Origin: Marinomonas rhizomae
Lineage (GTDB): Bacteria; Pseudomonadota; Gammaproteobacteria; Pseudomonadales; Marinomonadaceae
Assembly (NCBI RefSeq): GCF_003315485.1
Contig: NZ_QNSE01000003.1
Coordinates: 248,001-312,000 of the forward strand
Reading direction: 5' to 3'
DNA length: 64,000 nucleotides
Below the pieces are notes generated by a model, which did no database searches, was not told where the DNA came from, and was given only the letters and a program-made list of their open reading frames with translations. Every line of letters starts with the position of its first letter. Position 1 is the first letter of the stretch. A program made the translations under genes and the position numbers. Of this stretch, positions 1 through 64,000 are shown piece after piece.

Positions 1-48
1 GCCTGCATATTCAACAGCTCCGATATTTAATTTAGAAAGATTATACAA

Positions 49-80
49 AATAAGCCAACAGCAGGCGCTCTTGGCTTATT
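49..80 (-). terminator. Rho-independent terminator of the copper operon
   Basis: A 10-bp perfect stem (AATAAGCCAA / TTGGCTTATT) encloses a 12-nt loop. On the minus strand it is followed by a T-rich run (TTGTATAA). It lies about 36 nt after the stop of the small membrane ORF, so it probably ends the merR-copA-small ORF transcript. Confidence 0.6.
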
Positions 81-116
81 GATCTACAAAGTAATTTTAC
101 AACATTTGCGCCGCAA

Positions 117-236
117 TTACTTATTCGAAGATAGCTTTACTTTGTTGTTTTGGTTTTTCTGGTGAGTTGGCCACCAGAACCAATAAACAACAAACATTAT
201 TAACAAGATGCCTAGCACATTTATGAGCACACTCAT
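117..236 (-). CDS. Small single-span membrane peptide overlapping copA (39 aa)
   Basis: A 39-residue ORF whose ATG overlaps the copA stop codon (TAATG), which indicates translational coupling. It begins MSVLINVLGILLIMFVVYWF and continues with tryptophans, a proline and a polar lysine/asparagine-rich tail. This reads as one transmembrane helix of about 20 residues with a short charged tail. The N-terminus resembles, from memory, the anchor of small cupredoxin-like proteins encoded beside copA in other gammaproteobacteria, but no cupredoxin domain follows. It could be a truncated remnant of such a protein or a genuine small P-type-ATPase partner, as CcoS is for CcoI. A terminator follows, so it is the last gene of the operon. 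Function is unknown. Confidence 0.6.
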   Translation of the reverse strand: MSVLINVLGILLIMFVVYWFWWPTHQKNQNNKVKLSSNK

Positions 237-2815
237 TAAGCCTCCTTAGCACTTTTAAAATTAGAATGGGAGATTCGGAATAGCCTAAGTCTATTCGCAT
301 TGGTGACTACCGTTACGGACGATAGAGCCATGGCAGCGCCAGCAATAACAGGGCTGAGCAACCACCCCGTAAACGGGAAAAGGATTCCCGCCGCAATAGG
401 GATACCTAAACTGTTATAAGCAAATGCTCCCCATAAGTTTTGCTTAATGTTTCTCAATGTAGCCGTGCTTATTTGAATTACATCGGCGACGCCTTTTAAG
501 TCATTATGTATCAAAGTAATATCAGCGCTCTCCATAGCTACATCCGTTCCAGCCCCCATTGCAAAGCCCACATCGGCCTGAGCTAGAGCTGGCGCATCGT
601 TGATGCCATCACCAATCATGCCAACCACCTCACCATCAGCTTGAAGCTTCTTAACCCAGTTCAGTTTATCATCTGGCATCAGTTGCGCATGATAATCCTC
701 AATGCCAACCATGCTTGCAACTGAAGCGGCTGTTGCTGGGTTATCGCCCGTCAGCATGACAACTTTTAACCCTTGCTCTTTGAAGTTTGAAATAGCGGTT
801 TTAACGCCCTGTTTAATGGGATCTTCAATATAGAAAACAGCCAACACCCTAATATTATCCGAGAAATATACACGAGTTGCTGCATTGTATTGCTGATCAG
901 GCATGTTCAAATCTAAAGAAATCCCCTTTTCTTTCATTAGGCGTTCATTGCCAAGATAATAAACTTCCCCTTCTATGTTGCCTTTTACTCCTAAACCAAC
1001 AAGTGACTCAAAGTCCTCCAGAGTAATATTTTCTTGTGCTTTAGCGTTTATCTGACAATGTTCTAATAAAGCATCCGCTAAAGGATGATTCGCTCTAGCT
1101 TCTAACGCTGAAACAATCTGAGCCACAAAGCCTTTATGAGCTTGCTCAGTTAAGACCTCATTAACAACCTTAGGTTTACCTTCTGTAATCGTTCCCGTTT
1201 TATCCAGTACAACAACCGTCAACTCACTGGCTCTTTGTAAGACATCACCGTTACGAATTAAACCGCCATACTCTGCTGCTTTACCTATACCTATCATGGT
1301 AGAAATAGGCGTCGCTAATCCTAAAGCACATGGGCAAGCGATAATTAGTACCGAAACAGTCGTTACCAACATATAAGAAAAGGCTGATTCGACACCCTCA
1401 TAAAAATACGAAAGATTAAACCAAGTAAGTGCCGTCAAAATGGCGATAATAACCACGCTTGGAACAAAGATAGAAGAGACTTTATCGGCCAACACACTAA
1501 TAGGTGGTTTGGAATTCTGGGCCTTACCCACCATGGTGATAATCTGTGCGAGTAAAGTATCCGAACCAATACGAGTCGCTTTGAATAACAAGCTACCTTG
1601 ACCGTTTACTGTTCCTGCAGATAACAAGCTACCTGCGCTTTTCTCTATTGGCTCAGCTTCACCAGTCAACATCGATTCGTTTACTGTTGAAAGCCCCTCT
1701 ATGACTTCCCCGTCAACGGGTATTTTGTCACCTGAACGAACTCGTAGAATATCATTCAACCTGATATCTGATACATTAATACGAGACTCAGTACCTCCAT
1801 TAACACGCGTGGCCATTTTTGGGCGTAAATTTAATAGGCGGTGTAAAGCTTGGCTAGTTTTACGGCGCGCCTTCAGTTCTAAAGCTTGCCCCAGATTGAT
1901 TAAACCAATAATCATGACCGACGCTTCAAAATAAAGATGACGAGCGTTATCAGGCAGCCAACTCATTGGTGCCAGCACAACTAACATTGAATACAACCAC
2001 GCGCTGCCAGTACCAAGAGCGATTAATAAATCCATATTAGCCTGATGACTAGTAAAGGCTTTCCAAGCACCACGAAAATAATGTTTACCCGCACTCACCA
2101 TAATAAACAGTGTGACAACACCGACGACAAACCAAACAACCTTTTCGGTGAGCGAGCTCACCATCATGTCCCCGCCTAACAAGCCATACAGCATCAAGGG
2201 TAACCCTAACCCCAACCCCAGCGCTGAAGATTTACATTTTTGTCGATATTCTGCTAGCTCTCTTTCACCTCGCTCTTCCTCACTTTTTTCAGCATCATGA
2301 ATAAGGCTTGCATGATACCCCGAATTATCTACCGCTTTGATTAATGCGTCTGGAGAACCCTTGGTGACAACTTGTGCTGTATGGTTAGCAAAGTTAACGT
2401 CAGCAGAGATAACACCCTCAGAACTCAACAACGCCCTTTGCACTGTATTAACGCAACCTGCGCAGGTCATTCCCCCAATAGAAAGCTGGTAGCTGGGTGA
2501 ACTGTCTACTTTGCGCTCCTTACTTAGCGTATTGACTGCATCAATTTTTTGATCGCCTCCTGATTGAGCAAGCTCATTAAATATACCTACTGATTGATAT
2601 CCAGCTTCTTGGATGCTGGCTTCAATTGTCGTTAACTCTAAATCTGATGTGACGGTTAATTTATGCTCTTTTGGCAAGCCTTCGATAATCGCTTCCGGGC
2701 TTATCTCTTGAATAATTTTACGGACTTTCGACACACAACCTTGGCAAGACATACCGGTAACATTTAATGTTAGCGTTGTCTTTTTTTCGGCTGCTTTTGA
2801 ATTTAGATGTGTCAT
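236..2815 (-). CDS. copA: Copper-exporting P1B-type ATPase CopA
   Basis: An 859-residue inner-membrane pump that exports Cu(I) from the cytoplasm by ATP hydrolysis. Two N-terminal heavy-metal-associated domains carry GMSCQGC (C24, C27) and GMTCAGC (C118, C121). Eight membrane helices follow. The TGEA actuator motif is near residue 384, the CPC metal-transport motif at 494-496, the phosphorylation motif DKTG at 538-541, and TGDN and GDGINDAP lie towards the C-terminus. The CPC motif with double HMA domains fits Cu(I) rather than Zn/Cd transporters. The start has a strong GGAGGG ribosome-binding site. It lies 32 nt behind a MerR-family regulator on the same strand and overlaps the following small membrane ORF, so the three genes form one metal-induced operon. 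Confidence 0.95.
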   Translation of the reverse strand: MTHLNSKAAEKKTTLTLNVTGMSCQGCVSKVRKIIQEISPEAIIEGLPKEHKLTVTSDLELTTIEASIQEAGYQSVGIFNELAQSGGDQKIDAVNTLSKERKVDSSPSYQLSIGGMTCAGCVNTVQRALLSSEGVISADVNFANHTAQVVTKGSPDALIKAVDNSGYHASLIHDAEKSEEERGERELAEYRQKCKSSALGLGLGLPLMLYGLLGGDMMVSSLTEKVVWFVVGVVTLFIMVSAGKHYFRGAWKAFTSHQANMDLLIALGTGSAWLYSMLVVLAPMSWLPDNARHLYFEASVMIIGLINLGQALELKARRKTSQALHRLLNLRPKMATRVNGGTESRINVSDIRLNDILRVRSGDKIPVDGEVIEGLSTVNESMLTGEAEPIEKSAGSLLSAGTVNGQGSLLFKATRIGSDTLLAQIITMVGKAQNSKPPISVLADKVSSIFVPSVVIIAILTALTWFNLSYFYEGVESAFSYMLVTTVSVLIIACPCALGLATPISTMIGIGKAAEYGGLIRNGDVLQRASELTVVVLDKTGTITEGKPKVVNEVLTEQAHKGFVAQIVSALEARANHPLADALLEHCQINAKAQENITLEDFESLVGLGVKGNIEGEVYYLGNERLMKEKGISLDLNMPDQQYNAATRVYFSDNIRVLAVFYIEDPIKQGVKTAISNFKEQGLKVVMLTGDNPATAASVASMVGIEDYHAQLMPDDKLNWVKKLQADGEVVGMIGDGINDAPALAQADVGFAMGAGTDVAMESADITLIHNDLKGVADVIQISTATLRNIKQNLWGAFAYNSLGIPIAAGILFPFTGWLLSPVIAGAAMALSSVTVVTNANRLRLFRISHSNFKSAKEA

Positions 2816-2847
2816 TTCAACCCTCCTCTATATCACTATTTACCGCC

Positions 2848-3258
2848 TTACTTGGCGTCTTCCCAACCTTCAATCAAACAGCAGATTGAATGGCCATCAG
2901 GCGCACCATTTGGCATACTTTCCCAAGCGGCTAACGCATCTTCCATTTTGACTAAATGCGCCTGAAGTTGAGCTATTTTCAATTTTGTTTCAGGAACTTT
3001 CCTTTCTAACAAATCCCGAACCATAGGACAGGGTGAATCGCCACTGTCAGACTGCTGAAATATTTCTTCAATTTGCTTTAGGCTGAATCCTAAATCACTG
3101 GCTTGACGAATGAAATTTAATCGCTGTAAAGCCGTCTGATCGTATAACTGATAACTATTTTTAGGGTCTCGTTCTGCTTGAATCAGCCCAAGCCTAGTGT
3201 AATGACGGACAGCTTCGGCCGTTACACCTCCCTTTTTAGCTAGCTCACTCACCCTCAT
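2848..3258 (-). CDS. MerR-family metal-responsive regulator of copA (CueR-like)
   Basis: A 136-residue MerR-type activator with an N-terminal winged helix-turn-helix (MRVSELAKKGGVTAEAVRHY), a long dimerisation helix and a C-terminal metal-binding loop. I place the start at the ATG behind AAAGGAG. A longer open frame exists upstream, but it would run across the operon's own promoter. Candidate metal ligands are C77, C126 and C127, with H123 nearby. This is not the two-cysteine loop of classical CueR, and the DSPCPM segment resembles the first ligand region of MerR/CadR-type sensors. The gene order (regulator then copA, same strand, 32-nt gap) makes copper the likely inducer, but the ligand set leaves specificity open. 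Confidence 0.85.
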   Translation of the reverse strand: MRVSELAKKGGVTAEAVRHYTRLGLIQAERDPKNSYQLYDQTALQRLNFIRQASDLGFSLKQIEEIFQQSDSGDSPCPMVRDLLERKVPETKLKIAQLQAHLVKMEDALAAWESMPNGAPDGHSICCLIEGWEDAK

Positions 3259-3292
3259 AGAAACTCCTTTAAAATACCTAAAACGTAGCTTT

Positions 3293-3324
3293 AGTGTAAA
3301 ACCTGTGTGTAGCACATAGGTCAA
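3293..3324 (-). promoter_or_regulatory. MerR-type promoter/operator of the copper operon
   Basis: On the minus strand a -35 hexamer TTGACC (3319-3324) and a -10 hexamer TACACT (3293-3298) are separated by 20 bp, longer than the 17-bp optimum. The spacer region holds the interrupted dyad ACCTATGTG-CTA-CACACAGGT (3301-3321). Over-long spacers carrying a dyad are the hallmark of MerR-family promoters, where the metal-bound regulator untwists the DNA. The regulator's ATG lies 35 nt downstream of the -10 element. Confidence 0.75.
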
Positions 3325-3363
3325 GCTTTACTAGAAATCATAAAATAAAAAATGAAGCAAAAA

Positions 3364-3390
3364 AAACCGAGTACATAATGTACTCGGTTT
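3364..3390 (-). terminator. Terminator of ndh
   Basis: A perfect 11-bp stem (AAACCGAGTAC / GTACTCGGTTT) surrounds a 5-nt loop. On the minus strand a run of eight T follows. It sits 25 nt downstream of the ndh stop codon and insulates the copper operon from it. Confidence 0.85.
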
Positions 3391-3414
3391 CTAAATTATC
3401 GTAGCGGCTAATAA

Positions 3415-4704
3415 TTAATGTAATTTCAATTTTGGCTTAACGACTTTACCAATCTTTTGCGCAGCCATAATCACTGTCGCTTTAAACCAGCCATGTATCG
3501 CGATGAGATGAAGCCGGTATAGAGAAACATAAACGAATCGCGCTAGGCGCCCTTCGATAAACATTGAGCCTCCCATTAGATTCCCCATCAGATTACCAAC
3601 AGTGCTGTAACGGCTTAAATTCACCAAGGAGCCATAATCTTTGTAAGTGTATTCCTTTAATGGCTCACTCAAAAATGATGCTTTGATGTTATCAAAAACT
3701 AATGACGCCATTTGATGAGCTGATTGCGCTCTTGGTGGAACGAAAGAGCCATCGGCTTGTTTGCATGCGCAGCAATCACCGATCACATAAATATTTTCAA
3801 ATTCTGAAGTTTGCAAAGTGCCTTTAACTAAAATTTGATTGTTTCTAGTTGTTTCCAGCCCAGCAATGTCCGCCACAAAATCTGGCGCTTTAACACCCGC
3901 AGCCCAGATCATGAGATCGGCCTCAATATTTTTTTCATCCGCTGTTTGAAACCCACCATCATAAGCTCGAACGACCCGAGTACTTTGGCTAACGGTGACA
4001 CCTAAGCGGATTAATTCTTTGGTTGCTAAAGAGGCAATTCTATCTGGTAAAGCAGCCAAAATTCGTGGGCCCGCTTCAATGAGTTGAATATTGACTCGTT
4101 TACCTGACATTTCAGGCATGCCATACGCTTTTAGCATATCGGCAACATGAAACAGCTCTGCCGACAGCTCTACACCCGTTGCCCCACCACCTACTATCGC
4201 CAGCTTCAATTTCGCATCCATTCCTTCTTGATGAATACGTAAAAACTGGTTCAAAAGCGCTTGTTGAAAACGCTCAGCTTGCTTATGAGAATCTAGAAAA
4301 TAACAATGCTCTAGTACCCCAGGCGTACCAAAATCATTACTGACACTGCCTACTGCCATAACCAAAATATCATAAGAAATCGTACGTTCTGGTAAAACGA
4401 TGTGACCCATATCATCAGAAAGAGAATCCAGAGTCAGTGTACGAGACTCTGGATCAACGCCCATCAAGGTTCCTAATTGAAATTGATAGTGATGCTTCGC
4501 AGCGTGCGCCCGGTAGTTGACACCATCGTTATTAATATCTAATGAGCCAGTGGCCACTTCATGTAACAGAGGCTTCCAAATATGAGTTTGGCTTTTATCA
4601 ATAAGCACAATCTCTGCTTGGCGCTTTTTACCAAAGCTATGTCCTAGCTTGGTCACCAACTCCAAACCACCTGCGCCACCACCAACTACCACGATTTTTT
4701 TCAT
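3415..4704 (-). CDS. ndh: Type II NADH dehydrogenase (NDH-2)
   Basis: A 429-residue flavoprotein that oxidises NADH and reduces membrane quinone without pumping protons. The FAD-binding dinucleotide fold opens the protein (VVGGGAGGLELV) and a second Rossmann motif for NADH is GGGATGVELSAE near residue 175. The segment VIGDCCA contains the Asp that contacts FAD ribityl. The C-terminal 50 residues are amphipathic and basic, as in NDH-2 enzymes that sit on the inner face of the cytoplasmic membrane. Length matches E. coli Ndh (434). AGGTGAT precedes the ATG, and a strong terminator follows the gene. Confidence 0.92.
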   Translation of the reverse strand: MKKIVVVGGGAGGLELVTKLGHSFGKKRQAEIVLIDKSQTHIWKPLLHEVATGSLDINNDGVNYRAHAAKHHYQFQLGTLMGVDPESRTLTLDSLSDDMGHIVLPERTISYDILVMAVGSVSNDFGTPGVLEHCYFLDSHKQAERFQQALLNQFLRIHQEGMDAKLKLAIVGGGATGVELSAELFHVADMLKAYGMPEMSGKRVNIQLIEAGPRILAALPDRIASLATKELIRLGVTVSQSTRVVRAYDGGFQTADEKNIEADLMIWAAGVKAPDFVADIAGLETTRNNQILVKGTLQTSEFENIYVIGDCCACKQADGSFVPPRAQSAHQMASLVFDNIKASFLSEPLKEYTYKDYGSLVNLSRYSTVGNLMGNLMGGSMFIEGRLARFVYVSLYRLHLIAIHGWFKATVIMAAQKIGKVVKPKLKLH

Positions 4705-4782
4705 ATAAAATCACCTATAAACATTGAATAATCTGGAAAACACTCACTAAAAGCACTTTCCAGATTCCTCAGCAGAAAAGCT

Positions 4783-5232
4783 TTATTTGATTCTTTGAGC
4801 TAATAACTTATCAAGTGTATTTGCAAAAGCCATTCTATCTTGTTGGCTAAACACTGCTGGGCCACCCGTTTGAATTCCAGAGGAACGCATCTGCTCCATG
4901 AAGTCTCGCATACCCAAACGCTGTTTTATATTTTCTTTTGTATAAAGTTCGCCTCGCGGGTTAATTGCCAAAGCACCCTTTTCAATGACATCAGAAGCCA
5001 AAGGAATATCAGCGGTGACGACTAAGTCTTGGATATCGATATTATCAACAATATAATTATCAGCGACATCAAATCCAGAACTCACAACACGGCGTTCGAT
5101 CCATTTTGATGGCGGAATAGATATGGCTTGGTTAGCCACTAAAATACAGGGGATTTCAACACGTTCCGCAGCACGAAACAAAATGGTTTTGATAACATTT
5201 GGACAGGCGTCAGCATCGACCCACAAGCGCAT
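4783..5232 (-). CDS. YaiI/YqxD family protein (DUF188)
   Basis: A 149-residue member of the UPF0178/DUF188 family, recognised by the N-terminal [15 protein letters not shown] and the TADIPLA and INPRG segments. The family has a PIN-like fold and conserved aspartates (DADAC, TAD), but no established biochemical role that I can name. I chose the ATG behind AGGGGAATTTT. An upstream in-frame start would add 28 poorly matching residues. It stands alone between ndh and the ETF-QO gene on the same strand. Confidence 0.9.
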
Positions 5233-5350
5233 AAAATTCCCCTTTTTTTGTAGGGTACTATTATTGATCAGTCGAAAAGTGAAATCTAGTGGTGAATGAG
5301 AACAAACGGAGCACATATAAGTAAACCGCTTGCTCTAGCACTCAGAGGGA

Positions 5351-7000
5351 CTACATATTTGGGTAATTGGGCCCACCAGAACCCTCAGGTGTTACCCATG
5401 TAATATTTTGCGCGGGGTCTTTAATGTCACAGGTTTTACAATGGATGCAGTTTTGTGAGTTTATCTGAAAAACAGACTCATTATTGGACTCCACAATCTC
5501 ATATACGCCAGCTGGACAATAACGTTGAGCAGGCTCACTGTATTTAGATAAATTACTTTGAATCGGAATCGCCGCATCTTTTAACTTTAAATGACATGGC
5601 TGATTTTCTTCGTGGTTCGTATTCGATAAGAACACTGAGGAAAGCTTATCGAAACTTAACAACCCATCCGGTTTTTTATATTCTGGGGCGACATGCTTAT
5701 CTGCCAGCTCCATACTCGCATAGTCAGGCGTCATATCATTAAACGTAAATGGCAAACCACCCGAGAAGATATTCTGATCTAGCCAGTTATAAGCACCACC
5801 CCAGAAAGTGCCTAATTTGTGCATTACTGGAACAAAATTACGCGCTTGTTGTAACTCCTTACCTAACCAAGAATTGCGCACAGTATCATTAAATTGAACC
5901 AAATCAGCGGTAGACGCTTCTGATTGCAAAGCATCATAGATGCTTTCTGCCGCTAACATACCGCTCTTCATCGCCGTATGAGTACCTTTGATCTTTGCTG
6001 GATTTAGTGTACCGGCGTCACATCCAATCACTACTCCACCAGGGAAACTCATTTTAGGTAATGAAGCCCACCCACCTTTGGCAATTGCTCTAGCGCCGTA
6101 AGAAACCCGTTTCGCGTCTTTTAAATGCTCAGAAATAACAGGATGGTGCTTGTATTTTTGGAACTCTTCATAAGGGCTTAGATAAGGGTTTTTATAGTTC
6201 AAATCAACAATTAGACCAACCACTACTTGATTGTTTTCTAAATGGTACAAAAAGCCGCCACCGCCCGCTTCGTTACCTAACGGCCAGCCAGCTGTATGAA
6301 TAACTGTTCCAGGCTTACTTTGAGATTCGGGAACATCCCATAATTCTTTAATACCAAGTCCGTAATGTTGAGGGGCTTTGCCTTTATCTAGCTCGAAATG
6401 AGCAAGAAGCTCTTTACCCAAATGGCCTCGGCAACCTTCAGAGAAAATAGTGTATTTGGCCTTCAACAACATACCCGGCATAAAACCATCTTTTTCAGAG
6501 CCATCAGCCGCTAATCCCATATCTCCTGTGATAACACCTTCTACACTGCCATTATCATCGTAAGCAATATGTGCTGCAGAAAAACCAGGAAAGACTTCTA
6601 CCCCTAAAGATTCTGCTTGCTCAGCGAGCCAACGACACAGGTTGCCTAAGCTAATAATATAATTGCCATCATTATGAAGCGTTTTTGGAACCATCCAATT
6701 ACTAAAGGTTTTAGACGCGGTCTCAGAACCTAGCCAATGAAGTTCGTCGACGTTTACTTTAGTGTTTAATGGCGCGCCCATTTCTTGCCATTCTGGGAAA
6801 AGCTCAGTTAAAGCGGATGATTCAACTATTGCACCGGATAATATGTGCGCTCCAATTTCTGAACCTTTTTCAACTAAACAAACACTAATTTCTTTTTCTT
6901 CAGCTTGCGCTTTTTGCATAATACGGCAGGCAGCAGACAACCCAGCAGGGCCACCGCCAACGATTAAAACATCAAATTCCATTACTTCTCTATCTGACAT
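5351..7000 (-). CDS. Electron transfer flavoprotein-ubiquinone oxidoreductase
   Basis: A 549-residue membrane-associated enzyme that passes electrons from reduced ETF to ubiquinone, linking acyl-CoA dehydrogenases to respiration. The FAD-binding motif GGGPAGLSAA is near residue 15. The C-terminal ferredoxin-like domain has the four cluster cysteines C495, C518, C521 and C524 (CPAGVYE then CIHCKTC), followed by the conserved tail GGGPNY-like GSGGPNYPNM. Length matches bacterial ETF-QO. GGGAGG lies 5 nt before the ATG. The next gene upstream on the same strand, 53 nt away, is an acyl-CoA dehydrogenase, so donor and electron acceptor branch are probably co-transcribed. The ETF alpha/beta genes are not in the window. 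Confidence 0.95.
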   Translation of the reverse strand: MSDREVMEFDVLIVGGGPAGLSAACRIMQKAQAEEKEISVCLVEKGSEIGAHILSGAIVESSALTELFPEWQEMGAPLNTKVNVDELHWLGSETASKTFSNWMVPKTLHNDGNYIISLGNLCRWLAEQAESLGVEVFPGFSAAHIAYDDNGSVEGVITGDMGLAADGSEKDGFMPGMLLKAKYTIFSEGCRGHLGKELLAHFELDKGKAPQHYGLGIKELWDVPESQSKPGTVIHTAGWPLGNEAGGGGFLYHLENNQVVVGLIVDLNYKNPYLSPYEEFQKYKHHPVISEHLKDAKRVSYGARAIAKGGWASLPKMSFPGGVVIGCDAGTLNPAKIKGTHTAMKSGMLAAESIYDALQSEASTADLVQFNDTVRNSWLGKELQQARNFVPVMHKLGTFWGGAYNWLDQNIFSGGLPFTFNDMTPDYASMELADKHVAPEYKKPDGLLSFDKLSSVFLSNTNHEENQPCHLKLKDAAIPIQSNLSKYSEPAQRYCPAGVYEIVESNNESVFQINSQNCIHCKTCDIKDPAQNITWVTPEGSGGPNYPNM

Positions 7001-7053
7001 TGTTGCCTCCCATTATTCTTGTTTAGGGCTTTTCCTATAGTCATGAAATGCTA

Positions 7054-8823
7054 TCAACGATTGAAAACATTTTTGTTTAGTTTGTCAACAGTTTCTAATC
7101 CAAACATTATTGAATGGACATGACCTAAAGCACGAGGCAAAACATGATCACAGTAAAATGCAACAGAATGCTCCCAAGAGTTCTTTTGTGATTCATCCAG
7201 TATTTCATCACCCTGTGCTGCGTGTAATGCTCTAACTTGTAACCATGCGCCAATTAAATATCCCATTAGCATCATATAAGAATACGCTAAGCCTGTACCT
7301 AAGACAGGATTCTTTTCCATAGCAGTCAAACAGGTTTGCGTCGCGGTTTCCGCCTGAGCTAGTATTTCCTTTACTTTGTCAGCATAAATACTAACAGACG
7401 ATGAATGCCATTGAGCTATTTCAGCCTCAATGTCTGTTAATAACGACATCATCGCCACACCTTTATCTGAGTGCAGTTTACGACCGATCAAATCAATTGC
7501 CTGTATGCCATTCGTGCCTTCATAAATAGGCAGAATTCGTGCATCCCGTGCATGCTGAGCAACCCCTGTTTCTTCAATAAAGCCCATACCGCCATGTACT
7601 TGAATCGCTAAGGACGTTATTTCTTGAGCTTGCTCAGTAATCCAGCCTTTCACAATAGGTGTATAGAGTGCGGTTCGAGCGATGGCCTGCTTTTGATCAT
7701 CCCCTGAGGCAAGGTGTGATAAGTCATTTTCCACCGCTGCCACATAGATCAGAGAACGCATTGCATCAATCTGCGACTTCATCGTCATCAACATACGAAG
7801 AACATCTGGGTGCTCAATAATCGCAGCTCGACCTGTTCGCTCGGCATTCATACCCTGCTTGCGTTCTTGCGCATAAGCTAGCGCTTGTTGGTAGGCTCGT
7901 TCTGATACGGCCAACCCTTGTAAGCCAACACCTTGTCTTGCATTGTTCATCATAGTGAACATAGCTTTTATGCCTTCGTTTTCTCGACCTACAAGATAGC
8001 CAACCGCTCCTTCTTTATCACCAAAGCTCATTACGCAGGTTGGTGAAGCGTGGATCCCCATTTTATGCTCAACAGAAACCACATGAAGATCATTACGATG
8101 AGCAGGCTCACTGTCTTCGTCTAGAATAAATTTTGGCACAATAAATAAAGAAATACCTTTTACACCTTCAGGTGCATTTGGCAAACGAGCCAATACCAAA
8201 TGGATGATATTGTCACTCATTTGATGGTCGCCCCAAGTGATGAATATTTTTTGCCCTTTAATGCGAAATACATCTCCATCAGGTGTTGCTTTACAAGCAA
8301 TAGCCGCAAGGTCCGAACCAGCGGCTGGTTCGGTAAGATTCATTGTGCCAGCCCATTCGCCAGCCAACATTTTAGGAAGGTATAAATTCTTTAGCTCTTC
8401 GCTAGCGTGCAAGCTAATCGCCTCGATCGCCCCTAGGCTTAACAAAGGGCATAAAGAAAAAGCCAAATTGGCCGCTTGAACGCCTTCGTTCACAGCCGTT
8501 GCAACATAAGAAGGAAGCCCTTGACCACCGTATTCTGGATCACCAGATAAGCCGATCCAGCCTCCTTCTGAATACGCCTTAAAAGCATTTTTAAAGCCTT
8601 TCGCTTCAATAACCTCTCCATTCTCAACGCGAGAGCCTTCTTTATCGCCACTGCCATTAATGGGCGCAATCACTTGTTCTGCGAGTTTACCAGCTTCACT
8701 AAGAATGGCCTCTAATAAATCGTTATCGACAGCATCTTCTAAAAAAGGTGTAAGACGTTCCGTTTTAGCAACAGAACGTAAGCTGAATAAAATATCGTTG
8801 ATTGGGTACAGGTATTCGCTCAT
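7054..8823 (-). CDS. Long-form acyl-CoA dehydrogenase (DmdC-like family)
   Basis: A 589-residue FAD enzyme that introduces a trans-2 double bond into acyl-CoA substrates. The order is an N-terminal helical domain, a middle beta domain (TMNLTEPAAGSDL, then FITWGDHQ), the helical C-terminal catalytic part with QVHGGMGFIEETGVAQH and IYEGTNGIQAIDLIGRKL, and an extra C-terminal domain of about 120 residues seen in the 590-residue subgroup. That subgroup includes DmdC (3-methylmercaptopropionyl-CoA dehydrogenase) and fatty acyl-CoA dehydrogenases, so the substrate cannot be fixed from sequence. GGAG precedes the ATG. It sits between an AraC regulator upstream and ETF-QO downstream, all on the minus strand. 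Confidence 0.9.
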   Translation of the reverse strand: MSEYLYPINDILFSLRSVAKTERLTPFLEDAVDNDLLEAILSEAGKLAEQVIAPINGSGDKEGSRVENGEVIEAKGFKNAFKAYSEGGWIGLSGDPEYGGQGLPSYVATAVNEGVQAANLAFSLCPLLSLGAIEAISLHASEELKNLYLPKMLAGEWAGTMNLTEPAAGSDLAAIACKATPDGDVFRIKGQKIFITWGDHQMSDNIIHLVLARLPNAPEGVKGISLFIVPKFILDEDSEPAHRNDLHVVSVEHKMGIHASPTCVMSFGDKEGAVGYLVGRENEGIKAMFTMMNNARQGVGLQGLAVSERAYQQALAYAQERKQGMNAERTGRAAIIEHPDVLRMLMTMKSQIDAMRSLIYVAAVENDLSHLASGDDQKQAIARTALYTPIVKGWITEQAQEITSLAIQVHGGMGFIEETGVAQHARDARILPIYEGTNGIQAIDLIGRKLHSDKGVAMMSLLTDIEAEIAQWHSSSVSIYADKVKEILAQAETATQTCLTAMEKNPVLGTGLAYSYMMLMGYLIGAWLQVRALHAAQGDEILDESQKNSWEHSVAFYCDHVLPRALGHVHSIMFGLETVDKLNKNVFNR

Positions 8824-8964
8824 TTTTTATTCTCCGGTTAGTTTATCCGAGCGGATTTATACCTATAGAATGGAAAAATAATGCAAATCTCTCAATAACA
8901 ATTCAAGCCTATATTTCTGACAAATACATTCAAAACCCACAAAAATAACCGCTAAAGCTATAAT

Positions 8965-10026
8965 TTAAAGGCCTTTCATTGCTTTGCCAAACTTTAAGTA
9001 TTCATCACTTTTTCGATATTCACCCGGTGTCATTCCCGTCCATTTTTTAAAAGAGCGGAAAAAGGCACTAGGTTCATCAAACCCCATTAAGGCGGCAATA
9101 TCGTTAATGCTTAATTGCGGAGCATTCATATAGGTAATTGCTGCTTCTTTACGACAATCATCTTTAATGTTTTGGTAGGAGGTTTTTTCGTCATTTAAGC
9201 GCCGACGTAATGTGGATACACTCATATTAAGTGCACTCGCTACTTCATCAGCACTTGGCATTTCTCGTGAAAAGTCCTTACCTAGCATAGCCATAACTTG
9301 CGACTTCAAGCTATTGTCATTTTCAACCATTACTAACAATTGATAAGGTGCCGTTTTTAAAAAGCCTCTTAAGCTGTCTTCTGTTTGCACAATAGGCATA
9401 TCAAGGTAACTGGCAGGAAACACTAAAGCATTAGCATGCTGATTGAATTTTACTTCTGACTGGAAAAGAGTCTTATAGTATTCAACATCGTCTGGGCGTC
9501 CACTGGTGAAGTAAGCCGCTTTCAAGTTTAATCGGCGGCCGATTAACCAACAAATAAAATGATGCCACATTGAAAGGGTTGTTCTTAACTGCTCTTTTGA
9601 CTCTGGGGCAACGAGTTCAGTGATATTTTCTTCAGATGACGCAAGGGAAGCAAAAGTCACCATCGCGAAGCGACCTTTTTTGATCAATACTGGTTTAACG
9701 GTTGGGCCACGGCAAATCTCATAAAAATCACTACAACGATACAAAGCATGAGCCAGACTACGTGCATGAATGATGCAAAGACACATCATTCTAAAAGTGC
9801 CGTTTGGTACCTTACCACCACTTAGCATTCCAAAAGATTCATCTTGCATGAGCCACATGATTTTCTGATAAAGCATACCGTAGCGATAAGCAGGGAATGA
9901 ATCACTTTGCTCTAATTCATCTTGCGTTAATTCCAAACTATCTAACACTGATTGACGATCTAACCCTTGACCCTCAACTGCTTTTAAAAGATAGCGAACA
10001 CTCGACATCGGAACAGAAGCTTTCAC
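8965..10026 (-). CDS. AraC-family transcriptional regulator (arabinose-binding-type N-domain)
   Basis: About 353 residues with an N-terminal ligand-binding domain of the OruR/ArgR-like (PF12625) type and a C-terminal AraC double helix-turn-helix (MSVSTLRRRLNDE, then the SINDIAALMGFDEPSAFFRSFKKWTGMTPGEYR signature region). The longest frame begins at TTG (10047). AAGG with 8-nt spacing points to the GTG at 10026, and an ATG at 10032 is the other option. It lies 141 nt upstream of the acyl-CoA dehydrogenase and reads towards it. Regulation of that gene, perhaps by an acyl compound or amino-acid-derived ligand, is an inference from position only. Confidence 0.85.
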   Translation of the reverse strand: MKASVPMSSVRYLLKAVEGQGLDRQSVLDSLELTQDELEQSDSFPAYRYGMLYQKIMWLMQDESFGMLSGGKVPNGTFRMMCLCIIHARSLAHALYRCSDFYEICRGPTVKPVLIKKGRFAMVTFASLASSEENITELVAPESKEQLRTTLSMWHHFICWLIGRRLNLKAAYFTSGRPDDVEYYKTLFQSEVKFNQHANALVFPASYLDMPIVQTEDSLRGFLKTAPYQLLVMVENDNSLKSQVMAMLGKDFSREMPSADEVASALNMSVSTLRRRLNDEKTSYQNIKDDCRKEAAITYMNAPQLSINDIAALMGFDEPSAFFRSFKKWTGMTPGEYRKSDEYLKFGKAMKGL

Positions 10027-10090
10027 ACACATCACCTTAGTTAACAAATGACTTTAGTTAATATTGTTATTTCACGACGTTTTTTAGCAT

Positions 10091-10120
10091 AAAAAAAGGC
10101 TGCAGATGCAGCCTTTTTTT
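10091..10120 (-). terminator. Strong bidirectional terminator
   Basis: The stem AAAGGCTGCA/TGCAGCCTTT with flanking runs of A and T of seven each is a textbook intrinsic terminator in both directions. It ends the upstream minus-strand gene (10166-10519) and separates it from the AraC regulator. Confidence 0.9.
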
Positions 10121-10165
10121 ATTTTACATTGATTTAATTATTTTTCTGCTTTTACTTTTGCTCGC

Positions 10166-10519
10166 TTATTTTTGCTCAGTAAAGGCAGACAACAATTCAT
10201 CTAATGACATATCTTCATTATCTGTATCAATGTTATCGGATTCTTCCATTACTTCCGCTTCATCTGCTTTCTCACTCACAGGTTTAACGAAAACAAAACG
10301 ACGAGGACGCACAGGGGCAGATTCAGCTTCTTTTTCTGGAAGCAAACCTAGTCGTTCTAGTTTTTTGTGCGCTTGTTCTTTGCGCTCCTTGGATTTCTTC
10401 GTAACAAAACGGCGAGTTGATGAAGATTTACGAGCTTTGTTTTGCTCTTTCATCATCTCTTTTGAACCAGTTTTTCCAAGTTTGCCACGCATACTGCGCG
10501 ATTTTTTAACACGAGCCAT
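10166..10519 (-). CDS. Uncharacterised charge-segregated protein (117 aa)
   Basis: I do not recognise this protein. The first 60 residues are very rich in lysine, arginine and serine (MARVKKSRSMRGKLGKTGSK and onward), the middle contains RPRRFVFVKP, and the last 35 residues are acidic (EVMEESDNIDTDNEDMSLDE). There is no signal peptide, membrane segment or cysteine. The basic N-terminus suggests nucleic-acid or ribosome contact, which is only an inference. The ribosome-binding site AGAGGA sits 5 nt before the ATG and a strong terminator follows the stop, so it is a real, probably monocistronic gene. A comparably long frame on the opposite strand is its shadow. Confidence 0.75.
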   Translation of the reverse strand: MARVKKSRSMRGKLGKTGSKEMMKEQNKARKSSSTRRFVTKKSKERKEQAHKKLERLGLLPEKEAESAPVRPRRFVFVKPVSEKADEAEVMEESDNIDTDNEDMSLDELLSAFTEQK

Positions 10520-10581
10520 AATATCCTCTCTTTATCGCTCGCAATTGTAACAGTGAATTAACCCTAGGTCATCCAACAGTA

Positions 10582-11007
10582 TTAGCAATCTTTAAAAGAA
10601 CTGTGACCTAACTTTCTTTGCTCACCCATTGCTCCAAACAATTCTCTGACTTTAGAAGAGTCACCAGACTGTAATGCGCGTTCTAGGTCTTTAAGCACCA
10701 CAATCGTTCCATCAACAACTTTTTGGTATTCAGCATTTTGAGACTTTAATTCTGCCCCCTTTAGATCGTCATGGATAAATTTATGAGGCGTTTCGCTGCG
10801 TGATTTTTCAAAATAACTAATTAGAGAATCTACATGCTTCACTGCAGATTGATTGTCTCCAGATTTAACATCGGATGACATAGCGCGCATCTCATCTTTG
10901 ATATTTTGCATATAACCATGTAACTCTGTATCACATGAACCATGTGCAAACACAGTAGAAGAGCAGGTTATCGAAAGAACTGCAGCAGAAAGGAGACCTT
11001 TTTTCAT
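10582..11007 (-). CDS. Cytochrome b562-family periplasmic protein
   Basis: A 141-residue protein with a Sec signal peptide (MKKGLLSAAVLSITCSSTVFA, cleavage before HGSC). The mature part of about 120 residues is all helical by pattern. It matches the cytochrome b562 four-helix bundle: a Met in the first helix (M33, in GYMQNIKDEM) and a His near the C-terminus (H135, in KLGHSSF) stand where the axial haem ligands are expected, and SETPHKF resembles the ATPPKL turn. C25 and C141 at the two ends could form a disulfide. The ATG behind AAAAGG was chosen over an in-frame TTG seven codons upstream. The physiological partner of this family is generally unknown. Confidence 0.75.
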   Translation of the reverse strand: MKKGLLSAAVLSITCSSTVFAHGSCDTELHGYMQNIKDEMRAMSSDVKSGDNQSAVKHVDSLISYFEKSRSETPHKFIHDDLKGAELKSQNAEYQKVVDGTIVVLKDLERALQSGDSSKVRELFGAMGEQRKLGHSSFKDC

Positions 11008-11243
11008 AAATATACCTTTTATTCCCAAAAGCTATTAACTCTAGGCTTTGTTAATCATGCAAAACAATACGTTTAAAGTAGCATGCTCGTGAAAAAAACA
11101 CCTACTATAAATTGTAACCGCTAACACAACTTTACCTTTATTAATTCATATCCTCTAATGACACTGGGTATGATTGACGTGTATCTTACCAACCTTGCTA
11201 TCCACCTATTAAATTAGTCATTTGAATTATCAGGGAGTTCAAT

Positions 11244-11540
11244 ATTTTTAAGCTTCGCCCTAAATCGCTTATTATGCTCAGTCTATTCATGAGTGGTTTT
11301 ACGTTAGCAGAATGTAGCGACTATGACGCAAAACTTGCAGCCGACAAAGCCGCAGAAAAGTATATGAGTGGTAAAACGTTTAAAAATTCGTTGGTTTTGA
11401 AAAGGCACCTGCCGAGCAAAAGAAAAGAGGTCGCCAGCTATGTTTATGTGAAAGCTGACGACCTCTATTACACGATCTTCTCTCTAGTGAATTCTCAATG
11501 TAAGATTCAAATCATCAAAAGAACTCACGGCAAGCATTAG
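11244..11540 (+). CDS. Small exported protein with probable ATT start (98 aa)
   Basis: Not a family I recognise. If translation starts at the ATG at 11274, the product (88 aa) begins with a hydrophobic stretch lacking a basic N-region and has no ribosome-binding site. Starting ten codons upstream at ATT (11244) gives (M)FKLRPKSLIMLSLFMSGFTLA, a complete Sec signal peptide with a likely cut before ECSDYD. AGGGAG lies exactly 6 nt upstream. An in-frame TGA at 11223 leaves no ATG, GTG or TTG further up. The mature part of about 75 residues has two cysteines and a basic C-terminus (KIQIIKRTHGKH). It converges on the Lon-type gene, 8 nt away. Confidence 0.6.
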   Translation: MFKLRPKSLIMLSLFMSGFTLAECSDYDAKLAADKAAEKYMSGKTFKNSLVLKRHLPSKRKEVASYVYVKADDLYYTIFSLVNSQCKIQIIKRTHGKH

Positions 11541-11548
11541 CTTCGCCA

Positions 11549-14029
11549 TTATTTTTTCACTTTTTCTGATCCTTTAGCTTTCTCAGGTCTTTTGTCTTTT
11601 TCTGTATTTGAGGTGTCATCGGATTCTTCAGAATCATCTTCTTCGCCTTCCTCTTCTTCACCAAGCTTAGATATTTCTTCCAGCCTTTCGATCACTCGAG
11701 CAGATACCGTGCCTGCTGGGTATTCACCCTCTTCATCAGCAATCCCCGGTTCAAGGCCTGTCAATAAATGCAGCGCTTCATCTGCCGTTGAAATAGCATA
11801 AACATGAAACATTCCTAATTTAACGGCGTCAATGATTTCATCACTTAGCATCAAATTTACAGCGTTGGATTTTGGAATAATCACACCTTGAGTACCCGTT
11901 AACCCACGCGCATTACACACATTGAAGAAGCCTTCAATTTTTTCATTCACACCGCCAATGGCCTGAATTTCACCGTACTGATTTAAAGAGCCAGTTATAG
12001 CAAGATCTTGGCGTAAAGGAGCTTGAATCAAGGCCGATAACAAACAGCACAATTCCGCCGTAGAGGCACTATCACCATCGATATAACCGTAACTCTGCTC
12101 CATCGCGATTGAAGCTGAAATATCTAACGGGAAGCGCTGAGCATATTTATTGCCAAGATAACCAGACAAGATCAACACACCTTTAGAGTGAATATTTTGA
12201 CCTAGGTTTGATTCTCTTTCGATATCGATAATCCCCTTGCCGCCCGGATAAACCGTAGTAGAAATACGCGCAGGCGCACCAAAGCTGCTATCACCAATTT
12301 GCATGACCGTTAAACCGTTGATTTTACCAACCGCGAAGCCATCACTTTCTAACAGCACTGTACCTTCGATAATTTCTTCAATGATCTTTTCACTAACACG
12401 ACCTGTACGATGTTTTTTGGCTTTCAAAGCACGCGTAATATGATCAGCAGCAATTTCATCGTCTTTTGCCATTTGGCGTACAAAATCTGCTTCACCTAAT
12501 AACTCAAACACATCACCAATTTTTGCAGCCATTTCACGTTGATGCTCTGCTAAACGGCTGCTGTATTCGATCAAGGCAGCAACGCCGTCACGAGTAACAT
12601 TGGCATACTCTTCTTTATCTACTCGATCCTTCATTAGACGAGCAAAGGACAACTCAGAATCCTTAGAACGCTTTAGGGTATCGTCAAAGTCAACTAAGAC
12701 ACGAAACATTTCCTGAAAATCAGGGTCAGCATCTTGAAGCAAGTAATAAATATCACGAGCACCGATCAACACAACCTTCACTTGCAAGGGCAAATCCTGT
12801 GGAGACAATGTCGTAGTATTCATTAACCCCATGTCAGCATAAGGGTGTTCAATTTTTATGGTTTTACTCTTTAATGCACGTTTAAGAGCTTCCCACAAAT
12901 AATGATCTGTAAGCAGTTTTTCTGCGTCTAAAATTAAATAACCGCCATTCGCTGCATGTAAACTACCAGAACGAATCAAACGATAACTAGTAACCAACAT
13001 ACCTTGATCACTACTGTGCTCTACCTGACCAAATAAATTACGATAAGTAGGATGCGGTTCATATACAACAGGCTGCCCACCATTGGTTTCATGTGTAATA
13101 GCGATATTTGGTAGATACAATTCTTCATAAAACTGACGACGACCAATCTCATCGCGGTTTTCAGAGGCCTTATCATCTGCCATTTGGTCTATGATGGTTT
13201 TATCCAAGTCATCTCTTAACGCGTTTAAGTGCGCAGTAATATCAGCATCGTCTTGGTATTTTTCAAACAAACCTGACATTAATGGATCCAAAGCTTCTTT
13301 GACAGTATCCAAGTTTAATTGACGAATTTGTTCATAGGTTGCACGTTTCCACTGCGGCAATCCCAATAACTCTTCATTAAGTAATCCTTCAAGTGTCGAA
13401 ACACCTTCCTGAAATGCATCGCGTTCATCATCAGTTAATGCAGCAAATTCATTCTCTTCTAGAGCCTTACCGTCTTTCATTGGCGCAAAGCTAACAGAGG
13501 ATGCATCACGAAACATGGCAACACCAATCTTTCCGGACACTCGCTCTACTTTATTAATCGCCGCTTCATATTGATCATTAAAAGCCCGGTCAATGATGCT
13601 TTTTTGTTGCTGATACGTTGGGTTCTCAAAAGCCGCAGGAAAGGTAAGCATTAGACCATCAATTAATGTTCGAATTTCTTTTTCAAATTCAGACGCTTGG
13701 CCAGGAGAAAACTCTAATGCTTTCGGACGATGACTTTCGGTAAAGTTATTGATATAAGCCCATTCATTAGGAGCCGGACGGCGTTTTGCCTCACTCTTTA
13801 AGTAATTTAATACATACGAAGAGCGACCTGTTCCAGAATCTCCCATGGCAAAAATATTGTACCCCGGACGCTGCATTGCCACACCAAACTGAATGGCTTC
13901 AACCGCACGCTCTTGCCCCAGAATACCGCTAAGAGGCTCTATATCCTTTAATGTTTTGAAAGTCAGGTGATCCGCAGGAACTTTGGCTGAAAGAGCTTGA
14001 TACGGTAGAGAAGTAACCATGTTGGACAT
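11549..14029 (-). CDS. LonB-type ATP-dependent protease (YcbZ/AAA_32 family)
   Basis: About 826 residues. An N-terminal AAA+ region has an atypical P-loop (GDSGTGRSS at 64-72 of the longest frame) and a large helical insertion. The C-terminal Lon-type peptidase domain carries the catalytic serine in GDSASTAE and the lysine in GGVNEKIEG. It lacks the Lon N-domain of classical LonA, and the long insertion fits the AAA_32/YcbZ group rather than archaeal LonB. The tail is highly acidic then lysine-rich (EEEGEEDDSEES..KAKGSEKVKK). The ATG at 14029 has AAGGA upstream. An in-frame TTG lies one codon earlier. A cytoplasmic quality-control role is inferred from family. Confidence 0.9.
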   Translation of the reverse strand: MSNMVTSLPYQALSAKVPADHLTFKTLKDIEPLSGILGQERAVEAIQFGVAMQRPGYNIFAMGDSGTGRSSYVLNYLKSEAKRRPAPNEWAYINNFTESHRPKALEFSPGQASEFEKEIRTLIDGLMLTFPAAFENPTYQQQKSIIDRAFNDQYEAAINKVERVSGKIGVAMFRDASSVSFAPMKDGKALEENEFAALTDDERDAFQEGVSTLEGLLNEELLGLPQWKRATYEQIRQLNLDTVKEALDPLMSGLFEKYQDDADITAHLNALRDDLDKTIIDQMADDKASENRDEIGRRQFYEELYLPNIAITHETNGGQPVVYEPHPTYRNLFGQVEHSSDQGMLVTSYRLIRSGSLHAANGGYLILDAEKLLTDHYLWEALKRALKSKTIKIEHPYADMGLMNTTTLSPQDLPLQVKVVLIGARDIYYLLQDADPDFQEMFRVLVDFDDTLKRSKDSELSFARLMKDRVDKEEYANVTRDGVAALIEYSSRLAEHQREMAAKIGDVFELLGEADFVRQMAKDDEIAADHITRALKAKKHRTGRVSEKIIEEIIEGTVLLESDGFAVGKINGLTVMQIGDSSFGAPARISTTVYPGGKGIIDIERESNLGQNIHSKGVLILSGYLGNKYAQRFPLDISASIAMEQSYGYIDGDSASTAELCCLLSALIQAPLRQDLAITGSLNQYGEIQAIGGVNEKIEGFFNVCNARGLTGTQGVIIPKSNAVNLMLSDEIIDAVKLGMFHVYAISTADEALHLLTGLEPGIADEEGEYPAGTVSARVIERLEEISKLGEEEEGEEDDSEESDDTSNTEKDKRPEKAKGSEKVKK

Positions 14030-14235
14030 CAATCGATTTCCTTATGTCAACAAGCCATTGAGAAAGCAGGCTTGCGAAAGAAGAAGACTCTTCTTTCAAA
14101 TATTTTAAATAAATACAATACGTTGAGACTAACACTCTGATTTCATTGCGACTATATGTAGACAGAGAAATCTTGCTTTATTGGCAAGTAAACATCAGTT
14201 CCCAACTTTTTGTTAATCAATTACGCTACACCTTT

Positions 14236-15045
14236 TTAAAGGTTGGACAACTGAAGCTGATGTTGCGGATTTGCGCGTGTAAAAACTCGATGGAAATTTG
14301 CCGCTGTTGCTTCCAGTAAGGCTTCATAACGAATACCTTTCAAATCGGCCACATATTGAGCCACTTCGGAAACATACTGAGGTTCGTTTTTTTTGCCGCG
14401 ATAGGGAACAGGCGCCAAATAAGGCGAATCTGTTTCAACAATTAGAGACTCTAAAGGCAATTTTCGAACCGTTTCTTTTAAGTCTTGTGCGGTTTTAAAG
14501 GTCACAATGCCAGAAATAGAAATAAGATAATTTTCATCTAACGCCGCTTTTGCCATTTCATAATCTTCAGTAAAACAATGCAATACGCCCGCACTATTCG
14601 GGTTACCATATTGTTTAATTAGCGCTAAAGTCTCTTTTTTGGCGCTTCTTGTATGTACAATAACCGGAAGCTTCAGATCACCGGCAGCCTTAAGGTGATG
14701 CATAAAGCTAATCTTCTGGGCATCATGAGCTTCCTCTGATGCTTCATAAAAGTAATCTAAACCAGTTTCACCGATTGCGATCACCTTAGGGTCTGCTGCG
14801 TATTTGCACAAAAGCACGTCATCTTTAATTAAGCCTTCGCTCTGTAACGGGTGAACACCACAGCTCGCGTAAATACCAGCGCGCTTGGTAAAACCTAATA
14901 CTGTATCCATCTTATTAAGATCAACAGAAATAGTAAGAAGCTGTCTAACGCCCTTGCTATATGCAGCATCGATGACTGAGTTTATATCATTGTTATGTGG
15001 AGCCAGATCAAGCATATCAAGATGGCAATGGGTATCAATTAGCAT
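14236..15045 (-). CDS. TatD-family metal-dependent deoxyribonuclease
   Basis: A 269-residue TIM-barrel hydrolase. Metal-ligand motifs are visible in order: DTHCHLD at the N-terminus, GETGLDYFYE near residue 95, VIVHTR, VLHCFTED, and ETDSPYLAPVPYRGK towards the end. Family members act as 3'-5' exonucleases or DNases. Because it follows holB directly (8-nt gap) in the pabC-mltG-tmk-holB operon, it corresponds to E. coli YcfH rather than to TatD of the tat operon. No PilZ gene separates holB and tatD here, unlike in Pseudomonas. Confidence 0.93.
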   Translation of the reverse strand: MLIDTHCHLDMLDLAPHNNDINSVIDAAYSKGVRQLLTISVDLNKMDTVLGFTKRAGIYASCGVHPLQSEGLIKDDVLLCKYAADPKVIAIGETGLDYFYEASEEAHDAQKISFMHHLKAAGDLKLPVIVHTRSAKKETLALIKQYGNPNSAGVLHCFTEDYEMAKAALDENYLISISGIVTFKTAQDLKETVRKLPLESLIVETDSPYLAPVPYRGKKNEPQYVSEVAQYVADLKGIRYEALLEATAANFHRVFTRANPQHQLQLSNL

Positions 15046-15052
15046 AGTAGAT

Positions 15053-15991
15053 TTACCACTGATTCAATTCGTGTGTGAGTTGCATAATGGGGTTTAAATT
15101 TGTCTTTTGAAGGTCTGACTTCATTTTTTGCAACGATTGGTAACGCTGCATAAGAGTTTGAATCCCAAGGCGAGTAATAAGGGTGTCATAGATTGGCTGT
15201 AAAACTTCATCTATAGGCGCCCCAGTGGAGTGGCAAATGCATTGGTGTAGAATTGCCGCCAAGCCATTACAGTAATCTTCAATATTGTGACTATCTACCC
15301 CTTTCAGCACACCACTAACTGGGGTTACTCCTCGGAGCATGCTCGTCAATTTATCTGGCAAGGCAGCATATAATTGAGTCTTATTTTGCTGTTGGATCGA
15401 TAACAAGCGAAACGGTTGAGTCGTTAACCAAAATAACGAACTTAAGATTTCGCCATCTGGTTGCCTCCCTAACCAAGCCCTCACGTCTACCATATTCGGT
15501 GTGGGCACGTTCACCAGTAAGCAGCGACTGCGAATAGTTGGTAATAGGCTTGTAGACTGGGAACTCGTCAACACAAAAAAAGTACGATCAGCTGGCTCTT
15601 CTAAGGCTTTCAGTACCGCATTGGCCGCATTTACGTTCATTGCTTGGGCATGAGTTATTAAGACAACTTTATTCTGGCCAACTTGAGGCTTCTGGCTTAT
15701 TTGGCGAACCAATAAACGTACCTGATCGACTTTAATCGTGGAGGCTTCGCCATCCAATATACGATAATCAGGGTGCGTATCAGCATTCATCAACTGACAA
15801 GAATGACAGGTCCCGCATGCAGCAGCCTGATCTTTTTCGCACATTAAATCTTTCACCATTTCATGGGCAAGCTCTTCTTGCCCTACACCATCTGCGCCAG
15901 TAATCAATAAAGCGTGAGAAAGACTATTGGTTTGTTTCAATACCTGCACTTGACGCAAACAAGGCAGTAGCCAATCAGCAATATTTGTCAT
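15053..15991 (-). CDS. holB: DNA polymerase III delta-prime subunit
   Basis: A 312-residue clamp-loader subunit that, with delta and tau/gamma, loads the beta clamp. The RecA-like domain contains a degenerate P-loop (TGADGVGQEE) that does not need to hydrolyse ATP. The zinc module has C51, C59, C62 and C65 (CGTCHSC), as in other delta-prime proteins. The sensor-1 region is NAANAVLKALEEP and LLPTIRSRC contains the conserved SRC arginine-finger motif. Its ATG directly follows the tmk stop (TAGATG), so the two are translationally coupled. Confidence 0.95.
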   Translation of the reverse strand: MTNIADWLLPCLRQVQVLKQTNSLSHALLITGADGVGQEELAHEMVKDLMCEKDQAAACGTCHSCQLMNADTHPDYRILDGEASTIKVDQVRLLVRQISQKPQVGQNKVVLITHAQAMNVNAANAVLKALEEPADRTFFVLTSSQSTSLLPTIRSRCLLVNVPTPNMVDVRAWLGRQPDGEILSSLFWLTTQPFRLLSIQQQNKTQLYAALPDKLTSMLRGVTPVSGVLKGVDSHNIEDYCNGLAAILHQCICHSTGAPIDEVLQPIYDTLITRLGIQTLMQRYQSLQKMKSDLQKTNLNPIMQLTHELNQW

Positions 15992-16630
15992 CTAACAGTC
16001 ACCAGCCCAGGCTAAATTTAATTGCACCAACTGATCTTCAATCTGTTTTTTTACAGACTCTAAAGACTGACTAGCATCCACGACTTTAACTCTTTTTGGG
16101 TCCGCTTTAGCACGCTCAAGAAAACCATCACGCACTTTTTGATGAAACGCTAATGATTCCTTATCTAAGCGGTCTTGGTGTTGACGCAGAACAACACGTT
16201 CTTGACCTAACTCAACAGGTACATCTAAGAGTAATGTAGCATCTGGCTTACTCTCGCCTACCACCCAGGTCGCTAATTGATCAAGCATGGCGATATCTCC
16301 GCCTCGTGCTTTGCCTTGATAAACATAGCTAGAATCCAGGAAACGATCACTGATGACCCAAGTGCCTTTATCTAAAGCGGGTTGTATTTTCTCTGCTAAA
16401 TGCTGAGCTCTAGCTGCAAACACTAGCAACAACTCAGTGACATCATTTACCCTTTCATCTCGTGGCGATAAAATAAGCTGACGAATTTCTTCGGCAAGTG
16501 GCGTTCCACCTGGCTCACGAGTCATAATGTAGGGAATATTGTGGTCATCTAGCCACTGACGGATGAAGTGAATTGCCGTCGTTTTACCGCTGCCTTCACC
16601 ACCCTCAAGCGAAATAAATTTACCCTTCAT
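15992..16630 (-). CDS. tmk: Thymidylate kinase
   Basis: A 212-residue enzyme that phosphorylates dTMP to dTDP. The P-loop is LEGGEGSGKTT near the N-terminus, followed by the DRF-containing SDRFLDSSYVYQG and the LID region RLDKESLAFHQKV. TREPGGTPLAEEIR is the typical dTMP-binding stretch. GAGGAAGG precedes the ATG. It is 12 nt from mltG upstream and abuts holB downstream, the standard gammaproteobacterial order. Confidence 0.97.
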   Translation of the reverse strand: MKGKFISLEGGEGSGKTTAIHFIRQWLDDHNIPYIMTREPGGTPLAEEIRQLILSPRDERVNDVTELLLVFAARAQHLAEKIQPALDKGTWVISDRFLDSSYVYQGKARGGDIAMLDQLATWVVGESKPDATLLLDVPVELGQERVVLRQHQDRLDKESLAFHQKVRDGFLERAKADPKRVKVVDASQSLESVKKQIEDQLVQLNLAWAGDC

Positions 16631-16642
16631 ACAAACCTTCCT

Positions 16643-17674
16643 CTATTTCGTTTTCGCTGGTGTGGAGCGATAATCTTCTCGACGTTTAAACTGATACTTT
16701 CGTACTGCTCGGTTATGTTCTTTCAGAGTATTCGAAAAAGCATGAGTGCCATCACCCTTAGCAACAAAATACAGAGCTTTAGTTGGCTCTGGGTTTAATG
16801 CCGCTTCAATGGCTTCACGGCCAACATTGGCGATTGGCGTCGGCGGTAACCCATAAAAGCGATAGGTATTATAAGGTGATGAGTCTTGCAAGCCCTTGCG
16901 TGTTAAATTGCCATTAAACAGATCACCAAGCCCATAGATAACGGTCGGATCTGTTTGCAGGCGCATACCTTTTTCTAATCGACTAATGAAAACTCGAGCG
17001 ATCAATGGACGCTCATAAGCAACACCGGTTTCTTTTTCAATGATAGAAGCCATAATCAAGGCTTCATAAGGCGACTTATAGGGTAAGTTCTTCGCTTTCT
17101 TTTGCCATAAATCGTCTAATGTTTGCGTCATCAATTCATGCGCATGCTTTAAAATACTCACGTCTGTGTCGCCTTCATGGTAACGATAAGTATTTGCAAA
17201 AAACTGGCCTTCAGGATGCGAGGCGTCGATCCCAGTTTGTTTAACTATCTCTTCATTTTTTGCATCAAGCAAGGTCATAGTAATATTGCCACGAGCTTGC
17301 ATAGCTAACAAAAAATCTCGCGTTGTCTTTCCTTCCAGTAAGGTGATGGAATAAAAAATAGACTGCCCAGAGTCAAATAGCGCCATAATATCCAATAAGT
17401 TCATTTCAGGTTTGATGGCATATTTTCCGACTTTAGGCACCCACTCTGGATGCAACCTAGCAACCACACGAGTTAAGTAAGGATTCGCAATCAAGCTCTT
17501 TTCAGTAAGTTCGTAGCCCAAACTATAAGCAGTATCACCCGCTTTAACTTCAAATTCTACTTGGTTTGTTACCTCAGCAGGAGCTGTCAGAGAGACATAA
17601 AGATAGCCAGCTAGTAGAGCTGACAGAGTAATGGATAAAAAAACAACCCGATAAAACCACTTAATGAGCGCCAT
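16643..17674 (-). CDS. mltG: Endolytic murein transglycosylase MltG
   Basis: About 343 residues with one N-terminal membrane helix (IKWFYRVVFLSITLSALLAGYLYV) and a periplasmic YceG domain that cuts nascent glycan strands and so sets their length. A LysM-like segment (VKAGDTAYSLGYELTEK) precedes the catalytic region ASIIEKETGVAYERP, where the first Glu is the expected catalytic acid. RLQTDPTVIYGLG and SPYNTYRFYGLPPTPIANVG are conserved. Two ATGs are possible. AAGGA spacing favours the second (17674), which overlaps the end of pabC by 14 nt. Confidence 0.95.
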   Translation of the reverse strand: MALIKWFYRVVFLSITLSALLAGYLYVSLTAPAEVTNQVEFEVKAGDTAYSLGYELTEKSLIANPYLTRVVARLHPEWVPKVGKYAIKPEMNLLDIMALFDSGQSIFYSITLLEGKTTRDFLLAMQARGNITMTLLDAKNEEIVKQTGIDASHPEGQFFANTYRYHEGDTDVSILKHAHELMTQTLDDLWQKKAKNLPYKSPYEALIMASIIEKETGVAYERPLIARVFISRLEKGMRLQTDPTVIYGLGDLFNGNLTRKGLQDSSPYNTYRFYGLPPTPIANVGREAIEAALNPEPTKALYFVAKGDGTHAFSNTLKEHNRAVRKYQFKRREDYRSTPAKTK

Positions 17675-18488
17675 GCACATCCTTAGCTTGCATTAAAATC
17701 TGTAATTTTCGAGTATGAACCCCAATAGGAAAAGATACTCCTGAAATACCAGTGACAGGCACTATACCCATTAGACTATTCGTAATAAACACTTCATCTG
17801 CAGACATTAGGTCGCTCAGTAAAAAATGACCAACTTGAACCGTATAGTCATATTGATTTTGTATGATGGCTTTTCGGTAAGTGCCCTGCACACCAGACAG
17901 CTCTAGCGAAGGAGTATAAAGAACGCCTTGCTTATACCAAAATAAATTGCTCTGAATACACTCAACCAACTCGCCATCACCATTCATCATGATTGCTTCA
18001 AAATCAGCCGACGACAAAAACTGCTTAGCAATGACATTCTCAAGCCTATTTAAATGTTTCATTCCTGCAAGAAAGCGGTTGGAACTGACTGGAACAGGGG
18101 AAATAGAAAGCGAAACGCCTTTTTCTCGATGAAGTTGGTAATTGGGTGCAGGCAGGATACCGATAATAACGGAGTGAATGCAGTTCTCAGGAGCTAAATA
18201 GCCTCTTCCCCCCTCGCCTCGACTAACAATAATTTTCACGACAGATTCTTCATCGATCAATGGTAAAACATTGGAGTGTAAAAAATTATACAGAGAAGAT
18301 TTTTGTTCTAGAGAGAAAGGCATAGCAAGCTTAGATAGCCCACGATAAAGACGAGAAAGGTGGTCATTTATTTGCAAGAAATGCCGAGGAAAAACACGAA
18401 TAGTTTCGAACACACCATCGCCATAAGCCAAACTACGATCAGCAACGGAAACCGAATGGTCTAATCTGTAATTGACGAACCAAGTCAT
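17661..18488 (-). CDS. pabC: 4-amino-4-deoxychorismate lyase
   Basis: A 275-residue fold-type IV PLP enzyme that releases pyruvate from aminodeoxychorismate to give p-aminobenzoate for folate. The start segment RSLAYGDGVFETIRV is typical, the PLP lysine lies in MKHLNRLENV, and the cofactor-binding ELVECIQSNLFW and TNSLMGIVPV blocks are intact. It is the first gene of the pabC-mltG-tmk-holB-tatD run. It starts 49 nt downstream of the last tRNA gene with no terminator visible between them, so tRNA read-through into the operon is possible. Confidence 0.94.
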   Translation of the reverse strand: MTWFVNYRLDHSVSVADRSLAYGDGVFETIRVFPRHFLQINDHLSRLYRGLSKLAMPFSLEQKSSLYNFLHSNVLPLIDEESVVKIIVSRGEGGRGYLAPENCIHSVIIGILPAPNYQLHREKGVSLSISPVPVSSNRFLAGMKHLNRLENVIAKQFLSSADFEAIMMNGDGELVECIQSNLFWYKQGVLYTPSLELSGVQGTYRKAIIQNQYDYTVQVGHFLLSDLMSADEVFITNSLMGIVPVTGISGVSFPIGVHTRKLQILMQAKDVHGAH

Positions 18489-18537
18489 GGCTAAAAACTC
18501 AAAAGTTAAGGTTAGCTATGATAGCGAAAAATAAAGA

Positions 18538-18613
18538 TGGCGTCCCATAGGGGGTTCGAACCCCTGTTACCGCCGTGAAAGGGCGGTGTCCTAGGCCTCT
18601 AGACGAATGGGAC
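18538..18613 (-). tRNA. tRNA-Glu (UUC)
   Basis: A 76-nt cloverleaf with encoded CCA. Anticodon loop CTTTCAC gives UUC. Of the five Glu copies here, this is the only one with an A6-U67 acceptor pair. The others have G6-C67, a compensatory double change that keeps the stem paired. Confidence 0.97.
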
Positions 18614-18641
18614 ATATAAAAACTTTCTCAATCAAAGAAAG

Positions 18642-18716
18642 TGGAGCGGGAAACGAGGCTCGAACTCGCGACCCCAACCTTGGCAAGGTTGTGCTCTACC
18701 ACTGAGCTATTCCCGC
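18642..18716 (-). tRNA. tRNA-Gly (GCC)
   Basis: A 75-nt cloverleaf with encoded CCA. Anticodon loop TTGCCAA gives GCC. Identical to the other two Gly genes of the array. Confidence 0.97.
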
Positions 18717-18775
18717 ATTTGCATTGCTATACACTACTTAGCAATTTTCACCTTCTATAATACAAAAGGTAAAAG

Positions 18776-18851
18776 TGGCGTCCCGTAGGGGGTTCGAACC
18801 CCTGTTACCGCCGTGAAAGGGCGGTGTCCTAGGCCTCTAGACGAACGGGAC
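18776..18851 (-). tRNA. tRNA-Glu (UUC)
   Basis: A 76-nt cloverleaf with encoded CCA and UUC anticodon, with a G6-C67 acceptor pair. The spacer to the next Glu gene lacks a Gly gene. Confidence 0.97.
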
Positions 18852-18908
18852 ATAAACTTTTTACGATACTAACAACACTATTAATGCACTTTTCATTTAA
18901 TTAAAAAG

Positions 18909-18984
18909 TGGCGTCCCGTAGGGGGTTCGAACCCCTGTTACCGCCGTGAAAGGGCGGTGTCCTAGGCCTCTAGACGAACGGGAC
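18909..18984 (-). tRNA. tRNA-Glu (UUC)
   Basis: A 76-nt cloverleaf with encoded CCA and UUC anticodon. It is part of the proximal copy of the 289-bp-period tandem duplication. Confidence 0.97.
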
Positions 18985-19039
18985 ACAATCTAGCTTTTAT
19001 AGAGCTATAACTAACTACTCACTTTCTACTTAAAGAAAG

Positions 19040-19114
19040 TGGAGCGGGAAACGAGGCTCGAACTCGCGACCCCAACCTTGGCAAGGTTGTGCTCTACCAC
19101 TGAGCTATTCCCGC
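19040..19114 (-). tRNA. tRNA-Gly (GCC)
   Basis: A 75-nt cloverleaf with GCC anticodon and encoded CCA. The 3' flank holds a small hairpin (ACTTTC / GAAAGT) repeated beside each Gly gene, possibly a processing signal. Confidence 0.97.
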
Positions 19115-19197
19115 ATTGCTAACACCCCTACTCTTTATTCGCATAAAGCAGTGGGCTGTCTTGTTTATCGTGCCAATGCGCACGATAAACTTAAAAG

Positions 19198-19273
19198 TGG
19201 CGTCCCGTAGGGGGTTCGAACCCCTGTTACCGCCGTGAAAGGGCGGTGTCCTAGACCTCTAGACGAACGGGAC
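19198..19273 (-). tRNA. tRNA-Glu (UUC), D-loop variant
   Basis: A 76-nt cloverleaf with UUC anticodon and encoded CCA. It differs from its duplicate by one base at 19255 (C to T at nucleotide 19 of the tRNA), in the D-loop, so the fold should survive. Confidence 0.96.
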
Positions 19274-19328
19274 ACAATCTAGCTTTTATAGAGCTACAAC
19301 TAACTACAAACTTTCTACTTAAAGAAAG

Positions 19329-19403
19329 TGGAGCGGGAAACGAGGCTCGAACTCGCGACCCCAACCTTGGCAAGGTTGTGCTCTACCACTGAGCTATTCC
19401 CGC
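19329..19403 (-). tRNA. tRNA-Gly (GCC)
   Basis: A 75-nt cloverleaf with GCC anticodon and encoded CCA, in the distal copy of the tandem duplication. Confidence 0.97.
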
Positions 19404-19462
19404 AAAAAAATCTCATTCATCACAGATTTTATGTAGACTATACAGCCAACCGTATGAAAGGA

Positions 19463-19538
19463 TGGCGTCCCGTAGGGGGTTCGAACCCCTGTTACCGCCG
19501 TGAAAGGGCGGTGTCCTAGGCCTCTAGACGAACGGGAC
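19463..19538 (-). tRNA. tRNA-Glu (UUC), first gene of the array
   Basis: A 76-nt cloverleaf with UUC anticodon and encoded CCA. As the promoter-proximal gene it lies about 34 nt downstream of a good -10 element with a GC-rich discriminator. Confidence 0.97.
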
Positions 19539-19571
19539 AACGTTTTAATCTTGCTGTGTGAGCGGGTGCGT

Positions 19572-19599
19572 ATATTACTGTTACCAATCTTAAAATCAA
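19572..19599 (-). promoter_or_regulatory. Putative sigma-70 promoter of the tRNA array
   Basis: On the minus strand TTGATT (19594-19599) and TAATAT (19572-19577) are separated by 16 bp. They are followed by the GC-rich stretch GCACCCGC, typical of stringently controlled stable-RNA promoters. It points into the first tRNA-Glu. Confidence 0.55.
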
Positions 19600-19668
19600 C
19601 AGTTTTTTTCATTAATTTAAGCAACTTAGAAAAAAGTCGCTTTAGAAATCAATCTGATCGGAGCTATT

Positions 19669-20238
19669 ATGCTAAAGAAACAACTATTTTTATCCCTGTC
19701 CCTATCGACGCTTTTATTAGCAGGCTGCTCCACAACGCACTATATAAGCATCACTCCACAAGAAGATGTTAAAGCCGCAACCCTCTCTAATGAGAGAGTC
19801 ATCAACGTAACCACCAGCACAAATCTAACCAACGCCGTTGGCTCTATTAAAACAGGACTTAATGAACGAGCAGACATTTTCACAACTAACGATGTAAAAC
19901 AAAGCGTTAAGGAAAGTGTACTAGAAGGCTTACGCAAAATGGGCTTCACTCCAGATCAAGGCGTAATGCCTGCAGCAGATCTGCAAATTGAAATAACTAA
20001 GATGAGCTACACAACTAAAGTAGAAACATTAAAAACAGTGGCCACTTTAGAGTTTGAACTAAAAACAACACTTGCTGCCAAAGGCCAAACCTATAAAGCC
20101 AACTATGGATCACAAAAGGTGAATGAGTATGGCACCATGCCTTATCAAAAGGCCATAGAAGACGACATGAATGCGCTTGCTAGCCAAACAGTCAATCGCT
20201 TATTGAGCGATCCAAACATCATCGCCCTACTCAAATAA
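19669..20238 (+). CDS. yajG: YajG-family lipoprotein
   Basis: A 189-residue outer-membrane-type lipoprotein. The signal MLKKQLFLSLSLSTLLLAGC ends in a lipobox (LAGC, Cys20). The +2 residue is Ser, so Lol sorting to the outer membrane is expected. The mature protein contains the family's alternating strand pattern (ISITPQED, INVTTSTN, LQIEITKMSY). YajG proteins have no assigned biochemical function. GGAGC precedes the ATG. It is monocistronic, with a terminator immediately after. Confidence 0.85.
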   Translation: MLKKQLFLSLSLSTLLLAGCSTTHYISITPQEDVKAATLSNERVINVTTSTNLTNAVGSIKTGLNERADIFTTNDVKQSVKESVLEGLRKMGFTPDQGVMPAADLQIEITKMSYTTKVETLKTVATLEFELKTTLAAKGQTYKANYGSQKVNEYGTMPYQKAIEDDMNALASQTVNRLLSDPNIIALLK

Positions 20239-20250
20239 GATTTAGTCAAT

Positions 20251-20300
20251 AAAAAAGGGTCAAACTTTAATAAGTACCAGTGCAGTTTGACTCTTTTTAT
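20251..20300 (+). terminator. Terminator of yajG
   Basis: Stem GGGTCAAACT / AGTTTGACTC, loop of about 14-16 nt, then TTTTTA on the plus strand. Begins 13 nt after the yajG stop codon. Confidence 0.75.
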
Positions 20301-20462
20301 TCCCTCCGCTATTCCCTCCGTTATACGCTAGCACTTTACATCAACAGACCACTGGTTTTATCTAAATAGTTTTATTGCTTATAAATTCATTCTGTACCTT
20401 GAATGCGCTGAAGTAAGGAGTAAAGTTAGCACTTTACTCCGCCCAGCTTCAGTAAGGATAAA

Positions 20463-21683
20463 GTGGTGCAAATTCGCAAATCAAACAAACTCGCCAACAT
20501 ATGTTATGAAATCCGTGGCCCCGTTCTAAAAGAAGCCGTTCGCATGGAGGAAGAAGGTCAGCGCATACTTAAATTAAATATAGGTAACCCTGCCCCATTT
20601 GGATTTGAAGCGCCCGATGAAATTCTTGTTGATGTAATTCGTAACTTGCCAACAGCCCAAGGCTACTGCGAATCCAAGGGTCTTTTTTCTGCCCGCAAAG
20701 CCGTCATGCAAAAATATCAAGCCATGGGGATCAAATCTGCCGATATAAACCACGTATGGATGGGGAATGGCGTTAGTGAACTTATTGTCATGGCTATGCA
20801 AGGTCTATTAAACGATGGTGACGAAATACTCATACCCGCTCCAGACTACCCTCTTTGGACGGCAGCCGCTACATTGGCCGGCGGTTACGTAAAGCACTAT
20901 TTGTGCGATGAAGGCTCTGGCTGGCAACCTGATATCAACGATATTCGCTCTAAGATTTCAAACAAAACAAAAGCCATTGTCATTATTAACCCAAACAACC
21001 CAACGGGTGCGGTTTATGAAAAAGGCATTCTTGAAGGTATCATAGGTCTCGCAGAAGAGCACAACCTACTGATATTCTCTGACGAGATATACGATAAAAT
21101 CCTATATGATGAGGCTCAGCACATTCCGACCGCTACGCTGACAGAAAGTCGAGTTCCCTGCATAACGTTTGGTGGATTATCAAAAGTATATCGAACAGCA
21201 GGTTTCCGGTCAGGGTGGATGGTAATTACGGGCGATCGAAGCAGTATAAGCGACTATATAGAAGGCTTAGACATTCTTAGCTCAATGCGACTGTGCGCCA
21301 ACGTACCTGCTCAACACGCCGTACAAACTGCCTTAGGCGGCTACCAGAGCATAAATGAGCTTATTGTCCCTGGTGGCCGTTTCTATGAGCAGCGTAAGGT
21401 GGCTTGGGAGGCTCTAGACTCAATCCCAGGTGTACATTGCCATAAACCTGAAGGCGCACTGTACTTATTCCCTAGACTCGACCCTAAAATGTACAAAATC
21501 AAAAATGATATGGACCTTGTTTTACAGTTCCTACGAGAAGAGAAGGTGCTTATCGTTCAAGGAACAGGCTTCAACTGGCCAACACCAGATCATGTTCGCT
21601 TTGTTTTTCTCCCTCATGTTGAGGAGCTAGCACCCGCCATGGAAAGATTTGCCGCATTTCTTAGCCGATTAAGAAAGCGCTAA
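20463..21683 (+). CDS. alaA: Alanine-synthesising aminotransferase (AlaA-like)
   Basis: A 406-residue fold-type I PLP aminotransferase that makes alanine from pyruvate and glutamate. KLANICYEIRGPVLKEA at the start and LNIGNPAPFGFEAPDEI are characteristic of the AlaA/YfbQ branch. The PLP lysine is in GGLSKVYRTAGFRSGW, NPNNPTGAVY is the cofactor-binding asparagine block, and FVFLPHVEEL is the C-terminal end. Length equals that of E. coli AlaA (405). Translation begins at GTG: AAGGA is 4 nt before the first GTG and 7 nt before a second, and alignment of length favours the first. Confidence 0.92.
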   Translation: MVQIRKSNKLANICYEIRGPVLKEAVRMEEEGQRILKLNIGNPAPFGFEAPDEILVDVIRNLPTAQGYCESKGLFSARKAVMQKYQAMGIKSADINHVWMGNGVSELIVMAMQGLLNDGDEILIPAPDYPLWTAAATLAGGYVKHYLCDEGSGWQPDINDIRSKISNKTKAIVIINPNNPTGAVYEKGILEGIIGLAEEHNLLIFSDEIYDKILYDEAQHIPTATLTESRVPCITFGGLSKVYRTAGFRSGWMVITGDRSSISDYIEGLDILSSMRLCANVPAQHAVQTALGGYQSINELIVPGGRFYEQRKVAWEALDSIPGVHCHKPEGALYLFPRLDPKMYKIKNDMDLVLQFLREEKVLIVQGTGFNWPTPDHVRFVFLPHVEELAPAMERFAAFLSRLRKR

Positions 21684-21749
21684 TCCTCTCTTGAAATAAT
21701 CCAATAAAGCCCTACTATGCTCCCTAACAGTCTTTTGAGGAGCATAGTG

Positions 21750-22628
21750 ATGCGTATTATTCTGTTTTTACTGACAAACCTAGCTGTCATGGTGGTAGCG
21801 GGTATTGTCTTAAGCCTTTTAGGCGTTAACGGTTACATGACCAGCAACGGTCTAGACTTCACATCACTGCTCATTTTTTGTGGTGTATTTGGTTTTACTG
21901 GCAGCTTAATTTCACTTCTTCTTTCAAAATGGATGGCGAAACGTGGATCGGGCGCGGTTGTTATTGAACAGCCACGTAATCACAAAGAAGTATGGTTACT
22001 TGATACTGTCAAAGAGCTTTCTCAAAAAGCAGGAATTAAAATGCCAGAGGTGGCAGTTTTTCCAGCACATGAAGCTAACGCCTTCGCAACAGGCTGGAAC
22101 AAAAATGATGCACTGGTTGCTGTTTCAAGCGGCATGCTAGATCGATTTGCCCCTGATGAAATCAAAGCCGTTCTTGGCCATGAAATTGGCCACGTGGCAA
22201 ATGGCGATATGATTACCCTGTCTCTTATTCAAGGCGTAGTAAACACTTTTGTTATGTTTTTTGCTCGTATCGCTGCCTATGCAGTCGATCAATTCCTTCG
22301 TAAAGACGACAACGAGGGCTCTGTTGGCTGGGGCTATTATATAGCAACATTCGTATTTGAAATTGTTTTTGGCATTTTGGCATCCATGATCGTAATGTGG
22401 TTCTCTCGTTTTCGTGAATTTAGAGCGGACGAAGCTGGTGCTAGATTAGCCGGCAAAGGCGCCATGATTGCTGCTCTTGCCAGACTACAGCAAGAACATG
22501 AAGAAAGCCGCATGCCAGACTCCATGCTTGCTTTCGGCATTCGCCGCGGAAAAACACCAACAATGGGCGAGTTGTTTTCAAGTCACCCACCTATTGAGGT
22601 CCGCATCAAAGCGCTTCAAGCTCTTTAA
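21750..22628 (+). CDS. htpX: Membrane zinc metalloprotease HtpX
   Basis: A 292-residue inner-membrane protease that degrades damaged membrane proteins, usually under envelope-stress control. Two N-terminal helices ([20 protein letters not shown] and a second near 40-60) precede the HEXXH zinc site HEIGH (144-148). Two more helices follow, then [12 protein letters not shown] supplies the third zinc ligand Glu. I start at the ATG 7 nt behind AGGAG. The longer frame starting at 21717 adds 11 unsupported residues. It lies 66 nt after alaA, so co-transcription is possible. Confidence 0.95.
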
Positions 22629-22646
22629 TATTCGAATATTCAAAAT

Positions 22647-22678
22647 AAAAAACGCCAGATTAAGCTGGCGTTTTTTAT
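22647..22678 (+). terminator. Bidirectional terminator between htpX and the PilZ operon
   Basis: AAAAAACGCCAG / CTGGCGTTTTTT around a 6-nt loop serves both converging transcription units. Confidence 0.9.
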
Positions 22679-22709
22679 TAGCAAAAATAGAGACACATAG
22701 CGCGAGACT

Positions 22710-23432
22710 TTATTTTGCTTTATTTCGTATTGTTTCGAGAATAAAGGCCATTAGTGGAATCCCCACCTCCTTCTCAACATCAACAAAACGCACGCCATAA
22801 ACATAGAAATATTCTACGCCCATACGACTCAAAAAATCATTATCCACCAAGGTTGCCTGAACTTGTTCAAGCATTTGAATCTCTTGAGATCTGATTTCAC
22901 AATCCACCTTAAGAATATGATTATAAGGCCCAATTTTAATATTACAGGCTAAGCGCATCGTTTGATTAACTGAGCCAAAGTCCTCTTTGGAAATTAATTT
23001 TGCTCCTCCAAGACTAAGATCAATAATGATAGCCGATGCTGAATTACTAATTGAGGTTGCTGATGCGTTTGACTCTATGTTCGATATTAGACGTGTTTCA
23101 ACACGTGCCGCCTGTCTAACTTCCGATGTTTCCACGTAATCTGGGTAAGCTATATGGAGATGAGCGGCGGGCTCCATATAGCTTTTAGCAATCTTGCTTG
23201 AAAAAGCACAAACATGAGTACTAAGCATCAAGCGAACATTAACCACTTGGCTCTCTCTCACCAATATATTTTTGCCATTTAATCTTGGGCAAGACACAAT
23301 TAAAGAATTTTTTGGAATATTGCCAAGGACCTTTACCATGTAACGTCCTGGGGGCGAAATAAACTCAATTTGTACATTCGTCCCTATTGGTACCTCAAGA
23401 TCTCCTAGATCAACCTGCATTACTCCAGCCAT
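22710..23432 (-). CDS. YcgR-like PilZ-domain protein
   Basis: A 240-residue putative cyclic di-GMP effector. Residues 1-100 form a beta-rich N-domain of the YcgR type. The PilZ domain follows with RQAAR (R106, R110) and DLSLGG (D138, S140, G143), the two c-di-GMP-binding motifs, both intact. In E. coli YcgR acts as a flagellar brake. Here the gene is the last of the epmC-pdxB-PilZ run, with no flagellar genes nearby, so the target is unknown. AAGG precedes the ATG, 9 nt after the pdxB stop. A diguanylate cyclase is encoded 11 kb away. Confidence 0.85.
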   Translation of the reverse strand: MAGVMQVDLGDLEVPIGTNVQIEFISPPGRYMVKVLGNIPKNSLIVSCPRLNGKNILVRESQVVNVRLMLSTHVCAFSSKIAKSYMEPAAHLHIAYPDYVETSEVRQAARVETRLISNIESNASATSISNSASAIIIDLSLGGAKLISKEDFGSVNQTMRLACNIKIGPYNHILKVDCEIRSQEIQMLEQVQATLVDNDFLSRMGVEYFYVYGVRFVDVEKEVGIPLMAFILETIRNKAK

Positions 23433-23441
23433 GCAATTACC

Positions 23442-24590
23442 TTAGTTATGATTAATTTGTACCGAAAAACCGATAGCGCCCATCATTTCAGACGCATCGT
23501 TATCATGGGAGCGAATCAAACAAGTATTTAATTCATCTCTTTCTACATAATGCTTTCGCAGCCAATCAAACACATTTTTCTCTTTATTTTCTCGATATTT
23601 ATAGCGCAACCTAGCGTCATCTCTTGCCACATCATAGATTGCTTGTACGCTGCGAGCTAGCATTTCTTCTTTAAGCGCTTCAGCATTGGCATTAATAGAC
23701 GAAATCCATCCTGCACTAATAGCATCACGCTCATTCACAACCCCCAAATTTAACCGAAGATAATGACAAAGAGCTTGATACACCATCCATGTACCTTTTT
23801 CACGACCTTGCTTGCTATAACCGGCTATATGAGGAGTAGCAATATCAGCAATAGCAACGAGTTCCTGGTTAATTGAAGGCTCATTATCCCAGACATCAAG
23901 CACTAAGTGGATATTACCGTCCAACTGAGCATGTCGTTCAAGCAAAGCGCGCTCATCTATTACCCCGCCCCTTCCGGCTGAAATAACAACCACACCCGCA
24001 GATAATCGAGCAAGCTCTTCTCTTCCAATCATTCCACTGGTTGCATATAACCCTGAATGAGTTAAAGGTGCATGCAAAGAAATCACATCACAAGAAAGAA
24101 TCTCATCCAAAGTGACAAAGTTAGCAAAATCTCTGCTCTTTTCTTTAATAGGATCATATACGCATACTTGACACCCAATGTTGGCAAAACGGTCATAAAC
24201 AGTTTTGCCAACATTGCCATATCCAATAATGCCAATTTTTTTATTTAACCAACTGACTTTCTTAGTCATATAAAGGTGGCTCAAACTACTGAAGACATAA
24301 TCCGCAACCGCTTCAGCATTACAGCCAGGCGCACTACTAAAAGCCACATCTAATTCAGCCAGACATTCCAAGTCAACATGATCCACACCTATTGTTGCAC
24401 TACCAACAAAGCGAACCGAGCTTCCTTCAAGCAGCAGCTTAGTGACTTTTGTCACCGACCGCACTAAAAGTACATCCGCATCTTTTACTTGTTCATGAGT
24501 TAACGTTCGACCATTTACCAACTCAACATCACCCAAGTGCGAAAATAGAGCCTTCGCATTTGGCATATTTTCATCTGCAATAATTTTCAT
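23442..24590 (-). CDS. pdxB: Erythronate-4-phosphate dehydrogenase
   Basis: A 382-residue D-2-hydroxyacid dehydrogenase of the pyridoxal 5'-phosphate pathway that oxidises 4-phosphoerythronate. MKIIADENMPNAKALF is characteristic. The NAD-binding fold is IGIIGYGNVGKTVYDRF, catalytic residues lie in ISAGRGGVIDE (Arg), LDVWDNEPSI (Glu/Asp) and TPHIAGYSKQG (His), and the C-terminal extra domain of PdxB is present. Length is close to E. coli PdxB (378). Its start overlaps the end of epmC by 20 nt, so the two are translationally linked. Confidence 0.95.
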   Translation of the reverse strand: MKIIADENMPNAKALFSHLGDVELVNGRTLTHEQVKDADVLLVRSVTKVTKLLLEGSSVRFVGSATIGVDHVDLECLAELDVAFSSAPGCNAEAVADYVFSSLSHLYMTKKVSWLNKKIGIIGYGNVGKTVYDRFANIGCQVCVYDPIKEKSRDFANFVTLDEILSCDVISLHAPLTHSGLYATSGMIGREELARLSAGVVVISAGRGGVIDERALLERHAQLDGNIHLVLDVWDNEPSINQELVAIADIATPHIAGYSKQGREKGTWMVYQALCHYLRLNLGVVNERDAISAGWISSINANAEALKEEMLARSVQAIYDVARDDARLRYKYRENKEKNVFDWLRKHYVERDELNTCLIRSHDNDASEMMGAIGFSVQINHN

Positions 24591-25110
24591 ACTGTCGCTT
24601 TAAGAATTCATTAAATATTTGATCGGGAAGGCGCTGTGCCAATAAATACCTAGAAAAGGTCTCAGCCCTTTCGGGTAAACCAGAAACAATATATTTACTA
24701 ACTTGAGACATAACAGCCTGCTCAAAATGTTTTGCGTCGTAATCAGGCATAGACAAGTTATCAACACTGACACGAAAGGGTAACCCTGCGGCCCAATGTA
24801 AAATGCATTCAACAGCCTGAGGGATCACTTCAACCTTCTCAAACTCTTTTTGCGTTTGCAGGTTACGAGAATCCGATTCGTACCAGTACCCATAATCTTC
24901 CAGCAATCGCCTTTTATGTCCGGCAATACACCAATGACTCACTTCGTGCAGCGCGCTTGAAGGATAGTCAAAACGAAAATATATAGTAGCCACGCTATTC
25001 GATTCAGCTGGCAGATAAAGAGGTTCATCTGCACCACCAATTAAGCGGGTGTTAAAACTTGAAAGGAAACAGGCGCTGAAGGCTTCCACAAGCTGAGTTG
25101 CACTTGTCAA
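24571..25110 (-). CDS. epmC: Elongation factor P hydroxylase EpmC
   Basis: A 179-residue enzyme that hydroxylates the beta-lysylated lysine of EF-P. Family signatures are FNTRLIGGADEPLYLPA, the metal-binding ALHEVSHWCIAGHKRR (HExSH) and YGYWYESDSR. The open frame extends to a GTG at 25164. A TTG at 25110 has GGAG exactly 7 nt upstream and gives a length matching E. coli YfcM (182), so I take TTG as the start. EpmA and EpmB, needed for the earlier modification steps, are not in the window. Confidence 0.88.
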   Translation of the reverse strand: MTSATQLVEAFSACFLSSFNTRLIGGADEPLYLPAESNSVATIYFRFDYPSSALHEVSHWCIAGHKRRLLEDYGYWYESDSRNLQTQKEFEKVEVIPQAVECILHWAAGLPFRVSVDNLSMPDYDAKHFEQAVMSQVSKYIVSGLPERAETFSRYLLAQRLPDQIFNEFLKRQYENYCR

Positions 25111-25263
25111 CGGTAGACTCCACAAAAGTAAGGAATTATCACATAAGAAACAAAAATGCGCCACGCAAAGAATTAAGCTTCACGTAACGCATTTTATTAA
25201 GCTCTATAATTAGGCGTATTAGACTTAATATTTAGAACTAAAGCTCACAAGCTCAAAGAAACA

Positions 25264-26364
25264 TTATCCACGATAGTATCGAGAAGGCACAAAAGGCATC
25301 GCCGCTTTCTTCAATGGAATATTTTTTCCTCTCACATTTGCGAATAAAGCCTCTCCAGCATCCAAAGCTTGAGTAGACACATAAGCCATTATGATAGGCT
25401 GAGCAAGACTTGGTGAAAAGCCACCACTGGTTACTGAACCTTTCACTTCCCCAGAAGCATCCACTATTTCGACCCCTTCACGAACAGGTGCTCGACCATC
25501 AACCAAGAAGCCAACACGCTTTCTGGCAGGCTTACTCGTAAATTGTGGCAATATGATGTCGGCACCAGGAAAACCACCAGCACGATCCCCCTCTAAGCGA
25601 CGAACTTTTTGTATTGCCCAATTAAGAGAAGCTTCGATGGGAGTGGTTGTAGTGTCAATATCATGGCCATACAAACACAGGCCAGCCTCAAGACGCAAAG
25701 AGTCACGCGCCCCAAGACCAATCCACTCAACCTCATCGAAAGACAACAGAGCATTAGCAAAGGCTTCTGCATGATCATTTGGCACAGAAACCTCATAACC
25801 ATCTTCACCAGTGTAACCTGAGCAGCTTACCCATAGCTCAACACCTTGCCATTCAAATTTTAGGCTTTGCATAAACGTCATAGTAGAAGCATCAGGCACC
25901 ATGCGAGCAAACACCTCGCGTGCTTTTGGACCTTGAATAGCAAGCAGCGACCGATCTTCAATGATTTCAACATCACAGCCAACCAAAGACGACTGCAAAT
26001 AAGCAAAGTCTTGCTCTTTACAGCCAGCATTTACTACCATGAAGATATCCTCTCCCCAATTGGCGAACATCAAGTCATCGGTAATGCCACCTTCTTCGGT
26101 AGTAAACATGCCGTAACGCTGCGTACCTTCAGGCAATCCAAGCACATCAACAGGTAAAATAGCCTCAAGCGCCACCTTAACATTTTCACCCCGTAACATA
26201 ACCTGCCCCATGTGCGACACATCAAACAAACCTACATTTTCACGAGCCCACAAGTGCTCTTTCATCACTCCTAACGGATACTGAACAGGCATTTCATAAC
26301 CCGCAAATTCAACCATTCTAGCGCCTGAGGCGACATGTAGATCACAAAGAGCAGTACGTTTCAT
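25264..26364 (-). CDS. gcvT: Glycine cleavage T-protein (aminomethyltransferase)
   Basis: A 366-residue tetrahydrofolate-dependent enzyme that takes the aminomethyl group from lipoylated GcvH, releasing ammonia and forming 5,10-methylene-THF. KRTALCDLHVASGARMVEFAG opens the protein. Other conserved blocks are DVSHMGQVMLRG, SCSGYTGEDGYE (folate site) and GLGARDSLRLEAGLCLYGHD. The ATG at 26364 follows AAAGG. A longer frame to 26406 would run through the operator palindrome and is rejected. It is transcribed divergently from glyA-gcvH-gcvP, which completes the pathway apart from the L-protein. Confidence 0.95.
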   Translation of the reverse strand: MKRTALCDLHVASGARMVEFAGYEMPVQYPLGVMKEHLWARENVGLFDVSHMGQVMLRGENVKVALEAILPVDVLGLPEGTQRYGMFTTEEGGITDDLMFANWGEDIFMVVNAGCKEQDFAYLQSSLVGCDVEIIEDRSLLAIQGPKAREVFARMVPDASTMTFMQSLKFEWQGVELWVSCSGYTGEDGYEVSVPNDHAEAFANALLSFDEVEWIGLGARDSLRLEAGLCLYGHDIDTTTTPIEASLNWAIQKVRRLEGDRAGGFPGADIILPQFTSKPARKRVGFLVDGRAPVREGVEIVDASGEVKGSVTSGGFSPSLAQPIIMAYVSTQALDAGEALFANVRGKNIPLKKAAMPFVPSRYYRG

Positions 26365-26398
26365 AGCGAAAACCTTTATTAAAGTTGTGTTTACGTTT

Positions 26399-26414
26399 GT
26401 TTCCAATTGGAAAC
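26399..26414. promoter_or_regulatory. Operator palindrome 1 (gcvT side)
   Basis: GTTTCCAATTGGAAAC is a perfect 16-bp palindrome. It lies 2 nt downstream of the putative gcvT -10 element, over the transcription start, where bound protein would block initiation. Confidence 0.75.
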
Positions 26415-26416
26415 AG

Positions 26417-26444
26417 AGTATCTAAAATTAACTTGTTTTGACAA
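26417..26444 (-). promoter_or_regulatory. Putative gcvT promoter
   Basis: Minus-strand TTGTCA (26439-26444) and GATACT (26417-26422) with a 16-bp spacer. The start point would fall within operator palindrome 1, about 45 nt before the gcvT ATG. Confidence 0.5.
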
Positions 26445-26563
26445 GCCTTAAGAGAGATTTATTCTGCACTATTGACAATCAAAACCAATAGACATCCACA
26501 AAAATCCTAATCAATCGGTCAACATTCTCAACAAACAAACTTTAAAATTCCCTCGCGTTTGCT

Positions 26564-26579
26564 GTTTCCAATTGGAAAC
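26564..26579. promoter_or_regulatory. Operator palindrome 2 (glyA side)
   Basis: A second exact copy of GTTTCCAATTGGAAAC, 165 bp centre to centre from the first and 155 bp upstream of the glyA ATG. A TATTAT hexamer follows 5 nt later (26585-26590) and may be a -10 element. Confidence 0.75.
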
Positions 26580-26734
26580 TTTTTTATTATGATAAGCAAA
26601 ATTGACGAAAACCGAACAATGACTGACGCTCTTAGAAAGATGATCTTTTTTCATCATTTTAGACTGCCTTAGTGTTATTATACGCAAGACTCATTGTCTT
26701 TTGGGCATACATGTTTATTTAAGAGGAATTACCC

Positions 26735-28012
26735 ATGGCCAACACCGAAGCATTTTTCAGCCAAACTCTAGCTGAACGAGATCCAGAGCTTTTTGCAACA
26801 ATCGTTGAGGAACAAGAACGCCAAGAAACTGGCATTGAATTGATAGCATCTGAAAACATCACTTCAAAAGCAGTTTTAGAAGCTCAAGGTTCTGTTCTGA
26901 CAAACAAATACGCGGAAGGTTACCCGAATCGTCGTTACTATGGTGGTTGTGAAGCGGTTGATGTTACTGAACAACTTGCGATTGATCGTGCTAAACAACT
27001 GTTTAGTTGTGAGTTCGTTAACGTACAACCTCACTCTGGCGCCCAAGCAAATGGCGCAGTGATGCTTGCTCTACTTCAACCTGGCGACACAATCCTAGGT
27101 ATGTCTTTGGATGCTGGCGGTCACTTGACTCATGGCGCGCCACCAGCTCAGTCTGGCAAATGGTTTAATGCCGTTCAGTACCAAGTTAATCCTGAGACAC
27201 TGCTGATTGATTACGATGCTATCGAAGCTCAAGCTCTAGAATGCAAACCAAAAATGATCATCGCGGGTGGCTCAGCTATTCCTCGTGTTATTGACTTCAA
27301 ACGTTTCCGTGAAATTGCTGACAAAGTTGGCGCTTACCTTTTCGTAGATATGGCTCACATCGCTGGTCTTGTCGCAACTGGCGCGCATCCATCTCCGCTT
27401 CCGCACGCACATGTTGTGACAACGACAACACACAAAACACTTCGTGGACCACGTGGCGGCATGATTCTCTCCAACGATCTTGATCTTGGTAAGAAAATCA
27501 ACTCAGCCGTTTTCCCAGGCTACCAAGGCGGTCCACTAATGCACGTTATTGCTGGTAAGGCAGTAGCATTTGGTGAAGCACTTAAACCTGAGTTCAAAGT
27601 TTACATCGATCAAGTTGTTGCTAACGCAAAAGCATTGGCTGCTGTGATGATGGAACGTGGTTGCGATATCGTGACTGGCGGAACAGATAACCACCTAATG
27701 CTTGTTGACCTTCGCCCTAAAGGATTGAAAGGTAACGTTGTTGATAAAGCGCTAGAGCGCGCCGGTATCACTTGCAACAAAAATGGCATCCCTTTCGACA
27801 CTGAAAAACCAATGATTACTTCTGGTATCCGTATCGGTACACCAGCAGCAACATCACGCGGTTTCGGCGTTGAAGAATTCGAAAAAGTAGGTCACCTTAT
27901 TAGTGACGTACTTGACGGTTTAGTTGAGATGCCTGAAGGCAACCCAGAAGTTGAAGCTCGCGTACTTGCTGAAGTAAAAGAGCTTTGCAAACGTTTTCCA
28001 CTTTACCGCTAA
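26735..28012 (+). CDS. glyA: Serine hydroxymethyltransferase
   Basis: A 425-residue PLP enzyme interconverting serine plus THF with glycine plus 5,10-methylene-THF. The PLP lysine is K234 in [13 protein letters not shown]. Also conserved are [32 protein letters not shown], and [28 protein letters not shown] precedes the ATG. It heads the glyA-gcvH-gcvP unit and shares its upstream region with divergent gcvT. This places it as the glycine-linked SHMT of the locus, though no second glyA can be checked here. Confidence 0.97.
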
Positions 28013-28020
28013 AAATCACA

Positions 28021-28054
28021 TACCCAAGGAGCTAAACTCCTTGGGTATTTTTTT
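28021..28054 (+). terminator. Terminator/attenuating hairpin between glyA and gcvH
   Basis: TACCCAAGGAG / CTCCTTGGGTA stem with a 5-nt loop followed by seven T. It lies inside the apparent operon, so it may give more glyA than gcvHP transcript, or gcvH may have its own promoter that I cannot identify. Confidence 0.85.
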
Positions 28055-28071
28055 AAAGAGGCATTAATACC

Positions 28072-28455
28072 ATGAGCACTATTCCAGAAAATCTAAAATA
28101 CGCAGACTCTCATGAATGGGTTTTAGACAATGGCGACGGCACTGTTACTGTTGGCATTACCGATCATGCGCAAGACCTACTAGGTGACGTTGTTTACGTT
28201 GAACTTCCAGAAGTAGGCGCAGAAGTTACGGCGACAGAACAGTTTTCTCTAGTAGAATCTGTAAAAGCCGCTTCTGACATTTACGCTCCCGTTAATGGCG
28301 AAGTAATTGAAGTAAATGACGCTCTAAACGATGCGCCAGAATTAATCAACGAGGTCCCTTTTGAAGGCGCCTGGATCGCAAAAATCAAGCTTAGCGACGC
28401 CGCTGACCTTAATAAACTACTTGATGCTGCAGGCTATTCAGCCACTATCGAATAG
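28072..28455 (+). CDS. gcvH: Glycine cleavage H-protein
   Basis: A 127-residue lipoyl carrier that shuttles the aminomethyl group between GcvP and GcvT. The lipoylated lysine is K65 in [18 protein letters not shown] near the N-terminus and [13 protein letters not shown] are conserved. Length is standard (about 129). AGAGG lies upstream of the ATG, 18 nt after the glyA terminator hairpin. Confidence 0.97.
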
Positions 28456-28530
28456 TCTCTAAATGGCTCTCCTATTCCTTTTATAAAGAGAGCCCATTCT
28501 CCCGATTTTATCTTAATAGGTGATTAAACC

Positions 28531-31395
28531 ATGACCTCGTGCATTCGCGATTTGTTAAACAACGATGAATTTATTGCTCGCCATATTGGCCCTGATGAAT
28601 CAGAACAAGCCAAAATGCTAGCAACAATCGGCATAAACAGCCTTCCAGAACTGATCGAAAAAACAGTACCTGAAGCCATTCGTCAAGCAAATCTAGACCT
28701 TTCAGCCAACCCTGTTAGCGAAAGCGAAGCACTTGTGCAATTAAAAGCCATCGCCAATCAAAACAAAGTGGCGCGTTCTTTTATCGGCATGGGTTACCAC
28801 GATACTCATGTGCCATCCCCTATTTTGCGCAATTTATTAGAAAACCCAGGCTGGTATACAGCGTACACACCTTACCAACCAGAGATTTCTCAAGGTCGTC
28901 TGGAAGCACTACTAAACTTCCAACAAGTCATCATCGACCTAACGGGCATGGAAATATCTAACGCTTCCTTGTTAGATGAAGCGACAGCTGCGGCTGAAGC
29001 CATGACTCTGATGAAGCGCTCCAACCGCAAGAAGAGCGACAAACTGTTTGTTGCAAACCATTGCTTACCACAAACAATTGACGTCATTAAAACGCGTGCT
29101 GAACTACTTGAAATTGACGTTATTGTTGATGACATCGCCAACTTTGCACAACATGATGTGTTTGGTGCCATCTTCCAATATCCAGGCATTGACGGCACAG
29201 TGAGCGATTTGACACCCGCCATTACACAGGCACACGAACAAGGTGCGCTTGTAAGTATTGCAGTAGATCTACTGTCTCTTGTTTTATTGAAATCACCAGG
29301 TGAAATGGGGGCCGACATTGTGTTCGGTTCCGCACAACGTTTTGGCGTACCAATGGGCTTTGGCGGACCTCATGCAGCCTTCCTAGCAACCAAAGACGCA
29401 TTCAAACGCTCTATGCCAGGTCGCGTTATCGGCGTATCTAAAGATAGCCATGGAAAACCAGCACTTCGCATGGCGATGCAAACTCGTGAGCAGCACATTC
29501 GCCGCGAAAAAGCGACTTCAAATATCTGCACCGCTCAAGCATTACTTGCCATGATGGCTGGCTTCTATGCGGTTTATCATGGCCCTACAGGCCTAAAGAA
29601 AATTGCTAATCGCATCGCTGCATTGACGAATTGCTTTGCTAGTGCCATCCAAAAGCAAGGCTTTACAACTAACGCAAGCTACTTTGATACCGTCATTGTT
29701 AACACTGGCGAACAAACAGACAACATAATGGCAACTGGCGCCGCGAAGTTAATGAACTTCTACAAAGTGTCTGAAGAGCAAGTATCTATCGCACTAAACG
29801 AAACCATCACACCAAATGACCTTATCGATTTGGCTGAGTGTTTCGGTGCAGAACTGTCACTAGAAGACATTACCAACACTGAAACGGCGTACGGTTTTGA
29901 TGCTGCACTATTGCGACAAGATGACATCCTGACTCACCCAGTGTTTAACAGCCACCACAGTGAAACTGAATTGATGCGCTATATGCATCAATTAGAAGTT
30001 AAAGATATTGCACTTAACCAAAGCATGATCCCTTTGGGCTCTTGCACAATGAAACTAAATGCTGCCTCTGAAATGATCCCTGTCACCTGGGCAGAACTTG
30101 GTCGCATTCACCCATTTGCGCCAAGCAATCAAGTTTCTGGTTACCACGCACTATTACAAGAACTTGTTGACATGCTTTCTAAGGCAACGGGTTATGACAC
30201 CGTCTCTTTGCAGCCTAACTCAGGTGCCCAAGGCGAATACGCAGGCCTTATTGCTATTGATAAATACCATAAATCTCGTGGCGACCATGATCGTGATGTA
30301 TGTTTGATTCCAAGTTCCGCTCACGGCACAAACCCAGCATCTGCCGCATTAGCCGGCATGAAAGTTGTTATTGTTAAGTGTGACGAAGATGGCAACATCG
30401 ATTTAGTCGATCTTGCTGAAAAAGCAGAGAAGCATGCCGCACAGCTTAGCTGCATCATGGCGACGTATCCGTCTACTCACGGTGTATTCGAAGAACACAT
30501 TCGCGAAGTCTGTGACATCGTTCATAAATTTGGCGGCCAAGTGTACATTGATGGCGCAAATTTAAACGCACTTGTCGGTGTTGCGCCTCCAGGTACGTTT
30601 GGTGGTGACGTATCTCACCTTAATTTACACAAAACATTCTGCATCCCACATGGTGGTGGCGGTCCAGGTATGGGCCCAATTGGTGTTAAATCTCACCTTG
30701 CTCCTTTCCTACCGGGTCACGCAGTTGCACCAGTGATGGGCATGCTTGAACAGCACGGCGCAGTATCTGCCGCTCCGTACGGCAGCGCAAGCATTCTTGT
30801 TATCACTTGGATGTATATCAAAATGATGGGAGACAAAGGCTTACGCGACGCAACCTTCAATGCCATTTTGAATGCAAACTACATCGCCAAACGCCTAGGC
30901 GAACATTACCCTGTGCTTTACACAGGCAAAAACGGCACTGTGGCACACGAATGTATTATCGACATTCGTCCACTAAAAGCAGAATCAGGCATTAGTGAAG
31001 AAGACATCGCTAAACGCCTGATGGACTTTGGCTTCCATGCGCCAACTATGTCCTTCCCTGTTGCTGGCACCTTGATGATCGAACCGACCGAATCGGAAAA
31101 CCTAGAAGAGCTAGATCGCTTCTGCGACTCTATGATTCAGATTCGAAAAGAGATCAGTAAAGTACAAGCTGGCGAATGGCCGCTAGAAGACAACCCACTA
31201 GTCAATGCACCACACACAGCAGACTGTCTTCTAGACAGCGAATGGGCTCACGCCTACTCACGCAAAGAAGCCGCTTACCCACTTACTTGGATCAAAGCAC
31301 GCAAATACTGGCCACCAGTTGGTCGTATCGACAACGTTTACGGTGACCGCAACCTATTCTGCGAATGCCCACCAATAGACAGCTACGAAGACTAA
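28531..31395 (+). CDS. gcvP: Glycine dehydrogenase (decarboxylating), P-protein
   Basis: A 954-residue homodimer-type P-protein that decarboxylates glycine with PLP and transfers the aminomethyl group to GcvH. The N-terminal half ([26 protein letters not shown]) and C-terminal half are fused as usual in gammaproteobacteria. The PLP lysine lies in [19 protein letters not shown], and [13 protein letters not shown] is conserved. No frameshift is seen. It is 75 nt after gcvH and followed by a terminator. Confidence 0.97.
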
Positions 31396-31426
31396 TCGCC
31401 CAAGCAACTAAAAAGCACTAGAAACG

Positions 31427-31459
31427 AAAAAGGCGAATCCGCAATGATTCGCCTTTTTT
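31427..31459 (+). terminator. Terminator of gcvP
   Basis: AAAAAGGCGAATC / GATTCGCCTTTTTT around a 6-nt loop, 32 nt after the stop codon. Confidence 0.9.
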
Positions 31460-31562
31460 AGTTCCGCTTAAAACAACATCAAAAACAAATAAGGGGAACT
31501 TCAAATCAAAAGATAAATAGCTTACTTATATGATCATATTTATCAAATCAATTCATTTTTAT

Positions 31563-32462
31563 TTACTCACGACCACCCCAGTGCTCAAGCAACGCATCAC
31601 GAAACACCATTAACTTGGCTGAACGATGTCGAGCGGATGGATAGAGAAGCGTTAAAGGCGTCGATGATCGAGCATACTCACTTAAAACTGGCGCCAGCAA
31701 CCCGTCTTTCAAATAACCCTCTACGAAAAAAGTCATCAATTGTGCCATACCAATATTTAATAACGCGGCTTCCACCAAAGGGTCTCCGTGATCAACAACT
31801 AAACTTCCTCTAATAGGGAAGTCAGCATCCTTCTCACCCTTCCTAAATGTCCAAGGAAATAATTGCCCAGTAGTTGGACTTCTGACTTGCATACAATTAT
31901 GTGCAGGTAATTCCTCTAACGTCTTTGGGGAACCATAAGATTCGAGGTATTTTGGCGATGCAACTGTCACCCAATCAGCGGCTTTAAGAGGCCTCGCAAT
32001 CACTCGGCTATCCTGAATACTTCCGCTACGAATGACAGCATCAAACCCTTCTCCTACCAGATCAACCACTCGATCAGTTAGCACCAACTCTATAGTGAGC
32101 TTTGGGTACTCATCCAACAATTTAGCAACAATAGGCATAATAATAACCCGGCCAAATGCTGATGGCGCACTAATTTTTAAACTACCTTTAGGTTCAAGCC
32201 CATATTCCAGTAACTCTTGATGCGCCTCTTCAAGGCCGCTAACTAACGGTTTAACACGTTTTAAAAATAATTCGCCATCTACCGTCAACTTTAAATTACG
32301 CGTATTACGGTGCAACAGTCGAAGACCTAACTGGGATTCCAGCCGATTGACTGCCCTAGAGATACCAGATTGAGTCACATCTAATTGTTGAGCGGCAACA
32401 GTAAAACTCAGATTTTCAGCCACTTTAATAAATTGCCTTACAGCATTAAGATCGTATTCCAT
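31563..32462 (-). CDS. LysR-family transcriptional regulator
   Basis: A 299-residue LysR regulator with an N-terminal winged helix-turn-helix (LNAVRQFIKVAENLSFTVAA..LDVTQSGISRAVNRLE) and a periplasmic-binding-protein-like effector domain. Starts are ambiguous. I take the ATG giving MEYDLNAVRQF, while an ATG at 32474 and a GTG at 32477 are in frame but have poor ribosome-binding sites. The gene is divergent from a broken MFS transporter, and the intergenic region carries a 10-bp inverted repeat. It most likely controls that transporter, in the manner of LysR regulators beside arabinose/drug-type exporters. Ligand unknown. Confidence 0.9.
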   Translation of the reverse strand: MEYDLNAVRQFIKVAENLSFTVAAQQLDVTQSGISRAVNRLESQLGLRLLHRNTRNLKLTVDGELFLKRVKPLVSGLEEAHQELLEYGLEPKGSLKISAPSAFGRVIIMPIVAKLLDEYPKLTIELVLTDRVVDLVGEGFDAVIRSGSIQDSRVIARPLKAADWVTVASPKYLESYGSPKTLEELPAHNCMQVRSPTTGQLFPWTFRKGEKDADFPIRGSLVVDHGDPLVEAALLNIGMAQLMTFFVEGYLKDGLLAPVLSEYARSSTPLTLLYPSARHRSAKLMVFRDALLEHWGGRE

Positions 32463-32480
32463 GATTTTATTCATCACTCA

Positions 32481-32515
32481 AATGATTTAATTGCATTTAT
32501 TAAACTTAAATCATT
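32481..32515. promoter_or_regulatory. Inverted repeat, likely LysR operator
   Basis: AATGATTTAA (32481-32490) and TTAAATCATT (32506-32515) are perfect 10-bp inverted arms with a 15-bp spacer, between the divergent LysR and MFS starts. Arm centres are 25 bp apart, between two and three helical turns. Confidence 0.65.
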
Positions 32516-32555
32516 AAACATAATCTCACAACGTAAAATTATGTTGGAGAGAGAA

Positions 32556-33717
32556 ATGCGAACACCACTACCCATTAGTGTTTATATGCTGAGTTTTGGC
32601 ATTTTCATTATGATCAGTTGTGAGCTACAAGTATTAGGAATGATGGAACAAATATCAGCAGCATTAGCTATCAGCATCGCTCAGACAGGGCATTTGGTCT
32701 CTATTTTTGCTGCCAGTATGGCCATTGGTGGCCCCATATTGGCAATATTAGTGTCTAGATTAGCCGTGAAAAAAACCTTGATGATGCTCTACATCATCTT
32801 TATTTTGGGTGAACTACTTGGCGGTTTTTCGAATACTTTATAGCCAACTAGTCATCGCTCGATCTATAACAGGCATGGTTTCAGGTGCATTTTTTGGCGT
32901 TTCTATTGGTTTATCAGCTCGACTTGTCAATTCGGATAGCAAACTAAAAGCCATATCAACGGTTTTAGCAGGCATTATGCTTGGCACCATCATAGGCCTG
33001 CCATTGGCAAAAATTGTGTCTGAATACAGCAACTGGCAAGCAAGCTTTTTCCTTATCGTTGGCCTAGCAAGTATCAGCGCTTTATTAACATACTTAGCCC
33101 TACCCGACCTTTCGCCCGAACCGCCACGCCCCCTTAGAAAAGAATTAGGCGCTATCTTTGACGTTCGGCTTTGGTGGGTGTTTTTTACCAGTTTCTGCAT
33201 CATAGGCGCCGTGTATGCTCCATTTAGCTATATTGTCCCTATTCTCAATCAAACATCAAAAATACCTCAAAACAGCATCACATTCATTCTTTTTACATAT
33301 GGCGGCATTATGCTCATCGGAAATAATTTAGTTGCAAAAATGGCAGCTATACACACAAAAAGAACACTCGTAATAGGCATCAGCTTTCTCGTTATCAATC
33401 TGTGTATATTTGCCCTCTTTCATAATTGTCATTGGTTAGCAATAACCTGTACTTTACTTCTTGGATTATGTGGCGTGAGCTTAAACCCTGCAATGGTTAG
33501 CCGATTAATGGAGTTACCTCAAGGTGGTCGTGCATTTGTCAATACACTACATGCGTCAATGATAACGTTAGGTATCATGTTTGGCAGCTTTACCGCTGGA
33601 ATATTGTTATCGTACGGCTACTCGCTAACAATAACTATTTGGCTAGGCGCAGCTATCGCTCTTGTCGGACTGTTAACCCTAAAACTCAGCCCAGCCTTAA
33701 CCATTTCAAGTCGTTAA
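32556..33717 (+). pseudogene. MFS transporter, frameshifted
   Basis: Two overlapping frames together make one 12-helix major-facilitator protein. The first frame begins at ATG 32556 behind GGAGAGAG and codes MRTPLPISVYMLSFG onwards, with the helix 2-3 motif, up to GELLGGFSNTL then TAG at 32841. The second frame continues with YSQLVIARSITGMVSGAFFG to the end at 33717. Removing one T from the run at about 32838-32840 (ACTTTATAGC) would fuse them smoothly. The sequence either side shows no other damage, so this is a recent single-base insertion, a phase-variable site, or a sequencing error. It resembles Bcr/AraJ-type exporters. Divergent LysR regulator. Confidence 0.8.
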
Positions 33718-33842
33718 AGCATCAATCAGCAGAGCCCAAGTAACCCTTTTAATATAAAAGCCGTGAATTAAAACCTTTTGATTCAATTTTCTATCGAGTA
33801 TTTCTTGCCTTTTCACTTACAATAAGGGGGACTTTATTGTGA

Positions 33843-34928
33843 GTGAACAAGATGTATAGGCACTATTTATCTAAAGTTTTAGAATGGTTACTTGTAAACA
33901 AAGATAAACCTTTTGAATACACACACCATTCAGTACTACTTGTAGGAACGGTTCTGTTTTTTTACGCTGCGGTGGTAAACTACCATCTTGGTTTGGCGAG
34001 TACATTTACCGTAATTGCTCTTTTGGCCCTGTCTTTTCTGATATTTCTTGTTTGGTATTTATCTCGCTGGCGAAACCAATTCAAACTCATGAGCGTCGCT
34101 TTCCTTGGCTTGATCACCCTAGTCGCCATTCCGATAAATTGGATGGGGAACGGAGGCTCAAATGGCCCCACATTTTTTGTTGCATTAGGGCTACTTATTT
34201 ATATTTCTGGTTCATTTAAAAATATCGGATTATATCGTCGAGTTGGTCAGCTTTTCTGCCTGATGGCCCCTATTCCTTTAATTATGCTTGAAAATGCACA
34301 CCCAGAACTCGTTTTTCATTACACCACCGATTCACTAAAACAAATAGACCTAACAATAACCTTCATCATTATTGGTTTATTTCTGATCATAATGGTGGAA
34401 AGCTTATCCACTCGCTTCAAACTCGAACGAGAAAAAGCTACGCAACTATCAGAAAAGCTTAAAACGCTATCTGAACAAGATTCCCTGACTGGCTTATATA
34501 ACCGCAGGAAGTTAGATGAGCAATATACAAGCTGGAAACAGCAAGGTCGTATATTTAGCCTAGCCTTATTAGATATTGACCATTTCAAAAATGTAAACGA
34601 CCAATGGGGACATAACTATGGAGACAAGGTTCTACAGTCCGTTGCTGATCTATTGATAAAAGTCGCCAAGAAAAATCACGGCTTAGCTATACGATTCGGT
34701 GGAGAAGAGTTCATCCTTTTCTTACCTATATCTTTGGATGAGGTTTATAAAGCTACCACTCAGACGGCACAATCCCTCAGTGAAATACCATTTAAGCATG
34801 CTTCAGTGACATTTAGCGCAGGTATTTCTCAAGATAAAACCGAGGATTCTCAAGATGAGTTATTAAAACGCGCTGATAATTTAATGTATCAGGCAAAAAG
34901 CAACGGCAGAAACTGTATTTTAAAGTAG
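33843..34928 (+). CDS. Membrane-bound diguanylate cyclase (GGDEF)
   Basis: A 361-residue protein with five or six N-terminal membrane helices (about residues 25-190), a short linker coiled coil (KLEREKATQLSEKLKTLSEQ) and a C-terminal GGDEF domain starting DSLTGLYNRRKLDEQ. The active-site signature is GGEEF (RFGGEEFILFLP), which is normally active. The inhibitory I-site RxxD five residues upstream is absent (KKNH), so no product feedback is expected. The start is uncertain: GTG at 33843 directly follows an in-frame stop, and an ATG lies three codons on. The membrane part is not a sensor domain I can name. Confidence 0.88.
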   Translation: MNKMYRHYLSKVLEWLLVNKDKPFEYTHHSVLLVGTVLFFYAAVVNYHLGLASTFTVIALLALSFLIFLVWYLSRWRNQFKLMSVAFLGLITLVAIPINWMGNGGSNGPTFFVALGLLIYISGSFKNIGLYRRVGQLFCLMAPIPLIMLENAHPELVFHYTTDSLKQIDLTITFIIIGLFLIIMVESLSTRFKLEREKATQLSEKLKTLSEQDSLTGLYNRRKLDEQYTSWKQQGRIFSLALLDIDHFKNVNDQWGHNYGDKVLQSVADLLIKVAKKNHGLAIRFGGEEFILFLPISLDEVYKATTQTAQSLSEIPFKHASVTFSAGISQDKTEDSQDELLKRADNLMYQAKSNGRNCILK

Positions 34929-34932
34929 AAAA

Positions 34933-35688
34933 TCATGCACTCTGCAACGCTCGACCAAGCAGACTGAAATAACTATGAAAGGCTTGGCTGATACGGTGTC
35001 GCTGTTCACCTTGCGGATAAAGCCCTATTTTGGCTTCTTCAGAGTAGCGACTTCCTTTCACTAAAAAAGCGCTGTTAGGCATTGCGTCTTCTACGAAAGC
35101 TTCAAAGGCTCTTGCTGACATCTCTTCTGGTTTGGCGTAATAGACTATTTTAAGCTTTTGGTCAGCAAGGCGAGAAGCTTGAAACATGTCGCTGGGCTCG
35201 TCTCCCTTTTCATTTAACATAATGGCTTTGAAGCATTCAGCCAATAATAAGCTCAGTGGGTGAGGCTGCCTGTTACGAGACAGTTGTAATTGAGTGCTAT
35301 TAAGCCAGCATGCAGAAGCAAAATGAGAAGGCGAGACATGCTGGAACATTTTTTCACCCATGTAATGGTCGAAAGCATGAAACCATTCGTGAGCAAGGCT
35401 GCCAGCACCTGCGTTTTTCGCTAGAGACAATTGCCTAGTTGCCGGAACATAATGAGCTGCCACACCGGGTCGTCCACCCTTTCCATACTGAAGACCAAGA
35501 GTACCCCGTAAAGATATCAGCTGTTCCGGCCCTTGCAGTACAGACATTAGATCTTCTAGCGCTCGATAAAAATTAACCGCCGCGCGATCTCTTTCTTCTG
35601 GCGTTACCCAACGCCCCATCTCAATGCCACGAAAATCGAATTGCCGACGTATAATGACAAAATTAACTGGGGCTTGATAAGCAGACAT
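34933..35688 (-). CDS. CLCA_X-family protein, putative zinc metallopeptidase-like
   Basis: A 251-residue protein matching, from memory, the small CLCA_X/LPD1-like family of gammaproteobacteria. The most informative motif is HEWFHAFDHYMGEKM, a HExxH zinc site with an aspartate shortly after. N-terminal FDFRGIEMGRWVTPEERDRAAVNFYRALEDL and LSLRGTLGLQYGKGGR-like segments are conserved in LPD1 polyvalent-protein domains. The C-terminal YYAKPEEMSARAFEAFVED also fits LPD1. There is no signal peptide, so it should be cytoplasmic. Function is unknown. It converges on the diguanylate cyclase gene, 4 nt apart, which shows tight packing but no functional link. Confidence 0.65.
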   Translation of the reverse strand: MSAYQAPVNFVIIRRQFDFRGIEMGRWVTPEERDRAAVNFYRALEDLMSVLQGPEQLISLRGTLGLQYGKGGRPGVAAHYVPATRQLSLAKNAGAGSLAHEWFHAFDHYMGEKMFQHVSPSHFASACWLNSTQLQLSRNRQPHPLSLLLAECFKAIMLNEKGDEPSDMFQASRLADQKLKIVYYAKPEEMSARAFEAFVEDAMPNSAFLVKGSRYSEEAKIGLYPQGEQRHRISQAFHSYFSLLGRALQSA

Positions 35689-35734
35689 TTAGACTCGCTA
35701 ATTAACTGTAAAGACCTTAAAGTAAAGTCGTTTT

Positions 35735-36199
35735 TTAAGTGATACCAAATTGTTGGTTAAATTCAGCAATTTTCGCACGTCGCATATCCTTTAGATCCCG
35801 CAACTGGCTCTCCACTCTACTTTTTACAACCTCTATTGTACCTAGATCGGCAGTGGCAACAGCATTTTCTAATTCGCTCTCATATTGATCTAATAAAGTA
35901 TCATAATCGTCTTGGTACGCTTCTTCCACCAACGCCAAAGCTACTTGGTGCTGATAGCTAACAGCCTGTTCCGTATGTTTTTGAATGTACGCCAGTGAAT
36001 TATCAAAATACAGTTGCTTTAATGAGTCCGTTGCCGTGATGGGGCCCTTAGAGGCACCTCTCCTTTCATCCGACACGATTCTTGCAGAGGAAATTTCTGC
36101 GTCATAACCCATGCCGGTTTGTGCAAAGCTGGCAGGCACAGTATTTAAAACGAGAATTGCGGTAAGAGACTGCAGTTTTTTTAGAAAAACTTTCTTCAT
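35735..36199 (-). CDS. Uncharacterised periplasmic helical protein (154 aa)
   Basis: I do not recognise this family. MKKVFLKKLQSLTAILVLNT followed by VPASFA is a clear Sec signal, with cleavage before QTGMGYDAE. The mature 128 residues are mostly helical and charged (EEAYQDDYDTLLDQYESELENA, then VESQLRDLKDMRRAKIAEFNQQFGIT), compatible with a coiled coil. The open frame reaches 36394, but only the ATG at 36199 yields a proper signal peptide. It lies 46 nt upstream of the CLCA_X gene on the same strand, so they may be co-transcribed. Confidence 0.65.
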   Translation of the reverse strand: MKKVFLKKLQSLTAILVLNTVPASFAQTGMGYDAEISSARIVSDERRGASKGPITATDSLKQLYFDNSLAYIQKHTEQAVSYQHQVALALVEEAYQDDYDTLLDQYESELENAVATADLGTIEVVKSRVESQLRDLKDMRRAKIAEFNQQFGIT

Positions 36200-36591
36200 G
36201 ATGGTCATTCTCAACGAGTTATCTGGTAAAACTGTCTTAGAATTAACTGCATGATTAACTCTAAGACTGTTATTGATTCTATTGGGGCACCGAGGTAAGA
36301 ACAACAGCAAACATAAGGATGCACATTTTAACCTTATCTTTGTGCTTTTAAGATCACCATCTGACAGAGCATTTTTTAAAGCGCTACAAAACACTTTTAT
36401 AAATATGACACCCTCTTATGTATAGTACGATCCACTTTGTCCTTGCCTCCAACAAAGGCCGTTACGTTACGGTGCGTCATTAGTTACATCCTCCCAATAT
36501 TTAGGGGTAAAGCATTCAAGCACAAACTTTCAAAAATAAAAATTTAAACAAAAAGGATAACTACATATTTGCGCACGCCTTTATCTAGAGA
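36200..36591. other. Gene-poor stretch between the LysE and periplasmic-protein genes
   Basis: These 392 bp contain no annotated-size gene. I see one small ORF with a good ribosome-binding site (36397-36480, minus) and otherwise AT-rich DNA that probably includes the promoter and a leader of about 190 nt for the downstream periplasmic gene. No terminator hairpin is evident after the LysE gene. Confidence 0.5.
36397..36480 (-). CDS. Candidate 27-residue small ORF
   Basis: Starts at ATG 9 nt behind a perfect GGGAGG and codes MTHRNVTAFVGGKDKVDRTI plus seven residues, ending in TAA. It is basic, has no signal or membrane segment, and lies about 200 nt upstream of the periplasmic protein gene on the same strand. 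It could be a leader peptide, an independent small protein, or chance. The ribosome-binding site is the main support. Confidence 0.3.
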   Translation of the reverse strand: MTHRNVTAFVGGKDKVDRTIHKRVSYL

Positions 36592-37212
36592 TTACGGCAA
36601 CAACAATACAACAATTGAAAAACAGACAAACATCGAACCTGTAGCAGCATCTACCCACATCATATGTCGCACAAAGAAGGCTGACACATAACCACACAAC
36701 GTGCTATAGACTAAATGCACACAAAAAGTACAAAGCAACAAAATCAGAGTAAGAGTAACAGTCTGTGAAATCACGCTGCTCTCTGGATGGATAAAAGCAG
36801 GAAGTAGAGCAGTGAAAAACACTAAGGTTTTCGGATTAAAAATAGACAGAATAACACCAGTTACGAATGTTGTTTCTTTGTCGGACTTTTCAACTCTCAC
36901 CTCACCTTGAATGCTTTTAAAGATAGGCCATAAAATGCGAATACCTAAATAGCCAATATATAATCCACCAAAGTATTTAATCGCCAAAAAAGCAAACGTT
37001 GAGTGCAAAATCAAAGCACTTAAGCCGGTTACCGTTGCTATAGAAACGACGCCCATGCCAAATAAAATCCCAAACATCACTGGCAATGTTCTCCTGATGC
37101 CAAAGAACAGAGCAGAATTCAATACAGCAAGCGTGCCTGGACCCGGTGTCCCTGCCGCAATCAAACAAATTGCAATGTAATACAAAACAGTATCGCTACC
37201 AAGATCAAACAT
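36592..37212 (-). CDS. LysE-family amino-acid exporter
   Basis: A 206-residue inner-membrane protein with six predicted helices. AAGTPGPGTLAVLNSALFFG in the first helix/loop is the LysE/RhtB signature, and SIFNPKTLVFFTALLPAFI is the second conserved block. The ATG at 37212 has GGGAGG 4 nt upstream, while the longer frame adds seven residues without support. An AraC-type regulator is encoded divergently 103 bp away and is the likely controller. Substrate is probably an amino acid or homoserine-lactone-like compound, but cannot be named. Confidence 0.9.
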   Translation of the reverse strand: MFDLGSDTVLYYIAICLIAAGTPGPGTLAVLNSALFFGIRRTLPVMFGILFGMGVVSIATVTGLSALILHSTFAFLAIKYFGGLYIGYLGIRILWPIFKSIQGEVRVEKSDKETTFVTGVILSIFNPKTLVFFTALLPAFIHPESSVISQTVTLTLILLLCTFCVHLVYSTLCGYVSAFFVRHMMWVDAATGSMFVCFSIVVLLLP

Positions 37213-37315
37213 AAATCCTCCCATATAAAACAAGAATCTATTATCTATGTAGAGATATTTGCTTATAGGATAAAATTGCGTTTTTATGGCATCTCAACAA
37301 CCCAAAAGGTATTTT

Positions 37316-38140
37316 ATGGAAACGGAAATCGGATCACATTTCTTTAATCTGGATTGTTACGATGGGATTGAATGTGTTCGAGCAAACTTCAAAAATCAGC
37401 ACTTTTCAAAACATATTCACGAAGGCTACGCCATTGGCATCATTGAATATGGGGCACAAAGATTTTTCAGCGGAGGAGAAAACCACACATCTGGAGCAGG
37501 CAGCTTAGTCATTGTTAATGCGGATTCAGTTCACACTGGAGGCCCAGCTTCAGAAAATGGCTGGGGATATCGAGCCATGTACCCTACTCCGGATTTTTTC
37601 GATGACCTTCTAAGTGACTTTACATGTAAGTCAAAAAACGCACCTTATTTCCATAACCCAATTATTGATAACGAACAACTTATAAGAAAGCTCAACCTAA
37701 TATTCAGCTCTATCGCTGACAAAGCGTCAAGGCTGACCCTAGAAATCATGATTTATGATTTTTTCATACAATTAACACTCAACAGTAAGACAAATAATTC
37801 AGTCCCCCCTACGGAAAAGGCAAAGAAATCATTGCTCAATGCTAAAGAATACATTCATGCTTATGCTAGTCAGGAAATTAGCCTAGAAAACTTATCAAGA
37901 ACGGTTGGCGTGAGCAAATACCATCTCATTCGCCAATTCCAATCTTCATTTGGCATCACCCCTCACCAATATCAAATTCAATCTCGGTTACAAAAAGCAA
38001 AAAATTTACTTAAAAGTGGTAAGGAACCAAGCAGAGTTGCCTTAGATTGCGGGTTTTTCGATCAAAGCCATATGAGTCGTCATTTTAAAAAGGCACTAGG
38101 AACAACACCTCACCACTACCAAAAGAGAGTCAACCTTTAG
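37316..38140 (+). CDS. AraC-family regulator with cupin N-domain
   Basis: A 274-residue regulator. The N-terminal cupin-type ligand domain contains FSKHIHEGYAIGIIEYGAQRFFSGGE (metal/ligand histidines) and the C-terminal half is the AraC double helix-turn-helix (ISLENLSRTVGVSKYHLIRQF, then PSRVALDCGFFDQSHMSRHFKKALGTTPHHYQ). AAAGG six bases before the ATG at 37316 marks the start. The ATG at 37286 lacks one. It is divergent from the LysE exporter, a common pairing in which the regulator senses the exported amino acid. Confidence 0.9.
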   Translation: METEIGSHFFNLDCYDGIECVRANFKNQHFSKHIHEGYAIGIIEYGAQRFFSGGENHTSGAGSLVIVNADSVHTGGPASENGWGYRAMYPTPDFFDDLLSDFTCKSKNAPYFHNPIIDNEQLIRKLNLIFSSIADKASRLTLEIMIYDFFIQLTLNSKTNNSVPPTEKAKKSLLNAKEYIHAYASQEISLENLSRTVGVSKYHLIRQFQSSFGITPHQYQIQSRLQKAKNLLKSGKEPSRVALDCGFFDQSHMSRHFKKALGTTPHHYQKRVNL

Positions 38141-38154
38141 CCTAATGCTTACCT

Positions 38155-39621
38155 CTACCAATAACCTAACACTTTCCACCATAGCCCACCAACAACGCCC
38201 CATACCGCTAGATTAACGACACTCATAATAAAGCCCATGATCCACCAATCTTCCATTGAAACATAACCGGAACCAAAGATGATTGGAGATGTGCCAGTCG
38301 CATAATGAGTCAATGACATCATTAAAGAAGAAGCACCAGCAAGCAACAAGCCAAGATACAAAGGCGGTGCGCCTAACGCCAACCCTGCGGTATAAAAAGC
38401 CGCAAACATGGCGGTAATATGTGCGGTCGTACTTGCAAAGAAATAATGGACATAGAAATAAATTGTAACCAAAATAACAACAGAAATGGCCCAATCAAAA
38501 CCCAAGTGTTCAATATTGCTTTCCACTACAGTTGAAAACCATTGCACTAGTCCTAGTTTATTCAAAAAAGTAGCCATCATTACCAAAGCCGAGAACCATA
38601 CCACCGTGTCCCAAGCGGATTTCTCTTTGAGCACATCATCCCAGCTCAAAACCCCCGTTACCAATAAAACCGACAAACCTAAAAATGCTACCGCGGTTGT
38701 ATTCACTGCGTAGTTTGCACCAAACAACATTTCAGGAATGCCAGCCCAGAGAATCAATAAAAGAGCAAACACCGCCACCATAACTTTTTCACCATAAGAC
38801 ATAGGCCCCATTTCGGTGAGTCTAGACTTTGCGTAAGTTTTTGCATCTGGCGTACTTTTGGTCTCAGGAGGATAAATGGCATAAACAACCAAAGGCACAA
38901 GTGCAATACACACCAAGCCTGGCAAAAGTGCCGCTAGCGCCCATGTTCCCCAAGTAATGCTAATGTTAGCACCAGTGGCGTCAGAAATTAATTTAACAAT
39001 TAAAGGATTCGGCGCAGTGGCGGTAATGAACATGGCCGAAGTAACAGGATTGATATGGTAATTGACCAGAGCAAGATAATGGCCAATTTTACGAGAAGTT
39101 CCTTCTTCTGGCGAAGAACCAAAACTAGTCGCAATTGATTTCATAATCGGATGAATTATACCGCCTCCCCGTGCAGTATTACTCGGCGTTACTGGTGCGA
39201 TAACCAATTCTGATATAGCCAAAGCATAGCCAATACCAATGGTCTTTTTTCCAAATAAAGAAATGAAATAGTAACCGATACGATTTCCAAGCCCTGTCTT
39301 CGCCAAGCCCCGAGAGATGACAATCGCAATACCGATCAACCAAATCAGAGAATTCGAAAAGCCACTCAATGCATCTTTAATCGCGCCTGCAGGCTTATCG
39401 TTAGTGACACCGGTTACAGCCACGAGAGTAATCGCCAAAATCGCGAGCGCTCCAATGGGCATCGCCTTACCGATAATAGCCACTACAGTGCCAACAAATA
39501 AAGCCAGTAAATGCCAAGCACTTACAGATACACCATCAGGTACAGGCACAACAAACCAGATTAGGAGAGCGATAAAAATAGAAACAAGTCCCGGAATGAT
39601 CCGGGTATCAAGGGCTTTCAT
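38155..39621 (-). CDS. DASS-family dicarboxylate/sodium or anion symporter
   Basis: A 488-residue inner-membrane transporter of the divalent anion:sodium symporter (SLC13/CitT) group with 11-12 helices. Family motifs SNTARGGGIIHPI and the C-terminal ATGTSPIIFGSGYVSMEDWWIMGF, containing the second Ser-Asn/Thr-type clamp, are visible. Likely substrates are C4-dicarboxylates, tartrate or citrate, and the exact anion cannot be assigned. AAAGG marks the ATG at 39621. A 20-bp palindrome lies 57 nt upstream. Confidence 0.88.
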   Translation of the reverse strand: MKALDTRIIPGLVSIFIALLIWFVVPVPDGVSVSAWHLLALFVGTVVAIIGKAMPIGALAILAITLVAVTGVTNDKPAGAIKDALSGFSNSLIWLIGIAIVISRGLAKTGLGNRIGYYFISLFGKKTIGIGYALAISELVIAPVTPSNTARGGGIIHPIMKSIATSFGSSPEEGTSRKIGHYLALVNYHINPVTSAMFITATAPNPLIVKLISDATGANISITWGTWALAALLPGLVCIALVPLVVYAIYPPETKSTPDAKTYAKSRLTEMGPMSYGEKVMVAVFALLLILWAGIPEMLFGANYAVNTTAVAFLGLSVLLVTGVLSWDDVLKEKSAWDTVVWFSALVMMATFLNKLGLVQWFSTVVESNIEHLGFDWAISVVILVTIYFYVHYFFASTTAHITAMFAAFYTAGLALGAPPLYLGLLLAGASSLMMSLTHYATGTSPIIFGSGYVSMEDWWIMGFIMSVVNLAVWGVVGGLWWKVLGYW

Positions 39622-39677
39622 GAAATATCCTTTCACTTAAGAATAAAATCCCCTCTAGATAAGACAGGGAAATACCC

Positions 39678-39697
39678 CTACATGTTAGTACATGTAG
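39678..39697. promoter_or_regulatory. Palindrome upstream of the DASS transporter
   Basis: CTACATGT-TAGT-ACATGTAG is a perfect 8-bp inverted repeat with a 4-nt spacer, in the leader or promoter of the transporter. No T-run follows, so it is more likely an operator than a terminator. The regulator is unknown. Confidence 0.45.
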
Positions 39698-39750
39698 CAC
39701 CAGCAAAAGGTGATACACATCATGGAAGCAAGATTAACCAATAACAAGGT

Positions 39751-39780
39751 AAAAAAAGACCTGCATCAGCACGTCTTTTA
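39751..39780 (-). terminator. Terminator of rluC
   Basis: On the minus strand AAAAGAC / GTCTTTT with an inner TGC/GCA pairing, then a run of seven T. It lies 27 nt after the rluC stop. Confidence 0.7.
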
Positions 39781-39806
39781 TACAATGATCTCAAAACGAC
39801 AAATAG

Positions 39807-40778
39807 TTAAGAAAAGACTCCCGTTAATTTCTCATTCATCAAGAGTTGCCACTCCTTATCAAGCGGCGCTTCAAAAAGCATACGCTCACCATTCAACATA
39901 ATGTCTAATCGTGTTGCGTGCAGACATAAACGTTTAAAGCCAAGAGCTTTTGTCGCTTTTAAAGATTCTGCTGGTGAATATTTTTCGTCCCCCACAATCG
40001 GGTAACCCGCATATTGAGTATGAACCCGAATTTGATGTGTACGCCCTGTCACAGGCTCGCACTCAACCAAACTATAACCTTCAAACTGTCTAACCAATTT
40101 AAACCGGGTCAAACTCTCTTTTCCATCAGTGTGGACTCTGACAACCCGCTCTCCAGATTGCAGTTCATTTTTCAATAAAGGGGCATTAACTTGCAATTTT
40201 CGCTTAGGCCAGCTGCCATAAACCAATGCTAGATACGTTTTTTGTACGCCTTCTTTTTCACGCAACGCCGTATGCAACTCTTTTAGGACTGCACGCTTCT
40301 TGGCTATCATGATCAGGCCAGAAGTGTCCCTATCAAGCCGGTGAACAAGCTCAATAAATTTTTCCAATGGTCGCATTTGACGAACCACCTCAACCAAACC
40401 AAAACTCAAACCACTGCCACCATGAACCGCCAAGCCAGAAGGTTTATTAACAACGATCAACCCCTTATCTTCATAGACAATACGAGATTCTATCTCGCTT
40501 TTAAGGCGATCCGACAAGACAGGCTTATCAGATTCTGGTGCAATTACAATGGGCGCAATGCGCACAACATCTTCATTTTGTAGACGATAGTCTGGCTTAG
40601 TCCGCTTTTTATTAACACGTATTTCACCTTTCCTAAGTAAGTTATAAATCTTGCCTTTCGGAACACCCTTCAAAAAGGTAACCAAAAAATTATCGATTCG
40701 CTGACCTGTATTATTCTCGTCAATAGTGACGTAACGAACCGCGGGACGCTCTGCTGATTTTAGTTCTGAGTCCGACAT
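39807..40778 (-). CDS. rluC: 23S rRNA pseudouridine synthase RluC
   Basis: A 323-residue enzyme that isomerises U955, U2504 and U2580 of 23S rRNA (E. coli numbering). An S4-like RNA-binding domain is at the N-terminus (QRIDNFLVTFLKGVPKGKIYNLLRKGEIRVN). The catalytic domain has the aspartate motif HRLDRDTSG, followed by GRTHQIRVH. Placement divergent from rne is the same as in E. coli and supports RluC rather than RluD. The promoter region is shared with rne. Confidence 0.95.
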   Translation of the reverse strand: MSDSELKSAERPAVRYVTIDENNTGQRIDNFLVTFLKGVPKGKIYNLLRKGEIRVNKKRTKPDYRLQNEDVVRIAPIVIAPESDKPVLSDRLKSEIESRIVYEDKGLIVVNKPSGLAVHGGSGLSFGLVEVVRQMRPLEKFIELVHRLDRDTSGLIMIAKKRAVLKELHTALREKEGVQKTYLALVYGSWPKRKLQVNAPLLKNELQSGERVVRVHTDGKESLTRFKLVRQFEGYSLVECEPVTGRTHQIRVHTQYAGYPIVGDEKYSPAESLKATKALGFKRLCLHATRLDIMLNGERMLFEAPLDKEWQLLMNEKLTGVFS

Positions 40779-40803
40779 AAGCTAAGATTGGTTTCCTTTA
40801 TAA

Positions 40804-40832
40804 TTGAAGCACTTAGATTTTACTGTTATATT
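40804..40832 (+). promoter_or_regulatory. Putative rne promoter
   Basis: TTGAAG (40804-40809) and TATATT (40827-40832) with an ideal 17-bp spacer on the plus strand. A start near 40839 would give an rne leader of about 410 nt. Confidence 0.55.
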
Positions 40833-40838
40833 CACATT

Positions 40839-41246
40839 CGCAAAGGGTAAGAGGCAACAAAACACCTCGAAGATAAGATGCAAGAATTGAATGACAATTG
40901 CCGAAGCGACACTTTGGCCCCCTATCTTACCTCTGTAACAGTTAATCTTAAATAATAAACCGCATGATTCGGAAAAATCCGCTTCAGTGGAAGGAACTCT
41001 CATTAAATTGCTAGGCCACGCGTTCGCGTTGTTTCGTAAAAGCAAAAAACGAGACCGGTTAAAGAGACTATTTGGTATTGATCACGGCAGCGACCGCATA
41101 AAAGCGTTTAAGATAAATAAACGAATCGCGTACTCCTCTCGCCAGAGAACACTAAATGACTTGCTCTAATTCTGAGTCAAATTTATTAATGGTTACCTAT
41201 CACTGTTGTGGCTCTTTCGTATCCGCTAACAGAGTTCACACATATA
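40839..41246 (+). other. Long rne 5' leader
   Basis: About 400 nt without a convincing gene precede the rne ATG. In E. coli the 361-nt rne leader is folded and lets RNase E cut its own mRNA, and a similar length here suggests the same arrangement. A 60-codon GTG-start frame inside (40987-41169) has no ribosome-binding site and I do not call it. I could not reliably identify the hp2-like hairpin by eye. Confidence 0.45.
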
Positions 41247-44200
41247 ATGATTAGAATGCTTATCAATGCAACTCAACAAGAAGAGTTGCGCGTCGCCCTA
41301 GTAGACGGACAACGTCTATATGACCTAGACATTGAATCCGGTTCGCGCGAACAAAAGAAATCGAACATATACAAAGGCCGTATCACTCGCATTGAGCCGA
41401 GTTTAGAAGCGGCATTTGTTGACTTCGGCGCAGATCGCCACGGATTCCTACCTTTAAAAGAGATTTCCAAAACCTACTTTTCCAAAAAATCCAACCACGA
41501 AGGCCGAATTAACATCAAAGATGTGTTAAGTGAAGGTCAGGAAGTGATTGTTCAAGTGGACAAAGAGGAGCGCGGAAACAAAGGCGCTGCCCTAACCACG
41601 TTTGTTAGCTTAGCAGGTCGTTATTTGGTTCTGATGCCAAATAACCCACGTGCTGGTGGTATTTCTCGTCGTATCGATGGAGATGACAGATCACACCTAA
41701 AAGAAGCTATGTCAGGCCTCAACACCCCAGAAAACGGCGGGCTTATCGTTCGTACCGCTGGCGTTGGTCGCTCAACAGAAGAGTTACAATGGGATTTAGA
41801 TTACCTTGATACGCTTTGGTCTTCCATTACCAAAGCCGCATCTGAAAAACCGGCTCCTTTCTTAATTTATCAAGAAAGCAATATTGTCATCCGCGCTATT
41901 CGCGATTACCTGCGCGAAGACATTGGCGAAGTATTAATTGATGAAAAAAGCGCTTATCAAGACGCGATCAATTTTGTTATGCAGGTTATGCCGCACTTTA
42001 AATCGCGCATTAAAATGTATACCGATTCAACACCTCTGTTTAACCGTTTCCAGATCGAGACTCAGATCGAAACAGCTTTCCAACGTGAAGTTCGTTTACC
42101 TTCAGGTGGTTCTATCGTTATCGACCCTACAGAGGCGTTAGTTTCTATCGATATCAACTCAGCCCGTGCAACGAAAGGGGGGGATATCGAAGAAACAGCA
42201 CTGCAAACAAACTTAGAAGCCGCAGATGAAATTGCTCGCCAGCTACGTCTTCGTGATATTGGTGGTTTGGTTGTTATCGACTTCATCGATATGACACCAG
42301 TACGCAACCAAAAAGAAGTAGAGAGCCGCATGAAAAACGCTTTAGAAGCGGATCGTGCTCGCGTTCAACTTGGTCGTATTTCTCGCTTTGGTTTGTTAGA
42401 AATGTCACGTCAACGCTTGCGCCCTTCTCTTGGGGAAACCAGCGGCATTGTGTGCCCTCGCTGTAATGGGCAAGGGTTCATACGTGATGTAGAATCTCTA
42501 GCACTGTCCGTACTCCGCCTCATTGAAGAAGAATGCTCCAAAGAACGCACAGCGCAAATACGTGCGGTCTTACCTGTATCTGTTGCAACCTTCTTGCTTA
42601 ACGAAAAGCGCACCAATATTGCGAAGATTGAAAAACGTAACAGCGTTCATATTATTCTTGTGCCAAATCCACATATGGAAACACCGCACTTTGAAGTAGA
42701 ACGGATTCGTGATGACAGTACAGTTGTCACTCAAAACGATAACAGCTACACCTTAGTAGAAACACCAGAACAACCACCTTACGAGCCTCGTAAAGTAAAT
42801 GAAAATGTTCGCCCTCAAGCTGCTGTAACAAGCATCGCCCCTAAAGCGCCGGCTCCTGAACACACAGCTCCCGCAGCAGCTCAAAAGGCAACTAAGAGCA
42901 CACCAAATAAGCCTAGCTTGCTCAAACGCATCATGACGGCTCTATTTGGTGAAACTCAAACCAAAGCAAAACCTAAAGCAGTTAATAAAGCAAACGCTAC
43001 AACACCTTCACAAAATGATCGTGACACATCGAGTAAGCCTAACGGTAAGCGCGTAAATAGAAACAAGCGTAACGTTAAGCATCAGAATACAGATCGTGAC
43101 GATAGCAATACGACTGAAAAAAATCGTTCAACTCGTCAATCACGCCGTGAACAAGCTGAAGCAGGCACAAAAGGCAACAATCGTCGCAACAATCGTGGCA
43201 ATAAACAAGACTCTCAAGAGCCGAAAACCGAGAAGCAAGAGGCTGTCGTAAAAACAGCTCCGCGCCAACCTCAAAAAGAAGTTCCTGACGTTAAAGAACG
43301 TAAACGTGATCGCAATGATAATCGCCGTCGTAATGGCAAACTTAAAGACGAAGCATTAGAAGCTGTTAAACTACAAGAGCAAGAAGATGCAGCTCTAGTA
43401 GAAGCAACTAAAAATACTGAAGCAGAAAGCAGCGCAAACAGTGATGAACCTCAACGTCGCTCACGTCGCTCACGCCGCTCACGTCGTCCACAAAAAGAAG
43501 AAAACAGCACACAGCAAGAAAATGTTGAGTCTGAAAATGATCAAATCCAACCTACTGAAGCCGCTGCCGCAAAAACAGAAGAAGTGAAACCAACCACTTC
43601 AGAAGCTAAGCAAGCTAAAACAGAAGTTGAAGTTAAATCAAAGTCAGAAGAAGATATGGCAGCAAAGTCTATCTCTGAAGATAAGCCTGAAACGGCAGAA
43701 GCAGAGAAAGCTGTTGAAGCTGTTGAAGCTGTTGAAGCTGTTGAAGCTGTTGAAGCTGTTGAAGCTGTTGAAGCTGTTGAAGCTGTTGAAGCTGTTGAAG
43801 CTGTTGAAGGAAAAGCATCTCCGGCAGATACACAAAAAACAACGGCAGAAGCTGTTAAAGATGAGTCTCCTGAAACAAAACCGTCAAAACCTAAGATGTC
43901 TGTGAAAGCGCAAATGCGCAAGATCGAGAAAGAGACACCTGAAGTAGCTGACGAAGCAACAGAACAGGCCAAAACCGAGCCAAAGGTCACTTCAAAAGTA
44001 GAGCACACTGAAGCTAAATCAAATACAGCACCTACATCAGAAGAAGCCCCACAGGCGGAGGCCGCTCCAGCCGTAGAGCAAACTGAAGCAGCATCAGATG
44101 AAGCCCAAACAACTGCAGAAGAAGCTAATATGGCAGATGAGTCAAAATCTGAACCACAAGAAGCTCACGCCGTTATAGCAGAAGCCGCACAGAAAGAGAC

Positions 44201-44537
44201 TAAGTCTACTGACGACGCTTCCACTTCAGATGCAGAGAATATTGAAGTAAAAGAGACGAAAGAGGAAAAACCAGAAGAGACACCTGGTCGTTCCACTCGA
44301 ACTCCTCGTCGCGGACGTGGCAAACCTACTGCCAAACAAGCAAATACAGAAGTTAAAGCACCTGTAGAGTTACCTGCTGCCATCTTGGCACAGCAAGAAA
44401 AGCTACGCTTAGAACAGGAAGAAAAACGCAACGCTGCGACATCACGTCGCCGCGCATCTTCGGGGAGAGTGAAAAACGATCCAAGGATTGCAAGAGAAGA
44501 AAAGTCTGAATCAACTTCAGAAGCTAATGTAGAGTAA
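41247..44537 (+). CDS. rne: Ribonuclease E
   Basis: A 1096-residue endoribonuclease and degradosome scaffold. The start [21 protein letters not shown] aligns with E. coli [14 protein letters not shown], so the 13 upstream codons are excluded. The S1 domain covers about residues 35-125. Catalytic aspartates lie in [10 protein letters not shown] and VVIDFIDMT, and the zinc-link is CPRCNGQG near residue 402. After about 510 the protein becomes a disordered scaffold with arginine-rich stretches ([13 protein letters not shown]) alternating with long acidic Glu/Ala stretches. It contains eleven perfect Ala-Val-Glu repeats, and basic RGR and RRRASS patches near the end. The ribosome-binding site is weak. 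Confidence 0.96.
43710..43808 (+). repeat. Eleven perfect 9-bp repeats inside rne
   Basis: The unit gctgttgaa (Ala-Val-Glu) is repeated 11 times without a single mismatch over 99 bp. Because the unit is a multiple of three with no stop in most frames, several shadow frames remain open across it. Perfect identity including third codon positions shows slippage-driven expansion rather than protein-level selection. Confidence 0.97.
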
Positions 44538-44565
44538 ACACTGCGGTGTCTATTTAGCAAATCAC

Positions 44566-44593
44566 AAAGGGCCCGCATCATGCGGGCTCTTTT
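44566..44593 (+). terminator. Terminator of rne
   Basis: AGGGCCCGCA / TGCGGGCTCT stem with a 3-nt loop and TTTTG after, 28 nt past the rne stop. Confidence 0.8.
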
Positions 44594-44662
44594 GTAAGAA
44601 GGGTACTATGGATTATTTCAACGGATTGATTTGAACATAAATAGCGGACAGGTAATAAAATA

Positions 44663-46315
44663 ATGATCATTGATTTCTCGCGCTTTAAAGATTGGACTCT
44701 TGTAGGCGATTTATTTGGCGGCGCCACGACCGCTATTGTGTCACTTCCCCTTGCGCTCGCTTTTGGAGTGGCATCTGGAGCGGGGGCTGAGGCTGGGCTC
44801 TGGGGCGCCGTACTCGTCGGCTTATTTGCCGCGCTATTCGGTGGATCCACTAGCTTAATATCTGAGCCTACTGGACCCATGACAGTCATCATGACTGCTG
44901 TGCTGACTAGCATGATGGCTAGCAGTCCAGAAGGCGGCGTAGCAATGGCCTTTACCGTGGTGATGATCGCAGGGCTATTTCAAATTACACTGGGTTATTT
45001 GAAGCTAGGTAAATACATCACTCTTATGCCATACAGCGTTATTTCAGGCTTTATGTCTGGTATTGGCATTATTTTGATTATATTACAAATTGCTCCCTTT
45101 CTTGGACATCCATCGCCAACTGGCGGTGTCACAGGAACCTTAAGTGCACTACCAAACCTTATTGTAAACTTGAAGTTTTCTGAATTATTTCTTGGGCTAT
45201 TAACCCTTGCTGTGCTTTTTTATCTTCCTAAACAGTGGCGTCGATTTATCCCTCCTCAACTTGTTGCCTTAGTCGCAATCACTCTTATTTCTGTGTTGTT
45301 ATTTAATGATTCAGATGTGCGCCGTATAGGTGTGATTCCATCAGGCCTGCCATCAATCCACTGGCCCACCTTTGAGCGTTCTGTCTTTATAGAAATGATC
45401 ATAAATGGATTAGTGCTTGGCACACTAGGCTGCATCGATACATTATTAACGGCCGTCATTGCTGACAGCCTGACACGAAAAGAACACGATTCAAATAGAG
45501 AGCTCATCGGCCAAGGTACAGCCAACTTTTTCTCCGGCCTACTTGGGGGCCTTCCTGGTGCTGGCGCAACTATGGGAACGGTCGTCAATATACAGTCTGG
45601 CGGAAAATCACCACTGGCAGGTATTACCAGAGCATTAATTCTATTATTAGTTGTACTTGGGGCATCAAAGCTAATCAGCCCCATTCCAATGGCTGTACTT
45701 GCTGGCATTGCCTTGTATGTAGGAATCAACATTCTCGACTGGAGTTTTTTAAAGCGCGCGCACAAGGTCGCCCTCTCGCCAACCATTATAATGTATGGAG
45801 TAATGGCGCTTACCGTATTTGTCGATCTTATGGTTGCAGTTGGAATCGGGGTTTTTATTGCAAATATAATGACAATCGAGAAGCTTAGCCGACTTCAATC
45901 AGGAAACGTGAAAGCAATCAGTGATGCCGACGATGACATCCCGCTGTCAGATGATGAAAAAAATCTATTAGATAAAGCAGATGGAAAGGTATTACTTTTC
46001 TACTTGTCTGGTCCTATGATTTTTGGTGCAAGCAAGGCTATTGCCAAACATCACAACCGCATACATAACTATAAAGCTGTAGTATTGGACCTGAGTGCTG
46101 TTCCAATGATGGATCTAACCATTAGCCTTGCATTAGAGAACGCCATTAAAGACGCCATAGAAGCCAACTGTTCCGTTTATATCTTCAGTCCTAACGGACA
46201 AACAACAGAACGACTTGAAAAGCTGGGCGTATCAAACAGATTGCCACACAATGCGTTTTGCGATTCACGCAAATCCGCCTTGCAGCAAGCGGTTAACAAC
46301 CTACCTATTGTCTAA
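44663..46315 (+). CDS. SulP-family inorganic anion transporter
   Basis: A 550-residue inner-membrane protein with a 14-helix SLC26/SulP core (DLFGGATTAIVSLPLALAFGVASG, then ISEPTGPMTVIM) and a cytoplasmic STAS domain at about 440-550 (VLDLSAVPMMDLTISLALENAI). Members carry sulfate, bicarbonate or other anions, commonly with sodium in marine bacteria (BicA-like). Substrate cannot be fixed. No carbonic anhydrase gene is fused or adjacent. It is separated from rne by a terminator and ends at a long hairpin. Confidence 0.9.
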   Translation: MIIDFSRFKDWTLVGDLFGGATTAIVSLPLALAFGVASGAGAEAGLWGAVLVGLFAALFGGSTSLISEPTGPMTVIMTAVLTSMMASSPEGGVAMAFTVVMIAGLFQITLGYLKLGKYITLMPYSVISGFMSGIGIILIILQIAPFLGHPSPTGGVTGTLSALPNLIVNLKFSELFLGLLTLAVLFYLPKQWRRFIPPQLVALVAITLISVLLFNDSDVRRIGVIPSGLPSIHWPTFERSVFIEMIINGLVLGTLGCIDTLLTAVIADSLTRKEHDSNRELIGQGTANFFSGLLGGLPGAGATMGTVVNIQSGGKSPLAGITRALILLLVVLGASKLISPIPMAVLAGIALYVGINILDWSFLKRAHKVALSPTIIMYGVMALTVFVDLMVAVGIGVFIANIMTIEKLSRLQSGNVKAISDADDDIPLSDDEKNLLDKADGKVLLFYLSGPMIFGASKAIAKHHNRIHNYKAVVLDLSAVPMMDLTISLALENAIKDAIEANCSVYIFSPNGQTTERLEKLGVSNRLPHNAFCDSRKSALQQAVNNLPIV

Positions 46316-46340
46316 CAAAACCATAAAAACATTAGATCAA

Positions 46341-46405
46341 AAAAAGCCGCTTAGATAAACTGACCCGATAAAGTTGGGCTCATTTCTATCTAAGCGGCTT
46401 TTTTA
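46341..46405 (+). terminator. Bidirectional terminator between sulP and the ABC operon
   Basis: A 12-bp stem (GCCGCTTAGATA / TATCTAAGCGGC) has A and T runs on both sides and a 29-nt loop that can itself fold (CCC/GGG). It serves both converging units. Confidence 0.85.
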
Positions 46406-46436
46406 CTCATAAAACGAACTGAATGCGAATGCGCTT

Positions 46437-47123
46437 TTAGTTATAAAATTTTTCTGTATCTATTCGGCCCGCTTTCATCGTCACCGCATGATCACACATA
46501 TAATCCACCACCTCAGGATCATGACTCACCATAACCATGGTTAAATCGCGCTTTTCTTTTAAATCATTTAATAAATTCAAGATTTCAGCTTGCACAGACA
46601 TGTCCAAGGCAGATGTCGGCTCATCCAATAACAAAAGTTTTGGTTCCAACAACAAGGCACGAATAATGGCTACTCGCTGGCGCTGGCCACCGGATAATTG
46701 ATGGGGATATCGATCAATCATATTTTCAGCCAAACCAACCTGCTTAAACCCCTCACTCAAGCGATCATCAATATCCTGATAGCCTAGCAATTTTAATGGT
46801 TCAGACAAAGCACGACGCAGGCGATGCTTAGGATGCAAGGAAGCATAAGGATCTTGAAAAACCATTTGCACACGACGGCGTAAGTCTCCAGAGAACACCT
46901 TGCCAGCGGTTAATGGCTGCCCCAACATGTTAATGCTACCACTCCAATTAGGATTCAATCCTGCTAGCGCCCACAGCAAGGTAGACTTACCGCAACCAGA
47001 AGGCCCCACCAAACCAAAACACTCGCCAGCTTTAACGGTTAAACTCACATCATGAACAACAGTATTTCGCTCCGAGCCTTGCACATGACTAATACTGACC
47101 TGATTCAATTCGATCAAATTCAT
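46437..47123 (-). CDS. ABC importer ATP-binding protein (DppF/NikE type)
   Basis: A 228-residue ATPase. Walker A is GPSGCGKST, the signature LSGGQRQRVAI, Walker B LLLLDEPTSALD and the switch histidine is in MVSHDPEV. This is the second ATPase of a five-gene peptide/nickel-type importer. It lacks the C-terminal oligopeptide extension of DppF, so it is closer in length to NikE. Its ATG overlaps the stop of the first ATPase (ATGA). Confidence 0.9.
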   Translation of the reverse strand: MNLIELNQVSISHVQGSERNTVVHDVSLTVKAGECFGLVGPSGCGKSTLLWALAGLNPNWSGSINMLGQPLTAGKVFSGDLRRRVQMVFQDPYASLHPKHRLRRALSEPLKLLGYQDIDDRLSEGFKQVGLAENMIDRYPHQLSGGQRQRVAIIRALLLEPKLLLLDEPTSALDMSVQAEILNLLNDLKEKRDLTMVMVSHDPEVVDYMCDHAVTMKAGRIDTEKFYN

Positions 47124-47971
47124 CGCACGGCTCCTCCTGTTAAACTCGCAATTTGTTTACGATCTAAAATGGGTAAAGCTTCCCCGCGTTTATCAATATT
47201 AGGACGACATGACCATAAAGTTTTCGTATACGGATGAGATGCATTCGATAGTTCTGATGCCGCCAACTGATCAATCAGTTGCCCTTGATACATAACCAAG
47301 ACACGTTCACAATGATCAGCCACTTGTTGTAAATCATGACTAATCAGCAACAAGCCCATATTACGCTCTTCAACTAAAGAAGAAATCAACTCTAACACTT
47401 GATCTCGCACAGCATGATCCAAAGCTGAAGTCGGCTCATCTGCAATCAAGAACTGCGGGTCATTAATTAAAGCCATCGCCAACATCACCCGCTGCCCCAT
47501 CCCCCCAGATAGCTGGTGTGGATACATCTTGCATAATTGGGCAGGATTCGGCAAACCGACTGCATCCAGCATATATTCGACTTTTTCGATCCGGATTTTT
47601 TTTGCTAAAGACTGATGCAACACTAAAGATTCAGCCACTTGTCGCCCAATATTTTGAGTTGGGTTTAAAGCATATTTGGGATCTTGCAGGACCATAGCAA
47701 CTTGCTTGCCGCGCAACTTATTCCATTGCCGTTGGCTATACGATAAGACGGTTTCCCCAAGCAATTCAAACTGATTCGCCTGAACAAGCAAAGAACCTGG
47801 CAACAATCCCATTAGCGAACGCGCAGTAAGCGATTTCCCTGAACCAGACTCTCCAACAAGCGCAACCCGTTCATGCCCCATTGAAAAATTAATACCTTTG
47901 ACCAACTCAGTACCGTCTTCCAAACCAATTTTCAAATTTTTGACTCGAACCAAACTTGAGTTATTTGTCAT
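47120..47971 (-). CDS. ABC importer ATP-binding protein (DppD/NikD type)
   Basis: A 283-residue ATPase starting MTNNSSLVRVKNLKIGL. Walker A GESGSGKSLT (NikD/DppD-type SGSGKS), signature LSGGMGQRVMLA, Walker B FLIADEPTSALD and switch His in LLISHDLQQ. The much longer open frame upstream overlaps the permease and is rejected. The chosen ATG overlaps the end of the permease gene by 11 nt. Substrate specificity is set by the binding protein, which is not distinctive. Confidence 0.9.
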   Translation of the reverse strand: MTNNSSLVRVKNLKIGLEDGTELVKGINFSMGHERVALVGESGSGKSLTARSLMGLLPGSLLVQANQFELLGETVLSYSQRQWNKLRGKQVAMVLQDPKYALNPTQNIGRQVAESLVLHQSLAKKIRIEKVEYMLDAVGLPNPAQLCKMYPHQLSGGMGQRVMLAMALINDPQFLIADEPTSALDHAVRDQVLELISSLVEERNMGLLLISHDLQQVADHCERVLVMYQGQLIDQLAASELSNASHPYTKTLWSCRPNIDKRGEALPILDRKQIASLTGGAVR

Positions 47972-48833
47972 GACGAGGATCCATTTTATCTCTAAGCCCA
48001 TCACCCAGCAGGTTAAACGCAAGACTGGCGAACAAAATAGCAAAACCGGGCACCGCAGCAACCCACCATTGATCGAAAATAACACGACTACCGCTGGACA
48101 CCATGGAACCCCACTCTGCTGTCGGTGGCTGGATTCCCATACCTAAAAAACCAAGACCTGCCGCCGCTAAAATAATGCCGCCTAAGTTCAGTGCAGCACG
48201 CACAATTGCACTCGGCAAAACCAAAGGTAAGATATGACCAACAATCAAACGCAAACCTGTCACACCTTGCATTCTCGCCGCCGACAAATAATCACTGCGA
48301 CGAATGGACAAGGTCTCCGTTCGAGCTTGACGTGCAAACGACGGCCAATTTGTAAAAGCCAACGCTAGTGCACCATTCATCAAGCCAGGCCCTAAAATAG
48401 ACACCAGAGCCAGGGCAATAACCAAACTAGGCAAAGACATAACAATGTCAGTAATCCGCATTAAGATGCGCTCTACCCAACCGCCAAAATAGCCGGCAAA
48501 AATACCCACGGCCAAACCAATAGGAACCGTTAGAATTACAACCAAACTCACTAAAATAAGTGTTGGACGCGCTCCATATAAAACACGAGAAAATAAATCT
48601 CGGCCAAAACGATCGGTACCAAACCAATGCACCAAATCGGGAGCCAATAGTCTGTCTTGGATATTTTGATCATTGGGATCAAAGGGGGAAAAAAGCGGTG
48701 CCAGTGACGCTAAAATTAATAGCATCACCACCATTACCAAGCCAATATTGAACGTATTCAACCAACGAGGTAACCGGAAACCCGCCTTCTTGAGTATTAA
48801 TTGAGATTTCAGGTTATTCATAAAATCCATCAT
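47961..48833 (-). CDS. ABC importer permease (DppC/NikC type)
   Basis: A 290-residue inner-membrane permease with an N-terminal helix and the five-helix binding-protein-dependent domain. FGTDRFGRDLFSRVLYGARPTL is the DppC-family signature, and the EAA-loop region is SAARMQGVTGLRLIVGHILP. Start at the ATG that overlaps the preceding stop as ATGA. An ATG three or four codons later is also possible. Confidence 0.92.
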   Translation of the reverse strand: MMDFMNNLKSQLILKKAGFRLPRWLNTFNIGLVMVVMLLILASLAPLFSPFDPNDQNIQDRLLAPDLVHWFGTDRFGRDLFSRVLYGARPTLILVSLVVILTVPIGLAVGIFAGYFGGWVERILMRITDIVMSLPSLVIALALVSILGPGLMNGALALAFTNWPSFARQARTETLSIRRSDYLSAARMQGVTGLRLIVGHILPLVLPSAIVRAALNLGGIILAAAGLGFLGMGIQPPTAEWGSMVSSGSRVIFDQWWVAAVPGFAILFASLAFNLLGDGLRDKMDPRHDK

Positions 48834-49885
48834 CTTGTTCTTGGGTCCACCCATTTAGTGAGTGCGTCGGCAAACGCATTTAGCAAAATAAAGCAGGTAC
48901 CAATTAATAACGTTGAACCTAATACAGCAGAAATATCTGAAGCAAATAATGCACTGGTTAAGTAACGGCCCAGCCCAGGCCAAGCAAATACCGTTTCAGT
49001 TAGTACTGCCCCTTCTAATAAACTTGCATAAGACAAAGCCAGAATCGTGATTAAAGTGCCTAACACATTAGGAAAAACATGAACCACTACCACTCGAAGA
49101 CGGCTTGCACCTTTAGCTTGTGCCAAAATGACATATTCTTTATTAGTTTCCTCCAGCATTACAGCGCGCAATAATCTCGTAATCGATGCCATAGACAAAA
49201 GCGCCAAAACCGCCACAGGTAACCATAAATGCGCAATGGCATTTTTAATAATGTCGGCATCACCGCTACGAATAGCATCAACTAAAATAAAGCCACTGTT
49301 TTGCGTCATCGTATAGGTATAAATATCGTCTAATCGCCCAGGCCCCGCGGACCAATGCAAGGTCGCATAAAACAATAATAGTCCCAATAAACCAAGCCAA
49401 AACACTGGCACGGAATAGCCGAGTAAAGAGACCAAACGCGCTAAGTGATCCATCCAGCTCCCCGGTTTATATACCGCCATTCCAGCAAGCAAAATACCGA
49501 AAAAAGCGCCAAAAAACATCGCACACGTCGCCAACTCAATCGTCGCTGGAAAAGTTCGCATTAAGTCGCTGACCACAGGCTGCTGAGTCAATTGGGAAAC
49601 ACCCAAGTCACCTTGAAATAACCGTCCTAGGTAATGCAGAAATTGCATTGGCAAAGGCTGATCTAAACCCAATTCATGACGTGCCTGTTGATACGTCGCC
49701 TCACTGGCATGATCACCCACCAACTGCAAAACAGGATCGACAGGTGCAGCACGAGACAGAATAAAGGTGAACACCAGCAAGCCGAATAAGGTCAGTGCTA
49801 ATGAAACAAGGCCGCTCGCCAAATTCTGGCTGCGGCCTATCCAAAGTCGGCGTTTTACGCCGACAGAAGGTGTTGAAGCGCTCAT
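48830..49885 (-). CDS. ABC importer permease (DppB/NikB type)
   Basis: A 351-residue permease with an N-terminal helix, FILSRAAPVDPVLQLVGDHAS and RHELGLDQPLPMQFLHYLGRLFQGDLG, which are typical of DppB/NikB. The EAA-like coupling loop is ILAQAKGASRLRVVVVHVFPN. It is slightly longer than DppB (339) because of an insertion around YTMTQNSGFILVDAIRSGD. Follows the binding-protein gene by 16 nt. Confidence 0.92.
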   Translation of the reverse strand: MSASTPSVGVKRRLWIGRSQNLASGLVSLALTLFGLLVFTFILSRAAPVDPVLQLVGDHASEATYQQARHELGLDQPLPMQFLHYLGRLFQGDLGVSQLTQQPVVSDLMRTFPATIELATCAMFFGAFFGILLAGMAVYKPGSWMDHLARLVSLLGYSVPVFWLGLLGLLLFYATLHWSAGPGRLDDIYTYTMTQNSGFILVDAIRSGDADIIKNAIAHLWLPVAVLALLSMASITRLLRAVMLEETNKEYVILAQAKGASRLRVVVVHVFPNVLGTLITILALSYASLLEGAVLTETVFAWPGLGRYLTSALFASDISAVLGSTLLIGTCFILLNAFADALTKWVDPRTR

Positions 49886-49901
49886 TGTTTAGAGGTGCCC
49901 A

Positions 49902-51467
49902 TTATTTAGAAACGTTCTTGTAATACACCATATCTGGCATAATGCCTTGAACATAGCCTTGTAAATCTTCACGAATCGCAACTAGCTTTTTGTTTTGTAA
50001 ACCAACCACAATCGGCGAACTTTCGCGAACTTTTTTCTGCAAGGCTTGGTACATTTCCGTACGTTTTGCCTCATCTGTTTCAGCGCGCGCTGCAATAGTC
50101 ATCTTGCTTAATTCAGGAATTTGCCAGTTAGCACGCCATGCGAGTGTTTTCGAGCCGTTTTCAGGGTTATAAGCAAACGCTGACGCATTGGTGTTAGGAT
50201 CAAAATAATCTGGCCCCCAAGCCGAAACCGTCGCTTCAAAATTATGCTCTTTCACTTCACTTGCAACCTGACTGCTAATACCCGGTATCAATTCAACCTT
50301 AATACCAGCACGAGCAAAACTTGCTTGTAGAGCTTGAGCTACATCCAAGTACGGAGGCTGGTTACTGACGATTAGCTTGAAGTGAGGATTTTCAATCCCA
50401 GCCTCTTTCAGAATAGCTTTCGCCTTTTCAGGATCATAGTGGTATGGCTGATCTGTCAACGCACCATTAAAACCAACAGGTAAAAACGATTGTTGCACTT
50501 GAAATTGACCGCGCATTAAATCAACACCAATTCCCCTGTAATCAAATGCCCAGTGTGCGGCTTCCCAGAACTTCGGATTACCCAAATCAGGGTTATCTTC
50601 CACTTTGGCATTAAACAAAATGTAATACAAAGAAGCGTAAGGCAAGGCTAAGGCTTTCACCCCTTTTTTACCTTGCAAAGATTGAAACTGATCAGACCCC
50701 AAATTACGAGCAATATCCGCATCGCCTTGTTCGATGAGCAACTGACGCGTTGCTGCATCTGGCACGTTTTTCATCAAAATCAAGTTTAGCTTAGGCGCGC
50801 CACCTGGTGAGGTTTTATTCGCAGACAACACCAGAGCTTCATGAGGAATATATTTCTTAATTTGAAAGGGGCCACTGCCTGCTGAATGAGTATTTAACCA
50901 AGCGTGTCCAAAATCACCATTTTCTGCATTTGCCATCACGACTTTTTCATCAACAATAGAAGACACTGGTGCAGACAATAGGCTCAAAACAAATGAAGGT
51001 CCGACGTTAACGTCCCACATAATTTTGACTTTATCATCAGCAATTTTATGAATATGGCTATCAACATTGGCTTTATTCCAACCCAACTGGGTCAAAATGA
51101 ATGACGGAGCTAGATTCAACTTAACCACACGCCCCAAAGAAAAAACAACATCTTCTGGACGAACCGGATTACCGCTAGCAAACTCAGCGTCTTTGCGTAA
51201 AGTGATAGTCAAGCTATTGGAGGTGGATTCCCAGCTTGAAGCCAAAGTAGGAGCCAGATTCGTCGGATTCTGTGGATCAGATTGCACCAGACGTTGATAT
51301 ACATTAGTAAACGTTTGCACTGAGGTTAACTCAAAACCTTGCGCCGGATCTAAGCTGGTTACATCATCTAATGATTGCGCCACGACTAAGGCATTAGGCG
51401 GTGTGGCGGCAAAAGCGGAAAAGCTACTGGCACAAACCAGCAGACTTGCAGCTAATAATTTCTTCAT
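49902..51467 (-). CDS. Periplasmic solute-binding protein, family 5
   Basis: A 521-residue binding protein with signal peptide MKKLLAASLLVCASSFSAFA. SLDDVTSLDPAQGFELTS and LAPTLASSWESTSNSLTITLRKDAEFASG are family-5 (DppA/OppA/NikA) blocks, and AWGPDYFDPNT forms part of the ligand pocket. It is the first gene of the operon and defines the substrate, which may be a peptide, an opine-like compound or a nickel chelate. The usual NikA histidine signature is not evident to me. Confidence 0.9.
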   Translation of the reverse strand: MKKLLAASLLVCASSFSAFAATPPNALVVAQSLDDVTSLDPAQGFELTSVQTFTNVYQRLVQSDPQNPTNLAPTLASSWESTSNSLTITLRKDAEFASGNPVRPEDVVFSLGRVVKLNLAPSFILTQLGWNKANVDSHIHKIADDKVKIMWDVNVGPSFVLSLLSAPVSSIVDEKVVMANAENGDFGHAWLNTHSAGSGPFQIKKYIPHEALVLSANKTSPGGAPKLNLILMKNVPDAATRQLLIEQGDADIARNLGSDQFQSLQGKKGVKALALPYASLYYILFNAKVEDNPDLGNPKFWEAAHWAFDYRGIGVDLMRGQFQVQQSFLPVGFNGALTDQPYHYDPEKAKAILKEAGIENPHFKLIVSNQPPYLDVAQALQASFARAGIKVELIPGISSQVASEVKEHNFEATVSAWGPDYFDPNTNASAFAYNPENGSKTLAWRANWQIPELSKMTIAARAETDEAKRTEMYQALQKKVRESSPIVVGLQNKKLVAIREDLQGYVQGIMPDMVYYKNVSK

Positions 51468-51855
51468 GATTATGGCATCCTTATAATCGGTTCATTGTAT
51501 ATAACATAATGATTTTAAAAAAATAAGCTAAAAAAATAGCCATGTAATCTATAAAAAATATAGATTTCTTCTGTAAGTGAGATGAACTTTTTTAGAGTTG
51601 TTTTTGATGTTCTTCCGTTAGAGTGAAAGGTCGCTTTGCCTAGAGGATTAAGCAGTGCCGCAAGCAAACGTTACGCTCACATCTATGATAACAATCTAAA
51701 TATAAAACCGATAATCAACATTACTGATAAGCTTATTACCTAGGGAATAAAGCTTTAAAATACAGTCGCAAAAAACGCCGGATGAAAATCGAGCGTTTTA
51801 TGCGGCTACAGATAAAATGATAAAACAATTAGCAGTAAGGTCCATTTGAACAAAA
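51468..51855. other. Intergenic region upstream of the ABC importer
   Basis: A 388-bp AT-rich stretch with no supported gene. It carries two small inverted repeats upstream of the binding-protein gene: AATCTATA/TATAGATT around five A (51546-51566) and GCTA/TAGC around six A. The first is a candidate operator. The far end holds the terminator of the Hsp70 operon. A 14-codon GTG-start frame at 51655 has a fair ribosome-binding site but is too short to call. Confidence 0.45.
51772..51799 (-). terminator. Terminator of the Hsp70 operon
   Basis: Minus-strand AAAACGC / GCGTTTT stem with a 14-nt loop and a T-run (GCGTTTTTTGC), about 57 nt after the stop of the second Hsp70 gene. Confidence 0.6.
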
Positions 51856-54567
51856 CTACAAACGCAAGCCGATGGGCAAGCTCTCTCCGACCAAAGCATT
51901 AAGCTCATCGCTGTTGATCTCAATTTGGCTTTCTAAACGTTCAAGCCACTGGATCGGACATTTATCTTTTTTGAGTTTATTTTCCACTTTTTTGCGCATA
52001 GCGCTAAGCTTATCAGATTCCTCGACACTAACTTGGCACATCAGTACCGCTGCTAACCCTGCCTGCTTACGCTTTTTCCAATCTTCTTTAAGAGCAACCT
52101 CCAAAATCGGAAAGAGTTTGTCCTCTACTATTCTTTGCTCTTGCTTGCCAAATAATAGATGACGGGAAGCAATACGCCCTATCGTCCACCAAGCTGTATC
52201 TGGCTCAGAAGTCTTTTGTAAACGCTTCAACAACCAATCAATCGTGGTGACTTTGTCTTCATTCGACAAACTCTCTAACGCGCCAACCAAACGAATTAAA
52301 TCATCGCTGGATTTAGTCGTCAGTGCTTTCATCTTGTCACGAGAACGCTGCCCTGTTGGCGAATAATATTGGCTAAACTGTTTAAACAAATGCGTTTGTT
52401 GCTCTACCGATAAGCCACCAGCAATACGGCGATACAAGGTCCAATATTGCCCCCAAACGGGTGCCGTATCGAACTGAGTGCCTGCTTTAGTGGTATTAAC
52501 CACTTGCTGAACTCGCGTCATATCATCCTTAGCACCAAAACCTGGGCGTAAACAATAGCCCATGAGCTGCAACCATTGTCGCTCATGCGGAGCGCTTTTG
52601 GTTCGAGCTGATTTTACACTTAACAATTTATCCACTAAACGTCGTGACGTGGCAAGATTCCAATCATCTCGATTGCCCAACAGCTGATCCAAATCCTGTT
52701 TGAGTGATTTCACCAAATCCGGATTTTGCTTTTGACCCGCACTGGAAAAACACTTAGCTAGATGCTCTTCAGCTTGCCCCATATTGGCATGCAGCAAATC
52801 ATTTTCATCAGCTTGCTCAGAGCCTTGTGAGGAACCCACATGGGTGGAGAATTCCAAACGCCATTGATCTTTCTGGTTGTGGGCGCATAGCTGGACTTGC
52901 AACACACCCACTTCGGTCATTTGAACTGATAAGGTGACTGCTGTCTCTTGCAAATCAATGGAGCCATCTAACTCTGTCATCAAGGTAGAAATGTAATGCA
53001 GTCCATTTTGATCACGAAGGTTGCCGACGATACAATCAATATGATCATCGGACCGAAACAAGGGGAACTGCACTTGCTGACCGAGAGTGACAAAGAACTC
53101 TTGCTCCAAGCGAATGGTCTCACCTTTCAGAGTGCCCTTTGGCAAGATGCCGACGAACTGATCTTCACCAAGCTTCAAGTACAAACTGTGCGCCACTCCA
53201 CTTTCAATTCGTGTACTTTCGCCCGCCAAAGCACTTAAATACATGGCTGCGCCTTTGGCAACGGCATCGTTAGGTTCGTCTGCAGAACAGACAAGGATAG
53301 GTTCAGAAGACCAAGTATTCAGTTGTTCTAATAACCGAGTTTTCAATACAGGACTATTAAATAAGCCGCCGTTAAACAACACTGCATCCGGCATAGGCGA
53401 GCCTGTTGCCGCTTCGATTACAGTTTTATGCTGCTGTAAAAACGCCGCCAAATGACGTGTAAAAGCAGGGTCAGATTCGTAAGGCAAACCCAAAGTGTGC
53501 ATGGCGTAATCGCTCTTTTGTACCTTGTCATTGCCATTCACCAAAGGAAAAAAGCCATTGTGAATTTGTTCTAACAAGGCGTCTCTGGAGACATCAAACT
53601 TTTGCGAGCCACCAATTAAACGACTACCACCACCAAGCACCGTAATACTTAGCGAATCTGGTGCACCATCTCCCAACAAGGTCTCTTTCGCCTGACGAGT
53701 TTGCTGAACCAAGGCCGCTAAGCGCGTGGCTGATAAAGCAGAAATTTGTTTTGGATCTAACTGAAACGCCAAGGCTTGATCTAGGTTATCGCCACCCAGT
53801 AATAAATGTTCGCCTACGGCAACACGCTTCAGAGATACGCTGCTATTGTTTGAAGACGCAGACTTGATCGCCACCAAACTAAAATCACTGGTACCACCGC
53901 CGATATCGACAACCAGAAGCATTTTTTTGTCCGCTAACGCAGCAAGTTTTCCGTCATCACTGATGTAGTGATAACAGGCCGCCTGCGGCTCTTCAAGCAG
54001 ATATAAATCCTGCAAACCTGCCAACTTCGCCGCTTCTAATGTCAAAGCTCGCGCCTCTTCATCAAAAGAGGCAGGCAAGGTTAACGCGATGGATTGAGAC
54101 TCTAGCGGTGCCTCTGCAAAGCGATGATTCCAGCTTTGCTTAATGTGTAATAACAGAACCTTACTCGCCTCAAGAGGACTTAGTTTTTTCGGGAACTCAC
54201 TCGCCCAAGGCAAAATAGCGGAGCGTCTATCAACCTGACGATGGCTCAACCAGCTTTTCGCACTTTGCACCAACTGCCCGGCTCTTCGCTGACCCAGAGT
54301 CAACGCTCCCGCACCAACGATGCGCTCTTTATCATGATGACGCCAAGGCAAAACTGGATCAATCTTTCCAATTTCATCTGACGCCAACACATAAATAGCA
54401 CTCGGCAAATGTGTAAGCTCTTGAACCGAACCATCCGCCATCACTTGAGGAATAGGCAACAATTCTGGTTCAGCTTGCCCATAAGCAGGCACATAAGAGA
54501 CGACACAATTAGTTGTCCCTAAATCGATACCTACGCGATAAGAGGAACGAGAAGCGGTTTGCGCCAT
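51856..54567 (-). CDS. Long Hsp70-like ATPase with helical C-terminal domain
   Basis: A 903-residue Hsp70-family protein. The actin-fold ATPase domain starts YRVGIDLGTTNCVVSY (phosphate-1) and contains VVDIGGGTSDFSLVAI (phosphate-2) near residue 220 and VLFNGGLFNSPVLK (adenosine). After about 480 there is a short beta region in place of the DnaK substrate domain, and no DVLLLD-type interdomain linker. Residues 600-903 are a long helical domain, which I believe corresponds to DUF3731. It starts 3 nt after the preceding Hsp70 gene ends. It is not DnaK, HscA or HscC, and its client is unknown. No J-protein or GrpE gene is nearby. Confidence 0.85.
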   Translation of the reverse strand: MAQTASRSSYRVGIDLGTTNCVVSYVPAYGQAEPELLPIPQVMADGSVQELTHLPSAIYVLASDEIGKIDPVLPWRHHDKERIVGAGALTLGQRRAGQLVQSAKSWLSHRQVDRRSAILPWASEFPKKLSPLEASKVLLLHIKQSWNHRFAEAPLESQSIALTLPASFDEEARALTLEAAKLAGLQDLYLLEEPQAACYHYISDDGKLAALADKKMLLVVDIGGGTSDFSLVAIKSASSNNSSVSLKRVAVGEHLLLGGDNLDQALAFQLDPKQISALSATRLAALVQQTRQAKETLLGDGAPDSLSITVLGGGSRLIGGSQKFDVSRDALLEQIHNGFFPLVNGNDKVQKSDYAMHTLGLPYESDPAFTRHLAAFLQQHKTVIEAATGSPMPDAVLFNGGLFNSPVLKTRLLEQLNTWSSEPILVCSADEPNDAVAKGAAMYLSALAGESTRIESGVAHSLYLKLGEDQFVGILPKGTLKGETIRLEQEFFVTLGQQVQFPLFRSDDHIDCIVGNLRDQNGLHYISTLMTELDGSIDLQETAVTLSVQMTEVGVLQVQLCAHNQKDQWRLEFSTHVGSSQGSEQADENDLLHANMGQAEEHLAKCFSSAGQKQNPDLVKSLKQDLDQLLGNRDDWNLATSRRLVDKLLSVKSARTKSAPHERQWLQLMGYCLRPGFGAKDDMTRVQQVVNTTKAGTQFDTAPVWGQYWTLYRRIAGGLSVEQQTHLFKQFSQYYSPTGQRSRDKMKALTTKSSDDLIRLVGALESLSNEDKVTTIDWLLKRLQKTSEPDTAWWTIGRIASRHLLFGKQEQRIVEDKLFPILEVALKEDWKKRKQAGLAAVLMCQVSVEESDKLSAMRKKVENKLKKDKCPIQWLERLESQIEINSDELNALVGESLPIGLRL

Positions 54568-54570
54568 GGT

Positions 54571-56349
54571 CTAAGCCTCCCTAACTTGAAACTCAATTGT
54601 CCAACTTAGGTCAGATTGAGTATCGTGCGCTTGCAGCAGCAGCAATCCCAATTCAGTAACACGGGCAGTCAGATAAACTCGCACCATGTCGCCAGCTTGG
54701 TAATGACCTGCGTCTAATCGTACCGACAAAGGGTTCAATTCACTTAGCTGGGGAACAGAAAACGACGCAATGACCTTACCTACCGAATCCACTTCGTTGT
54801 TTTTTGATTGGAAAAAACGGAAGGTCACACTTTCACCAACCACAAGAGAAAATTCATTCGGCAGCATTTGCTCTTCTGAACCTTCCTCCAAACCAAATGG
54901 CGCTACACAAATGGCATCAACAGGAGGAGCCATTCCAGGAATCGCCGGCATTGGACTAGCCACACCAATGTAATAGTTCGCCGCTAGACCACTTTTTACT
55001 TTGACACCGCCCTCAGCTTGCACTTGGGCATAGTAAGTCGCACCTTTAGCAACCGCATAATCCAAATGAGACGGCGTTAACAGAGTTAATGCGCAGCTAT
55101 CCATCGATTCGGCCAGCATGGAAGCCAAACGAGTTTCTAGGGTATTGCGAATGACAGTGGCATTGAACACACCTCCGTTTAACAACACTTTGCTTGGTTT
55201 CACATCGTGCTGAGCTAAGAATTCACTGATATGGCGAGTGATCGCTGGATCACCTTCGTAATCCAAGTTAATCGCACTGAAACCACTACGAACTGTTTTT
55301 TGAGCTTGCTCACCCAACTGTGCTTGTGGAAAAAAACCATCAATTAAAAGCCGTTGAACATCGTTTTGTGTCAGCGTTGCCTTGATACTGTTGTTAAACA
55401 AACTACGACCACGACTAGGCACAACAACGCTCACGTCATCTAAATCCGCGTTGGTTAGCAAACGCTCTTTTGCTTCTCGGCAAGCTTGGGTCAAACCGCT
55501 GATTTGCCAAGGTTCAAGATTAGTGCCGCTTTGCGCTAGCTGAGCCGCCAAATGGTAAGTCAGCGTCAAATCCATATTGTCGCCACCAAGAAGAATATGA
55601 CGACCCACAGCGACCCGCTCTAGACCAAGCACTCCATCTTGCTCTACCGCTTGGATTAACGATAAATCTGTTGTACCGCCACCCACGTCGACAACCAAAA
55701 TATGCTCATTGACATCTAGGCTTTCAGACCAGCTTTGCTGATCACTTAACCAAGCATAAAAGGCCGCTAACGGCTCCTCAATCAAACGAGCACGCAAACC
55801 GACTTTTTCCGCGGCTTGTTCAGTAATAGCACGAGCAGCAGGATCAAATGATGCAGGCACAGTAATAACAAGGGTTTGCTCGGCAATTGGAGCAGCAGGA
55901 AATTGATGGTCCCATGCACTGACCAAATGCGCCAATAAGGTTTCTGTCACCTGTGCTGGAGACACTTTTTCTACTTCTTCAAGCGCATCCACAGGCAATA
56001 CCGCTTCATCAGCACTAACACGAGAATGACACAACCAGCTTTTGGCACTTTGCACCAATCGACCAGAAGACTTCGCACCCAACTCACGCGCTAGTTGTCC
56101 GACTACCGAAGGGGCCCTGCCCCAAGGAAGCTGTAAATCGCTCTCTAAAAATTCACTTTGGTGAGGAAAATACACAAATGAAGGAAGTAAAGGACGAGCA
56201 TCCACTTGACCTGCCGCGATAAACTGCGGAATCGCCAATTGCTGAATACGACCTACTTGATCTGATTCGGTTGCCGTTTGGCTAGAAGGCGAATAATAGA
56301 CAGCCGAATGCGTGGTACCTAGATCGATACCAATGAAATATTGACTCAT
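54571..56349 (-). CDS. Short Hsp70-like ATPase
   Basis: A 592-residue Hsp70-family protein. ATPase motifs are FIGIDLGTTHSAVYYS, ILVVDVGGGTTDLSLIQA and VLLNGGVFNATVIRNTL. The C-terminal 110 residues are a small beta domain (VTFRFFQSKNN..VRVYLTARVTELG), shorter than DnaK's substrate domain and without a helical lid. It is clearly related to the following 903-residue protein through the ATPase domain and beta region, so the pair arose by duplication and one copy gained the long tail. It follows the DUF2760 gene by 3 nt. Confidence 0.85.
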   Translation of the reverse strand: MSQYFIGIDLGTTHSAVYYSPSSQTATESDQVGRIQQLAIPQFIAAGQVDARPLLPSFVYFPHQSEFLESDLQLPWGRAPSVVGQLARELGAKSSGRLVQSAKSWLCHSRVSADEAVLPVDALEEVEKVSPAQVTETLLAHLVSAWDHQFPAAPIAEQTLVITVPASFDPAARAITEQAAEKVGLRARLIEEPLAAFYAWLSDQQSWSESLDVNEHILVVDVGGGTTDLSLIQAVEQDGVLGLERVAVGRHILLGGDNMDLTLTYHLAAQLAQSGTNLEPWQISGLTQACREAKERLLTNADLDDVSVVVPSRGRSLFNNSIKATLTQNDVQRLLIDGFFPQAQLGEQAQKTVRSGFSAINLDYEGDPAITRHISEFLAQHDVKPSKVLLNGGVFNATVIRNTLETRLASMLAESMDSCALTLLTPSHLDYAVAKGATYYAQVQAEGGVKVKSGLAANYYIGVASPMPAIPGMAPPVDAICVAPFGLEEGSEEQMLPNEFSLVVGESVTFRFFQSKNNEVDSVGKVIASFSVPQLSELNPLSVRLDAGHYQAGDMVRVYLTARVTELGLLLLQAHDTQSDLSWTIEFQVREA

Positions 56350-56352
56350 GAG

Positions 56353-56961
56353 TTATACCTCGATTTCAGCTGGCGCTAGAATATTTAGGCTTTCTGTATT
56401 GGTTACTTTTGGCAGACGAGTTTCCGTCACTTTCCAACCAGGATGAATCAGCGTGCCAGAATATGGGCCATCACCTTCCACTCGACCTTCAAGCTTAATC
56501 TGCTTGGAATCGTAACCAGATGGTACTTCTACACGGCTATTTTCCGCGGCGCTGTTCACAGCATCAAGAGACACGACATCGATGGTAAAATGTTGCTTCA
56601 ATACTTTAGAACAACCTGCGTGAATTTGACGAGATGCCGCCCCCACATCCGCATCGCTGTAATCATCAATGCTTTCTTGGATGAAATCGATAAAGCGCGC
56701 TTCTTGTTGCAGCAATTGTAGTAACTGGTGCGCTCCGTCAGCGTTGACCGTATCCAAAACAGGTGCAGCGACTTCGATTTCACGAATCACTTCCACTTCT
56801 TCTGTTATGACTTTAGGCTCGACTTCGAAGGCAAATTGCTCGCCTTGATCAACCGTTTGACAGCGAGCGGCATAGTCGCCGCTCCCCATGTATTTAAAGA
56901 ACTGACCAAAAGCGCCAAAAAAGCGCGGTATAAATGAAACTGGTTTAATTTTATTCGTCAT
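56353..56961 (-). CDS. DUF2760-family protein
   Basis: A 202-residue protein of the DUF2760 family, recognised by its position before two Hsp70-like genes and by RFFGAFGQFFKYMGSGDYAAR, LQLLQQEARFIDFIQESIDDYSDADVGAA, and SGTLIHPGWKVTETRLP. There is no signal peptide or true membrane helix. The middle is helical and the C-terminal 60 residues are beta-rich. It probably works with the two ATPases, since the three are spaced by 3 nt each. Molecular function is not established. Confidence 0.8.
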   Translation of the reverse strand: MTNKIKPVSFIPRFFGAFGQFFKYMGSGDYAARCQTVDQGEQFAFEVEPKVITEEVEVIREIEVAAPVLDTVNADGAHQLLQLLQQEARFIDFIQESIDDYSDADVGAASRQIHAGCSKVLKQHFTIDVVSLDAVNSAAENSRVEVPSGYDSKQIKLEGRVEGDGPYSGTLIHPGWKVTETRLPKVTNTESLNILAPAEIEV

Positions 56962-56982
56962 AATCTACCCGTTTTGCGCTGT

Positions 56983-58911
56983 TTACCCATTTTGCATCTC
57001 TTCAAGCTCTAACCAACGCTCCATGGTTGTTTCAAGCTCTTCTTCTTTATGCGCTAATTTCGCCAAAGTTTTCTGAACCTTATCCGCATCATCGGTATAA
57101 AATTCTGGCGCGCTAGTGGTGACATGCAACGCGGCGATCTCTTCTTCCAACTTCGCAATGGTCGCAGGCATATTGTCAAATTCGCGCTGCATTTTATAGC
57201 TTAGCTTCGCTTTTGGTTTCGCCTGGATAGAGGTTTTTTTATCCTCTTCGACTTTTTTTGCGTTTGTCTTGGCTTTTTCTTTTTTACTTGGTGTGTCGTC
57301 AGTTTGCGATGTGGATTCTGTTGGGAATTTACCACCTTGACGAATCCAATCTTGATATCCGCCAACGTATTCTTTCACTCGGCCTTCGCCTTCAAAAGCA
57401 ATCACGCTGGTTACCACGTTATCTAGAAAGGCACGGTCATGGCTTACCAATAACAAGGTGCCATCGTAGCTCATTAGAAGCTCTTCAAGCAGTTCTAATG
57501 TTTCCACATCAAGGTCGTTGGTTGGCTCATCCATGATTAACAGATTGGCTGGGCGAGTAAATAACTTCGCTAGCAATACTCGATTTCGCTCACCGCCAGA
57601 CAAGGCTTTTACTGGAGTACGGGCACGCTCAGGTGGGAAAAGGAAATCACCAAGATAGCCAATAACATGTTTGTTCTGACCATTGATTTCGATAACGTCT
57701 TTACCTTCACCAACGTTTTCCGCAACCGTTTGTTCTGGATCAAGTTGCTCACGCAGCTGATCGAAATACGCTACGTTAAGTTTCGTACCTTGACGCACCA
57801 AACCCGTTTCTGGCTCAAGATCCCCTAATAGAATTTTAAGGAAGGTACTTTTACCGCAACCATTTGGTCCAATTAGACCGATTCGGTCTCCGCGATTTAC
57901 CACGAAGTCCATTGGTTGCAAAATTACTTTATCCTCAAATGAATGACCTACTTGAGTAAATTCTGCGACCAACTTACCAGACTTATCTTTGGTCTCAATC
58001 GCCATTTTGGCATTGCCTTGGCGATTAATGCGTTCAGAGCGCTCTTCACGTAAGGCTTTCAAAGCACGAACTCGACCTTCATTACGGGTACGACGTGCTT
58101 TAATACCTTGGCGAATCCACACTTCTTCTTCTGCAAGGCGCTTATCGAACAAAGCGTTTGCACGCTCTTCTTCTTCCAGCATCTTCTCTTTAAAAGCAAG
58201 AAAAGCGGTGATGTTGCCGCTGAAGGAAATTAGATTACCGCGATCAAGTTCGATGATACGGTTAGCCAATTTTTCTAGGAAACGACGGTCATGGGTAATA
58301 AATAAGATCAAACCGCGGAATTGCTGAAGCTGTTGCTCCATCCATTCGATTGTTGGCACATCCAAATGGTTAGTTGGCTCGTCTAGTAGCAAGACATCTG
58401 GGTTAGAAATCAGCGCCTGCGCCAAAATAACGCGACGACGCCAACCACCAGATAATTCAGACATCAATTTGTCAGCCGGCAAAGCCAAACGCTGAATCAT
58501 GTGATTCACACGCTGCTCTAGATCCCAGCCTTGAATTCGATCTAATTCAGTCTGAATATCACTTAATTCATTGGTGTGATCATTCTCGAAATCTTCTAAT
58601 AACTTAAAGTAACGAGTCATTAACGAGTGCGCCTCACCGGCGCCCTCACTGACCACTTCACGAACGGTTTTTTCATTCGCATCAGGCAATTCTTGTGGAA
58701 GCTGACCAATAGTCATGCCTCCTTCTAAGCGAACAACGCCTTCATCGGCAACTTGCTCGCCTAAAATGACTTTTAACAGTGTCGACTTACCCGCACCATT
58801 ACGACCGATAATTGCAACACGCTCTCCAGCTTCGGCTGAAAAACTAATTTTTGACAGCAGTGGATTATGCCCAAAAGCAACACTGATCTGTTCTAACGAC
58901 AATAGACTCAT
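56983..58911 (-). CDS. uup: ABC-F ATPase Uup
   Basis: A 642-residue soluble protein with two ABC domains: Walker A GRNGAGKST and GPNGCGKST, signatures LSGGWRRRV and LSGGERNRV, and Walker B LLLDEPTNHLD and LIMDEPTNDLD. The connecting region is helical and charged. The C-terminal coiled-coil domain, a Uup feature that binds branched DNA, is preceded by a lysine-rich linker and contains KLSYKMQREFDNMPATIAKLEEEIAALH. Uup is linked to ribosome function and to suppression of transposon excision. It leads the DUF2760/Hsp70 genes by 21 nt on the same strand, an arrangement that suggests co-expression. Confidence 0.93.
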   Translation of the reverse strand: MSLLSLEQISVAFGHNPLLSKISFSAEAGERVAIIGRNGAGKSTLLKVILGEQVADEGVVRLEGGMTIGQLPQELPDANEKTVREVVSEGAGEAHSLMTRYFKLLEDFENDHTNELSDIQTELDRIQGWDLEQRVNHMIQRLALPADKLMSELSGGWRRRVILAQALISNPDVLLLDEPTNHLDVPTIEWMEQQLQQFRGLILFITHDRRFLEKLANRIIELDRGNLISFSGNITAFLAFKEKMLEEEERANALFDKRLAEEEVWIRQGIKARRTRNEGRVRALKALREERSERINRQGNAKMAIETKDKSGKLVAEFTQVGHSFEDKVILQPMDFVVNRGDRIGLIGPNGCGKSTFLKILLGDLEPETGLVRQGTKLNVAYFDQLREQLDPEQTVAENVGEGKDVIEINGQNKHVIGYLGDFLFPPERARTPVKALSGGERNRVLLAKLFTRPANLLIMDEPTNDLDVETLELLEELLMSYDGTLLLVSHDRAFLDNVVTSVIAFEGEGRVKEYVGGYQDWIRQGGKFPTESTSQTDDTPSKKEKAKTNAKKVEEDKKTSIQAKPKAKLSYKMQREFDNMPATIAKLEEEIAALHVTTSAPEFYTDDADKVQKTLAKLAHKEEELETTMERWLELEEMQNG

Positions 58912-59173
58912 ATCTATCCATATAAAGTAAAAATTTTGTGGCGGTATAGTATCATCCTTCTAACCGAAGGTTCAGCAAATAGACGAGACTAGCGATTAAA
59001 AAGAAACAGTTTTTTTGCGTGATAAAATCATTTTTAGCAACTTTGGTCATAAAATGACGATGTTATCTTGCTATTGTCTGCACAAGGTTTAATCAAAAAC
59101 ACTTTCTTCCTTATTATTTACGCATATACTAACCCCAACATAATGATAAATTTTATATCTCACGGAGTGTCAA

Positions 59174-60268
59174 ATGGAGTTTAAGAGCAAGGTAGGACCA
59201 ATTACAGCAGTGGTCGTTGCCGTCGCAACCGTAACTTGGATGATTGCAGGAGGGAATGGCGTCACGGTTAGTCCAACAGGGGAAAAACCTCATGACAATA
59301 CCCTTACGTCTCAAACATCAGAAAGTCAGCTAGCATATCCTGTTCAAGCTAAAACTCTTACTACCAAAACCATTGAGATGCATTTGCCATTAAGTGGAAA
59401 AACCTTAGCCGGCGAAACTCTTCAACTTATAAATACCTACTCTGGCCGTATTACAAAGCTACCAGTAGAAAAAGGCCGCTTTATCAATAAAGGCAGCTCA
59501 ATCTTGCAAATCGACACTCGAATATTAAAAGCACAAATAGAACAAGCTGGATTGCTAGTGAAACAAAAACAACTTGAGCTTGACGGCATTAGAAAGCTCA
59601 ATGCTGGCAATTTGACATCGAAAGTCAATTTAGCCCAAGCAGAAACGGACTTAGCATCCGCAAAAGCAGCAAAAGAAGCATTTTTAATTGACCTAGAAAA
59701 CGCAAACGTCACAGCGCCCTTTTCCGGCATATTAAACAGTCTAAATGTGCAAGAAGGACAAGTGCTAGCACCAAACACAACGATCGGCACCTTGGTTTCT
59801 GTTAACCCAATAAAAGTTAGCGTGAATATCCCACAAAATAAAATCCAACTTATAAAGCTTGGTACTCAAGGCAATATCCGCCTCGAATCAGGCTATGAGA
59901 CAGAAGGTTTTGTTTCTTATATCAGCACAACAGCCAACGAATCCAGCCGAACCATTAGCGTCGAAATGCAAGTAAGCAATCCAAACAATACCATCCCAGC
60001 GGGATTAACGGCGGCTGTAGATTTTGTTTTAGACCAACAAAGAGCTCACGCTTTCTCCCCAGCACTGCTTACTTTAGATGACTCCGGTAGGACAGCCATA
60101 AAAACCATTAACATAGACAATACGGTTGTTGTATCAACAGTCGAAATTATTAAATCAGAGCGTGACCAAGTCTGGGTGCGCGGCCTTCCCGATAATGTGA
60201 ACATCATCACCGTCGGACAGGGTTTTGTTTCTGCGGGCGATAAAGTCGAAGCCCACTACCAAAACTAA
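59174..60268 (+). CDS. RND efflux periplasmic adaptor
   Basis: A 364-residue membrane-fusion protein with an N-terminal uncleaved-looking anchor (VGPITAVVVAVATVTWMIAGG), a lipoyl-type half motif (LINTYSGRITKLPVEKGRFINKGS), an alpha hairpin (about 105-165) and the second lipoyl half VTAPFSGILNSLNVQEGQVL, then beta-barrel and membrane-proximal domains. No lipobox is present. It is followed 11 nt later by the pump. The promoter should lie in the 240-bp gap from uup. Substrates cannot be predicted. Confidence 0.92.
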   Translation: MEFKSKVGPITAVVVAVATVTWMIAGGNGVTVSPTGEKPHDNTLTSQTSESQLAYPVQAKTLTTKTIEMHLPLSGKTLAGETLQLINTYSGRITKLPVEKGRFINKGSSILQIDTRILKAQIEQAGLLVKQKQLELDGIRKLNAGNLTSKVNLAQAETDLASAKAAKEAFLIDLENANVTAPFSGILNSLNVQEGQVLAPNTTIGTLVSVNPIKVSVNIPQNKIQLIKLGTQGNIRLESGYETEGFVSYISTTANESSRTISVEMQVSNPNNTIPAGLTAAVDFVLDQQRAHAFSPALLTLDDSGRTAIKTINIDNTVVVSTVEIIKSERDQVWVRGLPDNVNIITVGQGFVSAGDKVEAHYQN

Positions 60269-60279
60269 GGAGGCCCATT

Positions 60280-63200
60280 ATGCAAACATTAATTGAGGCG
60301 GCTTTAGCTCGCTCTCGCACCGTAATGATGTTTTTCGTACTCATACTTATTATGGGCACGGTTTCTTATATAGAAATAGCGAAGGAAAGCGACCCTGATA
60401 TTACGATTCCAATGGCTTATGTTTCAGTATCACTTGAAGGTATCTCGCCCGAAGACGCAGACAGCTTATTAGTTCACCCGCTAGAAAAAGAGTTAAAAGG
60501 ATTAGAAGGGCTAAAGGAACTAAAATCTACTGCCTCAGAAGGTCATGCTTCGATCATGCTAGAGTTTGAATCTGGTGTTGATATTGACCAAGCGATTAGC
60601 GATGCTAAAGATAAGGTGGATCGAGCAAAAAGCGAGTTACCAGATGATGCAGACGAACCAACTGTCACAGAAATTAATCTTTCAACGTTTCCGGTATTAC
60701 GCGTAAATTTATCAGGTAATGTCAGCTTTGCTACCCTTAGTCGTACGGCAAAAAATTTACAAGACTCTATTGAAGCAGTCGATGGCGTCTTAGAAGCCGA
60801 AATCAGTGGAGACCGTGATCAACAAGCACAAATCATCATTCGCCCTGAGCAACTTGAATCGTATAATTTGTCATTATCGGATGTTGCTAACTTCGTTTCT
60901 GCCAACAATCGTTTGGTTGCTGCTGGCAATTTGGATACAGGTGCTGGGCGCTTTTCACTAAAGGTCCCAGGCCTACTTAAAACCAAGGAAGACATCCTTA
61001 ACCTTCCCATTAAAGCCGATGGCGATCAGGTTGTGTTACTGGGCGATATTGCCACCGGTGAACTAACCTTTGAAGACCCAAGCAGTTATGCTCGCGTCGA
61101 AGGTAAACGCAGCATTACGCTTGCTGTGTCCAAGCGCGTTGGTGTTAATATCATCAATACCATTGAAGCGGTAAAAGCAACTGTAAAGAGCGAAAGCGAA
61201 CAATGGCCTGATGGCATCGAATACAAGTTAACCGGTGATAAATCCACAGACATCGAGACTTCTCTAAACGACCTATTTAATAACGTTCTAGCAGCAACCT
61301 TGCTGGTAATGATCGTTATCGTATGGGCACTTGGAGTACGGAGCGCTTTCTTAGTCGGCCTAGCTATTCCTGGCGCCTTCCTATCTGGTATTTTAATTCT
61401 CGATTTACAAGGCTACACCATCAACATGGTGGTACTTTTTGCCCTAATACTCAGTGTCGGCATGCTCGTTGACGGCGCCATTGTTGTTACCGAGTATGCA
61501 GATCGCAAACTAGCAGAAGGTGCTTCTAAGCGACAAGCCTACAGTGAAGCGGCAAAACGTATGGCATGGCCAATCACCGCTTCTACAGCGACCACTTTAG
61601 CCGTATTTATGCCATTACTTTTTTGGCCCGACATAGTCGGAGAGTTCATGCGCTTCATGCCCATTACCATCATAGCAACTCTGGCTTCGTCCTTGGTCAT
61701 GGCACTAATAGTCTTACCGACCATCGGTTCCATTATTGGTAAAAAAGGCGCATACACAGAAAAAACCATGCGCGCATTACGTATCACAGAAACGGGCGAT
61801 CTGACCGAACTGACAGGCCCAACCGGCTTCTATGGCAGAATGCTAACTCGTTTAGTTGAATACCCCGCTTGGGTTTTACTGTTCACTATTGTGTTACTTT
61901 TCAGTATTTTTGCTAGCTATGGACAATTTGGCAAGGGTATTGAGTTTTTCCCCAATATCGAACCTGAATCCGCTAACCTAGATATACGCGCCCGCGGAGA
62001 TCTATCTCTGAAAGAAAAAGACGCACTGGTAAGGCAGGTAGAAAAGCAAGTGATTGGTACACCAGCATTAAAAAGTGTTGTGGTAACAACTTATGCCACA
62101 CCAGGAAACAATGCTGCTCCTGATAGTATTGGCTCAATCAGTATGGAATTTATCGATTGGTATAAACGAGAACCCGCTGGGGTCATATTGGATCAAATTA
62201 GGGAGAAAACCAAACAAATTTCCGGCATCGAAATCAGTGCAGAAAAAGAGCAAGGCGGACCACAATCGGGCGCAGATATTCAGCTACAGCTTAGCTCAAA
62301 CTACTCTGATGCTCTTAATGTTGCCGCTGACGAAATCAGTAAACAACTTTTATCTAGAGACGAAATCATTACTGTTAGCGATGACAGGTCTCTCCCTGGA
62401 ATTGAATGGCGTATCGATATCAATCGCGAAGAAGCCAGCCGATATGGCGTCGACGTTAATAGCTTGGGGAATGTCATTAAACTGGTCACCACTGGTATAA
62501 CTTTAAGTGATTTTTTACCAGAAGGGGCAGATGACAAAATTGATATCGTTTTACGCTATCCCGTAAATCAACGCAGCCTTGATCAACTGGATCAGCTACA
62601 GATCCCAACCAACCAAGGCAGCATTCCTGCAAGTAACTTTATTCATCGCTACGCAGCACCAAAGCAAGGCATCATCAACAGAACCGATGGAAAGAAAACC
62701 ATTAAAATAGATGCTGATGTAAAAGATGGTTTAGTCGTGGATGAAGTCATCAAAGCCATAAAAGTGAAACTAGACGCTGCTGGTATAGATAAATCCGTCA
62801 GCTATGAGTTTCGCGGCAACACTGAAGACCAACAAAAATCCATGATCTTTTTGATCAAGGCATTTGGCGTCGCGTTTTTTATCATGGCGATTATTTTGGT
62901 GACTCAATTTAATAACTTCTTCCAATGTTTATTAATTCTGAGCGCCGTGGTTTTTTCGACTATGGGAGTGTTCATTGGCCTTATGGTCAAAGGGCAACCT
63001 TTCGGTATTGTAATGAGTGGCGTAGGTGTTATCGCTTTGGCAGGCATTGTTGTTAATAATAATATCGTTCTAATCGATACTTTCAACGGCCTACGTAAGC
63101 AAGGCATGATGGTACGAGAGGCCGCTATTAGAACAGGTGTTCAACGTCTAAGACCTGTCATGCTCACCACTATTACCACCATTCTCGGCTTAGTTCCTAT

Positions 63201-63492
63201 GGTGTTTCAATTTAACATTGATCTCGTGCACCAATCCTTTAGTATTGGTGCGCCATCTGCCCAGTGGTGGACACAATTATCTACAGCTATTGCAGGAGGA
63301 CTCACTTTTGCAACGCCATTAACACTCATTCTTACACCTTGCTTATTGGTTTTAGGTTACCGCCGCAAAGAACGAAAACAGCAGCAAGCACTAGAACAGC
63401 AAACGTCAGAAAAACAAGCACTGAAGAGCGAGCCAAAAAGCAAAGTGCTTGATGAAGTTGACTCTAGAAACAATATCAAAAAAGATAGTTAG
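60280..63492 (+). CDS. RND-family efflux pump inner-membrane subunit
   Basis: A 1070-residue proton-driven exporter with the 12-helix RND layout: helix 1 at 13-30, the first periplasmic loop to about 335, a helix 2-6 block (MLVDGAIVVTEYADRKLAEG includes the relay Asp), a second periplasmic loop to about 865, and helices 8-12 (GVIALAGIVVNNNIVLIDTFNGLR). It belongs to the HAE-1/VexF-like branch. AAGGAGG precedes the ATG. No TolC-like channel gene lies beside it, so a chromosomal TolC elsewhere is presumably used. The C-terminal 40 residues are charged and cytoplasmic. Confidence 0.94.
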   Translation: MQTLIEAALARSRTVMMFFVLILIMGTVSYIEIAKESDPDITIPMAYVSVSLEGISPEDADSLLVHPLEKELKGLEGLKELKSTASEGHASIMLEFESGVDIDQAISDAKDKVDRAKSELPDDADEPTVTEINLSTFPVLRVNLSGNVSFATLSRTAKNLQDSIEAVDGVLEAEISGDRDQQAQIIIRPEQLESYNLSLSDVANFVSANNRLVAAGNLDTGAGRFSLKVPGLLKTKEDILNLPIKADGDQVVLLGDIATGELTFEDPSSYARVEGKRSITLAVSKRVGVNIINTIEAVKATVKSESEQWPDGIEYKLTGDKSTDIETSLNDLFNNVLAATLLVMIVIVWALGVRSAFLVGLAIPGAFLSGILILDLQGYTINMVVLFALILSVGMLVDGAIVVTEYADRKLAEGASKRQAYSEAAKRMAWPITASTATTLAVFMPLLFWPDIVGEFMRFMPITIIATLASSLVMALIVLPTIGSIIGKKGAYTEKTMRALRITETGDLTELTGPTGFYGRMLTRLVEYPAWVLLFTIVLLFSIFASYGQFGKGIEFFPNIEPESANLDIRARGDLSLKEKDALVRQVEKQVIGTPALKSVVVTTYATPGNNAAPDSIGSISMEFIDWYKREPAGVILDQIREKTKQISGIEISAEKEQGGPQSGADIQLQLSSNYSDALNVAADEISKQLLSRDEIITVSDDRSLPGIEWRIDINREEASRYGVDVNSLGNVIKLVTTGITLSDFLPEGADDKIDIVLRYPVNQRSLDQLDQLQIPTNQGSIPASNFIHRYAAPKQGIINRTDGKKTIKIDADVKDGLVVDEVIKAIKVKLDAAGIDKSVSYEFRGNTEDQQKSMIFLIKAFGVAFFIMAIILVTQFNNFFQCLLILSAVVFSTMGVFIGLMVKGQPFGIVMSGVGVIALAGIVVNNNIVLIDTFNGLRKQGMMVREAAIRTGVQRLRPVMLTTITTILGLVPMVFQFNIDLVHQSFSIGAPSAQWWTQLSTAIAGGLTFATPLTLILTPCLLVLGYRRKERKQQQALEQQTSEKQALKSEPKSKVLDEVDSRNNIKKDS

Positions 63493-63502
63493 AATTGTCA
63501 TC

Positions 63503-63543
63503 AAAAAAGCGGATTTAGAGCATATTCTAAATCCGCTTTCTTT
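63503..63543 (+). terminator. Bidirectional terminator between the RND and metZ genes
   Basis: GCGGATTTAGA / TCTAAATCCGC stem with a 6-nt loop, A-run before and T-rich after, 11 nt past the pump stop codon. Confidence 0.85.
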
Positions 63544-63566
63544 GTTATCACTAGTTACTAATAAAC

Positions 63567-64000
63567 TTAGATCAATTGGTCTAGTGCAGCTTTAACATCG
63601 GCAATAATATCATCAATATCTTCCAGGCCGACAGAAACACGAATTAAGCCTTCCGTAATGCCCGCTTTAGCTTTTTCATCGTCTGTTAAGCGTCCATGAG
63701 TGGTAGTAGCTGGATGAGTTACCAGAGTCTTAGTATCTCCTAAATTACCTGTGATGGACATTAACTTGGCAGCATTGATAACAGACCAAGCGGCCTTGCG
63801 GCCACCCTCAACTTCAAACGACAACAAGCCACCAAAATCTTTTTGCTGCTGTTTAGCCAGCTCATGATATTTATGGCCCGGCAACCCACCGTAATTGACT
63901 TTAACCACTTTAGGGTGAGCGTCCAAAAATGTAGCTAGCTTCATAGCATTAGCCGAATGAGCTGTCATACGCAAAGATAAGGTCTCAAGGCCATTCAACA
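63567..64000 (-). CDS. metZ: O-succinylhomoserine sulfhydrylase (C-terminal part, cut by window end)
   Basis: The last 144 or so residues of a Cys/Met-metabolism PLP enzyme. LETLSLRMTAHSANAMKLATFL, VNYGGLPGHKYHELAKQQ, and LVTHPATTTHGRLTDDEKAKAGI with IRVSVGLEDIDDII are typical, and the SVGLED end and THGRL spacing favour MetZ over MetB or methionine gamma-lyase. MetZ makes homocysteine from O-succinylhomoserine and sulfide. The PLP lysine and N-terminus lie outside the window. The frame is open to the last base. Confidence 0.85.
   Translation of the reverse strand, partial: LNGLETLSLRMTAHSANAMKLATFLDAHPKVVKVNYGGLPGHKYHELAKQQQKDFGGLLSFEVEGGRKAAWSVINAAKLMSITGNLGDTKTLVTHPATTTHGRLTDDEKAKAGITEGLIRVSVGLEDIDDIIADVKAALDQLI

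Follow-up and report, generated by a model that had tools for sequence, protein, structure and literature searches.

The window, that is, the whole 64-kb stretch of DNA that was analysed, carries a cassette coding for a DUF2760 protein and two divergent Hsp70-like proteins, HspA (592 aa) and HspB (903 aa, with a C-terminal DUF3731 domain), and judging from gene content and gene order it is nearly certain that these three genes constitute one conserved unit. Through the DUF2760 protein, the two Hsp70s are probably tethered to the cell membrane on its inner face. A more specific mechanism is tentatively proposed, with slightly less than even confidence, in which DUF2760 recruits the pair to the inner membrane and the system works in a manner similar to HscC with its partners DjlB/DjlC. 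The uup gene located upstream of the cassette has not been judged part of the module.

Organization of the locus

The uup gene and the cassette correspond to four ORFs on the minus strand, separated by gaps of 21 nt (uup/DUF2760), 3 nt (DUF2760/HspA) and 3 nt (HspA/HspB), and both ORFs and gaps were recovered as given in a preliminary description of this DNA. The Pfam assignments were, in gene order, ABC-F/Uup-type, DUF2760, HSP70, and HSP70 plus DUF3731. The features of the locus are the following:

56983..58911, minus strand: Uup-type ABC-F ATPase, 642 aa (NF050005, 873.5 bits over the full length, slightly below the cut-off of 900)
56353..56961, minus strand: DUF2760 protein, 202 aa (Pfam PF10816, E 2.7e-46; AF2 model with pLDDT 83)
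Within 56353..56961, minus strand: layout of the DUF2760 protein, with hydrophobic/amphipathic helices at residues 10-26 and 28-38, a linker, and a conserved domain predicted to be cytosolic at residues ~75-201
56884..56934, minus strand: amphipathic helix of DUF2760, residues 10-26 (helix in the AF2 model), putatively equivalent to the transmembrane anchor found in other members
54571..56349, minus strand: HspA, Hsp70-like ATPase of 592 aa with NBD and predicted beta-type substrate domain, without lid (PF00012, E 5e-21; hhalign to HspB; catalytic residues)
51856..54567, minus strand: HspB, Hsp70-like ATPase of 903 aa with C-terminal DUF3731 (PF00012; PF12531, E 2.7e-73; AF2 pLDDT 86)
52837..53205, minus strand: SBD-beta-like domain of HspB, residues ~455-577 (structural alignment with DnaK/BiP)
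51859..52596, minus strand: all-helical DUF3731 domain of HspB, residues 658-903, beyond the Hsp70 lid position (PF12531; model helices)
51767..51804, minus strand: terminator-like hairpin with T-run, 3' of HspB (RNA fold -17 kcal/mol, z -3.0)

The last of these features agrees with the closing terminator claimed previously; the hairpin (51804-51767) was absent from the list produced by an automatic terminator scan. As also noted before, neither J-domain nor GrpE genes were found in the 64-kb window, and the genome has its own copies of the DnaK and GrpE genes elsewhere. HscA and HscB are apparently absent from this genome (no HSCB_C match), in which the Hsp70-type proteins are DnaK, HspA, HspB, a YegD-like protein of 454 aa and an MreB-sized protein. 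At positions 18538-19538 of the window, on the minus strand, there is a tandem array of eight tRNA genes, five for tRNA-Glu(ttc) and three for tRNA-Gly(gcc).

Conservation of the three-gene module

Of 274 Gammaproteobacteria genomes searched, 11 contained DUF3731, and DUF2760 was found in 10, every one of them among those 11. The hypergeometric probability of this overlap is 2e-17, uncorrected for relatedness, and the genomes belong to 9 families, so that the three-gene arrangement lies far beyond chance. In the eleventh DUF3731 genome, where no DUF2760 was seen, HspA is located at a contig end (locus L068). DUF2760 was present in 46 of the 48 genomes of the window's genus, and was found neither in 14 control genomes, E. 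coli included, nor in 50,697 phage records.

Gene order has been analysed in a named survey of 80 DUF2760 loci from Proteobacteria, Verrucomicrobia, Myxococcota, Desulfuromonadales/Desulfobacterales, Thermoanaerobaculia and one Parachlamydiales MAG, several of the genomes being draft MAGs. HspA was encoded directly after DUF2760 and on the same strand in 78 of these loci (four of them cut by a contig end), and the survey bore out the earlier claim that DUF2760 and two divergent Hsp70s recur as a unit. One of the two remaining loci had only 205 bases left; the other (L148), from a Victivallales MAG, showed no HspA in the 2.8 kb downstream of DUF2760 and is the sole clear exception to this order. 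HspB was found within the locus in 56 of the 80 cases, as the third gene with few exceptions. Among 12 genomes from lineages with a non-adjacent HspB, the gene was located elsewhere in seven and was not found in five, which are drafts; the presence of HspB elsewhere in those seven genomes indicates that the link between the three proteins is not one of shared position alone.

No convincing common neighbour gene was detected across the phyla, the largest neighbour cluster resembling spurious high-GC reading frames. J-domain genes are not a systematic neighbour: the cassette had one nearby in just 4 loci, three from the window's genus and one from Competibacter. In the three former (L074, L075 and L077) the gene lies a few kb away and codes for a J-domain protein of ~440 aa. 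Three genomes with DUF2760 of family f202 (G335, G341 and G344) and two other sampled genomes encode a second GrpE, which is divergent (about 60-67 bits) and in the cases compared was on a contig other than that of the cassette. In the conjugative Bradyrhizobium plasmid pCB82_1, groES-groEL come after the cassette.

The uup gene adjoins DUF2760 in 30/30 loci of the window's genus, the two genes being spaced by -8 to 32 nt, and the named-locus survey contained no locus outside this genus with uup next to DUF2760. For this reason uup is regarded, on genomic grounds, as a genus-specific neighbour and not as a module component, and its position directly upstream with such gaps in every genus locus tested makes co-transcription with the cassette likely in this genus. 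The preliminary description had inferred from the leading position of uup a link to the quality control of ribosomes or nucleic acids, in which the module would act together with Uup. The constant position of uup within the genus and its likely co-transcription would fit this role, but adjacency is restricted to that genus, and the control genomes without DUF2760 include that of E. coli, where uup is a well-known gene. The proposal has been left unsupported, and such a role is considered highly improbable.

A function in phage defence is regarded as extremely unlikely. Both Hsp70s weakly match the PADLOC candidate model PDC-M61B, and in the Thiodictyon syntrophicum plasmid pTs485 a DUF2760-HspA pair lacking HspB lies among annotated anti-phage genes (L184). 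However, the PDC-M61 match (27-30 bits) covers about 90-120 residues of the ATPase part only and is not full-length, nearly all genomes of the window's genus (46/48) have the cassette, and no defence genes recurred beside it in the loci surveyed.

The Hsp70-like proteins HspA and HspB

The models were built from 46-78 sequences. HspB is a paralogue of HspA over the full length of the latter (hhalign E 1e-176, 34% identity), and the root of their tree had a low support of 0.42. Mirror-tree correlations were 0.93 for HspA/HspB and 0.83 for DUF2760/HspA; these values were obtained without a control gene and do not count as evidence. The residues matching D8, T11, K70, P143, E171, D194 and T199 of DnaK were identical in 46/46 HspA and 46/46 HspB sequences, and the earlier claim that the ATP-binding motifs are kept is borne out by all the catalytic residues checked. 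With PF00012 matches above the cut-off and these residues invariant, HspA and HspB are assigned by sequence to the Hsp70 superfamily. Both fall well short of the curated DnaK models, at 56-68 bits versus cut-offs of 648 and 823. An HscA (Fe-S) role has been considered and rejected: the scores were 87-93 bits versus cut-offs of 620-709, and the genome contains no HSCB_C match.

The AlphaFold2 model of HspB (mean pLDDT 86) aligned through residues 8-577 with the NBD and SBD-beta of DnaK/BiP, over 458-472 residues at about 4 A and with Z values of 33-38. The model therefore places an SBD-beta after the NBD in HspB, at residues ~455-577, and a corresponding domain is predicted in HspA through its homology to HspB. 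On this point the preliminary description, which had denied both proteins a full substrate domain, needs to be corrected. It was right about the alpha-helical lid, which is absent: HspA stops after the beta-domain, and in HspB the beta-domain is followed, where a lid would be expected, by DUF3731, which is all-helical in the model, comprises about 250 aa and had no sequence match in the PDB.

The lack of a DnaK-like linker, also claimed earlier, was confirmed, as the residues corresponding to D388, L390, L391 and D393 are unconserved in HspA and HspB and the segment found there is of the R-I-x-G-G type. In DnaK this linker connects ATP hydrolysis with substrate binding, so the two proteins may not go through a chaperone-type cycle. 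HspA and HspB could instead be regulatory or scaffold ATPases at the membrane, comparable to the actin-type ATPases of signalling and assembly. Apart from the loss of the linker in all members, this interpretation draws on substrate loops that appear shortened in the sequence alignment and on a weak similarity to the MreB family. It has to be reconciled, however, with the DnaK-like SBD-beta that follows the NBD in the HspB model and with the invariance of the proline-switch residue P143, and a non-chaperone function of this kind is considered fairly unlikely.

Changes were also found at R167 and N170, the J-protein contact residues of DnaK. The second is replaced by E in all HspA and HspB sequences, and the first is lost in HspA and retained in 32/46 HspB.

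The DUF2760 protein

In its AF2 model (pLDDT 83), DUF2760 begins with a helical hairpin, which a flexible linker joins to a second such hairpin and a small beta part. Neither PDB structures (E 0.27 or higher, VIA Z 4.5 or lower) nor viral models yielded a fold match, which proves neither that the fold is new nor that a relative is lacking. The invariant residues include R89, D92, F93, R111, H114, E140, G159, G169, H173, G175, W176 and P184. L183 and P184 are both invariant in an alignment of 24 sequences, and in one of 78 sequences P184 remains invariant and L183 nearly so. The C-terminal tail is highly conserved and reads (I/L)APAEVEL, or a sequence near it, in most members.

Pfam assigned DUF2760 alone to this protein and its sequence has no HPD motif, so it is not a J-domain protein. 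Its replacing the usual co-chaperone is plausible, and a membrane recruiter is more likely than a copy of GrpE. A role as a GrpE-like nucleotide exchange factor of HspA/HspB has been tested. Like GrpE, DUF2760 has its helices first and a small beta part after them, and the profile alignment was colinear but non-significant, with an hhalign probability of 0.6% (P 0.1); in addition, no GrpE appeared among the Foldseek matches listed for DUF2760. This role was left unsupported and is thought to be very unlikely.

The conserved L183-P184 and tail recall the yeast Zuo1-Ssz1-Ssb system, in which Ssz1, lidless and with an altered linker, binds through its SBD-beta the Leu-Pro motif of Zuo1 as a built-in pseudo-substrate (PMC7083937). 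By analogy, L183-P184 and the tail (IAPAEVEL) could occupy the substrate site of HspA as a pseudo-substrate, so that the lidless HspA would be held stably and clients would go to HspB, where DUF3731 would stand for the lid. The module would then be a membrane-tethered bacterial Hsp70 triad without J-protein or GrpE, and DUF2760 a new class of co-chaperone. In both systems one partner is combined with two Hsp70s, and HspA shares with Ssz1 the missing lid and the altered linker. Nevertheless, DUF2760 has neither a J-domain nor an HPD motif, HspA retains all the catalytic residues while Ssz1 does not hydrolyse ATP, and the Leu-Pro resemblance is short and possibly a coincidence. Such a pseudo-substrate arrangement, and with it the triad as described, is regarded as unlikely.

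Predicted attachment of DUF2760 to the membrane

Transmembrane helices were predicted in 101 DUF2760 sequences by a simple hydropathy rule, and topology by the positive-inside rule. One or two N-terminal transmembrane helices were predicted in 50 of the 101 members, 45 of which would have the conserved domain in the cytosol to judge from their charges. A hydrophobic element such as FFSRLSIAFGALFKSLG is found in most of the 51 members without such a helix, those of the window's genus included. The DUF2760 protein of the window has no predicted transmembrane helix and presents a strongly amphipathic N-terminal helix instead, so that membrane contact in this genus would rest on that helix. The hydrophobic moment of its 18-residue segment FIPRFFGAFGQFFKYMGS is 0.54, a value matched by 0.1% of shuffles.

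In six gammaproteobacterial loci of the transmembrane type (L061, L133, L151, L156, L159 and L058) a small protein of ~127 aa is encoded directly upstream of DUF2760. Its N-terminus is signal-peptide-like or lipobox/lipoprotein-like, and it gave no Pfam match. In L058 this protein and DUF2760 share one open frame, although the frame also contains an internal start with a ribosome-binding-like sequence before it.

The probable cassette in Vibrio cholerae and the literature

DUF2760, DUF3731 and their Pfam accessions were named in no paper of the literature searched, which agrees with the earlier view of a poorly understood system. The genes VC1373-VC1375 of V. cholerae, annotated in two papers as DnaK-related proteins and located beside the diguanylate cyclase gene cdgM/VC1376, are very probably the orthologous cassette, an assignment based on gene names and neighbours rather than on the V. 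cholerae sequence. In the Vibrio locus L138 the cassette likewise adjoins a CHASE-GGDEF gene, and the related Vibrio loci, unlike the window, have no uup neighbour. HapR was shown in vivo and in vitro to activate the VC1375 promoter (PMC10328515), VC1374 was picked up in a screen for biofilm-repressed genes (PMC9201469), and VC1374 was also among the differing transcripts of a polymyxin B study (PMC5636140). These data are hints about expression only.

Proposed mechanism

The sequences give the module, with its gene order and the joint occurrence of its members, as well as the catalytic residues and the predicted topology. Confidence in the mechanism built on them is slightly less than even, and we infer the physical interaction, the membrane binding in the window's genus, the handling of clients and the way in which HspA and HspB would share the work. 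DUF2760 would be a dedicated partner, its N-terminus fixed to the inner membrane or resting on it and its conserved domain in the cytosol. It would recruit HspA, which has no lid but keeps its ATPase site intact and has a predicted beta-type substrate domain; HspB, the paralogue with the helical DUF3731 after its substrate domain, would act together with HspA. Driven by ATP cycles, the two proteins would hold clients on the cytosolic side of the membrane or remodel them there. In the window's genus, uup has acquired a position directly upstream, where it is probably co-transcribed without being a component.

Hsp70 chaperones are usually described as requiring a J-protein and often an exchange factor, and the partner in this module is neither. 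If the proposal is true, DUF2760 would represent a new class of co-chaperone and the module a chaperone route for membrane or envelope clients. The module spans several phyla, Vibrio and Burkholderia included, and occurs in genetically testable organisms.

Comparison with known systems

The prokaryotic Hsp70s named in a review are DnaK, HscA and HscC (PMC8215388). The DnaK-DnaJ-GrpE system has in common with the module the ATPase fold, the catalytic residues and the architecture with an SBD-beta, but the module lacks the DnaK linker, a typical lid and a nearby gene for a J-protein or GrpE. Hsp110/Sse1 is likewise an Hsp70 with a large C-terminal helical extension that acts beside another Hsp70, and Sse1 was among the structural matches of HspB, whose extension differs in being DUF3731, of about 250 aa and without sequence match to a solved structure. 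The ribosome-associated complex (RAC) Zuo1-Ssz1 with Ssb likewise combines a single partner with two Hsp70s, of which one lacks the lid and has a changed linker; in contrast, the module contains no J-domain, gave no sign of ribosome binding, and its HspA keeps the catalytic residues.

The nearest functional parallel, by analogy, appears to be HscC of E. coli with the tail-anchored J-proteins DjlB/DjlC, a system for which a review proposes membrane proteins as targets and the plasma membrane as the site of action (PMC8215388). The module differs in that DUF2760 is no J-protein and in having two Hsp70 paralogues, the lidless HspA and HspB with its DUF3731; the parallel would lie in a divergent Hsp70 combined with a dedicated partner at the membrane, an attachment predicted for DUF2760 from transmembrane helices in 50 of 101 members and from an amphipathic helix in the window's genus.
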